From: Sycon ciliatum
Lineage: Eukaryota > Porifera > Calcarea > Leucosolenida > Sycettidae
Length of the DNA: 64,000 nucleotides
Direction of reading: 5' to 3'
NCBI RefSeq assembly: GCF_964019385.1
Contig: NC_088654.1
Span: forward strand, 12,802,200-12,866,199
The notes below the pieces were generated by a model that worked only from the letters and a program-made list of their open reading frames with translations, had not been told where the DNA came from and did no database searches. The stretch's first letter is position 1, and every line of letters starts with the position of its first letter. Below, one piece after another: positions 1-64,000 of this stretch. The translations under genes were made by a program, and so were the position numbers.

Positions 1-61
1 GCTATCCAAGAAGAGCTACAGAAAAAAAACTAAGTATGGGGTATAGGAGAATGTGTAGGTG

Positions 62-247
<186 letters not shown>

Positions 248-320
248 GAAGAGACTGAGATAAAGACAGAAGGATAGGAATTTGAGGAGCAAAATTTCAC
301 AAGAATTTTGGCGTCTGGGC
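248..320 (+). repeat. Dispersed repeat, copy 1 of a pair beside GA arrays
   Basis: The segment reading GAGATAAAGACAGAAGGATA followed by GAATTTGAGGA and CAAGAATTTTGGCG recurs at about 1829-1898. Both copies follow a G-run and sit beside GA arrays, so the array and its flank seem to move or duplicate as one unit. 320-544 contains nothing recognisable. Confidence 0.7.
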
Positions 321-544
321 TTGCACAAAGTTCTGCAATGTTCCTGCACAGTTTCTTTTTCGCAGGAGTTTTGCTCCTAAGAAGCAAGTGGTCTTGATCA
401 AAACAAAGAAATTTATTTGTTGCGAGTAACGGCACCCTGTGATGAGCGCTCTTTGAATACTTCTTTCCATGGCCGTAGACTCATGGACAAACTGGTTGTC
501 CTGTGCCGTAATGTGGCGCATCAAAACCATGTCCATCTGCAAAT

Positions 545-664
545 CAAAAAAAATCTCTTTTTTATTTTATCGTCTCCACCGTTTTTACATTGCATGAATA
601 AAGTACACAAATGTCGGTTCAGCTAGTTGTATTGATTGCGGTTATCAAATTATTGTCTCCTCGC
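545..664 (-). repeat. Dispersed repeat, inverted copy of 18735-18856
   Basis: Read on the minus strand this matches 18735-18856 almost throughout: a GGCGAGGAGACAAtAATTTG-type start, then ATAACCGCAATCA, and a TTTGTGTACTTTATTCATG-like end. The family is unknown. 665-1122 holds no recognised gene; 1005-1095 has AAGTTTCG/TTCGAACG-rich sequence like the interior of the 34701-34981 element. Confidence 0.7.
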
Positions 665-1121
665 CGTGTGTTTCTTTATTTTACTTTGCTTTACTTCGGA
701 AAATCCAAACGGGAATTTCTTTCCAATGACAAGGTAGCGAAGAGGGAAGAAAAAAAGAGAAAAAAATGTGTATGCACTGGAAATGATAGTCAGCTGGAGA
801 TCAACTCTCTGGCTGCTGGAGTGCTATAGCCAGCTGCGAGGAGCTCAGCAGGCAGTAGATCGGTGATGGCTCCGGATATGAAGCAACACGAGTTTCCATA
901 TCCAAAAACTAGCACTAGAAGATCAAGCGAAGGGTAGATCTACCGGATTGCAAAAGAAGACAAAACACTGCACGAGCGAGCTTCACCACCAGTCCACAAT
1001 CAGCGAAACTTCTTCACGTTTTGTTCAACTTTTGCGTTCAAAGCTTCGAACGTTCGGGCAAAGTTTCGCATTTCGTGACATCAAACTAAATTGGCAGGAA
1101 CGAATGGTCTGCAAAATCTCT

Positions 1122-1543
<422 letters not shown>

Positions 1544-1807
1544 TTAAGCTGTGTTCACAACTGGCGCGTGGACGCGGTACGCTTGCGGTTCATGCGTGCC
1601 CAAACCCGCGCTCAAGCTTTCACAAAAACAGCAATCCGAGTCGTATTTAGCACGTGCGACACCTTCGAGTACTAATGTTTTGATCCCACCATGTACGCTG
1701 GTACGCGTTTTTCCATTTCGGCGCGTGGCGCCCCAAAAGCCAACAAAAATACGCACAAACGCGTGGTTTCACGCATACACGTGCCAGTTGCGAACACAGC
1801 TTTATAG
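1544..1807. mobile_element. Foldback/MITE inserted in a GA array
   Basis: Imperfect terminal inverted repeats, TTAAGCTGTGTTCACAACTG at the left and its complement CAGTTGCGAACACAGCTTTA at the right, enclose about 220 bp. Both flanks are GA-rich (1123-1543 and 1807-1945), so the element probably landed in a pre-existing array. No transposase frame is present. Confidence 0.7.
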
Positions 1808-1828
1808 AGAGGGGGGGGGGGGGATAGA

Positions 1829-1892
1829 GAGACGGAGATAAAGACAGAAGGATAGAGAGGAATTTGAGGACCAACATTTCGCAAGAATTTTG

Positions 1893-1945
<53 letters not shown>
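1829..1945 (+). repeat. Dispersed repeat copy 2 plus (GA)n
   Basis: 1829-1898 is the second copy of the repeat at 248-320; 1896-1945 is a pure GA array. 1946-2370 shows no supported gene. Confidence 0.7.
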
Positions 1946-1948
<3 letters not shown>

Positions 1949-2370
1949 AGTTACTTGTCTTTGCTTTAGGTCATGCAACCGACAGTCCTTTTTGCAGTCC
2001 TTTTCGCATGCGACCGCTGAATTGATGATATACCGCATATTGTGCAACTAGACTTGGGAGGGAATTGGACACCAATTGCACACAAAAATTACACTACAAT
2101 GTGTAAATGGTAAGACTTGAGCTCTCGAGGAGCACAAGTCACAGGTAACCGTACAACTTTGAACTTTGTCAGCAACTCCTCTGCAACGCCCTTCCAAGGT
2201 TTGGTGCACGTAACTTGGCATATCACCTACTTCGAACTATCATTTTTAGTTCTGCTAGTGCAGCAGATAGAATCGAGGCTCCGTGACCTTGATATCCCGG
2301 CTGAGCCTGATGCTCTTACCCAAGTGCCCGAATAGCCGATGACTCAGGCTGGCGGGATACAGAACTTCTA

Positions 2371-2500
2371 CAAAAAATTCACGGTTCGCGTCACACTCGG
2401 CTAGAGGCCGACGCATCCGTAGGAACGCCGCCACCGTTCAAGGATCAAGGCGCACATGCAGCTCCTAAAGCGGTGGGAGGTGAGGAGATGACACCCACCA
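2371..2500 (+). repeat. Dispersed repeat shared with 51262-51490
   Basis: Contains CACGGTTCGCGT, then GCATCCGTAGGAACGCC, CAAGGATCAAGGCGCA and GGTGGGAGGTGAG in the same order and spacing as 51370-51485. It is an interspersed non-coding repeat, possibly SINE-like, but no pol III promoter pair is convincing. Confidence 0.7.
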
Positions 2501-2689
2501 AAGTAACTTCTACGTGATTTGCATAATAAATGTACGGTTACGCCGTGCAAAGATTAGCGTGCATCCTTGCACAGCGGGCCGCAGATGAAAAAAATGGAAC
2601 CTGGCCAAAGTGCCCGACTGGAGCCAAGCAGATTGACGTCGAAACAAGCCTGGTTTCTGTAATGCATAGCGATTGTCGTCGTTTTCTCT

Positions 2690-2691
2690 CT

Positions 2692-2736
<45 letters not shown>

Positions 2737-2737
2737 C
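2690..2737. repeat. Compound (TC)n(AC)n microsatellite
   Basis: A TC run passes directly into an AC run. No gene lies between 2500 and the acyltransferase exon at 2965. Confidence 0.95.
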
Positions 2738-2964
2738 TGTATTGTATGCGCATGCTCGTTCGAAATAAAATCAGTCCTTGTCCTGTCCCGCAATGGACTC
2801 CTGCGTGACTGGCAGGCCGAACATAACAGTTGCGAAATGAAGCAAGGTCTCTGGCCCAGCTCCCAGTCTGGACTCGCCTCGGAGTTCACTCGGACACAAG
2901 CAAGACGTATCCAATGACACTATACGTCTGGCAAAAAAACACAGTTTAAAACACAATAGCTTAC

Positions 2965-4180
2965 CGATAGTCGTGACCGGTCGTCTGTGCGGCATCAGAC
3001 CGAATGTGTAGTTGAAGATGCCTCGGCCGTGGAAAAGCGGTGGTGAGAAGCCCATCGTCTTAGTGAAGCGCTTCTGCAACTCTCTCAGCCTGGAGCCGGG
3101 CGGATTGGGAACCTGATTATAGATATCATTCTCGCCGAACGAGAACGTTGGCACCAGAGAGGCTCTGTGCAGACAAGAGGTAGATACACGCACGCACGCA
3201 CCCACACGCACCCCCCCCCCCCACACACACACACAGACATGCACGCAAGCACACGCGCGCGCACACAGACACACACAGGCACACACACACAGACGCATGC
3301 ACACAGGGGTCTCGCAGGTTTCCTAAATGAAAATTCCAGGATTCTCCACGTCAAAGCGCAGATGGGATTCCATGGTGTGATGAAGATGATACCCCCCCCC
3401 CCCCCCCCCCCAAACACACACACATACACACACACATCGAACACACTTTGTGTACGTCCATCGCAAGAGCGTCTAGCTACTTCCGAACACAACCCGGAGG
3501 TGCCAGCCAGAAGCAACCACTTACCCGGACATCATCGCCAGCTTGACGAAACCCCGCCGCGATGCCAGCGTCAGATCGGCACAGCCGGGCCGCGCATCCA
3601 ACGCCTCTGCCGCACCGCCCACGACGATCGCAATGGACGTGCCGTGTTCCAGGCAGTGCAGGCAGCTGTGCTTGGACACGGAGCACAGGCCCTGCGCCAT
3701 GAGCAGGTCGCGCCAGATGGGCATGTCGAACTGGACGTCGAGCGTCATCAGGCGCACATCCACGCCCGGGAACAGGCGGTCGAAGCCGGTCACGTCCGTG
3801 GTGAAGTTGCACACAGCGCCCGCGCTGCCCACGCCGTGCGGATGGCAGCCGAACACGTACGGCACGCTGGCATCAAGGCCATTGTCGTTGTCGCTGCGCA
3901 GCGCGATCGGGAAGTAGTCGCGGAAGTAGCGCCACACGGCCAGCCGGCGCATGAAGCGGAACGGACGGCCGCCGTTGAACGGAGTTTGTTTGTCCCAGTG
4001 GAACACCCAGAACAGGTAGAGGATCACGAACGGCGTGAAGAACGGATTCAGCGCGAACAGCACTAGGGCGAACCACGAGGACACGTGGCCGACCAGAAAC
4101 AGCAGGATGAACAGTAGGACGCTCGCCGTCTGCAGGCGCCTAGACAGCGGGATGGAGATGGGCGCGAACTTGATCGCCAT
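2965..4180 (-). CDS. MGAT/DGAT2-family acyltransferase, 3' end missing
   Basis: An acyl-CoA:mono/diacylglycerol acyltransferase; the family makes di- and triacylglycerol on the ER membrane. Exon 1 (4180-3525, start ATG at 4180) encodes an N-terminal hydrophobic hairpin (about residues 20-60), the YFP motif (89-91) and the family signature HPHG (113-116). Exon 2 (3164-2965) encodes [18 protein letters not shown] and RRPVTTI. The phase-2 junction (TCCGG|gtaagt ... cacag|AGCC) restores the conserved Gly-Ala before LVP. Exon 2 ends in a phase-1 donor (ATCG|gtaagc), and the last exon, expected to begin V-G-x-P-I, was not found, so the gene either runs off the left edge or has lost it. The sequence resembles MGAT2 ([12 protein letters not shown]) slightly more than DGAT2, but the substrate cannot be decided. 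The spacing of the start and the MAIKFAP/RRLQT N-terminus fit the family. Confidence 0.9.
3185..3445. repeat. (CA)n and poly-C tracts within the acyltransferase intron
   Basis: Two blocks (about 3190-3300 and 3390-3440) of CA repeats with C runs, lying in the short intron between the two acyltransferase exons. Confidence 0.93.
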
Positions 4181-4575
4181 GGTGGCCTGTCCAACCTCTC
4201 TGCCTCTCTACCCAGCTTTTGGTCGGAATTTTAAGGAAGCTTGCGGTGACAATGTCCACGACGTACAACACAGCACCAGTCCCAGACTGTAATTGGTTCG
4301 CAAATAATTGTAAATAAATTTAGGGTAGAGACTCGAGCTTCAACAACTCGCAGACTGATCGCTCGCCGCTGGAACTAATCCAAACAACTGAAGATCGGGA
4401 CTGCTGAGAGTTTCCTATGAACTACTAAAAGTGCTATTGTGCAACATGTCTAGTATCAATAGTATCAATGACTTCTGCTGATCTGGAATCTTTGGAAGCA
4501 GTTTTTGAAGAAGTCTGCACATTCGAAAGGTTATGCTTCCAAAGGTCACACATCGAAGCGCTGCACGCATATCAT

Positions 4576-4612
4576 CAAGAGTACATAACCCCCCGGGGGT
4601 TATGTACTCTTG
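4576..4612. mobile_element. Minimal palindromic MITE remnant (7-bp-TSD family)
   Basis: A 37-bp near-perfect palindrome formed only by the two ends CAAGAGTACATAACCCCCC and GGGGGTTATGTACTCTTG. It is flanked by a 7-bp direct repeat ATATCAT at 4569-4575 and 4613-4619. The ends match the elements at 6614-6818 and 32328-32648, so this is an internally deleted copy. Confidence 0.9.
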
Positions 4613-4631
4613 ATATCATGCATCGCGTATG

Positions 4632-4752
4632 CATGCATGCACGATTCAAAAAGCTGCCCGTGCGCGCATGCATGCACGATTCAAAAAGCTGCACGTGCAC
4701 AAAAAAAAGAAACAGGGAGTAGTAAAAATACAGCGTATTTTACTACTCCCTG
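4632..4752. repeat. 33-bp tandem duplication and a separate hairpin
   Basis: GCATGCATGCACGATTCAAA and following bases occur twice in tandem (about 4632-4699). At 4713-4752, CAGGGAGTAGT...ACTACTCCCTG forms a near-perfect 18-bp-arm hairpin with a 4-nt loop. Origin unknown. Confidence 0.75.
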
Positions 4753-4941
4753 GTCAGAACTGGACTGTTGACGGGGGTTTCCCCAGAGGCAGAGGTAGAC
4801 CATGTACCACCACTACACTCTACAGCCAGGCACCAGTGCAGTGCAAGTCTGCAGTCAAAAACAACCAAGGCACGAACACAATAAATTTTAAATAATCAAA
4901 TCCTGGGCCTACGTACAACCCATTTTCTTCTTTCTCGGCAG

Positions 4942-5045
4942 CGATGTCGAGCAACAAGATGAGCGTGAAGCCAACAGATGCCCTCCTTCACTCTTCGCCT
5001 CACCCAACAAAGGCATCCAAGCCAACCGTCGGAAGTCACTGCTAA
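4942..5045 (+). other. Possible 5' exon or short ORF upstream of decarboxylase A
   Basis: After a good splice acceptor (TTTCTTCTTTCTCGGCAG) comes an ATG at 4944 and a 33-codon frame ending at 5045. It resembles no known protein. It could be a leader exon of the decarboxylase at 5143 or part of an unseen upstream gene. 4190-4568 holds a further unassigned frame (from 4468, containing ESLEAVFEEVCTFER) cut by the MITE at 4576. Confidence 0.2.
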
Positions 5046-5142
5046 GCCAAGTTTTGACCAGAAATTAACGTGTTTTTATAATAAAACATTGATTACTCGG
5101 ATTTAGCAGCTAGGAGAATCACTCGACGAGAGAGAATTTCCA

Positions 5143-8100
5143 ATGGATGAGCTGCGAATATCTGCTGAGGACTTTGAGCGCTTGATTGCAGAGGTGACGC
5201 CATGGCTTGCAGAGTGCGTGCGCCGCAGTGACACTGGCCCGACGAGCTTCATGGACTCTCTGGATGGCGAGGTGCAGGAACGCGACCGCGGCAGGACATT
5301 AGCAAGCAAGTAAGAATATTCTCTTTTTTAGACGAATCTTTATTTCAGGATATCCCAAAGGTCATAGCCTATTCCGGAGATAGGCAGTGCGGCTGTGTCC
5401 GATAGATAGCTGGATAGTTGTTCATGGATTTTACCATCATTATCCAGGGTCGTCGACAGACACGCTGCAGTCCCTACGGTGTTGGCGCGCGCGGTATGTC
5501 CGTCCCACTCGTTGTCATGGGTGCCCTGTGAATCAATAAAATGCTCTGATTTGGGCTCTAGTTTTCTAAATTTCTCACAGGAGCCCTGCCCACCCCACGA
5601 GTAAATTGCACGTCAGGTAGCTGACCGTACCACCCCAAAATACCTTCCTACATCCCTGTAATATCAAATGGGCTACACACACTTGTTCAGGGGAGTCGGA
5701 AGGTATTTTAGTGTGGTACGGTCATCCATCTGAAGTACAATTTACTCGTGGCGGAGGGGTTGCTGAGCGAACATTTTCTGGAAATTTACAGCCCAGATCA
5801 GTGCATTTATTGATTCAGGGCGTACCTGGGACAAAGAGTGGTACGGTCAATACGGAGGATTAGCAAGACGAAGTTCGCGTTCGCAAACAGTTTTCAGTTC
5901 GCGAACTGGATGGCGAACTTTCGCATTTTTCGTTCGGAAAAGTAGCCGCAACACGAATCGCGGATTCGTGTCAGAGCAGTCATAAATTTACCACGCTGTA
6001 CTGTCTGTACACAATGTACGTCGTGTCAACGTCATGCATGTGCGAATTCTGTTTGCTAATCCTTCTCATAACGCGAATTCCGTACCTGAGTTCGACTTTC
6101 CTTGGAGAGCGAACGCGAATTTCGTCTCGCTAATCCTTCGTAATACCGTAGTGACCGTACCGTGTTTGACACCCCTATTGTTAGTACTGTGTGTTGCAAC
6201 TTGCAGCAGTGCTGACAAATAAGTGGAAAACTATGTTCAAATAACACACAGAATTTGGACGCGGTACCACAAAGTTGATGGGCGCTAAGTTAAGTCCGGC
6301 TGATCGCTAAGGATCCCCCCCCCCCCCCCCACGTCACACGCACACTTAACCCCTGACAGGCAACTGATTTCTTGTCCACTGTAAGGGCTTTGACGTAAGC
6401 AAAACTGCGTCGGGAGAGCTTACAGTAAAACCTGTAACTAACGACCACCCCTCGGGGCCAGATAAAGAGGTCTTTAGTGGCAGGTGGTCCGTATTTAGAG
6501 GTTTGCACCGCACAACCATACATGAATGTGAGACCGTCCGTGCCTGGCGAAGTGGTCTGTGGTAGCAGGCTGGTCGCTAGCCGGTCACGGTGGTCTTTAG
6601 TCACAGGTTTTACCAAGAGTCCATAACCCCCAGAGTGTGCAACACGCGATTGGGTCTTGTCACGACTCGTTTTCAACATTACGTCATTTTCATGCACATT
6701 TTCATGTAGCGAATGTCGCGGCCTGCACGCGCAGCTACATGAAAATGACGTAATGTTGAAAACGAGTTGTGACAGACATTTATGTGGCGTTGCACACTCT
6801 GGGGGTTATGGACTCTTGGTTTTACTGTATAACATGTTTGTAAATATGCTAGCATTGCCAGGCTGTGCTTAACCATACACTGAGTCTTCACAACATTCTC
6901 CAAGCAGTCTCAGTGCCGTACACCAATCACTGAAAAAGGAGTAAAATAAAATCATCTGAATTGAAGAAAAAGAAAAAGAAAAGGGGTTTTGTCAACTGAC
7001 AACTGCACTATTCCGTTGCTATTCACACCCGGCGCATGCGCTGAATTGACCGAATGTGAATTGACCGCTTGGAGACGGTACTGTGAAGATGCACGGATAT
7101 AACGGACGGCAGGGTTCTAGCCAGGTCAAGATACCGTATTTTTCCCATTGAACATACACGCCTCCAATACTAGTACGTCTCCAATTGTCACAGTAGTATA
7201 TGTTGAGTGTGGATCAAAATATAAATGGACACGTCTCTACCAATAGTACATGCCGGAATGATGTGATGGGCACTACTGGGGTAGAGATACCAGGGTGCAC
7301 CTTACTTCGTTTTTCTTACCCATTTTTCGTCTTTGTGTCTTTGTACACTGGATTTACCATGGTTTGATGCATTTACAGCCTTACAGTATCATCATCATGA
7401 GTTGTTTGCCACCCGACCCAGGCAATCAATCTTTCGAGAAACAGTAAAAGTACACCGGTCTCCAATACTAGTACAGTCTCCTATAGCAGTACAGGTCTGA
7501 CCACCTTTTGAAAAAATGAAAGTAACTGTGTGTGTGTTACTGTACATATTTTGGGGATAATACGGTAGTAGAGGGGTGGGACGGAAAACATTGTTTACCG
7601 GTATGTGGACCGATTTTTTCTTCCTGCCTTTTATTTCCTTTCCTCCTTTGCAATTATTGTCTGCATGCTTTCCTTCCATATCCGCCGTCCAAGAAAAAGG
7701 TTGACTTTGAAAAAAACAAAAAAGTTTATACAGTGGAGATCGGATATACACGACCTTGAATATAACGACAAATTGAGTTTAGCGACACAATTCTGTTGCC
7801 CAAGTCGTTTAGTAAGTCCTTTGCGAAGATCGGGTTTAGTGACAGATCGAATAGTGACATTTTGTTCTCTCCCCAAGGAGTGTCGTTTTATCCAATCTCC
7901 ACTGTATATGGAAAAAAGAAGAAAAAAAAAAAGAGGGGTGGGCAGGGGATACAGTTACTCCGTGACCCAGTTTTCCATTTGCCAAAACTGTCTTGCCATT
8001 GAGTTCTTCGCATGCAAGTTATAACCTGAACGGTATCAGCGCGGTCATCAGTTGGCTATAGTTCTTTATGAGTTTTTTTGGAAGGCTTCGAGCAAGTGCG

Positions 8101-10218
8101 GCTTGGAGTCACAGTTTGTAGCAGAGTTATCTTGCTATAGCCATGAGCTGGTCCTTTGTGTGGTTTGGGTGTGTGCTGAGGCAGACACACGCCTCTACAG
8201 AACATGAACCGACTACAGTCCATTCAGAAAAAGATGATATCCTAGCTTTTGGCCATAAATGGGTCAAATTTTGAGTTTTTGTCACTTTTTTTGGCAATCC
8301 CCCATGGAATGCTCTTCCAATTGTGTTTTTGAAGTCTATTTCTCCAAAGAGCAAGCCATAACAAGAATAGGATTTCGGCCAGGTTTTGCCCCCAAAGCAC
8401 TGAATTGGGGAAAAGCCATGGAAATTCAACCCGCGCACTCCACTTGCAGAACAGTACATTTGCGGTTCAAACCCCAGTTGAGGTATCTTTTTTGGACCCT
8501 TTTTCAATTTTCGAATCTCGCGGCACTGACAAAATCACCAAACTCTCCAGAGCCAGCGCTCATCCTTTTCTGAATGGACTGTAGTGGGGTAATTGCGACT
8601 ACATTTTCGTTGAATGGCGTGAAGAAACAGAGAAATCAACAAATGAGTAGAGGAGCACCACATTTTCACAAAGGGGGGGGGGGTCAATCAGAGTAGGGTG
8701 GCGCTGCCCCGCACTCCTTTGGCTAGAACCCTGGGATGGCTACAGTTGAGTCTGCGTGTACTGAGAAACTGAGAAATGTGCCTCTGCTTATCCCATTGTC
8801 ACTGACTCTGTAGGCTGCGCGAGGAACACGCACCGGAGACCGGGCAGCGGCTGGACTCCCTTATGGACACGCTGTGCAACGTGGCGGCGAGAACTGGTCG
8901 CAACGGCGGCAGCGCCGCCTTCTGTGCGTACGTGCCGACGGGCGGACTACTGCAGACGGCCGTGGCCGACCTGATCGCCGCCGCGCTGAACCGCTCCACG
9001 CCGCTGTTCATCTCTAACCCGGGCCTGGTGCAGCTGGAGTTCAACGCGCTGTCCTGGATGGCGCAGCTTGTGGGCTACGATCCGGACGTGGCGTTCGGCT
9101 CGTTCTCCTCCGGCGGCTCAATGGCCAACTTCATTGGCGTTCTCGTGGCACGGCGCAAGCACCTGCCGGAGGAGAATATAGCCACGGGCGCTGTCATGGC
9201 GACGAGTCAAACGCACAGCTGCATCGGCAAGGGCCTGATCATGGCCGGCTTACCTCGGTCATCACTCTGTCTCGTCGAGTGTGATGAAAAGCTCAGGATG
9301 TGTCCGGCAGCGTTGGAAAAGTGTATCGTGGCGCAGAGAAATGGCGGGCGTGTGCCGTTCCTGGTTGTGGCCAGTGCGGGCACGACGAGTACAGGAGCTG
9401 TCGATGATCTGCGAGCGCTGGCCAGCGTGTGCAAGCGTCATGGCGTGTGGCTTCATGTCGACGGTGTGTACGGTGCAGCGTTTAACCTGACGCAACGCGG
9501 TCGTGAGCAACTGGATGGCCTGGAAGAGGCCGACTCCATTGCCATAGACCTTCACAAGTCGTTCTTTCTGCCGCAGGCCACAGGACTGCTGATGGTCAAA
9601 GAGAGAGTCTACCTGAAGCAGGCATTCGCGCTCGATCATCAGCCGGCCTTCCTACCGGACGTAGACCAGGACGACCGGAACTTCCTGGACCACTCGCCGG
9701 ACCTGACGCGTCCGTGCTACGGCCTGCGTCTCTGGTTTCCGCTACAGCTGTGCGGCCTGGGCAGGTGGCGCGCGGCACTCGACGACCGGCTGGACTGGAC
9801 GGGCGAGTTTGCGGACGGTCTGCGGGCCATGGCCAGGATTGGCATCGAGCTGACGACCGAGCCCAGCCTTACAATTTTAACGTTTCGCTACGCACCCACA
9901 CATGAGGACGATAGCTCATCAGTCATGGCTGGCAATGTCAGTGCAGGTCAAGTTTCATCGGGCGTGTGCCGTTCGCAGCGGCTCCGCGACGCGAATCAGA
10001 AACTCCTCCGCTTCATCAACGGCCGTGATCACATTTTCTTGTCGAGCACGATCCTGCCCGGTGGTGAGGTGTTTGTCCTTCGCGCGTGCATTCTTCACGT
10101 CCGTCTCACGCGACAGCGGCTACTCGACGGACTGCAGGACATTCGCGATGGCGTTGCTGAGATACGTGCTTCAGCATCGGCTGCTGAGCTCACGGAGTCT
10201 ACCCAGGTGATTGAATGA
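5143..10218 (+). CDS. Group II PLP-dependent decarboxylase, copy A
   Basis: Predicted 523 residues in two exons: 5143-5309 and 8814-10218, joined in phase 2 (AGCAA|gtaaga ... tctgtag|GCTGCGC, giving Lys56). Fold-type I decarboxylase signs: the PLP-stacking His190 in SQTHSCIGKG, Asp272 in HVDGVYG for the pyridine nitrogen, and Lys304 in DLHKSFFLP for the Schiff base. FSSGGSMAN (about residue 153) matches the phosphate-binding loop. The family decarboxylates amino acids in the cytosol; the substrate is not deducible, since the Gly after Asp272 and the FFLPQATG loop differ from the usual aromatic and glutamate enzymes. ATG at 5143 is chosen because all three paralogues share MDEL at the same distance from the splice site. 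The 3.5-kb intron is packed with MITEs. An AATAAA lies at 10383-10388. Copies B and C follow. Confidence 0.92.
5493..5861. mobile_element. Foldback element in the decarboxylase A intron
   Basis: Arms of about 165 bp, partly diverged: the left contains GTGAATCAATAAA and CACGAGTAAATTG, the right the complements CAATTTACTCGTGG and TTTATTGATTC. Ends are GGTATGTCCGTCCCACTC-like and the complement of CCGTACCACTC. No coding content. Confidence 0.75.
5850..6160. mobile_element. Second foldback, overlapping the end of the first
   Basis: GGTACGGTCAATACGG followed by GGATTAGCAAGACGAA and TTCGCGTTCGC is inverted at 6108-6160 (GCGAACGCGAA, TTCGTCTCGCTAATCC, GTGACCGTACC). It shares the GGTACGGTC end with the neighbouring element, so the two probably belong to one family. 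Confidence 0.65.
6423..6827. mobile_element. Tc1/mariner/pogo-type MITE, host of a nested insertion
   Basis: Ends CAGTAAAACCTGTAACTAAC and the complement of TTTAGTCACAGGTTTTACTG, flanked by TA on both sides (6421-6422, 6828-6829). The right TIR is interrupted at 6614-6818 by a second MITE. It lies in the decarboxylase A intron. TA duplication and CAGT ends are typical of Tc1/mariner/pogo derivatives. Confidence 0.85.
6614..6818. mobile_element. MITE with a 7-bp TSD, nested in another MITE
   Basis: Ends CAAGAGTCCATAACCCCCAG and complement, with inner palindromic sequence (CATGAAAATGACGTAATG and its complement). The target duplication GTTTTAC occurs at 6607-6613 and 6819-6825. The host TIR shows the uninterrupted site has GTTTTAC once, which verifies the 7-bp duplication. 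Confidence 0.93.
7731..7904. mobile_element. Pogo/Tigger-like MITE
   Basis: 174 bp with ends CAGTGGAGATCGGATATAC and complement GATAAAACGACACTCC-side, flanked by TA (7729-7730, 7905-7906). Internal ATAACGACA-like motifs are typical of pogo/Tigger derivatives. It lies in the decarboxylase A intron; 6828-7730 otherwise shows no feature. Confidence 0.85.
8216..8581. mobile_element. Tc1/mariner-type MITE
   Basis: 366 bp with 22-bp ends CAGTCCATTCAGAAAAAGAT and CTTTTCTGAATGGACTG, flanked by TA (8214-8215, 8582-8583). No transposase. It lies in the decarboxylase A intron. Confidence 0.87.
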
Positions 10219-10382
10219 ATGAATGATTCATTATTTATTGATTGATTGGTGGATTGCACTGTGATATTCAAATTCACCCAAACTCCCAAATGAACAGTAA
10301 TGCTCGGTGTTGTAGCAAACGGCAACAGGATGTACCCCATCCGGTCCAGTATGGTTCTACGAACATCACCGGAGTTCAGCAA

Positions 10383-10388
10383 AATAAA
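10383..10388 (+). terminator. Poly(A) signal of decarboxylase A
   Basis: AATAAA 165 bases downstream of the stop codon, in the expected position for 3'-end processing. Confidence 0.6.
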
Positions 10389-10518
10389 TTGTAAGTGAGA
10401 GTGCTATCTGTTTTAGAGCATGGATTGGATTATCCCATGCGTCTGAAGCTTGCACTGTTGTTTCTCCCCTCCTTGCCTCGCTTTCCCTTGTGTCCAGATC
10501 ACCTGTTTTGGACCACCA

Positions 10519-10563
10519 GTTGCCTGATGACGAAGCCGATAACGCGAAACTAAGAGTTGCAAC
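10519..10563 (+). ncRNA. Hammerhead ribozyme, type I, weak stem II
   Basis: Stem I GTTGC (10519-10523) pairs with GCAAC (10559-10563). Core CTGATGA is at 10524-10530 and GAA at 10546-10548. Stem III is ACT/AGT (10549-10551, 10555-10557) with A15.1-U16.1 intact. H17 is T10558, the predicted cleavage point. Stem II (10531-10545) pairs only weakly. Short-stem-III type I hammerheads are known from Penelope-like elements and retrozymes. Confidence 0.75.
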
Positions 10564-10987
10564 ATAGCTTCTTTTTTTCTCTGCAGTACTGTATTTTAGA
10601 TCCTAACTATGCCTATGCGGGGAAGTGAGGTTGTTTGTTATATTTTCCTTGTTGACCGAGTCTTCACTCTTCTTCATGCAACTGGAGAAATTAATGTGTC
10701 GATACTGCTTCTCGATTTTCTCCTTTCCTTTTTCAAATTATTTATGCATCTCTGCCCGCGGGACCGGGCAAGAAGCTCTTGCTTATGTTCAGACATTTGA
10801 ATGAACGAATAGAAGAATTTAGAAGTTGCGACTTCGGCGATATTAGTTATGAAGTTGGTTGTTCCAACGAGGTACACACACTGCCTGCCAAACTTGACAC
10901 TTGACTGACTCACGACGGCCATCCGGAGCACACGAGGAGCACGTCGCCACTTCCACTCGGCAAACCTGCAAGAAAGCACTACTCCGT

Positions 10988-11032
10988 GCTCAATTATAGT
11001 GTTACGGGGAATTCACCCATCATCAGTTGAGC
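10988..11032 (-). ncRNA. Decayed hammerhead ribozyme
   Basis: On the minus strand stem I GCTCAA/TTGAGC is perfect, CTGATGA (11026-11020) is intact and stem II is GGG/CCC, but the GAA core reads GTA and stem III has lost pairing. It is probably inactive. It lies 170 bp from the next hammerhead on the same strand. Confidence 0.55.
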
Positions 11033-11203
11033 TTGAGTAGGCCCAAGTAGTGCCGGATGGCAGCCGTGAGTCAGTCAAGTGTCAAGTTCGGCCGGAACCG
11101 TATGTTCCTCTTCGGAACTACATAACTGGATACAAGAAGGTTCTCTGTGATGGGAGTCTGCACTTCTCAATACGTAATACTATGTAATTGCTTGATCCAA
11201 TGC

Positions 11204-11246
11204 TGTAGACAGCAAGCTGTTTCGGCTACTAGAGATCATCAGTACA
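11204..11246 (-). ncRNA. Hammerhead ribozyme, type I, weak stem II
   Basis: Minus strand: stem I TGTA/TACA, CTGATGA (11242-11236), GAA (11223-11221), stem III ACAGC-TT-GCTGT, and a GUC cleavage triplet ending at 11208. Stem II (11235-11224) is poorly paired. 10564-12637 otherwise has no supported protein gene. Confidence 0.7.
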
Positions 11247-11667
11247 TACCGTATAATTGTCTGAGTAAATTGGATCCCCAAATGCATCAATTTTAAAAGA
11301 TCTCAGAAGAAATTTCAAATTCTTTTCGAACTGTTCTTACTGTCAGGATGCATCAATAATGCAGGTGGTGAAAACACAGGTGGTGAAAACACAGTTAGTT
11401 TTCGGTGAACACCGACTTATAGGTACTAGGTGAGCAGCGAGGGCATCATGGTTCATGGTTCGGAGAAGCATTTTCCTATTGGGAAAATACTCTTTCCCTT
11501 TCAGTCACTAGCGACTGTAACCATGGTAACATGCTCAATGCACACACAATGACACATACACACAGCCACTGGCTGAGACTGTGCAGAGACTGACAAGGAA
11601 GAGTGTTGCCTAGCGGCAGTAGCCTGCCTTGATTTGTGTTTTTGGCTATTAAATATTAATAATAAGT

Positions 11668-11827
11668 ATCTAATATTGACTTCGTACTTGGTCAGTATAG
11701 GAAATAAAAGCCGAGTAAAAGACCGAGGCGAAGGAAATAAAAGCCGAGTAAAAGACCGAGGCGAAGCCGAGGTCTTTTACTCGGCTTTTATTTCCTATAC
11801 TGACCAAGTACGAAGTCAATATTAGAT
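11668..11827. mobile_element. Palindromic element with an internal 33-bp duplication
   Basis: Arms begin ATCTAATATTGACTTCGTAC and continue through CTTGGTCAGTATAGG and GCCGAGTAAAAGACC; the right arm is the exact complement. The 33-bp block GGAAATAAAAGCCGAGTAAA and following bases is duplicated in the left arm only. No clear target duplication. Confidence 0.8.
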
Positions 11828-12292
11828 TTATCACGACAAACAGTCCTTATTTCAAATTCCAGAACAATAACCTCATGAATCCCGGTTTTATGATTGCACA
11901 ACCGTTGCACCACCACCTACTGGGCTACTCATGCAGTGACAATGCTGCACTAGGCACCGTTCAACTGCGCAACCCCTACGCAGTCAAATATAAGCAGTCA
12001 ATATAGCCCTAAGGAGTGAAATATGCAGGAATATTTGACTGCTAAGGTATGGCAAAAATCTATGTGAGTCAATACTAATAAGGGAGTGATAATTTGGAAA
12101 GGATTGGGAGAACTTCATATTCAAAGGATCAGTTGGGGAAGTGAACTGCTTGAAAAGAGAAAAAAACGCCAGACCCACCGTGGTTGGTCCCCTGGGGGAG
12201 GGAAAAAGACCCAAGTGCCATCAGTATGTGTGGCACGTGTTGTGAGCTGCCTTTGGAGTGAAAAACTTGTCAGCGCCTTCTAGGTTCAGCCT

Positions 12293-12317
12293 GGTCCCAT
12301 AGCTCAGTGGTTGGAGT
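12293..12317 (+). other. tRNA-like A-box fragment
   Basis: GTCCCATAGCTCAGTGGTTG followed by GAGT matches the 5' quarter of a tRNA (A box TAGCTCAGTGG). No anticodon arm or B box follows, so it is a fragment, perhaps a SINE head, and not a tRNA gene. Confidence 0.35.
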
Positions 12318-12637
12318 GATAATTATTAATAATTATTATCGATGCATCATGCCATGTAGACTGTAGTCTACCATGTACATGTGTCATGTATGCCATGGTC
12401 GACATGACGTATCAAAGACTGAGCGCCGTGATCGTGACTTCTTTTCCAGGTTCCAGGAATTTGGAAATGGTAAAATCGGTGTGCATTTCCTGATTTCCTG
12501 ATACGACGTCGACGGTACGTAATAAATAGTTGCTATTTTCGTCCGGGCCTTGGGTAGCCTGTACCGGCGAAGAGAAAGGTGACTATTGTCTAAAATATTG
12601 ATTGTAGCACACGGGAAAATTGTTCCATGACCCTGCA

Positions 12638-14814
12638 ATGGACGAGCTTGGCATATCGCCCGAGTCCTTTCAGGAACTGTTGGAAAAAATCACTCCGTTG
12701 ATGCTGCAGTGCATTCGGGACATCGACGATGGGCCGACTTGCTTCATACGCTCACTGGAGGACAGCGCCGACTCCGTGGACTTGGCCAAGCAGCTAGCTG
12801 CAAAGTGAGACAACCAGTCCACACACTTTATTCTGCAGTCAGCAATGTACAGCACTGTATCTGTTTTGGACCGCGATCCAGAAGTTCCTGAGTGCATGAC
12901 GGGAACCTCGGAGTTGTGCAAACAATCATCATTCCTGTTTTACGATGGTCCTGAGATAATGTAACAATGGGTGCGTTCGATTACACACATTTCGGTTAAT
13001 TCTAGAATTAGTTATGACGGATGCACTGATCGATTACCCAAATTCCGTCGTCAGAATCGTCCCCCCGATTCTGAAGAGAGGGCGGAATTGCTAATTCTCC
13101 CGCCAGAATTGACGCACACGCCACGCTATAGGTTCACGTTTGCGCGAGGGTGTACGGGATCCCACGTGATCCCCTTTTACGATTTTTACGTGTAGTCGTT
13201 CGTTTACATGGCCGCAATCCCTTCATTCTGTTCCGATTCGAAAAATAATTACCTGGGTCCAGCATGTGTAATCGAAAGAGCCCAATGTATCACAGACGGG
13301 ACTGTAAAACTTGACTTTGAAAGGGCACGCATTTACACGATCATTTCAAGGGCATCACTAATATGGACTTTATGACGTGATTATTATCTAATTTCTGCAG
13401 CTAGTCAACTGTACGCATTTTATGATTCTCATGTTGTTCCCTGTCTTTATGCAGGGTCAAGGAGGAAAGTGTTCCGGAAACGGGGGAAGACGTCGCCGAC
13501 ATACTCCACGTGCTCTGCGACGTGGCCGCGCGCGGAGGAAAGAACAACGCGAGCGCCGGCTTCTGCGCGTACGTTCCCACCGGTGGTCTTCTGCAATCGG
13601 CCGTCATCGACCTCGTCAGCGCCATCCTGAACCGGGCCACGCCCCGCTTCCTGTCCAGCCCCGGTATGACGCAGATCGACTCGAACGTCATCGCGTGGAT
13701 GGCTAGTGTCGTCGGTTACGACCCAGCCAAATCGTTCGGCTCGTTCACATCCGGTGGCAGCATGGCTAACTTTGTCGGCATTCTGGCGGCGCGGCGCAAG
13801 TACCTTCCCGAGGAGCAGATCTCCCAGGGTGCTGTCATGGCGACGAGTCAAACGCACAGCTGCATCGGCAAGGGTCTGATCATGGCCGGTATACCTCGGT
13901 CATCACTCTGTCTCGTCGAGTGTGATGAAAAGCTCAGGATGTGTCCGGCGGCGCTAGAGAAGTGCATCGTGGCGCAACGAACTTCCGGTCGCAAGCCGTT
14001 CCTGGTGGTGGCAAGCGCTGGCACGACGAACACGGGAGCTGTAGACGATCTGCGTGCCGTGTCCGCAATCTGTCGGCGCCACGACGTGTGGCTGCATGTC
14101 GACGGTGTGTATGGCGCTGCGTTCAACCTGACACAATTCGGCCGTGAGCAACTGGATGGGCTGGAAGAGGCCGACTCCATTGCCATTGACCTTCACAAGT
14201 CATTCTTCCTGCCGCAGGCTACAGGATTGCTGATGGTCAAAGACAGATTCTACCTGAAGAATGCGTTCACTCATGATGTCCAGGCGCCATTCCTGCCAGA
14301 GTTAGCGGCCGAGGAGGACAATTTCCTGGATCTGTCTCCCGATTTGACGCGACCGCTCTATGGGCTGCGCCTCTGGTTTCCGTTAAAGCTATGCGGGATC
14401 AGGAAGTGGCGTGCGGCTCTGTATGAGAGGCTTGACTGGACGGCCGAGTTTGCCGACGGGTTGCGCAAGATGTCCGGCATCGGAGTTGAGCTGACGACAG
14501 AGCCCAGCCTGACAATTCTTACGTTCCGCTATGCACCACCAGCTGTCCAGTCACAAACAGCGGGCAGCAGTAGCGTTGTGCAACCAGCGCCGCAGGCGAG
14601 TACGGAGCGTCTCGCGTATCTGCGCACGGAGAACGAAAAGCTCCTCGTGTTCATCAACTGCCGTGGCACCATCTACCTGTCAGGGACGACTCTTCCAGAC
14701 GGCCGCTACGTGATCCGCGTGTGCGTTCTCAACATACGCCTCACGCACGGGCGGCTGATGAAAGGTCTCGCCGATATCTCCGACGGAGTGAAGCACATCG
14801 CAGCACATGTCTAG
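12638..14814 (+). CDS. Group II PLP-dependent decarboxylase, copy B
   Basis: Predicted 508 residues in exons 12638-12804 and 13455-14814, with the same phase-2 junction as copy A (GCAAA|gtgaga ... atgcag|GGTC). The active-site set is complete: SQTHSCIGKG, HVDGVYGAAF and Lys304 in DLHKSFFLP. An upstream in-frame ATG at 12620 adds six residues, but MDEL is the start shared by all three copies. The intron is only 650 bp and carries one MITE. Downstream, AATAAA occurs at 14959-14964. The copy is closer to C than to A in the variable C-terminal part (SGIGVELTTEPSLTILTFRY). Substrate unknown. Copies A and B are tandem, about 2.4 kb apart. Confidence 0.93.
12969..13283. mobile_element. MITE in the decarboxylase B intron
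   Basis: Ends GGGTGCGTTCGATTACACA and TGTGTAATCGAAAGAGCCC, flanked by the 3-bp direct repeat AAT (12966-12968, 13284-13286). A Harbinger-like origin is possible from the 3-bp duplication but not proven. Confidence 0.75.
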
Positions 14815-16038
14815 CCATTGTTCAGTTGACGCAGCGAGTTGACCTGTATAATTGAGCCAGGAGCAACTCTCTCTCTCTCATGCATCGAGAGACTATCCCC
14901 AAAATATATAATATATAACCTATGAAAAGGACCAATATACTAGTATTTTGTACACAAAAATAAATTATTTCAAAAATTTCAAGTCACTTGGATATGTAAC
15001 TCATTTGTAAAGAACTTTTTATTCGCTGAGAAATTGGGAATATAATTCTAGTATTTTACTACTAGCAATCTTCCTAATGGCTAATGTGTGTTTGAGAGGA
15101 GGTCAAAGGACACTTCAACTCACTAGTATTACAAGTACGGAAGCAGAGAGCTCGAGCGGTCATGCTTGCAGCAACATCATTCGTTCGTAAACGCACTTTG
15201 CAACAAAATTTTGTAGATTTTCGGCGATTCTCAAAGGAGCCCTCTAAATTCGGCGACAAGCGTAACGATTTTTCGATAAGCCTCGTTTTCGGCGAATTTT
15301 TCGGCTGGCAGGTTTGTGAAAGGCTAGTCATGAGTACCTAGTATAGTATAGCATGCACAACCGTTGAAAGAACAGGGTATGGCATGGCCGGACCAATCCT
15401 AGACTGCTCCCTCCTAACTATCCACCGACGTAAACAGAACATAATAATGATATTATCGTTTTATCTGTACAATCGGAGTAGCGACACGGAACAAAAGCTG
15501 GTGGAGGATACTGAGTCATTAGGCTTTTGCCTGTTTTGATTCCGACTTTAATAATAAAGTATACAACAACAACAACAACAACAACAACATTCAGCAACCC
15601 TACGCCTACAACACATCTATGTGCCGGGAAAAAGCCAACAGCCTTCTAACTTGGAAAGCTCAAGTAAGGCAACATCCAATGAGTGGGATGCCAATGTTTT
15701 GTCAGATTTAAAAGTAAAACCGGTAAATAAACTAAATAAATAGGTGAATACATGTGTTGCTGCACGCTACAACCTCTTCTTAAGGTCAATACATGTTTTA
15801 ACCTCATCGCAATGTACATGTATGTACAGTGTCTATCGATGAAGACAATAAAAAGCTGAGTGAAGAAATCGAGGAGAGAACAATGGAGAAAGGTTTGAGC
15901 TTTGCACTGAATGGTGCAACACTCATCACACATCTTCATTGTACCAATGAATATCTTACAGCATAGGACTGAGTGTTTTTTTTTTTTAAATAGAGGTTGA
16001 AAACCAGCGTATTAATTAAGGAGATTCTCCAATAACCT
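14815..16038. other. Convergent intergenic region between decarboxylases B and C
   Basis: The 3' ends of B (+) and C (-) face each other here. At 15510-15590, TTTTGATTCCGACTTTAAT, then AATAAAG and (CAA)n, resembles the 3' tail of a LINE or SINE. The frame at 15074-15331 matches nothing known. No gene is supported. Confidence 0.5.
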
Positions 16039-19000
16039 CTACAGCTGCTCTGCGATGTGCTTTGCTCCGTCGGAGATGTCGGTGAGGCCTTTCATCAGAC
16101 GTTCCCGTGTCAAGCGTATATTGAGTACGCAGACACGAATCACGTACCTGCTCCCGGGCAGTGTAGTGGCCGACAGAAAGATGTTGCCGCGGCGGTTGAT
16201 GAACACCAGGAGACGTTCGTTGACCTGGCGCAGATACGCGAGATGCTCCTCACTTTGCCGGTCTGGCTGCGTAGCGCCACGGTCACCCGTTGCTGCAGAA
16301 CCGACCGGTGGTGTGTAGCGGAACGTAAGAATTGTCAGGCTGGGCTCTGTCGTCAGATCAACTCCGATGCCGGACATCTTGCGCAACCCGTCGGTAAACT
16401 CGGCCGTCCAGTCAAGCCTATCGTCCAGAGCCGTACGCCACTTCCCGATCCCGCACAGCTTTAACGGAAACCAGAGGCGCAGCCCATAGCAGGGCCGCGT
16501 CAAATCGGGAGACATATCCATGAAATTGTCTTCCTCTGCCGCCACATGCGGGAGGAACGGCGCGTGGACATCATGGGTGAACGCGTTCTTCAGGTAGAAT
16601 CTCTCCCTGACCAGCAATAACCCTGTTACTGTTGGCAGAAAGAATGACTTGTGAAGGTCTATGGCAATGGAGTCGGCCTCTTCCAGGCCATCCAGTAGCT
16701 CACGACCGCGTTGCGTCAGGTTAAATGCTGCACCGTACACACCGTCAACATGCAGCCACACATCATGGCAACGACAGATTGCCGATATGGCGCGCAGATC
16801 ATCGACGGCTCCCGTGTTCGTCGTGCCTCCGCTTGCTACCACCAGGAACGGCTTGTGACCGGAACTTCGTTGCGCCTTGATGCACTTCTCTAACGCCGCT
16901 GGACACATCCTGAGCTTTTCATCACACTCGACGAGACAGAGTGATGACCGAGGTATGCCGGCCATGATCAGACCCTTGCCGATGCAGCTGTGTGTTTGAC
17001 TAGTTGCCATGACAGCGCCCTGGGAGATCTGTTCCTCTCGAAGGTACTTACGACGCGCCGCCAGAATTCCTATAAAGTTGGCCATGGAGCCACCTGACGT
17101 GAAGGATCCAAACGACGTGACGGGGTCGTACCCGACAACACTAGCCATCCACGCGATGACGTTCGACTCGATCTGCACCATGCCGGGGCTCAGCAGGAAG
17201 AGCGGTGTCACCCGATTCAGGATGAGACTGACCATCTCCAGGATCACAGCGTGAAGCAAACCACCGATGGGAACGTATGCGCAGAAGCCTGCACTGCCGC
17301 TGTTGACTCCTCCACGAGCGGCAACATTGCAGAGCGAATCCAGTATGTCGGCAATCGCTTTCCCCGTTTCTGGGACCCTCTCCTCTTTCATTCTGCGCAC
17401 ACATAATCCAGAATGACATCACAGAGAAGCAAACAGAAAGATCGTACTCACTAGGATCATTTATATAGTACGCAACCCGTCTTTGTTGTCCTACAAAGAC
17501 AACCGCATAGACTGACACGCTATGACGTGCCAGCATCTCCAGAGCGCAACTGCCAGTATCTCCACACAGTGGAATTTTTGGAGCAATATCCGCCAATGGG
17601 TAGTTACTGGTCGTTGCCCTGGATAGCTGCCAACACAACAAAACACCTATTTAAAAAAGTGTCCAGTAGCCTGGGGCAGGGGTGGGCGGATCATGCTTGG
17701 AGGAGAAATGCACCTCCTGCGGAGCACCGAAATGGTGGCTGCAATTTCCTGGTTCATTCACGTGTACCAGAAAACGGAGCGTGTCTAATGAAGAGCGTCG
17801 TGTATAAGGCAAGAGTCACCACAGGTCCGAAGAAGAATGAATATGCTGGATTAACAGCAACAACATTCAAAAAACGCTAGCATAACGACCAATCATCATT
17901 CCGCCACAGACAACACGGGAAGGACACCCGCCTATCGCAGTACGTCTGGACAAAGAAGGATGAAGGGAAAGCATGTAGCATTCAATGGGCAGTCCACTGC
18001 AAAGCTGTGACCTACAACAACAAAAGCAAAAGGTGCGACTTTTGCCTGGCGGACATTTTGGCAATCGCGCAAACACCCAAGCATCTCTCTCTCTTAATTA
18101 AGTAATTAGTTAACAAGAGGAGTGAACTTGTGTCAAAGTGTCACCACGAGAATAAGTACTACCTTCGGAACTTCAAACCATCCACATGCATCACCTAAAC
18201 AAGTACCAGACAACCGGCTCCAGTGCGTGTCACTTGAAGTAAATGTAGAATTTTCACCACTGCTGTCATTCACACCTTTCACTTTCAAAGTCATGCCGCG
18301 ATGCAATCTTTCACAACTGTCATTTAGACTCATTTTACACTTTGGCTTTGTGGGTCCATAAACCAGTATCCAGCGTTACTCATTACTGGTCATTGTTCTC
18401 TGATAAGTGCGTGAAACTCGGAGTAAAAACATTAATTATTTTGTTTGAACAAACGGCGAGGAAATACAAATTGCAATTTCAAATTTGGACTTCACGGAGA
18501 ATTTCAAAGTTTTAGGAAACTAGAGACCACATGCCACGTACTGCTCTTTTCTCTCCGAAACTCAACACTTGCAAGCCAGATATGAAAGAAAGAAAAAATC
18601 ATCAGTCACACCACCAGGACCCGGGGACCCGGTGGTGTGACTGATGATTTTTTCTTTCTTTCATATCTGGCTTGCAAGTGTTGAGTTTCGGAGAGAAAAG
18701 AGCAGTACGTGGCATGTGGCCTCTAGTTTCCTAAAACGGCGAGGAGACAACAATTTGATAACCGCAATCAGTAGGTAATACAAGCTGGATCGACATTTGT
18801 GTACACTGTATTCATGTATTGTAAAACTGTGGAGACAATGTGCAATAAAACGATGAAAATTTTGTTCATCCCCTTATTATTTGCGCCAGTATACCCAATG
18901 CTGTAGCCAGCTAGTTTTAAAACAAAATGCAGAATTTTGAAAATTTCCTGTGGTTTTAAAGCGTTTTAACTTTAAGTCAGCCGGACTACTAAGTACTAGT

Positions 19001-19687
19001 ACTATTAGTCGAAGTACATGACTGTACTAGTACCTGTAGTAGGCTGTACCTGTACTGTCATTGCACAAGCACCATGCATGCAGAGCTCTCCCCTAGCCTA
19101 GGCTAGCCTATCGCAAGAGCGCCCACACTTCGCACAGGCGATAGCTCATCGCTCTAGCGCCAGAGCAGAGACCCATAATAAGAGTAAGTTTTAGAAGCTA
19201 CTCGAACTAGCCTACTAGTACTATTACTGGCCCAGTAGCGGCTTTACCGCGTAGATCTATGGATAAAGCAGCAGCAGCGCAGCCTGCAGTGCACGGGACA
19301 TGTGTGTAGCGGGTATGTGCTGTGAAAGTGATCCCGACCCTGAGCCACAAGCGCCACATGCACAGGAGTCAAAGATCAAGTACAGTGTACAGGTTTGGTA
19401 TGTACATAGTCATTCATGTATAATAATAATAATTATTATTATTATTAGATCGCGGTTACTCTCCTGCCATAAATATACTGGTATGCAACGTCGTTCACAC
19501 GCACATGTAACTGAACTCACGCTGCAGCTAGCTGTTTGGCCTGCTCCACCGAGTCTGCACTGTTCTCAAGTGACTGAACAAAGGACGTCGGTCCCTCGTC
19601 GATATCTCGAACACACTGCATGATGAGAGGAGTGATCTTTCCTAGCAGCTCCTGAAAGGACTCGGGAGACAGGCGAAGCTCATCCAT
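16039..19687 (-). CDS. Group II PLP-dependent decarboxylase, copy C
   Basis: Predicted 506 residues in exons 19687-19521 (exactly 167 nt, as in A and B) and 17392-16039, phase-2 junction GCAGC|gtgagt ... gcgcag|AATG. Catalytic Lys304, His190 and Asp272 are conserved. Differences near the active site: PTVTG instead of PQATG after the Lys loop, and ASGGTT instead of ASAGTT. It is inverted relative to A and B. The 2.1-kb intron contains a GIY-YIG remnant and a 228-bp palindrome. An alternative ATG at 19702 would add five residues. Function as for A and B: decarboxylation of an unidentified amino acid. Confidence 0.92.
17690..18060 (+). pseudogene. GIY-YIG endonuclease remnant of a retroelement
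   Basis: The translation includes VVYKARVTTG, NEYAGLTATTFKKR, then after an in-frame TAG SSFRHRQHGKDTRLSQYVW and KSKRCDFCLADILA. This is the pattern of the GIY-YIG domains widespread in invertebrate Penelope-like elements (YKA.VTT..., YIGLT...FK.R, T.LS.Y.W, KRCD.CL). The TAG replaces the Tyr usual after FKKR. It lies antisense in the decarboxylase C intron, with no reverse transcriptase attached. Confidence 0.75.
18510..18737. mobile_element. 228-bp near-perfect palindrome
   Basis: Arms of about 110 bp, GTTTTAGGAAACTAGAG outward and GGTGGTGTGACTGATGATTT inward, differ by only a few bases. It is probably a young foldback element, placed directly beside the dispersed repeat 18735-18856. It lies in the decarboxylase C intron. 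Confidence 0.88.
18735..18856 (+). repeat. Dispersed repeat, partner of 545-664
   Basis: GGCGAGGAGACAACAATTTG, ATAACCGCAATCA and the following 80 bases match 545-664 in inverse orientation. 18857-19520 (rest of the intron) shows only short simple repeats. Confidence 0.7.
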
Positions 19688-20339
19688 AACGCCAAAAACC
19701 ACCGTTACAGGTGCTACACTGACGGTGGACCTATCACAGGCTTCGGAATGAGTTCAGATCATGGAGCTGTACTTCGTTTGAAGTAATAACGTTACTAATA
19801 CTAATACTAGTAATAGCAACACTACAATCATGTAGTAGTAGATCCACTGCTTATGCACATGATGCACCCGGCATGGAAAAAGGAGAACAGCGGAAAAGAG
19901 AGGCATGTCATACTGCGAGTGTGAGTGAGACACAGCCATATGGCCATGTGCAAAGATAGTCCCACACCGGGCCACAGGTGGCACCGATCATGATGAAAGA
20001 ATGCAGCCATTATGATTTATGTACATGACGTGTAGATCTACATTGTACATCGTATGATGAAGATCCACACCGGAAACGTGAAGCGAACATTCTTGCCTTC
20101 CATTTCTGGTACACTGTATGAGATCTGTCGAACTACATGTAGTTACTTGAGCACTACTACTACTAGCCACTACTCACTAGTGCTAGTTGCCATAAATGTA
20201 CATGTAATTAATTGATAATGGCAATGCAAATTAGAAAGCACTTTGCGCTGAGAGCCAAACGTTCTGCATCTGTCAAGACTTGACTTGACTTGAGATTACT
20301 TCATGTCGCGTACGGGCGAAGTCGCAACCACTACTTCGT

Positions 20340-20558
20340 TAACTCTCCTCCTCCATGCGCTCTAAACTTAAAGCCGACCATTGCTACCCTCGGTAGCCAT
20401 TACTCACACCAATAACTTCAAACAACGAAGGGGTCACGGGTAAAACATTTCCTTCTGACAGCTGTTTCGCCTATCAAACGCTCGTCAGAGAAGGTGATAC
20501 TGATAGTGTAATTGACATTGCAATGGTCGGCTTTAGAGCGCATGGATGAGGAGAGTTA
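20340..20558. mobile_element. MITE carrying a hammerhead ribozyme in its loop
   Basis: Inverted ends TAACTCTCCTCCTCCATGCG...AAGCCGACCATTG and the complement at 20521-20558, with a TA at each outer end. The left arm has a 6-bp insertion. The hammerhead at 20451-20494 lies in the loop between the arms. 19688-20339 has no gene; 20559-21306 likewise. Confidence 0.8.
20451..20494 (-). ncRNA. Hammerhead ribozyme, type I
   Basis: Minus strand: stem I CCTTCT (20494-20489) pairs perfectly with AGAAGG (20456-20451). Core CTGACGA is at 20488-20482. Stem II is GC/GC closing a 9-nt loop (20481-20469). GAA is at 20468-20466. Stem III is AC/GT around AGCT with A15.1-U16.1 intact, and the cleavage triplet GUC ends at 20457. 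All invariant positions are present. Confidence 0.87.
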
Positions 20559-21306
20559 GGTACTAGCTTGTTTTCTAAAAGTACATGTAGAACGTTCATC
20601 TGGTATATCTACGTTGTACATGTCCAGTCATTTAAAAAGTTATGGTATTAGATAACGCTTGTTTTGTTGAAAACATGTTCTTGGTTGGCATGGCAGCATG
20701 TAAAAAGTACCAGCACTGCATATGGACCTCACTCATGAGTCTGGTCAGTTGTTGCACATTGGAACAATCATCGTCATGTAGTTGGACTTGGACTGCTCCA
20801 GCCGCCGTGCGCGTGCTGAGCATGTAGATCTACTTGTCACGTGTACCCACTCAAACTGTGAGACGTTTTAAATGCTACATGCTAAAGACAGTACTTCAGT
20901 AGTTGCGTGAAGTGGTCGGGTTATACCGAGCTGCCAGTGCAGTTTGGGTCAATATTTTCCCGTTTATGCACTGCCTGTAAGGCTGTAGACAGGACAATGA
21001 CATGACAATGTGTAATATACGTCCTCCGCTATGATTGGCTATCTCATTATCACATGTAACATCCTAAGGGTCAACACTCGGTCCCGCCCTCTTTAATTAA
21101 CTTTTAAACCTATCCGTCAGAGCTCTCCCATCTTGTGCAATCACGAGCACACAATAGGGTTCGGCAGTCTGCAGACGACGTCACCACCGTCGACGTGCCC
21201 ATGTACAAGGCGTGCATGAGCTACTTGCAGCAGCTCACTGATCATCTCTCTACACTCTAGTCTAGCTACTGACATCTCTGTCATGAGAGAGTATCTACAT
21301 GACTAA

Positions 21307-22918
21307 TTGCAACAGGAGGAAAATTTCCTTCTGCCAGCGGAGAGGGCTCAACACAATAATGTGGAGCACTATGTAGCCAATATGGTTCCCATCCACAAGC
21401 GCAAGGCCAAGGGCGATGTCCGTAATTATCGACCAGTCTCCTTGCTCTGTATAGTATCCAAGGTGATGGAAAGAATAGTCAACCAGCAGCTCATCAGCCA
21501 TCTCAACAGCAATACCCTCCTGTCTGCCAACCAGTTTGGCTTTCGGAAATCAATCGGCACAGCTGACCTACTAACGTCGCTCCAGCATGAATGGGCTTTA
21601 ACCACCAGCAAGGGCGGAACCATTCAGGCCCTCGCCATAGACATAGCAGGCGCGTTTGACCGGGTTTCACACCCTGGGCTCCTCTTGCAAGCTTCGAGGC
21701 TATGGCATTGGTGGGCAACTGCTGGCCTGGTTAACATCGTACCTCCAGAACCGGAAGCTGCAAGCTGTTGTTGGGGGACAGACCTCTACCCCTCTACCAT
21801 CCGGTCAGGCGTCCCTCAGGGCAGCATCCTAGAGCCCACATTGTTTCTAGTATACATAAACGACGCCGAAGATCAGCTACCTGCCAGCGTCTCCATTGCC
21901 GTGTATGCTGATGATACTACGTTATACACGTCTGTCATGCCTGGACAGACCACAGAGGCCGCCGCAGCTGCACTTCAGACAGCCGTGAACCAGCTGGAAG
22001 CCTGGGGAAGTACTTGGAGGGTTACCTTTGAGCCCTCTAAGTCACAGCTGATGTCCGTGACCAGGAAGCTGGCCCCTCCAGACTTCCCCCCTGTCCAATT
22101 CCTTGGCACCCCTGTTCCTGTCAGCAGCCAGTTGAAGCTCCTTGGGGTGGTGTTCGACGAGAAGCTCAACTTCAGCGCCCACCTCCACCAGCTTTCTGTG
22201 CGCGCACATCAACGCCTCCATTTCATGCGGAAGGCAGCACCCATCCTGGACGCTGCTGGACGCCTAACCGTCTATAAGGGCTTTGTAAGGCCCATACTTG
22301 AGTATGCCCCACTAGCCTGGCTTGGTGCTGGCCAGACCCACCTTGGGAAGTTGGACACAGCACAGCGCAAGGCCATGCAGATGATAGGACCCACCACCGT
22401 CCTCCAGAGTCTGCGCGCCAGACGGACGGTCGCAGGGCTGTCCTATCTCTACAAGGTAGTTAACTGCAAGGGCCCACCCCGTCTGACACGCATGCGCCCT
22501 CCCCCAAAACCACGGGCCGATACTGTTCGAACCCGCCAGCAGCATTATGTTCAGCGCCAGCACCGGGCACAGCTCTTAAACACCACCCCCGGCACCAGTC
22601 CCGACTACCTTCGACGTTCCTTCCCGTACTGTTTCCTTGAATTGTGGAACAGCCTCCCCGAGGACGTCTTTCCCCGTCTGGCCAATCACTCTCCACTCAC
22701 AGCTTTTAAAAAAGGTGTCGACAAACACATCTCAGACTAGCCATGGTCTTGGGACGTGCTTTGAAGCCCATCATGTTGATCGTCTCACTGTTCTTTCCAG
22801 ATCGCACCTCTCGGTTTGGGGATGTGCATTGAAGCACCCCGTACTAACGGTCTATACTGTCCTCTCTTGGTCACCACTCTCCCTATTACCTATATAGTAA
22901 TTAATAATAATAATAATA
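21307..22918 (+). mobile_element. 5'-truncated LINE reverse transcriptase
   Basis: A 477-codon frame (21307-22740) holds reverse-transcriptase blocks: NYRPVSLLCIVSKVMERIV, ANQFGFRK, AIDIAGAFDRVSH, SGVPQGSILEP, the catalytic YADD, and the thumb end AYRPILEYAPL-like region with LWNSLP. It is followed by a short 3' UTR ending in (TAA)n near 22900-22918. Between about 21688 and 21797 the frame is shifted: the other frame reads GYGIGGQLLAWL and NRKLQAVVGG, so two compensating indels disable it. The N-terminal endonuclease is missing. The style suggests a Jockey/CR1-type element; clade not settled. Confidence 0.9.
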
Positions 22919-23042
22919 CCACAGCACGCGTAATAATTATGTGGGTATAATTATACGTTCCGCTTCTGTCCTATCTCCTATGATCAAATTCCATTATCAA
23001 GGTAATTATTAACACGGCGCACTGATGACCTGTGACGCCAGA

Positions 23043-24086
23043 TCATGGATTGTCGGCCAGATTTCTCCATGTAGGCTTGTCCAGAGCGATGGCCCTCACA
23101 TTCCCCAGCTGACTGCTGCGCTTCAAGTCGATGTTCCTCCTCTGTAAGTCGCTTGTGATGCGCGTCGCTATGGATGTCCTTGGACGTCCACGCCCAGCCT
23201 TGGCATCTCCCGCAAAATAGCCCGTCAGCGCGATCCATGGCGGCGCATCCCTGTCCATACGGAGAATATGGCCGGTTAGCTGCCATCTTCTCCTGTCCAC
23301 GATGTCAGATAGTGGTTCCGTGTTGCACCTCTCATACAGCTCAGTATTTGATATCCTGGCTGGGTAGACTATGCCAATGAGCCGTCGGAGCTGCTTCCGG
23401 TGGAAAACGTTAAGCGATTCTGCTTGTGCTGCCGTGAGCCCCCATGCGCCGCAGTTATACAAAAGAACGGGCAGAACCAGGGCATTATACAGGCGGATGC
23501 GCCTCTGCTCACTGACCTTCCCACGCCTCAGCCAGAGGCTATACATCCTGCCGTATGCACTCGAAGGGAGGTCTTTCCTCCGCTCCAGGTCCTCACTGTC
23601 GCCAATGAGGGACCCTAGCTGCCTGCTGGACCGCCAGGAGTCTGAAGTTGATGTCAGATGCAAGAATTTGGTCTTGGTCTCGTTTACTGTAAGGGACCAA
23701 TCCCCGAGTTCTGCGCTAATGATGGGGAGGCTTCGCTTCAGCCACTCCTCACTGGTTGAGTACAATGTCACATCATCGGCGTAACCTGTTTCTCCAGGTA
23801 TGTGACGGTCGGCGAAAGGGCGTTCGGGAAGGTTTGCTCTCACTTGGCGCAGTGCTGCCTCCAGGTAACAAATAAAAAGAACAGGGCTCAAGCCATCTCC
23901 CTGGGGGGTGCCGATGGTGCTGAGAAACGGATTGTAATTACCATTCATGTATTGCGCTTCAGATTTTCTTCCGTTTTTGTCCGCTCTTGGTGCGTTACCG
24001 GCATGGCGATACTGAGACCTAATGGTCAGTGGAGTGCCTGTAGCCTCACCAGCACTGCTACTATCTGTGACTGTGGAGACCACCAT
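23043..24086 (-). mobile_element. 5'-truncated LINE, RTE-like C-terminal half
   Basis: A 347-codon frame with STIGTPQGDGLSPVLF, GYADDVTL and a C-terminal part QLRRLIGIVYPARISN, RRRWQLTGHILRM, GRPRTSIATRITSDL. The GHILRM...GRPRT end is like RTE-type elements, but the clade is not certain. The upstream fingers/palm part is absent and the 5' end abuts the CT array at 24121. It is related to the broken copy at 41929-44000 (same RISN.LY.RC and L.GHI.R segments). Confidence 0.85.
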
Positions 24087-24117
24087 TCAATGTCTCGTCC
24101 TCCCCTAACCGTACCCC

Positions 24118-26434
<2,317 letters not shown>

Positions 26435-26950
26435 TTACCCACGCTTCGGAATGCGCTTGAAGTAGAAGGAGATCTCATCATAGCTGGACAGGCAAAACGA
26501 CAGGTTGGCGTAGCAGTAGGCCACCAGCTCCGTGGTGGCGCGGCGCAACGCAGCAATTCGCTCCCACGCACGCTGGCTGAACCTCATCTCCGGCGTTTTG
26601 TCCTTGGCCAGGGCGTTACGGATGCGAGCCATCTTAGCGTCGTCCGGTAGGATGTGGAACATTGAGATACCTCTCTTCACCAACTTCTGGAATTTGTTAC
26701 GGTAGAAGGCGCATACGTTATCCAAGATCAGCACTTCTCCCTTGTAGTCCAGTGTAGGAGTGATTGGACTATAGCACAAGCGCGCGATCGTCCTGATCGA
26801 CTCAGCGTATAAGTCGAGTCCGGGCCCGTGGCGTGAAAGCTGGTCACCGTCATCTGCTGTCGTCTGCTCTGCTGCAGCCACCAGCAATATCAGTAACAGC
26901 ACCGGCTTGGAAACGAGGATGGCCGCCATAGGACGGCTGCCTGGGGCCAT
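26435..26950 (-). CDS. Small secreted four-Cys protein, member 1
   Basis: 171 residues, single visible exon, start MAPGSRPMAA at 26950 (an ATG three codons upstream at 26959 is also in frame). A signal peptide is clear (VLLLILLVAAAEQTTA). The mature part has four Cys in the family pattern (ARLC, DNVC, VAYC, LSFC) and the conserved blocks C.xYR.KF.K.V.RG and NLS.C, the latter an N-glycosylation sequon. Predicted mostly helical. It is diverged from members 2 and 3 but clearly homologous over the full length. It lies head-to-head with member 2, start codons 0.9 kb apart. No known domain recognised; a helical cytokine-like or other secreted ligand would fit the shape but is speculation. The stop TAA sits in GTGGGTAAA, which could also be a splice donor. 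Confidence 0.7.
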   Translation of the reverse strand: MAPGSRPMAAILVSKPVLLLILLVAAAEQTTADDGDQLSRHGPGLDLYAESIRTIARLCYSPITPTLDYKGEVLILDNVCAFYRNKFQKLVKRGISMFHILPDDAKMARIRNALAKDKTPEMRFSQRAWERIAALRRATTELVAYCYANLSFCLSSYDEISFYFKRIPKRG

Positions 26951-27854
26951 GCTGAACACAGAATGGTAGAACTTGTAAAATGCGCAACGTCGACGGCAGC
27001 TTTCACTCTGCTGAAAGGTCCCCGCACTTGCACGGCTGCTGCGAGTCTTGTCACGAATAGGGCGAACAATTCACAAGGCCGACTATTATCATTGATTATT
27101 AGGGCAACCCGCGAACGTCGGTAGTCTGTGGTCGGTGTGGCCACACGCCAAATCCTACGGCGGCGCACAACACAAGTGTGGAGAAACTATAGTAGACCCG
27201 TCCGGCACTACAATTGTACGTGTGTCCCCTGCCTGGAGAGTAGATGCCAAGCAACGCGTCAAATAATTACGATACCACGGCAAGGCCAGCTAGGTGGCGG
27301 GGAGCTGTCAGGCACCGGTATTTTGACGAACCTGGCTGCAAAGTATCGAGAGTGGATCTACTCTTGAAAGTATCCATTGAGCTCCTGAATACTACAAATA
27401 GTAGTGGTCTACACGTAGTGGAGTCTACTGACGTACTGTGTTGTAGAAAAAAGCCCTACAAAGCAGCCTAACCATAACCCATCAGGTACTGTGCACGCAT
27501 GTGCAGTGTACTGTATGGTATAATCGGGCCCTGTCGCGTCTCAATACCTTTCATGGGTTCTATACTTTGCAGCCATATTTAGAGGTTTTTGTACGGGTGT
27601 AGTCCAAGTCGGGTTCCAGCGAGTCTGGAGACGACAGGCACAAAATACAAGCTCCCAGTCGGGCACTCGCAGTTCAATTATTATTTGCTGCAGAAATCTT
27701 ACTTTGCCAGCTTGGTGCATGCGCCAGCCAGTGCATGTGGCCGTGGTGTTAATTAATAATAATTGTCCTCAAGTCACGAAAAAAACCTTGATTGCTTATT
27801 CTATTATCCCGCCGGGACCCGGGAGTACGAGTGTTGCGCAGGAGGCAGGAAAGG
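26951..27854. promoter_or_regulatory. Putative bidirectional promoter interval
   Basis: The 0.9 kb between the divergent starts of members 1 and 2 must contain both promoters. No TATA box or other motif could be assigned with confidence, and no coding frame in it resembles a protein. Confidence 0.4.
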
Positions 27855-28352
27855 ATGGCCGGGACAAGAAAGCAGATGGCTCCGTGGACGTGGGCGGGTG
27901 TGAGTGTTGTCCTGCTCATGATCTTAGTAGTTGCCGGATCAGTCAATGGTGACGACTTCGAGTCGTGGAGTCTTATACCCGTCGCCGTGGACGAGTTTGT
28001 GGAGGCGACGAAGACAATCACCGAAATCTGCCATCAACAAAGATTGATACTGAGGGACTGCGAATGGTACCGGAGCAAGTTCCACAAAGTGGTGGGTCGA
28101 GGACTCAAACTCTTCCCTAGTGCGTCAGATCAAAAGAAAGCGGATCAGTTGTTGGCGCAGGTGCAAGTACTTGCAAGCCGTGTTTCGCCTATGATGACAG
28201 CCAGCAAAAGTCGCGCAGATACCAAGGCCGTCTTGCAGCATGCAACACTGCAGCTTGTCTCGTTCTGTTTTACGAACCTGTCCGTCTGCCAAGTGCCATA
28301 TATCCTCAACCGTCTGGATGCGAATTTCCTCGCCCGAGCATACCGTGGGTAA
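27855..28352 (+). CDS. Small secreted four-Cys protein, member 2
   Basis: 165 residues from ATG at 27855 (context AGGATGGCC; the longer frame starts at 27792). Signal peptide VSVVLLMILVVAGSVNG, cleavage probably before DDF. The mature part carries Cys in TEIC, LRDC, VSFC and LSVC, the block CEWYRSKFHKVVGRG, and the conserved sequon NLS. It is closely related to member 3 (46.8 kb) and distantly to member 1. The frame ends in CGTGGGTAATCG; all three members end in ..RG then GTGGGTA(A/G), so either the stop is conserved or this is a splice donor to an unseen exon. Function unknown; no homologous family recognised. Confidence 0.72.
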   Translation: MAGTRKQMAPWTWAGVSVVLLMILVVAGSVNGDDFESWSLIPVAVDEFVEATKTITEICHQQRLILRDCEWYRSKFHKVVGRGLKLFPSASDQKKADQLLAQVQVLASRVSPMMTASKSRADTKAVLQHATLQLVSFCFTNLSVCQVPYILNRLDANFLARAYRG

Positions 28353-29450
28353 TCGCCAGGCGCCACTTTCCATACTTGGTGAGGGTTCTGGATGGTTTTT
28401 TTTCTCTATGACAGCTCACGCAGAACGGTCACTGCCTGCATATGGAAGCAAACTACTGAGTATGCGCGAATAAGCTGCACTAAATTCAGCTGATAGTATC
28501 AGGGTTTGCTTGGCGCGTTATGAACGGAGTTGTGCCTTTGTAATTGCTTTGTAATTATTTTTATTGTAAAGTAGAGGTTGGTGCACTTCCCCAATTTTTT
28601 TTATTGTTTAAGGATTCCTGGAAATGGCCAAAGGCTTTGGCCCGTCGAGGGGTTTCCCCAGCTTTCCATGGTACGAAGCATAGGACAATGGGTTGTTGCT
28701 GACAGTTCAGATGCGCCAAACACAGAACCAAAACTCGTTTCTATCAAGTATACCTATTGCTGTTCTCTTGCATGAACTGCCCTCACCCAATGCTGCGGTA
28801 TCTTATAAATCCATCCATGAGTTCTCTTCTAAGGGTTCGCAAACTCCGTTGCAGCCATTTACGTAGTGATTTTTGATTTGTTTGTCCAAACACTCACATG
28901 AGGTTTGGTCTCGCTGCTGCAATAGTTAGTCATGCGGCTCACTCTATTATTTTTTCGAACATCCCTTTCTCATGTCGGCGCGATGATTTTGTCTGGTTGC
29001 AATTATTATTTTGTGAGCTTTTGATTTCATTTTGTCCTTCTGCTTTTGATTTCATTTGTCCTTTAGATTTTGATTTCATTTGTCCTTCTGCTTTCATGTG
29101 TCCTTCTGCTTCTGGTTTCATTTGTCCTTCTGCCCGGCTGCATGTGGTATTAATTTAGTCACTCTGACTTAATCATGATAGCAATTGAGCGGGCAAAAAA
29201 ACGTAAAATTCTTCATCCCCTTCCTTTTCTTTGAGTAAGTTCTATACTTTTATTTTCATGCGTTTCGCTTCCTTCATTGGTTTGTCTTATCGGTTCCTGG
29301 GTTAAATTGAGAGATTGCTAACTTAACTCCAGCAAAATTCGTTACTGTTTGGCATGAACGGTTCACTTTCCAAATATATGCTTCAACGTACATGTACGTA
29401 CGGATGCAGCGGATTGGGTATTCGGTTTTTTATCACTTGTTGGTTAGTCT
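27880..29450 (+). repeat. Segmental duplication, copy 1
   Basis: From about 27880 to 29450 the sequence matches 46866-48469 in the same order: the member 2 coding region, its 3' flank, a short tandem repeat and the TTCAACGTACATGTACGTAC segment. Similarity stops abruptly at CACTTGTTGG. 29451-30329 shows no gene. Confidence 0.88.
29018..29130 (+). repeat. 21-24-bp tandem repeat (VNTR)
   Basis: About five units of TTTTGATTTCATTTGTCCTT plus a short tail. The duplicated copy at 48025-48117 has about four units, so the copy number changed after the duplication. Confidence 0.8.
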
Positions 29451-30329
29451 GTGGGCCAAGTGACAAAAATGTGAATTCTCGTTCCGAGTAAGAGGGCACC
29501 GCAATTTTTTTGGCCCAGTCGATAGATGGACTGGCATACATTGAAAACCCGTTTGTTGTCATTCCTGAATTTGTCCAAGGGTTGCTCGGCGAGTGAAATA
29601 CAAATCAGCACTGGTTGCCATGGTAACCAGAACCTAAAATTGGATTTTCTGGCTAATTACAATGTTTTTGGTATTATTATTTTTTCCACAGGGTCATATA
29701 TCCAGAGTGCTTCCTTCCCAGATTCAACTGGAAAGAGAAAAATATGATATAACATGAAGAATAAAGAAAAACAAAATGCCCAACACGTTCATATTGTTCA
29801 TGTACACGGACGTGTGCAAGAAGACCGCGTGTGGCAAACACAATACTGTAACTACTTCGAAACATCATTTGAGTCATTGTATACCATTTTATCAGATCAT
29901 AATAGGACTGCCGGGCTGTGGCATGCAGGTACTGTACATTGCAGAATACTATGTCTGATCTAAGAATATCTCAGACCGTTCAATACAAAAATGGTGTACA
30001 TTATACAGATATGAGGCAGAACACACAACCGCATTTATGCATTGCATAGTTATTATATGGGTTGCAGAATAATCTGAATGTCCAGAGAAAGGATCACAAC
30101 ACTGTGACCATCAGCACAGGTCACTGACAGACCAGACCTGAAGGACCGCGTGACCCCAGAAGACTACGTTTGTTGCAGCTGTGTACGAGGGAGACTTCGT
30201 CATCATAACACTGACTTATACTGCAGGATTAGCCATACGGAATATGTTTCATGTTGCCGAAAAAGGTCGACCTGTAGAGAATAATCAGGTCACAGAAAAT
30301 ACACAATTCCAAGTCCAATGATCATCCAA

Positions 30330-30374
30330 CGTGTGGACAGAACTAGTTCGTCCTTTGTGGACTCATCAGCGCAG
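30330..30374 (-). ncRNA. Decayed hammerhead ribozyme, sister of 49436-49481
   Basis: Minus strand: CTGCG, CTGATGA (30369-30363), perfect stem II GTCC-ACAAA-GGAC and GAA are kept, but stem III (CTAGTTCTG) and the 3' half of stem I no longer pair. The flank (CGCAGCACAGAGGAAAT..) matches the intact copy. 30375-30641 has no gene. Confidence 0.65.
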
Positions 30375-30648
30375 CACAGAGGAAATAAGGCCGAAGCCGA
30401 TGGCAATGAAAATAATCGCAATGATCATTCCCGTGCATTTTATATCTCCCACATTGATTTTAGTTCACATGTGATATTGATACTGAACACTGAGCAAACA
30501 TCAGAAGGACTTGAATTGGGCATTATGTACAGTCACGTACATGTACATGTTCATGATTGTACAATGTGCATCACTGAACTCTAATGAACACTCAATCTTC
30601 AATCACATTATACATACCTGTCAGGATGGGCATTCTTTTTCTTATTCA

Positions 30649-32113
30649 TCCTCGTCTTCACTGAGTTCTGCAGTTACTTGAAGCTCCAGTGGTTGCCCAT
30701 TCTCACACTCCTGGCCCGAGTGAGGGCACTTGCAAGCATCCGTGCAATTGAGGTGCTGTCTCCGGCGGGAGCAATGTCCGTGCTTGCAGCCTGTCGTGCA
30801 ACCGCATGAAACAAATTCCATCAGGCTCGATGGTGCTGGTGCCAAGCTGAGCCAGTTCACTACCAAACCACCGCCAGAACCAATGGTCCACCCTTGACCA
30901 GGGCTATGCGGTGGTGGGACATCCGCGGAAGCTTCCAGAGCACGGCGCCAGATACTGGCCTGGTAATTTGCTCTTGCAGCATGCTTGCGCAGCGCATCTT
31001 GGCAAGGAGGAAGGGAGCTGGATTGCGTCGAGCGAGAGCAGAACATCTGGTATCGCACTTTGTTGATAGATGTGGCGGTGTTGAAGCCGTATATACCGCA
31101 AGTGAACTGCTCGATGCAGGCGAAAATGTCAGCTGGTAGTGCGTCAAATGATGCACCGAGTTGTTGTTGTTGTTGTTGTTTATTTTACTTCGCAGATTCT
31201 AACGGGCAAGTTGCCCAATAACAAGAAAGCGAAGGCAAAGAAAATAATACTAGTAAAAGAAATAACCGGGGGCAGCAGAAAATGAATAATAGCTTTAAGA
31301 ACTCAGATGGTGAGCCAAGGAACAAATTTCCATGTTACAAATAATCGCTTTTAAAAGTAAAAAGAAAAGAGCGGGTGGTACAGCAGACTTCCTATTCTGA
31401 ATTCCCTGAACCAAGCAGAGACATTAGCTGGGTGCATGTCACTATTACACAGTAGCAAGAGAGTGCTGCCATAGCCTTTCGAGCCAGCTCGCCTTGTTGC
31501 TTGGTGATCGGCTGAAATGCTAGCTTCTTCCCTCTGCCACTGAAGGCACTGGTTGTGTCACAACCTGTAGAGGCATGCATCCCCACCATGGCTTCGCAAA
31601 CAGGGGCACTAAGCTCTCGTGTAATTCCTGTAGCATTGTTTATGGTACTGTACGTAGTTAACCTCGCGCGCAAATATTCCAGAGACGGATTGCAACTTGG
31701 ACCTTTTCGTCTTTTCTGACGTTTGCTGCGTGTAACAGCTTCGCTGCAGTGTGTGCGTATTCATACCTGCTTGTGGACTGGACTACATTTTTCCGGCCAG
31801 GTTGCTGGCGCCTCTCCTTCCCGCAAAATATGCAGCCCTTCATGCCTGGAGCTACGACGGGCGCGGCTAGTGCGGCGCGCGTGCTGGGGCGGCGCTTGGC
31901 TTCTGGCTCTATCGACTCCGGCACAGACAGTTCTTCCGAATGGCTAGATGAGGGGTACTCTGCCTTCGTCGGAGGGTTATATTCGTTATTTTCTGGTAAC
32001 ATTTTCTGTGGAAGCCTCCGTTTTCAGGCCAAACATCACTACGACATAACTCCCTGAGCTCAGCTAAATTTTCTACGGCAACAGCTTCACTAGTGCATAT
32101 TTCACACACCTTC
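30649..32113 (-). pseudogene. Broken copy of a multi-copy invertebrate gene family
   Basis: In-order fragments on the minus strand: GGFHRKCYQKITNI and CIFCGKER near 31.8-32.1 kb; VCEAMVGMHASTGCDTTSAF near 31.58 kb; then LGASFDALPADIFACIEQF and TCGIYGFNTATSINKVRYQ leading into ANYQASIWRRALEA and a Cys-rich end FVSCGCTTGCKHGHC / NCTDACKCPHSGQEC. I recall this set of motifs from uncharacterised proteins repeated in many invertebrate genomes, likely mobile or virus-like in origin. The middle part is missing, frames are shifted, and a repeat tail (31160-31390, (GTT)n plus unrelated sequence) interrupts it. Confidence 0.65.
31160..31390 (-). mobile_element. Retroposon tail inserted in the pseudogene
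   Basis: Read on the minus strand it ends GGGCAACTTGCCCGTTAGAA, then TCTGCGAAGTAAAATAAA and (CAA)n, the arrangement of a LINE or SINE 3' end. Body unidentified. Confidence 0.45.
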
Positions 32114-32127
32114 TTCCACGTTGTCTG

Positions 32128-32128
32128 G

Positions 32129-32174
<46 letters not shown>

Positions 32175-32300
32175 AATTTATTATTTTGATAGGGAAGGCC
32201 CTACAGACGTTGCCGTCTTGTTACAGGGAACCCTAAGTGCTCTTTACTGGGTGAAGGGCTTCACCTTCTCACCGCACTCCGGAACGTGAATGAGACACTT
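32128..32300 (-). mobile_element. Retroposon 3' end with (TAC)n tail
   Basis: Minus strand: CCCTGTAACAAGACGGCAAC, then GGGCCTTCCCTATCAAAATA, ATAAATTC and (TAC)n. The same end occurs at about 39727-39775, so it is the 3' terminus of one retroposon family. Confidence 0.6.
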
Positions 32301-32327
32301 TAAACTCATCACGACGCTTACTTCTAG

Positions 32328-32648
32328 CAAGAGTACATAACCCCCCAGAGTGTGCAACTCCACTATGGGTGCTGTCCCGACAGAATTTCAAGTTGACGTC
32401 ATTTTGATGATGCAATGCGCACTGTACACGGATTATCAGACGAATCCGGAACCTGTGGTTGACCGAAGCCGATCGATCCTGTACAAATTATTGGAAAGAA
32501 AAACGTGTGATCCGTTGACACCCGTACACATGTTGTAAATCACTGGTGCAAGGAGCATTGCGTCATAAATAATGACGTCAACTTGAAATTCTGTCGGGAC
32601 AGCAGGGTATGTGGGAGTTGCACACTCTTGGGGGGTTATGTACTCTTG
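32328..32648. mobile_element. MITE with a 7-bp TSD, longest copy
   Basis: 321 bp, ends CAAGAGTACATAACCCCCCA and complement, inner inverted parts (CTGTCCCGACAGAATTTCAA / TTGAAATTCTGTCGGGACAG). Target duplication CTTCTAG at 32321-32327 and 32649-32655. No transposase. Confidence 0.93.
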
Positions 32649-33548
32649 CTTCTAGTGCTACTTGACCACAGACATACTAGTACAAACTGAAACCAAAAAA
32701 CCAATCTCGAAATGAAAGTTCAAACTGAGAAGGAAGATGCCAAGTATAGTGGGTGCACGCCTGCACTGCATGCAGCGCATGCAGAGAGTTAGAATTGTGG
32801 GTGCACGCCTGCAGAGAGTGTGCAGTGCACCAGATCGTACCAGATCACGACTTGACATGACAGGTAAGGGCCTGGTCAGACTGCGGCAAATTTTGGTTGC
32901 CTGACGAAAAAAGAACAGCGTCCAGAATTTGAATCGCGATCACACTACACATGTGGGGAGAGTGAAAATTCAAACTTCATTTCGAGCGTCAAGTGGTAAT
33001 CTCCACGAACGACGTCAAATTCCTTCACCTTGTGGATCGCCAACACCTTCAGTGCAATCCTTGAAAACATCCTTATGAGTTTTGTTGTTGTCCGTGGCCA
33101 ATTAGCTCCTCGATATCGATATGAAAAAATCAGTGAGTATCAGCGTCAATGGCGTATCAGCGTCAAATCCTGTTTGGAGCGGCCTAGGGCCTGGTCAGAC
33201 TGCGGCAAAATCGAAATAATCCTAGGATTATAATGCGAATCTCCATAGTAACTTGCCGCCAGAGCGGCAAAAGCGAGAGTTGACGCTCCAAAAAAAAAGC
33301 AAGAACGGACCACGCTTTTCCGCTCCAAACAGGATTTGACGCTGATACGCCATTGACGCTGATAATCACTGATTTTTTCATCTCGATATCGAGGAGCTAA
33401 TTGGCCACGGACAACAACAAAACTCATAAGGATGGTTGCAAGGATTGCACTGAAGGTGTTGGTGATCCCCAAGGTGAATGAATTTGACGTTGTTCGTGGA
33501 AATTACCACTTGACGCTCGAAATGAAGTTTGAATTTTCACTCTCCCAA

Positions 33549-34030
33549 CATTTAGAAAAGCGATCCTGTCAGCTTTTCTATTATTGTGTTCACATGGCGC
33601 TACCTAACGACACCGCTATTCAGACACGTTGTCTACGTAGCTACGTAAGTTTCTACGTAAGATGCTCGGTACCTGGTCCTGGACCAGGGAGCTACTCCAT
33701 GGCTCCATCGCGCGGCCGGCTGGCCGCATGCATGTGCATTGCGGACTTTTTGTTGTTGCCTTTTCGGATGTGGATGCACGAGGAACTTCCTTCTTTGGAA
33801 CTGCTTCTTACATGAGCTGTTTCGGATATTTCGTCTCCTGGCCTGGCTTATTTCGTTTCGGCGCTGCTGAGACCTCCTTTCGCGGAATATTACTCAATGA
33901 CAGGTGAGTTGACCAGTTCCCTTTGATTCATTTGCTTGTGTTGACTCTTTCATTTACGAAAAGTGTGCTGATTTTGGGCGGAATGCAATAAATAATGGAA
34001 AAGCTGACAGGATCTCCTTTCTAAATTTAG
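33549..34030. mobile_element. Nested element with 40-bp inverted ends
   Basis: ATTTAGAAAAGCGATCCTGT and CAGCTTTTCTATTATT at the left are inverted at 33987-34030. Inside and beyond, a block of about 120 bp is duplicated (33864-33982 and 34036-34160; CAATGACAGGTGA, GATTCATTTGCTT, GTGTGCTGATTTT). Confidence 0.6.
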
Positions 34031-34700
34031 CTTTTCCGCTGCCGAGGCCTCCTTTTACGGAATACTCAATGACAGGTGATCTCTGATTTGACCAGTTTCC
34101 TTCGATTCATTTGCTTATGCTCACCCTTTCATTTACGGAAACGTGTGCTGATTTTATTCGGCTTTAGATCCATTTTTATCTCTTTGCCCTTGCCTACAGT
34201 GTGCGAAGAACGCGAGTTCACCTTCTTGACGGTAAGGCTTATGTTAGATGTTTTGTCGAAAGACTCATATTCATTGTACATTGGTACGTTACAAGTAAGG
34301 CACTGGTCAGTGGCATACTATCGTTTGCAGTTCCCAATCTGGAGGGAAAGGTTCAAGGACTCATTGACCGAGTTTGCCAAATAAATTCGCATATCAGGGA
34401 AAATCTCCATTGTGGAGAGGTTCAGTAACTTGTTTGCTTCATACGAAACAAGCCAATGGGTGCAGTCTCGTCTCGTGAAAATCTCGTACTTGTATGATTG
34501 GATTTGTTTACTCGAGTCTGGGCTGTTTGATTTGTGAGTACCGCCGAGATTGCACTGCCCCAAATAAAGTTTCGTGCCGCCAAAGCAAGAATTACGATCT
34601 GTAATCTGTTTGTAGTACCTGCAAGAATGTGCAGTACATGTATCGTACTTTCTCTGTTGCTGTTTCAGTTGCCGTGATGTTGCTAAAGAAAGGTTCAGTA

Positions 34701-34981
34701 GAGAGGTTCGGCAAAACGAAAATTCGAACGAAGTTTCGCGACAGTCCTTGCGAAAGTGTGTACGAATTTTTGCACGAACTTTCCGTTCTGCACATTTTCG
34801 TAGTTTGCGCGGGCCAAGTGCACGTACGCCATGATGACCCGATCTCACGAAATTTCCTACGACAGTTCATTTGGCGTTCCATGTAAGTTTCGCGTCCAAA
34901 GTTGCGAAAGTTCGTGCGAAGTTTTGCACTTCATGATGTAGAGCGAAAGTTTGTACGCATTTTCGTTCTGCAGAACCTCTC
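34701..34981. mobile_element. TA-flanked MITE, GAGAGGTT family
   Basis: 281 bp, ends GAGAGGTTCGGCAAAACGAA and the complement of TTCGTTCTGCAGAACCTCTC, flanked by TA. A second copy lies at 52314-52628. The interior is rich in TTCG/CGAA. Confidence 0.8.
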
Positions 34982-35862
34982 TAGTGAGTCATTTGTTTCA
35001 TACGAGACGAGTCAATGAGTCGGTGTGGCTTAGAATCTTTCACTGTAGAAGAAATCTATTTGTATGTCTATTGGAGAAATAATTGTATTCATTGGTTATA
35101 AAATAGGTTAAGACAAACTCACAGAATAAAATACCATCGGTAGCTTGGTGTTCGTCCTAAAGAGGTTCGACTGGATATCATTCATACTCACCAAAAGATG
35201 TGTTAGATTTTATTATCATGGAGTGCCTTGTTTATCTCTCAGTATCAGTACCTCCAACCATAGCCTTGACCCATTTATCCTCAGGATCAGTGTAGTTCTT
35301 GGAACGAGGTGTCGGACTCAGCAATGTATTTGTTTACATTTTAATACATGTTTATTGTTCCTCCTTTGCTGTGTTTTAGATAATCGTGGACTAACAGTTT
35401 GAAGTCATTGAACTACTTCCAAAAGTTGTATCGACATCAACAGGATAGCGATTTCAGTGCAATATGATGCTGGATGACCTTATCACGATAACCCATGATT
35501 ATACCATTATAAACACAGAACAACAAAAATATCTGCGACATGCACCTGGCGCATGGCCATACATGTATTTCTCAAATAAACCTGATCGAGGGTGGGGAAA
35601 TCTGAAATATCTGAAAGGCAAGACAAATTCATGAAATTCTGCAACGGCAACATGCACAGAATGATCTCCGTATAAAAAAAGTATCACCACCACTACTCAC
35701 ATGTTTCCCCGCAGAAGAACATGCATTATGCTAGTGCCATTTTCTGCAAGAAAAGGCTTGCACATCAATGCGTATAATACGGTATTGATATGATGTGAAG
35801 GCCATCATTTACATATTGATATAGGGCATTCCATTGATTGGTGACAGAAAAAACAAAAGAAA

Positions 35863-36265
35863 TTATAGCAATAAAAACTGCTTTATGGCAGTTTTCTAAA
35901 AAAAGTTATTGTGTTCTAGTCCATGGACCTCGTCTAAAAAGTAAGAAATTAACGAAATGTGATAGCTGAAAATTAAAATTTCACACAAAACCTCACAATA
36001 ATCACACACAGAATTAAAGCTACATGTTGAAGACCTTTTCCCCTCGTGATCCTCTTTCCTATGCATGCATGTTGCCAATTGTTGGTGCAGTACAAGTTGT
36101 TGAAAGCAGCATTTCAAGTGTTGTGATTATTGTGAGGTTTTGTGTGAAATTTTAATTTTCAGCTATCACATTTCGTTAATTTCTTACTTTTTAGACGAGG
36201 TCCATGGACTAGAACACAATAACTTTTTTTAGAAAACTGCCATAAAGCAGTTTTTATTGCTATAA
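35863..36265. mobile_element. Foldback element with a subterminal hairpin
   Basis: Arms of about 147 bp, nearly identical, begin TTATAGCAATAAAAACTGCT and contain a small hairpin (ACTGC-TTTATG-GCAGT) and TAAAAAGTAAGAAATTA. It is related at the ends to 39512-39982. It is the outermost part of the block inserted in the Harbinger-like element. 34982-35862 shows nothing else recognisable. Confidence 0.82.
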
Positions 36266-36480
36266 TGTGTAGTGTGATCGCGATTCAAATTCTGGACGCT
36301 GTTCTGTTTTCGTCAGGCAACCAAAATTTGCCGCAGTCTGACCAGGCCCTAACACTGAATTCGTGTACTTTCGTCTATTCTGGTGCATAATCACATTTCA
36401 CAGCACCACACACACAGCGTGCGTGCAGGCATTGTACAGCGCAACACATCGGGATCGTCGACTGTGCAGTGCACGTGTAC

Positions 36481-37665
36481 TTACCGCACGTAAGTGCGAC
36501 CTACATTGGAAAGGCTTCCTGTCTGAAGCCTTTTCATACTGGTACTCGATGTTCCAGTTTTGTGACACGAGAATGGCACGAGAATTAGTGTACCGCTGAG
36601 TGTACCGCTATACACGTGGTCGACACGTAGTCGATACGTTGTTGATACTTTTTTGACACGTGACCCCGTCAACGGTCTGCTTTGTGCCAATGCCACTCGG
36701 TAAACGCCGATGTCGCGTACGACAAAGACGACTATCCCGTACGCGAAATAGTTGAGAACTGCATGACGTGGACCTGACGGCAAGGACAACTGCGAGGAGG
36801 CCCCTTTCGGTACCCCTGACGGGAAGGAGAACTGCAGAAGTCGACGAAGTCGAACGAGGAGGCCCCTTTTCCGTACCCCATACTGCAAAGTGCCATTGAT
36901 GGATACCTTTTGCACCTGGAACGACCCCTTAAACGCTGTCGCGGCGACTATCCCGTACGCGAAATAGTTGAAAACTGCTGACGGGGACCTTTTGCACCTG
37001 GAACGGCCCCGTAAACGCTGTCGTGTCGGCGGGGTGAATGTGCAGGGTACTAGGGTGAAAAGAATTGCTGCAAAGACGTCCCCTCTACTAGGCTCTAGGC
37101 CTTTGCCTTTGGAGACATCGTCGGGGAACTGAATGCGCAGGGCGAAAAGAATTGCTGCAAAGACGTCCGCTCTAGGCCTTTGGAGGCATCGTGGGAACTC
37201 CTTCCGGTACTGTACAAACTGCTGACGTGGCCGTGGACATGTACATGGAGAGTCATGGTGGGACTTCATGTACATGGATACATGGTGGGAATTCCTTCCG
37301 CCACCCCCGTACCGCAAAGCCAACGGTGGGGAAGGAGAAGTGCAGACGTGCAGGAAGACGAACGAGGAGGAACCAGGACGAGCGAGCAATGGCAGGACTA
37401 ACTGGACCGTAAGTAATAGCTGAATTGTGCATGACAACTTGACATCCATGCGGCACTCGCCACTTGCCACTGCATATTTCTTGTCCACTAACAATGTCTC
37501 TCCTCTGCCCCCTGTGTGTCCACGGCCCTGTTTCTGAATTGGCCCGATGAATCGAATATCTTCCGCAACTGGAACGGCCCCGTGAACGCTGTCGCGTCGG
37601 CGACTGAATGCGCAGGAGGGAAAATATTGCTGCGAAGACGTCTCCTCTAGACGACGGTAAGGCAC
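36481..37665 (-). repeat. Degenerate repeat block with a long spurious frame
   Basis: Blocks such as GAATTGCTGCAAAGACGTCC, AACGGCCCCGTAAACGCTGT and ATCCCGTACGCGAAATAG recur two to three times. They keep a 394-codon minus frame open, whose translation shows the same repeats (RGDVFAAILF) and resembles no protein. I interpret it as an amplified non-coding repeat. Confidence 0.55.
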
Positions 37666-37704
37666 CCGATTGATATGTTGCCAGTGTGTGCCAGGGTATC
37701 GCGC

Positions 37705-38300
37705 GATGGTGAATGAGGAATGATGAAGGGTACGGTGGGACTGTAGACCTGTTACCTTCTACTAACACGTTATCAGGTGGAGAGTGTCTTGTACTCACGT
37801 TATCAGGTCGAGAGCGTATTGTAGTCACTCTCTCTATTCCTGTACTTCATTATGTTTAACTTCTCCAAAAAATGTAATGGTCTACAGTCGTGTCGGAAGG
37901 GTACGGTGGGACTGTAGACATGTTACCTTCTAACACGTTATCAGGTGGAGAGTGTCTTGTACTCACGTTATCACTATTATCAGGTCGAGAGCGTATTGTA
38001 GTCACTCTCTCTATTCCTGTACTTCATTACGTTTCAGGTGTACGTATAACTTTTCCAAAAAAAATTTAATGGTTCACGTCTTCAGATAGAGAGCGTATTG
38101 CACCCACTGTCTAGTCTCTGTAGTGCATTGAGATTTTGTTGATCGAACATGAAATGGATACACAGACAAAGCCAGGCCAAGTACATGGCGAGATGTCGCC
38201 AGAAGAACGTCTTCAGGTAGAGAGCGTATTGCACCCACTGTCTAGTCGATTTTGTGGATCGCACATGAAATGGATACACAGACAAAGCAGGCCAAGTACA
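37705..38300 (+). repeat. Two tandem duplications, about 185 and 130 bp
   Basis: GAAGGGTACGGTGGGACTGT to ..CTTCATTA.GTTT occurs at about 37727 and 37906. Then GAGAGCGTATTGCACCCACT to CAAAGC.AGGCCAAGTACAT occurs at about 38090 and 38222. Both sets are imperfect and adjacent, suggesting a local minisatellite-like origin. Confidence 0.8.
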
Positions 38301-39511
38301 TGAGAGAGTGGACGATGTGCAGATCGACACGGCCTGCGGGTACTTCATTAAAGTTACCCGTGACATAACTAGGATAAAAGTTAATCACTGCAAAAACATT
38401 GCCAAGTATGTGAGCACTTTGGACTTGACAGAAGAGTGCACGGGCGACGTTGACAAAACATACTGCGGTGACTGTCACTATCATGACAGCAGGGCACATC
38501 GCACGCAGCATCGCAGATCGTGTCGAATTGCGCATCATAATAATTATTGCAAAATTGCTCCTGTGCATGCAAGTGGATTTCATTGCACTTCTCAGTTTGG
38601 GAAATGCTCGATTATGACAATTCTCCGTGTGAGTGCACTAGCCCTGAACAGACATGTAGGTGAACCGTTTGTGGTGTCTCATAGCCTACCTCACAACCTT
38701 CTGCTTTCTTTCTTCATCACTTGTATCTTGCAGGTATATCATCCCGTGACGACCACATTGAAGTCTGAATTTGAAGTGTGAAGATGCTTCAGCAACCACA
38801 TCGTACTTTTCCATTGCTTTCATTGTGCTTCTACTGTGCATGTGTGTAACTTGTGGGGTAAACATGTGATGACATTGTATGCTGGCGACACGGTCAGATG
38901 TTCATGCGTCTAACGTACACCTGCATGTTATGCATTGAAAAGGGTTTGCCACTTGCGATCCTGGGACGAGTATCAGGTCCGCTTTGTCCTATGTGGGCTG
39001 TATCAGATTGCTGTTCACTTCTCTATCTGTTGGATATGTGACTTTCTGCAAGTTTCTGGTGTATGATGGCCACGTCCTTGCTTGTCACTTTGTATGATAT
39101 TACATTCTGTATTCGCTGCTTCCATGGCATGGTCTGCAAACTGCAATCCTTGGGCAAATGTCATGTTTGCTATGTTGTGCTTTGGCCGTCAGCTTGTCTA
39201 CACGCTGTAGTTGAATTATTTTTGTTTCACAACTGACTTCCTCAAGTACGGTGGCCACTGCTTTGCATGGCATTATACATGAAGAATTTCCTGTTTGTGT
39301 CGTGTGCATGTGCGTATGTGTGCGTGGCCACGTGTGTGTGCCGTGTGCATACACATGTTTGTGTATCTGTGTGCGGGGTAGCGAGGCGGGGAGGGCTGGT
39401 ATGTATCAGTGTGTTATTGCAGTTGCATGGCTACATACAGTACATCGCGCGCGTGGTCAACATGTTTACCTTCGGGGTTGGGGTGGGGAGGGAACGGAAA
39501 AAGAGCTGAAA
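38301..39511. other. No recognised gene
   Basis: A 157-codon plus frame (38308-38781) has several Cys/His but matches nothing known and overlaps the end of the tandem repeat. I do not call it a gene. 38782-39511 shows only a GT-rich stretch at about 39295-39375. Confidence 0.4.
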
Positions 39512-39982
39512 TTATCCATATAAAAATCGCTCTGTGAGCGGTTCTGAAAAACCTTTACTGGTACTGCCCCGTCGTAAAAGTAAGAAATTAGAACTGGCCC
39601 ATTGTCCCCCCAAATGCGAACTGATCCACCTAAATCGCGAATGACGGGACCCGAACGCACCAGTAGCACGAGGTTCCTACCTGTGGATGCAGATGGGGAC
39701 GTTGGTCCGGACCATAGGCCATGTACTGTACTAGCGGTAGGCTTCCCTATCAAAATAATAAATTCTACTACTAATACTGGTATACCCTATGATAATTGCC
39801 GTGATCCTGTGCCCTCCCGACCTCGTGCTACTGGTGCGTTCGGGTCCCGTCATTCGCGATTTAGGTGGATCAGTTCGCATTTGGGGGGACAATGGGCCAG
39901 TTCTAATTTCTTACTTTTACGACGGGGCAGTACCAGTAAAGGTTTTTCAGAACCGCTCACAGAGCGATTTTTATATGGATAA
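39512..39982. mobile_element. Foldback element, 160-bp arms, containing a retroposon tail
   Basis: Arms begin TTATCCATATAAAAATCGCT with a hairpin (CGCTC-TGT-GAGCG) and continue through CGTAAAAGTAAGAAATTAG and GATCCACCTAAATCGCGAAT; the right arm is the near-exact complement. The loop holds the CTTCCCTATCAAAATAATAA retroposon end also seen at 32128-32300. Confidence 0.87.
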
Positions 39983-40225
39983 TGTACTTGTAGTACAACG
40001 CGCATGCATGAATGCATACAAAACAATGGCCGCCGAGAGAGAAATTTTCAACATGGAAAAGCCGATTTTTGGATACCTTCCAGAAAGTTGTCAGAGTGAC
40101 AACAACCGGAATCCTGCTCAGTAAGGTATCTAGAGTAGACGTGGCCAATAAAATTGCGGTGCCCAAAAGTCGGAACGAGATTTTTCGAGGAGGCCTTTTT
40201 TCAGGTTTGGCCCAAGGACTAGGTA

Positions 40226-40650
40226 GGTCAGTCTGATTGATTTCTGTGTCTTTTTTTCTTCTCTCTCTCTCTCTCTCTGTATCTGTGTCTATGTCTATTT
40301 CCCTCTATGTCTCTGTCTGAATGTATGTCTGTGTGTCTGATTCTCTCTGTCGGTCTGCCTCTCTACATGTCTGTCCGTCCGTCTGTCTGTGTGTACTACT
40401 CTCCGTCAATATCTCTCTCTGTCTCTCAGTCTGTCTCTCTGTCTGTCTCTGTATATCTTTCTCTGTCTGTCTGTCTGTTTGTGTGTGTGTGTCTCTCTCT
40501 CTCTCTCTCTCTCTCACTCTCTCTATCTTTCTCTCTCTCTCGCTCTCTCTCTCTCCGTCTCTCCGTCTCCTTCTCTCCATTTCTGTCTCTGTCTCTCTGT
40601 CTCTCTCTCTGTCTGTCTCTCTCTGTCTGTCTGTCTGTCTCTCTCCCTAT
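40226..40650. repeat. Imperfect (TCTG)n/(TC)n microsatellite
   Basis: It begins GGTCAGTCTGATTGATTTCT, shared with the start of the CT array at 48472, then runs as interrupted TC and TCTG units. Confidence 0.9.
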
Positions 40651-40659
40651 TGCACGGTC

Positions 40660-40977
40660 TGCCTCTATGCAAATATCTCCTCTCTTCCTTGCTTACCGCC
40701 ATTGGTCTCTCCTCCCACAAAATCTAAAATCTAAAATCCTGCCAATGTTACAATACATTCACACAGCTACTGCAGAATGCAACATACTAGTTGACATCCA
40801 GCCCTGCCCTAGCTCCCCCGCGCTTCTCTTACTTTTCAGTTCCCCTTTCATTCTTTTTCTTTCTCCCCTCTAGCTCTATTACCGCCATGGCTGGCTATCG
40901 CCCACATCACCATTAATAATTTTCATTGGCTAGTGCCACGTGATTGTGAATAAATAATAATAATAATAATACCTAGT
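40660..40977 (+). mobile_element. 5'-truncated LINE 3' end with (TAA)n tail
   Basis: A short non-coding stretch rich in CTCCCC-type motifs ending ATTGTGAATAAATAATAATA, like the 3' end of a non-LTR element. No reverse transcriptase remains. Confidence 0.4.
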
Positions 40978-40999
40978 TAGTATCCAGTTACAGTGGTGG

Positions 41000-41180
41000 A
41001 GAGTTACTCTTACAAGTAACTCGTATCCATATGTCCTTTTCCTTTTTCCTGTTTACTATTGGCTCAATACCCGAGTTTCAAATAATAATGCCAATAGGAG
41101 TAATTTGAAACTCGGATGTTCAGCCATAAATAAATGTAGAAAGGAAAAGGACATAATTATGGAAACGAGTTACTCTTAAC
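41000..41180. mobile_element. Small MITE
   Basis: Inverted ends AAGTAACTCGTATCCATATG, TCCTTTTCC and the complement GGAAAAGGACATAATTATGG, CGAGTTACTCTT. No target duplication could be fixed. 41181-41928 shows no gene. Confidence 0.65.
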
Positions 41181-41928
41181 AATAGGAATAATGGAAAACT
41201 TCATCCAAAGTATAAAATAGAATAGAATATGCATACATGTCTGGCGGAATCACGTGGATCACGAGAATCAGTCCTGTTAGGTGGGGCGGGCTCCATGCCA
41301 TGCCTGTCGGTGCGCTGCCATTGTGCGGACTTCGTCAGCATCTAGCGGCTGGTGGAGGGCAAGTCCATGCCATGATGACCTCTTTTACGGGCAACAAAAC
41401 ACAATTTGCCAAGATGAAGGATGTTAACACAAATGAAGAGAATAATTGTATGAAGAAAGAAAAGAAAAAATAGAAAAAGAAAAAGAACTTCAATAAGCCA
41501 ACCTCTACAATCAGCACTACGGAAGAAAACCAGGCGGAATGCCCAAAACCAACATGGAACAAATCCAATCATAATTCAACTAACTTCAGACAAGAACAAT
41601 ACAAAATCAAAGACCTTTGAATGTGATGTAAACTGCCATTGTCTCTCAGCCACTCACAGGCGGCCCTCAGCCACCGCCAACTCCCGCAGTGCGTTGACTG
41701 GTCGGTGGTAACGTTACGATGATCTAGCTCCGCGAATGCACATAATAGCTGACCGTAACAGTGCAAAGGCAAGGCGACAGCGTACATATTTCGTCATCTC
41801 CGCATACTTCTTTTTCTCTCCCCTGGAAAGCAGACCACACAAACGCTTGATGAAACGCGAGCACTCTGGTGCACAACAACCGGCCGTGGTGAAAACGAGA
41901 GGAGTGAATATACCACCATGATAACAGT

Positions 41929-44000
41929 TCAGTCTGCAAGATCGTTACCAAAGACATCCGAGGCCGGCCTGAAGCGTTCAGTGCCCTCGTCGTTGGCCAA
42001 TCGAAGATACATATCCACTGCAAACTGTGGAGGAGCATTTGGGGCCAAACGAAAGATATGGCCAGCGAGACTGTAGCGCTGCCCTGTGATCATCTCGCTG
42101 ATGGGGACAGCTCCGCAGCGCTTATACAGAGTGTCATTGCTAATTCGTTTAGGGTAACGCATGTCGATGGTGCTCCTTAGCTTGATCCTGCGGAACGAAT
42201 CCATTCGCGCGAGCTCCGACATCGGTAGGCCCCAAGTGCCGCAGTTGTAGGTAAGGACTGGGATGACGTAGGCGTTGTAGAGCCTCAGCCGAAGACCTTC
42301 CCTGATCTGGCGCCTCCAGGTCCAGATCTTGAGGAGTGAGTTGAAGGCGGCGGCGGCCAGTTGACGCCTCCGAGCAGCATCTTCGCGTCACCCAGCAGGG
42401 AGCCTAGTTTGCGGACAGCACGCCACGTTTCTTGGTTCCTATTGGGAAATCGGGCGACGGTGGTATGCTCTTTCTTGGAGGGATTAACGTTCAGGTTCCA
42501 TCTCGCAAGAACTGTTGGAGCGTGTTATTCAACTTCACTGAGAAACGTCTCATCCCGGCTCACAAAATCAACATCATCCGCGTATGCGATATCCAGCGTC
42601 AGGTCATTGTCCACAGCAGGGCGAGATGGCAGCTCCTGTCGTAGGTCCCGGAGAGCAGCCTCCAGGCAAATGGTGAAAAGCACTGGAGAGAGACTGTCCC
42701 CTTGAGGGACTCCGATGTTTGTCTTGAAGGAGCTTTTCGATGCACCTTTCACACGAGGTGCAAGCCAGGTTTCAGTCAACAGTATACGGATCATTCGGAG
42801 CTCACTTTCTTGGAGGAAGGATTCAAGGATCATCATCAGGTCATCGCGGCGGACAGTGTCGAATGCTTTACTCATGTCAATTCCCAATATGTGGATGGAC
42901 GTATTGAATCACTGCGTCATACTGCATAGCCATCTATGGCACCACACCACATCACTTGTGCTGCGGCCACGGCGAAAAGCACTTTGGGATGTAGCCAGGT
43001 ACTGATCAACCGCTGGCTGTATCCTCTTCAGCAAAATCAGGGACAGCGTCTTTCTCAAACCCGAGAGCAGTACGATAGGGCGCGTACTAGTAAGCGGCCC
43101 TAGTGATTTACCGGGCTTCTGCAGCAGTATTAGGGTTCCTCTGCCAACTTCAAGTGGGCCATGTGTCTCAATAGCTCGGTTCAAGATGTCGGAAGTCATC
43201 TCAGCGACAATGGGAGGACTGTACTTGAGTAACTCTCCAGAGAGATGGTCAGGGCATGCCGCTCTCCCGTTATTCAGGCTTTGGAAGGCCCTCCCAACTT
43301 CGGACGATGTGATACGATTGGGGAGAGGGCTGGTGTCACCTAGGAATTGTGGAATGTCAGGGAGGGATTTATCATGGAATTGGCTTTCATAATGCTTGAT
43401 GATGAACGCCTGCTGGTCTGCAGGGTTGATTACGACCCACTGCTTCTCAACATGAATAACAGGCTGGCTGTACGGTTTTCGCTTCAGTAGCTGGACAGCA
43501 CGGAACATCTTTGCCCCACTATCATGCAGTCGCTCCACTTCCTCTGCTTGACGATCCAAGGCTCTCTTGGCATTGTCAGATGCGATATCACGAATTTCAT
43601 GCATTGTGCGATTTCTTTGATTTTTTAGTGACTGTCTTTTCTGGTCATCTCTGCACTCTCCAATCGCCAGGCGAAGATCTTTCTGCTTGCGTGACAGCAA
43701 CTCAATTTCAGGGGAGAAGTCATGGCGGTGATGTTGTCTCTGCTGGGTGCCGGCCAAATCCAGCGCTGATTTGCTGAGGACTTCAGATAAGAATTCCCAG
43801 ACTGCTTGGATGCTGTTGGCTTCTGATGACACCCTGCACTGGACCTGGGATATCATAGTCGTACCAGCCATTCCCGATTGCCGCGATCAGACCTCGCCTT
43901 CTCCTTTGCGACCAAGGCCACATCGTCGAGGCTGCTGGAAAAGGCGAGATCATGCAAGTTGAGGTCTGGGCTCTGCAGTAGCTGAACAACCTCTATTTTG
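41929..44000 (-). pseudogene. Broken LINE, RTE-like reverse transcriptase
   Basis: Three frames in order on the minus strand: 43871-42909 (linker and fingers: VGRGTLILLQKPGKSLGP, RPIVLLSGLRKTL, TSQSAFRRGRST), 42887-42525 (palm: IDMSKAFDTVRRDD, GVPQGDSLSPVLF, IAYADDV), and 42222-41929 (MRYPKRISNDTLYKRCG, RYSLAGHIFRLAP). Frameshifts and a damaged stretch separate them. It is the same lineage as the element at 23043-24086. A GA array lies upstream. Confidence 0.87.
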
Positions 44001-44144
44001 AACTATTACTTGTTCATCTTGCTCTGCTGCGCGAAGTGGCGATTGTCACATCTCTGCGTTCTGGAGTTTTGACATCATGGCGAAGCTTCAAAACGCTAGC
44101 TGCTATTGCTATTCATTTTGCACTTTTGCACTCTTCTTGCTCCT

Positions 44145-44475
<331 letters not shown>

Positions 44476-45041
44476 TTAAGATTGTTTTCGTAGGTGCACA
44501 GCATGATGCTTGAAGTTGAACTTGCTGCTGTTTACCTTAGTAGGTATATACATTATTATGCAGTTGTTGTTTCGTTTTTGCGTTTTTGCGTGTTTTTTTC
44601 TTTTTTTCTTTCTAGAACTTTGAGTTGAAGTTTTTTGAAACACTTGGAAAAAAATATTCATTGTGTTTATTTGCCCGTGAAAGAGGCTGAGTACAGCATG
44701 ATGTTTGTCTCACTGCACAGTTCTAGCATTACAATTATTAGTGTCTCACCCCCCCCCCCTTGCACTCAGTTCTCACTAGACTTCTATTTTGTCACCTTTC
44801 TTCATACACCAAGAGAGTCAGTGCGCTGGACAGCCGGCCGATTGGAGAGTTTGAAGAATTTCATTATCAACGCCAACTTTTCAGATTTTCATATCAATAA
44901 TTATCACAACCTATTATTCTACAAACGAAGTAGCGGTGAGGCATCCTGCAGCTTCATAACTCGAAGAGAATTGGTGAGCACACATGCTCATTCCCTGGGC
45001 ACTGCAAATTCACAACTCATTTCATTTCACAGAATCATTTT

Positions 45042-45069
45042 CAACGTTTCGGCAAATTGCCATCATCAG
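45042..45069 (-). ncRNA. Partial hammerhead ribozyme core
   Basis: Minus strand: CTGATGA (45069-45063), stem II GGC-AATTT-GCC and GAAAC are present, but no pairing stem I or closed stem III is visible. It lies downstream, on the same strand, of the Penelope-like fragment at 46628-46864, where such elements carry their ribozyme. Confidence 0.5.
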
Positions 45070-45700
45070 GATACAATATGAAGTGGAAGTCTGCCAAGGA
45101 GCAGTTATATACACTAATTTGATGTTCTTAGGTGTTGATAATATTTCTATGACTACATATGTTACCTCAGTGCTAGAAATATAACATGTCTTAAATTAAA
45201 ATAGTGAAAGATCACAAGTTTTCACTGACTCATATGCTGGGTGTTGGTAATAAGTTAGCACAGCGCAGATGTCACCAGATAACTTGAGAAATGTCTGAAC
45301 AGGTTTCTCGCAAGCAATTCACGAATGTGACCATGTCAGTGGTTTCCAGTAAATACTGTTGTAGTATCCCTGCCCGACCAATACGGAAGCAGTACGGAAC
45401 TAATACGGAGCTTTGCCTGATGTATATTTAGTGTATCTCCGTATGTAAGCGTACGGCGTCTGCTGCATAAAAGCGGCTGCGCATTTCTGTTTTGATAAAG
45501 AGAAGATGAGATTAGATAGCAACGAAAGATAACTCGAAGAAGTAGTCAACCTCTAGGTGAGCACCGGAGAGATCTTGAATCTTATTTATTTTGCCGCTTC
45601 TTCTTTCACTAATAATTATATCTCAGGTGTGTACCTGAAAGTAGAATAAAAGTAATTCTTGTTGATTTCACCGCGCCTACCACTCGGCTACCCATTACAT

Positions 45701-45721
45701 TGGTGGCAGCGGTGGGATTCG
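45701..45721 (+). other. tRNA-Leu primer-binding site
   Basis: TGGTGGCAGCGGTGGGATTC begins one base after the LTR end and is the complement of a tRNA-Leu 3' end including the added CCA. Confidence 0.82.
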
Positions 45722-46185
45722 TCAACACTATTCCTGGCTAGACCATCTCTCTTTACGTCGCGCAAAGCGATGCTATCGACAATGTGAAGACCACGATTCA
45801 AGACGAGGGGGGAGGTCAATCAGGTCATTTGTCTGACGCCGAGCTAGCCGCTCTGAGTGACCGGCTCAACCAAGATGAAGATAAAACCTGGCTTGCCCTC
45901 CGCCGTAGCTCCAGCCGCCGCCGTGGTTACTAACGCTGATTCTAGGTATGGCATTTTCTTTCCTCTCTTCCTTCAGTCTCCCTGTTCTTTTCAGTCTTCC
46001 TTTATGCGAGTGTGTGAATCCAGTTTAGTTTGGTAGGCGTCTGATCATGGTGAGCCACGGTTTACCCAGCTAACGTGGGACAATGTGTGTGACAACGCCC
46101 CTTATAGTTATAGTGTATTCAGTTCGGTTTTTGAACTCCGATGTTCCTGGCGGGTTGTGCCAGCGTTGTGCAGCAAGAGTGCTGT

Positions 46186-46246
46186 GGGTAGCCGAGTGGC
46201 TCCAGTCTCTCCGGAGGCGTGGGTTCGAATCCCACCGCTGCCACCA
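46186..46246 (+). other. tRNA-Leu-derived sequence beside the inverted LTR
   Basis: GGTAGCCGAGTGG (A box), then CTCCAGTCTCTCCGGAGGCG (anticodon-stem end and variable arm), GGGTTCGAATCCC (T arm, B box), CGCTGCC, and A plus CCA. The anticodon loop is deleted and CCA is present, so this derives from a mature tRNA primer and is not a tRNA gene. Confidence 0.8.
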
Positions 46247-46627
46247 ATGTAATAGGTAGCCGAGTGGTAGGCGCGGTGAAATCAACAATAATTACTTTTA
46301 TTCTACTTTCAGGTACACACCTGAAATATAATCGTTCGTGAAAGAAGAAGCGGCAAAATAAATAACTTTCTCTCCGGTGCTCACCTAGAGGCTGAATCCT
46401 TGTTCTTCGAGTTAGCTTTCATTGCTATCCAATCTAATCTAATCTAATCTAATCTTCATCAAAACAGAAATGTGCAGCCGCTTTTATGCAGCAGACGACG
46501 TACGCTTACATACGGAGATACACTAAATATACATCAGGCAAGCTCCGTATTAGTTCCGTACTGCTTCCGTATTGGTCGGGCAGGGATACTACACCGTCAC
46601 CTAGATAGACAGTGTGGTGTGATTGTT

Positions 46628-46864
46628 TTAGAGTAATGACCATCCAGCACTGGTGTTGATCTCTGGGCCTTTGTTTCTGATCTCCACTGCCTCTCGCAAT
46701 TTGCGGCTTGCCCTGTCACTGGCTCTTGCAACCACAGACATTGCCGAGAAGATGCTGTCCCCGACACCTAGGTTGATCCCTGCATGCTTAGCTCGCATGT
46801 GGTCACCCCATGGCTTATCCACAGTGCGCCTACGAGCTTCACCGTTGTGTTCCTCCAGTCTTGT
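46628..46864 (-). pseudogene. Penelope-like element C-terminal fragment
   Basis: Minus-strand frame: TRLEEHNGEARRRTVDKPW, GDHMRAKHAG, then REAVEIRNKGPEIN and SAGWSLL. The end E-A-x-x-I-R...P.x.N...G...L is the usual close of GIY-YIG domains in Penelope-like elements. The fragment ends exactly where similarity to the secreted-protein duplication begins. Confidence 0.6.
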
Positions 46865-47337
46865 CTCCGTGGACGTGGGCGGGCGTGAGTGTTGTCCTGC
46901 TCATGATCTTGGCAGTTGCCGGATCAGTCAATGGTGACGACTTTGAGTCGTGGAGTCCATTACCCGCCGCTGTGGATCAGTTTGTGGAGGCGACGAAGAC
47001 AATCACCGAAATCTGCCATCTACAAAGATTGATAGTGAGTGACTGCGAATGGTACCAGGGCAAGTTCCGCAAAGTGGTGCGTCGAGGATTCAAACTCTTC
47101 CCTGGTTCATCAGATCACGAGAAAGCGAATCAGTTGTTGGCGCAGGTACAAGTACGTGCAAGACATGTTTCGCCTATGATGCCAGCCAGCAAAAGTGACG
47201 CAGATACCAGGGCCGCCTTGCAGCATGCAACACTTCAGCTTGTCTCGTTCTGTTTTACAAACCTGTCCGTCTGCAAAGTGCCATATATCCTCAACCGTTT
47301 GGATGCGAATTTCCTCGCCCAAGCATTCCGTGGGTAG
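46810..47337 (+). CDS. Small secreted four-Cys protein, member 3 (5' end replaced)
   Basis: Closely related to member 2 from WTWAGVSVVLLMILAVAGSV to the C-terminus (FLAQAFRG), with all four Cys, the CEWYQGKFRKVVRRG block and the NLS sequon kept. The original first nine or ten codons of member 2 are missing: homology begins at about 46866, right at a Penelope-like fragment. The open frame now starts at 46810 inside that fragment and gives a chimeric N-terminus (MAYPQCAYEL). The signal-peptide core survives, so it could still be secreted if this start is used; otherwise it is a pseudogene. No internal stop or frameshift. Confidence 0.6.
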   Translation: MAYPQCAYELHRCVPPVLSPWTWAGVSVVLLMILAVAGSVNGDDFESWSPLPAAVDQFVEATKTITEICHLQRLIVSDCEWYQGKFRKVVRRGFKLFPGSSDHEKANQLLAQVQVRARHVSPMMPASKSDADTRAALQHATLQLVSFCFTNLSVCKVPYILNRLDANFLAQAFRG

Positions 47338-48469
47338 GCGCCAGGCGCCACTTTCCATACTTGGCGAGGGTTCTTGATGGTTTTTTATTCTCTATGACAG
47401 CTCACGCAGAATGGTCACTGCCTGCCTATGGAAGCAAACTACTGAGTATGCGTGAATAAGCAGCAATATATTCAGCTGATAGTATCAGGGTTTACTTGGC
47501 GTGTTATGAACATAGTTGTGCCTTTGTAATTGCTTTGTTATTATTTTTATTGTGAAGAAGAGGTTGGTGCACTTCCCCAATTATTTTTTAATTATTTTTA
47601 TGGATTCCCCGAAACTGCCAAAGGCTTTCGCTTTTCGGGGGGTTCCCCATCGTACCAAGCATAGGATAATGGGTTGTGTCTGACAGTTCAGATGCGCCAA
47701 ACACTGAACCAAAACTCGTTTCTTTCAAGTATACCTACTGGTGTTCTCTTGCATGAACTGCCCTCACCCAATGCTGCGGTATTAATTTCTATAAATCCCT
47801 CCATGAGTTCTCTTCTAAGGGCTCGCAAACTCCGTTGCAGCCATTTACGTAGTGATTTAGTTTTGTTCGTCCAAACACTCACATGAGGTTTGGTGTCGCT
47901 GCTGCAATAGTTAGTCATGTGACTGCAATCGTTAGTCATGTGACTCACTCTAGTCTTTTTTCCAACATCCCTTTCTCATGTCGGCGCGATCATTCTGTCT
48001 GTTTGCTATAATTATTTTGTGAGCTTTTGATTTCATTTTGTCCTTCTGCTTTTGATTTCATTTGTCCTTTAGATTTTGATTTCATTTGTCCTTTAGCTTT
48101 TGATTTCATTTGTCCTTCCGCCCGGCCGCATATGGTTCACTGTAGTAATAATTAACGTTTGTTACTATCTCTTTTCTTTAAGACAGTCACTCTGACTTAA
48201 TCCTGATAGCGATTGAGCGGGCAAAAAACATCAAATTCTTCATCTTCTTCCTTTTCTTTGAGTAAGTTCTATACTTATATTTTCATCCGTTTCGCTTCCA
48301 TCATTGGTTTGTATTATCGGTTCCTGGGTTGAATTGAGAGATTGGTAACTTAACTCCAACGAAATTCGTTACTGTTTGGCAGGAACGGTTCACTTCTCAA
48401 ATATGCTTCAACGTACATGTACGTACGGATGCAGCGGATTGGGTATTCGGTTTTTTATCACTTGTTGGC
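46866..48469 (+). repeat. Segmental duplication, copy 2
   Basis: Matches 27880-29450. It ends at CACTTGTTGG and continues with GCAGGTCAGTCTGATTGATT, which matches the flank at 40226. 48025-48117 carries the four-unit VNTR. Confidence 0.88.
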
Positions 48470-48506
48470 AGGTCAGTCTGATTGATTTCTGTGTCTGTTT
48501 TTTTCT

Positions 48507-48903
<397 letters not shown>

Positions 48904-49435
48904 ATCACCTCCCATGATTATTAATTCTAGGGTTGTGCTCAAATATTGTAATAGGGTCGAGCAGTTTAATTCCACGACAAAGCATTGGCTTCTCAGCACC
49001 ACTTGTTATGAATATCCACTGGTGAACGTGGCAAGAAAGTTGATTCTAGAAACCCTCGGGCGCAACTTAGAAGTATGTAAACATTTTTTTGGTGTTGTTT
49101 CAAATCTTTTTATCTCGCGTTGTTCAATTCTTTATTCTCACGATGGCACAATCGCCGATATGAGATAGTTGTTGATGTTGTTTGTGTTGTATACGTTGTT
49201 TATAGCGGGAATCAAAACAGGCTCAGCAATGGACCCACTGGGAAAAGAATTTAAAAGATGGCACGGAAAGGTAGAGTGAAAGAAAGTGAAGGTTGGTTTT
49301 CTAACGAACAGATATCTATCCAGTTGTTTTTGCTGTCGTTTACTGGTGAGCTATCGAAACCCTACCTAGCTGAAAATGTATACGACAAGGCTTGAGATTT
49401 GAAATCGTAAATATTTATATAATTTAATACTCAAT

Positions 49436-49481
49436 CTGCGGACAGCATGCTGTTTCGTTCTTTGTGAACTCATCAGCGCAG
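49436..49481 (-). ncRNA. Hammerhead ribozyme, type I, complete
   Basis: Minus strand: stem I CTGCG (49481-49477) pairs with CGCAG (49440-49436); CTGATGA at 49476-49470; stem II GTTC-ACAAA-GAAC; GAA at 49456-49454; stem III ACAGC-AT-GCTGT; GUC triplet ending at 49441. Every invariant base and all three helices are present. 48901-49435 shows no gene. Confidence 0.92.
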
Positions 49482-49981
49482 CACAGAGGAAATGAGGCCG
49501 AACCTGATAGCAATGAAAATAAAAATGTCCAATCAGGCCCGAACGTATAATATAATTTAATAGTAAGACATCGTACTACAGTAGTTGTAATGTGGAAAAA
49601 TGTGGGCACTGGTGTTGCCATCCAGTCCACCATAGGCCTTGGCGGATAATGCCGGCAGAAAAATTGGCAGAATTCGGTACTTTTTCTGGTAGGTTTCATG
49701 CATGTTTGGTATGTGGATAAAGAAATGGAGCAGAATTCGAGGAATTGCACGCCATAAGGTTTGTATGGTTCTGCCAATTTCACTGCTTTTCGAGCAGAAT
49801 CTGCCACCTTTTCGAGCATTATCCGTCAGGGCCTAGCCTAGTCCACCAGCTAAACCAGATGTTCAACAGTCAGACGTGCAGAGTTTTGTGCTAGATTTGT
49901 GCTAGATTTGTGCCCAAATTTCTCCATGTTACAATTTTTACCTTGGCTCACACACAATATTTTAATAGTATAGGCAATTAC

Positions 49982-50494
49982 CTATTCGAACTCTTTGCGT
50001 TGTGACAGTATTCTGTTCCACATAATGGCTCCAGACTGGTGCGTTAGGCGCTTCAGCAGAATGACCAGTGCTAGCAGGTGGGTCAACAAGCATTTTAGTT
50101 TGGCCTCCACGAGTGCGGGTTGATGGCATGACAGCATACAAAAGAGCTGAAATAGTGTGCTACATGCATCATGCAAACAGCGTCAGATAAAACAAAACCT
50201 GTTCAGGTACACGGAGAAACCTGCAGATCACATACATGTACATGCATTCGATTGAGCAGGTGAGCAATGCTGGTCCACGGCGGAGACTTTGCAGACGGCG
50301 CGAACGGCAAGGTTGAACAGCCTGTGTAGCCGTTGTTCCTGAGCAACTGACAAATACGGGTAGTAACTAATACAAGCATACAGATATTGTGGGGAAATGA
50401 TAGATCTAAAGTAGGTGAATCGCCACAGGTATGCCAGCAAAAGAACATGTCGCAGCAGGAGAGCAATTTCTGCAGGAGACCTAAAGAGCCTCAT
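49982..50494 (-). pseudogene. Possible LINE C-terminal remnant
   Basis: Frames read ACISYYPYLSVAQEQRLHRL, FNLAVRAVCKVS and, in another frame further on, LTHQSGAIMWNRILSQR. This is reminiscent of the thumb region of non-LTR reverse transcriptases, but no catalytic block is present. It may be chance. 50495-51261 shows no gene, only a 40-bp tandem duplication around 51125-51220. Confidence 0.3.
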
Positions 50495-51261
50495 GGTCCA
50501 CCATTGTGGTCCAACTCATGTTCGAGTCAAAAATGAAGTCCACTGGAAGCATTTTTAATAAAACATTACAATCTTGTAAATTGAACTATCTCTGCCGTCA
50601 TCACCATGAATTAACGATGTCAAAGGTTTTCCATAATCGATTTGAAGCATATGACTATTGTGGCTTGCCGTCTAGTGCCCTTGGACAAGCAGCCTGGTCT
50701 TAGGCCAATCGGAATGAGAAACAATGCTCAGAATTTCCTAACTTTATAATCATAGCACTCAAGCCAAAATTTAATTGTTTTTAGTGCTCGTTGAGTCCAG
50801 GTGGTGACAGTCATTCTTTTCCTCAGACTTTTCCCGTTTGTGTCTTTCCCTCAAACCAGTTAATAGTGCTCATTTTAATCCTCATTTAGTGCACATTCTC
50901 TAGATGTAGTGCTAGCATGCTCCTTCTTGCTCGTTTTTTGGAAAACCATGCCACTTGTAGTGCTCGTTTTAGTGCGGGTACTATATCCTCAGGCCCACCT
51001 CACGTACAGCGTTTTAGAATCAGGAGTATAGAAATTGGCGTCGCCGAGGTAACAACTTTATTCGATTCTGGAAAGCCTTCAGCTTCAGTAATGTATGGTC
51101 ACAGAGTCTGCTTTTAATATGTTGGACCTGCTGATGCCCTACCTAGTGCAATATATTATTCAATGATGTAACACCTACTGATGCCCTACCTAGTGCAATG
51201 TATTATTCAATGATGTAACACCACTGGAATGTCTTCTTTGGCAGAACGTTGCTAAAGAATA

Positions 51262-51490
51262 ACAAATAAAAATTCACGATTCGGGTGAGACTCGGCTGGA
51301 GTCCGAGTTTTTCGCATCCACAGGAACGCCCCCACCCTCTATGGATCAATGTTGCCAATTGTTTTCCACGGTTCGCGTGAGACTCGGTTTCTCTAAATAG
51401 AGGCCGAGTTTTCGCATCCGTAGGAACGCCACCACCCTTCAAGGATCAAGGCGCAGATGCGGCTCCTAAAGTGGTGGGAGGTGAGTAGAT
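51262..51490 (+). repeat. Dispersed repeat, tandem double copy
   Basis: Two successive units (TTCACGATTCGGGTGAGACT... and CCACGGTTCGCGTGAGACTC...) related to 2371-2500, each with GGAACGCC.CCACC and GGATCAA. The second matches 2371-2500 over its whole length. Confidence 0.75.
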
Positions 51491-51582
51491 CAGCTCACCA
51501 GCATGTTGCCAAATCACACAGTAAAACGTCTTGCCCTGACCTCGACAAAACAACGCCCATGGCGCCCCGACTCTGCTCGCAC

Positions 51583-53361
51583 CTAGAATTCAAGGCTGTG
51601 CTCACTACGCAGCGTGTGAATAAGCTGGTAGACGGCACTCTGCGCTGCTCTGTCGGCGTGCCGGAACTGACGGCCTTCCGACTTCGCCATGGTGCCCGTT
51701 TCCAAGTCGACGGCGTAGGCTCGGAACTCGCGGAACGGCTCTTCGTACCTCAGGGTTGCCTCGCTCCAGTACTTGATCTGCCGGCCGAATAGCACAGTTT
51801 CGTCCCCAATCTCCCCCTGCAGATACAGTGCAGAACACCATGTGCAAGAGCAAATCCCCTAATCAGGAGCACTGCATCATAAAAAATGACACCAACTTGA
51901 AATTCTGTCGAGACAGCAGGGTATGTATATGCGGGAGTTGCGCACTCTTGGAGTGTTATCTACTCTTGATAAATGGGTGAGAACAAGGTGCGCAAAACAC
52001 ACACGCCTACATTGTACAGGTTCATGCAGATACGATGAGATTGGATACACAAGTAAGTTGAAGTAACACAACGTGACAACACCTTGAACGTTGACCTCTG
52101 AGCACCATGTAGAGCTGTTGCACAGCTCTGACTCACCCCATGAAATCATTCCCAGACCCTGTACAGCCATAGCAGTGTTCGGCCATCGCACTTCGATAAT
52201 TTCTTACTATTTAGATGGGTCCTTGGAGGCTTGGAGGGCAATTATTTTCAATGAATTTTCTTTAGGAGAAGGACCCAGGACTAGATCACAACGTTTTTAG
52301 AAAGCTGCCATTAGAGAGGTTGTGCACAACGAAAATTCGTAAGATTTCGACCGTCCAGGTTCGAGTATTAAACGGAAGTTGCTGCGAAGATCCGTCCAAA
52401 CGACCGAAACAGACCAGATCTACAAAAAATATTTTGTAATGTGGAGTACCAAAATATTGATCTTTTACAACTCCCTGTCTTAGCTTGACACTCCTAACCC
52501 GCGCGCGCTACCACGAAAAAGTTCGCACGTTGTGCATGTGCGCAACCTCGCGATTTATGAATTCGTCAGCTCTTTTCGTTAAAAATATTCATTACGGCGC
52601 TACGAACTTTCGTTGTGAGCAACCTCTCTATTATGCAGTTTTTATTTTCTTAGGACACCTACCTCTCTGCAGTAGCTTTTCAACGTATCGCCCACGCCTG
52701 AGAGTTTCTCCAATATCCCTAGCACTGGTTTTCCGCAGTCACCGAGATCGTACAAGCGCTGCATGCCCACTGCCACGCCTAGCTGCTCCAACTCCCCTTC
52801 GCCGTCCGTGCCGCCGCCAGCACCATTATTCGCATCAACAAATGCACCACGGGCTTGCTCTGGCTGGGGCGGCAGGCTACTTTCGGATGGTCGCTGCTCG
52901 CCGCCGGTGACATCCGTTTGTTTCGCATCGGCCGGGCTGCCTGCTCGTTCCGCAGTGGAACGCGGATTGTCGTTGCTTTCTTGAGCGATCGGCCTGCCTT
53001 GCTCATCCACCACGATGTACTCCGAATCGCTGCCCGATTCCTGCTCGATCTTCTCGCCATTGTCCGTGCAAGGTGAGGAATCAGGTGGGCTTGGTTTCGC
53101 TACGGAATTCGAGCTTTCGGGGACGCATGCCGCAGAGCAGCTCCGTTCCGTGCTCGACCTTTGACACGGCGGTGCGTGGCCGGATTCGGCGGCTGATGTA
53201 CTACATGCAGTTTGGCTTTCAGCCCCCATGTTGATGTCTCCTTCCTTCGATGGCGCGAGTTCGGGCCCTGCATCGTTCGACGTCGGAGCTCCAGAGCTCA
53301 CCTCTGTAGTCGATCTTCCAGAAGCACCTGAATCACTGTGGTCGCATATCTGTCGCTCCAT
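51583..53361 (-). CDS. Two-exon gene of unknown function
   Basis: About 310 residues: exon 1 53361-52663 (ATG at 53361) and exon 2 51816-51583, phase-0 junction (AGAGAG|gtaggt ... ctgcag|GGGGAG). The N-terminal 190 residues are low-complexity, rich in Ser, Pro, Glu and Gly, with an acidic ESGSDSEYIVVDEQG stretch; no signal peptide or membrane span. The C-terminal 110 residues look folded: MQRLYDLGDCGKPVLGILEK, LKSYCRE across the junction, IKYWSEATLRYEEPFREFRA, VYQLIHTLRSEH. I do not recognise the domain. The in-phase splice and the compositional change support a real gene. VVDEQGRPI resembles LIDENGKPI at the end of the neighbouring receptor gene, but this short motif may be coincidence. The intron holds two MITEs. 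Confidence 0.65.
51866..51968. mobile_element. Half copy of the 7-bp-TSD MITE
   Basis: Matches the right part of 32328-32648 (CAACTTGAAATTCTGTCGAG, GACAGCAGGGTATG, GTTGCGCACTCTTGG, ending TACTCTTG). The left end is missing. It lies in the intron of the 51583-53361 gene. Confidence 0.8.
52180..52312. mobile_element. Fragment related to the 35863/39512 foldback family
   Basis: AATTTCTTACTATTTAGATG, GGTCCTTGGAGG, then GACCCAGGACTAGATCACAA and TTTTTAGAAAGCTGCCA parallel the right arm of 35863-36265. Confidence 0.5.
52314..52628. mobile_element. TA-flanked MITE, GAGAGGTT family
   Basis: 315 bp, ends GAGAGGTTGTGCACAACGAA and TTCGTTGTGAGCAACCTCTC, with TA on both sides. Second copy of the 34701-34981 family, in the intron of the 51583-53361 gene. 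Confidence 0.85.
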
Positions 53362-54929
53362 GAGCACGGCGAGAAGGCCTCGAAGGGCGTCCGCTCACTG
53401 CAGAGGCTACGCCTGCAACCAACCAAGCACGGACTGACTTCATAGGCGGGCCCGGGCCGGGACTACGAGCACGTACATGTATCTACGTGGTGCGAAAACT
53501 AACTCGGAACGACGCCGATGCTTTTCGTCTAGAAACAGCTTCAAGCTCTGGACACCATGGACACGCAGCGCAGAGAATAGTGAGTTGGAAGGAGGAAGGT
53601 CTACGAGCGAATCGAACAACGAATTGTGGAGCGACGGTGAAATTTCGCTTGTATGCACCACTGCATACTCTTCTGGCACTTTTTGTAGTCAACAGTCCAC
53701 AAAACTCTGCGAAGGCTGAAGTCATGTTCCTGAGAAATGTGACGTCTGGTTTCAACCTGGTATGGTTTAAACTAACTTTAGATCGGTTTCGGATTGTCCG
53801 CAACGGTGCAGGGTTCGGCTAGGTGGTGGCGACTTCGAACCGCTCGTACATGTACATCGATCGACCTAAATGGAGTAATAATTAATATACAATCATTGTA
53901 TTTGGAAGAGACAGCTAGCCAGCTCAAGTCATGGGCAGTGGACTCTACCACCAGGCACTTACCATCATTGGCAATTTGGAGGTGGTCCGGAGGTTGTCCC
54001 CGGCCTGCCTTCTGGGCAAAAAAGTGATCGGCTGGACCCGCTGCTACACCCCTGATCATGTGTACGACTCGTCACCATGGTCACGAGTCGTGTGGCTAGT
54101 TCGTTGCAGCAGGGGAGACTGTGCAGTATGGTGTAGCTTCATAAACTTTCTTTCCACCTACTTGTGATGAAACAAAGTATTCTGTAGCGTCACCACACTT
54201 GCTTTTCGGCTCAATCCTGGCCTGATGAAGGCCGGCTCTTGGCCGAACATGTAATAATAATAATATTATTGAGAAAAAAAGAAATGTGCAGCAAACAGAT
54301 GGCTTTGGGGATGGTTTGTGTAGGGTTTCCGTGTGGTCCGCGTGCCATGGTGCGGAACATTCTTCATTTGGAGAGACCAGCTTGACAGATCAGAACATAC
54401 TCTACACAGCCATGGTTCTTGCAGGGCAGGTTGTGATTATCTCAGTCTTGTACCCCCCCCCTCCACCACGGACACACATACACACACACGCACACACACA
54501 CACGTACACACACACACACGCACACACACACCACCACCACCACCGCCGCCGCCGCCGCCACCACCACCACCACCACCACCACCACCGCCGCCGCCACCAG
54601 CACCGCCACCACCAGCACCGCCGCCACCGCCACCACCACCACCACCCACCCCACTCCAGCACACGCCACAGACAGGCTAGCCGAAGCACAACATGCCCGT
54701 AACTCCTCCACGGATCAATCTCATTTAGCGGATTCACGCTGCGGCAAGCCAAACGCACGTTGAAGCATAATTAATAATTATCTCAAGGCAGGTGAGCAGC
54801 AGCATAATAATGCACACATACGGTCCTCCACGGTAGGTGCAGAGACTGACGGGATGGCTTGATCAGGTGATCTGCACTCCAGCTACAGGCAACTTTGAGG
54901 ATGCGCACGGCGCAAAGGCATGCAAGGCA
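53362..54929. other. Region without a supported gene
   Basis: Contains short unassigned frames. 54200-54260 has a LINE-like tail (CCTGATGAAGGCCGGCTCTT, GGCCGAACATG, (TAA)n) that mimics a hammerhead core. 54470-54655 is a compound microsatellite. Confidence 0.5.
54470..54655. repeat. Compound (CA)n(CCA/CCG)n microsatellite
   Basis: CA repeats pass into CCA and CCG triplets. The long His, Pro and Gly runs in its open frames are artefacts of the repeat. Confidence 0.95.
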
Positions 54930-55380
54930 GCGGGCAAGGCGACAGTCAATGCTGGAGACGTTCAGCACCGTGAGCAAGACAAGCTTCAACTTACAAGTTC
55001 AATGCGCAGTGCACAAACACCATCCATACGTGCCAGGAATTTCAGCTCAAATCTAAACTTCGACTAAACTAGTGACAGGTACAACGAAATAAACAATACG
55101 AAATACTCAACAAATGAGTCACAATGGGATCGCATCGTCGTAAATAGGCGACAGGCACTGCTGGCAACATGCATTGCAGGGAATATGCAACACTGAGAGC
55201 AAAACATGCTACAAGTTCAATGCACGGTGCACAAATCCATCCATGTGCACATGCCAGGACTTCAATTTTTGAAAAAAAAAGGTCAAAGCCAAGCTCAGAA
55301 TTAACCTGTGACAGATAAAAAATTTAAAAAAAAAACAAGACGAGAAACTCAGCAAATTCACAATGGGATCGCATCGCCGG

Positions 55381-55385
<5 letters not shown>
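54930..55385 (+). repeat. Tandem duplication abutting the receptor stop codon
   Basis: Two copies of a unit of about 220-235 bp (54930-55145 and 55148-55385), each running from the ACAAGTTCAATGC.C.GTGCAC block to CACAATGGGATCGCATCG. The second copy ends at the receptor stop codon, so the receptor 3' UTR is duplicated. Confidence 0.75.
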
Positions 55386-63574
<8,189 letters not shown>

Positions 63575-63623
63575 CGCCAGCCGTGATCTAGCAGCCGACG
63601 CAGTACCATCTGTAGATTAGACA

Positions 63624-63805
<182 letters not shown>

Positions 63806-64000
63806 ACTGGGTCGTGTTTAGAAGACGGAAGGAACGAGTAAGTTCTGACCATGGGTTAAACCACACGTTAGTTGCACGCACACTTCTTGTCACGTGGCCA
63901 TCTATTCAACGGCGTTTGTAGATCTCATGTAACGGAACCACGCAGCATTTAATGCATTCCGTTAGAGAGCTGTTACAATCTCTCCCTATACAGTCGACTT

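What the first reader, a model, noticed from the sequence alone, without database searches (positions are those of the whole stretch)
49436..49481. Complete type I hammerhead ribozyme with a short stem III
All invariant hammerhead positions are visible on the minus strand: CTGATGA, GAA, A15.1-U16.1 and GUC. Three perfect helices are present: stem I 5 bp, stem II 4 bp, stem III 5 bp with a 2-nt loop. Chance occurrence of this many constraints is very unlikely. A sister copy at 30330-30374 shares the flank but is decayed, so it belongs to a dispersed family. Type I hammerheads with minimal stem III are known in Penelope-like elements and retrozymes.
Basis: partly seen in the sequence, partly recalled or inferred. 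Interest (0 to 1): 0.85.

Follow-up and report, generated by a model that had tools for sequence, protein, structure and literature searches.

The report
Animal retrozyme carrying Penelope recognition hairpins
The self-cleaving RNA motif is real: it is the tail of a dead copy of a tiny jumping element whose family, in this genome, carries the same copying signal as larger Penelope-type jumping elements, which suggests who copies it.

Summary
The hammerhead at 49436-49481(-) is real and complete. It is the 3' end of a 5'-truncated copy (49430-49547) of a dispersed non-LTR retrozyme with 228-nt units, flanked by a 13-nt target duplication.

New: inserts end at one point just past the predicted cut while 5' ends scatter: family A 39 of 39 at 13-15 nt (query-biased set) and 10 of 12 in unbiased sets; family C 38 of 41 at 13-17 nt. 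That point lies 1-7 nt before a bulged hairpin (GCUC-stem-loop-stem-UU-GAGC-ACUCU). Seven of eight co-resident Penelope-like (PLE) families with a readable tail carry this hairpin after their own hammerhead, inner stems covarying, and 12 of 12 short PLE ends stop 3-10 nt before it. A more distant GIY-YIG element lacks it. Retrozymes also share AT tracts with PLE ends (5 of 18).

Best reading: PLE enzymes copy retrozyme RNA, probably circles, by internal initiation here. Sequence evidence only, one genome. Retrozymes are known; my searches listed no report of the shared module.

The parts
49436..49481 (-). type I hammerhead ribozyme; predicted cut between 49441 and 49440
49430..49547 (-). retrozyme family A insert, 5'-truncated at monomer position 122; the alignment (49426-49547, running on through shared TATT) is 98.4% identical to the 228-nt unit
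49417..49429 (-). target-site duplication, 3' copy: TATTAAATTATAT, directly after the terminal GAG
49550..49562 (-). target-site duplication, 5' copy: TATTAAATTATAT
49429..49430 (-). 3' junction GAG|TA: inferred reverse-transcription start, 11-15 nt after the predicted cut
30332..30415 (-). hammerhead piece of subfamily 2 (compensatory stem II, damaged stems I and III), inside another transposon
57228..57490 (+). fragment 82% identical to Penelope-like family 5, with its own hammerhead at 57412-57453; the match stops about 10 nt before the place of the hairpin
21341..21367 (-). Penelope-type bulged hairpin, within a 58-nt stretch (21314-21371) 90% identical to the tail of the minimal-hammerhead element in L046
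11197..11246 (-). decayed fragment of retrozyme family C with hammerhead remnant (88.5%)

Best explanation
The hammerhead is part of a non-autonomous metazoan (non-LTR) retrozyme. Proposed cycle: arrays are transcribed; hammerheads cut the RNA into 228-nt monomers (inferred); a host ligase closes them into circles (inferred from published work on other animals); a Penelope-like RT/GIY-YIG protein binds the bulged hairpin(s) on the RNA (inferred), nicks AT-rich DNA (reported in print for Penelope proteins) and starts reverse transcription internally at or next to a GUA, a few nt before hairpin 1 (the place is shown by insert ends in two retrozyme and seven Penelope families). Copying runs through the ligated or uncut hammerhead site and, on a circle, round and round, giving near-identical tandem units; it stops at varied points, giving 5' truncation, and leaves a target-site duplication (shown at some loci). 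The window copy is one short dead product of this.
For: Fixed 3' ends with scattered 5' ends: family A 39 of 39 at position 13-15; in sets not chosen with a query that held the junction, 5 of 7 subfamily-2 loci at 13-15 and 2 at 10, and 5 of 5 in Penelope-anchored stretches at 14, a sixth running off its stretch; family C 38 of 41 arrays at 13-17. Target duplications of 7-14 nt at L032, L048, L049, L050 and the window. The hairpin in 7 of 8 Penelope families of the L021 group whose tail could be read; four inner pairs formed in 49 of 52 cells over 13 hairpins against a shuffle mean of 26.0, 0 of 20,000 shuffles as high; 27 of 28 in the seven hairpins seen only after the motif was formulated. 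Background: 11 sequence anchors, none with 4 inner pairs, in 150 x 64 kb Markov sequence, both strands. Short Penelope ends: 12 of 12 at 3-10 nt before hairpin 1; long ends that could be compared: 3 of 3 at 3-6 nt before the second GCTC. Two hairpins 61-67 nt apart in retrozymes A and C and Penelope families 1 and 8. Co-location in 5 of 18 Penelope-anchored stretches. Units alike within an array: 3 of 176 array-by-diagnostic-site cells mixed against 105 expected by random draw. Published: internal initiation and AT-rich cleavage by an Anolis Penelope protein (PMC11167929).
Against: No RNA or protein data. Fixed ends past the cut fit an uncut linear multimer as well as a circle. The main family A set was picked with a query that held the window's own 3' junction and AT-rich flank, which favours loci ending there. 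Family C has one end at 21 and two arrays without a reported terminal piece. Penelope family 4 tails (L093, L107) lack the canonical hairpin, the more distant GIY-YIG element L081/L082 lacks it, and the L046 element has a degenerate form. Hairpin 1 of retrozyme C pairs 2 of 4 inner positions; its second hairpin keeps the 3' sequence but pairs poorly. Pfam and NCBIfam profiles do not recognise these Penelope ORFs; their naming rests on recalled motifs plus a profile match (probability 91, E 1e-6) to L081, whose ORF passes Pfam's GIY-YIG cut-off. No retrozyme insert seen ends at its second hairpin, although Penelope inserts do. One genome only.
Confidence: 0.8

Rival explanations
1. Same element and same Penelope enzyme, but the template is an uncut linear multimer transcript, not a circle; the hammerhead is not needed for copying.
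For: The Anolis Penelope protein used unprocessed RNA in vitro and hammerhead mutants did not change insertion (PMC11167929). Insert ends lie past the cut, as this also predicts.
Against: Units within an array are nearly alike although the family is diverse. In one search the mean difference within an array is 0-0.8 in 8 of 11 uninterrupted arrays with two or more full units (4.0, 4.7 and 12.9 in L036, L042 and L075), against a between-array median of 8. Circles are abundant in animals tested in print (PMC7229834).
Confidence: 0.25
2. Satellite DNA: the arrays grow by unequal crossing-over or slippage, and the hammerhead is a passenger.
For: Head-to-tail arrays, 11 hammerheads in L031 and 13 full units in L075.
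Against: Copies are dispersed over many contigs, with fixed 3' ends, varied 5' truncation and target duplications.
Confidence: 0.04
3. Retrozymes are copied by another non-LTR (LINE) enzyme, and the hairpin likeness to Penelope elements is convergence or chance.
For: LINEs also give target duplications and 5' truncation (recalled); an RT ORF lies in the window at 21307-22740.
Against: Same start site, same hairpin with a 2-nt bulge (3 nt in family 6) and flanking CU-rich end, similar spacing of two hairpins, shared AT tracts, compensated inner stems.
Confidence: 0.08
4. The hairpin likeness is descent only: retrozymes derive from Penelope leader sequence and the hairpin has no current role.
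For: Order hammerhead - start - hairpin 1 - hairpin 2 is the same in both.
Against: Stem pairing is kept while sequence changes between families, and insert ends map next to it.
Confidence: 0.1

Closest known systems
Metazoan non-LTR retrozymes (Cervera and de la Pena 2020, PMC7229834: abstract, parts 2 and 3, discussion read)
   Same: type I hammerhead, tandem units of about 170-400 nt, no LTR, target duplications longer than 4 bp, no protein
   Different: a fixed initiation point and a hairpin module shared with co-resident Penelope elements are not mentioned in the parts I read; the 2020 review says the repeats show no conserved motif that helps deduce the partner (PMC7761336, passage)
Penelope-like elements, Poseidon of Anolis (Frangieh 2024, PMC11167929: parts 1 and 2 of 4 and passages read)
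   Same: hammerhead near the 5' end of the ORF, internal initiation past the hammerhead, two start sites, AT-rich targets, tandem arrangement
   Different: the window element has no ORF; [quoted passage not shown]
Schistosoma SMalpha/W elements (PMC8490949, passages) and newt satellite hammerheads (as told in PMC7229834)
   Same: short repeated elements with type I hammerheads
   Different: their sequences and insert ends were not compared here
Rfam Hammerhead_HH9 (RF02275)
   Same: best Rfam match, sub-threshold
   Different: 28.1 bits against a gathering score of 52

Membership tests
Type I hammerhead ribozyme | conserved core CUGANGA...GAA, A15.1-U16.1, NUH site, three helices with II and III closed | tested here: met
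Type I hammerhead ribozyme | Rfam gathering score | tested here: not met
   28.1 of 52 bits
Type I hammerhead ribozyme | covariation in a stem | tested here: met
   stem II GUUC/GAAC to GUCC/GGAC between subfamilies
Type I hammerhead ribozyme | self-cleavage in Mg2+ | not testable with these tools
   needs a transcription assay
Metazoan non-LTR retrozyme | type I hammerhead in short tandem units (about 150-450 bp) | tested here: met
   228 and 236 nt units in arrays elsewhere in the genome; the window copy itself is one truncated unit
Metazoan non-LTR retrozyme | dispersed, target duplications longer than 4 bp | tested here: met
   clear at L032, L048, L049, L050 and the window; in AT-repeat flanks they cannot be judged, and L047 shows none
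Metazoan non-LTR retrozyme | no LTR, primer binding site or polypurine tract | tested here: inconclusive
   inserts start and end directly in flanking DNA by eye; no dedicated search made
Metazoan non-LTR retrozyme | expressed as circular RNA | not testable with these tools
   no RNA data
Penelope-like element | ORF with RT and GIY-YIG endonuclease | tested here: not met
   the window element is a 118-nt piece of a 228-nt unit; co-resident elements have the ORF
Penelope-like element | internal initiation of reverse transcription past the hammerhead | tested here: met
   inferred from insert ends; a shared way of working, not membership

The most novel reading that the evidence does not exclude
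A conserved bulged hairpin (GCUC-stem-loop-stem-UU-GAGC-ACUCU, often twice) directly 3' of a GUA is the reverse-transcription initiation signal of a large group of Penelope-like elements, one hairpin per start site, and animal retrozymes are circular-RNA parasites that carry this signal, so that one PLE enzyme rolls around the circle to make tandem copies.
Probability: 0.65. Interest if true: 0.85.

Novelty: new member of a known kind. Interest (0 to 1): 0.68.

Why it matters
The 2020 review says animal retrozymes show no conserved motif that would reveal the autonomous partner that copies them (PMC7761336, passage). A shared start site, hairpin and target in two retrozyme and seven Penelope families of one genome gives a concrete candidate and a simple test. 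It also offers an RNA signal for internal initiation and for the 'tail' of Penelope elements, and makes insert 3' ends evidence on whether RNA circles are templates in vivo.

Tried and rejected
Tandem duplication as the source of the two window copies: 27877-29443 and 46862-48468 are an 86% duplication about 900 nt from both, but the sequence between does not align and the 30330 copy belongs to another transposon. Insert 5' ends piling up at the hammerhead cut, expected if self-cleaved linear RNA were the template: 2 of 38 (A) and 1 of 36 (C; 5 further arrays have no judged 5' end) within 5 nt, as by chance. L081, the first long GIY-YIG ORF found, as partner: no matching hairpin. Pfam, NCBIfam and PDB sequence searches to name the Penelope ORFs: no useful hit except GIY-YIG in L081. 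Rfam hits to microRNA families and tmRNA: below gathering score, not pursued. MAFFT alignment of the hairpins misplaced the short ones, so pairing was counted by script. Penelope family 3: the two ORF-3' tails are short and the two 5' stretches gave no complete leader (L091, L092, L105, L106), so the hairpin region was not seen; family 4 lacks the canonical hairpin (L093, L107). Left out of the 13-hairpin table: one anchor in L033 (3 of 4 pairs), hairpin 2 of retrozyme C, and nested alternatives. Dropped: four segments judged composite, because of irregular unit lengths or nested breaks (L026, L030, L038 minus, L043; three have two or more units); with them and L075 the within-array differences have mean 13.8 and median 8, no lower than between arrays (mean 8.7, median 8). 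The host was not identified.

Full report
Observation. The minus strand at 49481-49436 reads as a full type I hammerhead: stem I of 5 bp, CUGAUGA, stem II of 4 bp, GAA, a palindromic ACAGCAUGCUGU and GUC, predicted cut between 49441 and 49440. Rfam finds it only below the gathering score, as Hammerhead_HH9 with 28.1 bits, E 0.0071 over the window and 2.2e-5 over 201 nt. A motif scan of my own gave 2 hits in 60 Markov sequences of window length, both strands.

The element. The window lies in a 538-Mb genome. A search with 141 nt around the hammerhead reported 74 matches, from 40 scored of 981 candidates; many are head-to-tail with a 228-nt spacing, 11 hammerheads in L031; a locus of an older subfamily, L075, has 13 full units. 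I aligned 30 loci (20 overlapping ones left out beforehand) and two window regions to the circular unit. The window copy is an insert of about 118 nt, 49430-49547, cut off on its 5' side at unit position 122 and 98.4% like the unit, between two copies of TATTAAATTATAT. It is a retrozyme relic. The sister copy at 30332-30415 belongs to a second subfamily with a compensatory stem II but lies inside a larger repeat: 22 further loci share sequence on both sides of it, most of them from about 29445 to beyond 32000, at 92-98%.

Fixed 3' end. In the main family A set all 39 inserts end at position 13-15 after the predicted cut (25 at 14, 9 at 15, 5 at 13); the 5' ends of 38 are spread, and one lies at the edge of its stretch. 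The decayed 30330 copy is not in this count. The set is biased: the query held the window's own junction and AT-rich flank, and only the best candidates were scored. Sets without that bias: seven subfamily-2 loci found with the 30330 copy end at 13, 13, 14, 15, 15, 10 and 10; of six retrozymes met in stretches chosen by Penelope ORF, five end at 14 and one runs off its stretch. A second family, C (236 nt, hammerhead with GGCC/GGCC), was searched with a bare unit: of 41 arrays, 38 end at 13-17, one at 21, and two have no reported terminal piece. After GAG the flank begins TA in 38 of 39 main-set inserts, so TA(T) may be shared between RNA and target. Exact target duplications in flanks that are not pure AT repeat are 9 nt (L032), 14 (L048), 12 (L049), 7 (L050) and 13 (window); many flanks are AT repeats where this cannot be judged, and L047 shows none. 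A fixed 3' end, varied 5' truncation and target duplications point to target-primed reverse transcription that starts inside the unit and runs across the hammerhead cut site; the template there was ligated or uncut.

Circle or multimer. In 11 uninterrupted arrays with two or more full units, 3 of 176 array-by-diagnostic-site cells are mixed, against about 105 if units were drawn at random from the family. Mean differences within these arrays are 0-0.8 in 8 of 11 and 4.0, 4.7 and 12.9 in L036, L042 and L075; the between-array median is 8. Four segments that I judged composite were left out. This fits repeated passes on one circle; homogeneous parent arrays could mimic it. Insert 5' ends are not enriched at the cut (2 of 38 and 1 of 36 within 5 nt).

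The shared module. Both retrozyme families carry TTGAGCACTCT twice, 67 nt (A) and 64 nt (C) apart. Near several retrozymes lie minimal hammerheads with stem III ACUCnnAGU; in L035 and L021 they follow ORF ends with a cysteine-rich and YIG..NH pattern that I recognise from memory as Penelope-like. A genome search with one such ORF gave 150 matches, the 150 scored of 2790 candidates, in groups from 100 down to 50% identity. A frame of family 7 has RT-like FYPSI and YRDD motifs. No Pfam profile names these ORFs, but by hhalign three of them match L081/L082, of which the L081 ORF passes Pfam's GIY-YIG cut-off (probability 91, E 1e-6).

I fetched 18 stretches 3' of Penelope ORFs and 13 stretches 5' of long ORFs, chosen by identity group. 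After the hammerhead, tails hold GCUC - inner stem - loop - inner stem - UU - GAGC - (A/C)CUnU: family 1 (L085, L087), family 2 (L090), the L035 type, family 5 (L095, L108), family 6 (L109, bulge UUU), family 7 (L111, L112, whose stems differ by a change that keeps pairing) and family 8 (L113, L114). That is 7 of the 8 families of this group in which the tail could be read; family 4 lacks it and family 3 could not be read. L081/L082, more distant, lacks the motif; the L046 element, whose ORF was not seen, has a degenerate form. Families 1 and 8 show a second hairpin 63 and 61 nt on. Over four inner pairs of 13 hairpins, 49 of 52 cells pair, against a shuffle mean of 26.0 (20,000 shuffles, none as high), with 10 distinct 5' strands; in the seven hairpins seen only after the motif had been formulated, 27 of 28. 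The exceptions are retrozyme C hairpin 1 (2 of 4) and Penelope 1 hairpin 2 (3 of 4). Retrozyme C hairpin 2 keeps GAGCACUCU but pairs poorly and was not in the table, nor was an anchor in L033 with 3 of 4. Random sequence gave 11 sequence anchors and none with four inner pairs in 150 x 64 kb, both strands. Rfam at E 0.1 shows nothing at the hairpin in the four Penelope stretches searched (L085, L090, L108, L112).

Same start in both. Twelve Penelope inserts with a short end, from seven families, compared with a complete tail of their family, all stop 3-10 nt before hairpin 1; short ends of families 3 and 4 had no reference. The Penelope fossil at 57228-57490 in the window stops at about 10 nt as well. 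Retrozyme A stops 2-4 nt before hairpin 1 (7 nt in the two copies ending at 10), C 1-5 nt, with one overrun. A GUA lies 3-7 nt before the hairpin in all nine families compared, and UUGnGUA in five of the nine. Three long Penelope ends that could be compared (L021, L085, L095) stop 3-6 nt before the second GCTC, which would give one start site per hairpin; the second hairpin of family 5 itself was not seen whole. In print, the Anolis Penelope protein starts internally at two adjacent sites, prefers AT-rich DNA, and the interval equals the genomic 'tail' (PMC11167929; parts 1 and 2 and passages read).

Shared targets. Of the 18 stretches chosen by Penelope ORF, 5 contain retrozyme A within 851 nt (L086, L088, L090, L092, L101), and 1 of 13 in the second set (L106); in L086 and L092 the two 3' ends face each other across one AT tract. 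Even 3000 retrozyme loci, a guess, would give less than 0.1 expected in the first set (my estimate).

What is known. Metazoan non-LTR retrozymes are described (PMC7229834: abstract, parts 2 and 3, discussion); the authors name Penelope-like elements as a strong candidate partner because of hammerheads, tandem copies and co-occurrence, and the 2020 review states that no conserved motif helps to deduce the partner (PMC7761336: passages). My searches of the open library listed no title or abstract reporting the shared motif, and passages of PMC3846280 and PMC12910113 did not mention it. Subscription papers and supplements were not searched, and Cervera 2014 was not held.

Verdict. The hammerhead is ordinary in kind: a retrozyme relic. 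The family behind it gives sequence evidence, new as far as my searches go, that links animal retrozymes to Penelope enzymes by a common RNA initiation module. Shown: the fixed ends, the shared hairpin, its pairing, the shared sites. Inferred: ribozyme activity, circles, protein binding, and which enzyme acts.

Noticed in passing
window 57228-57490 (+): Penelope-like family 5 fragment with a complete minimal hammerhead (cleavage after GUA) at 57412-57453; it stops just before the hairpin position.
   Followed up: yes
window 29443 to beyond 32000: A repeat shared with 22 further loci, carrying a hammerhead fragment of retrozyme subfamily 2; its class was not determined.
   Followed up: partly
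window 21314-21371 (-): Penelope-type hairpin in a 58-nt stretch that overlaps the start of an RT ORF frame (21307-22740).
   Followed up: partly
window 20488 (-): Hammerhead-like core with 6-bp stem I but only 2 bp in stem II; the planned genome search did not complete.
   Followed up: no
window 11197-11246 (-): Decayed fragment of retrozyme family C including hammerhead core.
   Followed up: partly
window 27877-29443 and 46862-48468: Tandem duplication, 86% identical, with an ORF of about 180 aa without Pfam match; an ORF at 26435-27070 (-) looks similar by eye.
   Followed up: no
window 8806-10218 (+), 13426-14814 (+), 16039-17418 (-): Three related frames; the first matches pyridoxal-dependent decarboxylase in Pfam.
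   Followed up: no
window 60904-61774: Inverted repeat with 400-nt arms, 95% complementary, 71 nt apart.
   Followed up: no
L034:1-577, L028/L045, L014: Further hammerhead families: family C (236 nt) and two motifs with good stems whose elements were not worked out.
   Followed up: partly
L031:1121-3890, L034:577-2262: Pairs of retrozyme arrays in inverted orientation with 5' ends facing across a short AT tract, which copying from both DNA strands or two insertions could explain; L030 and L035 show 3' ends facing.
   Followed up: no
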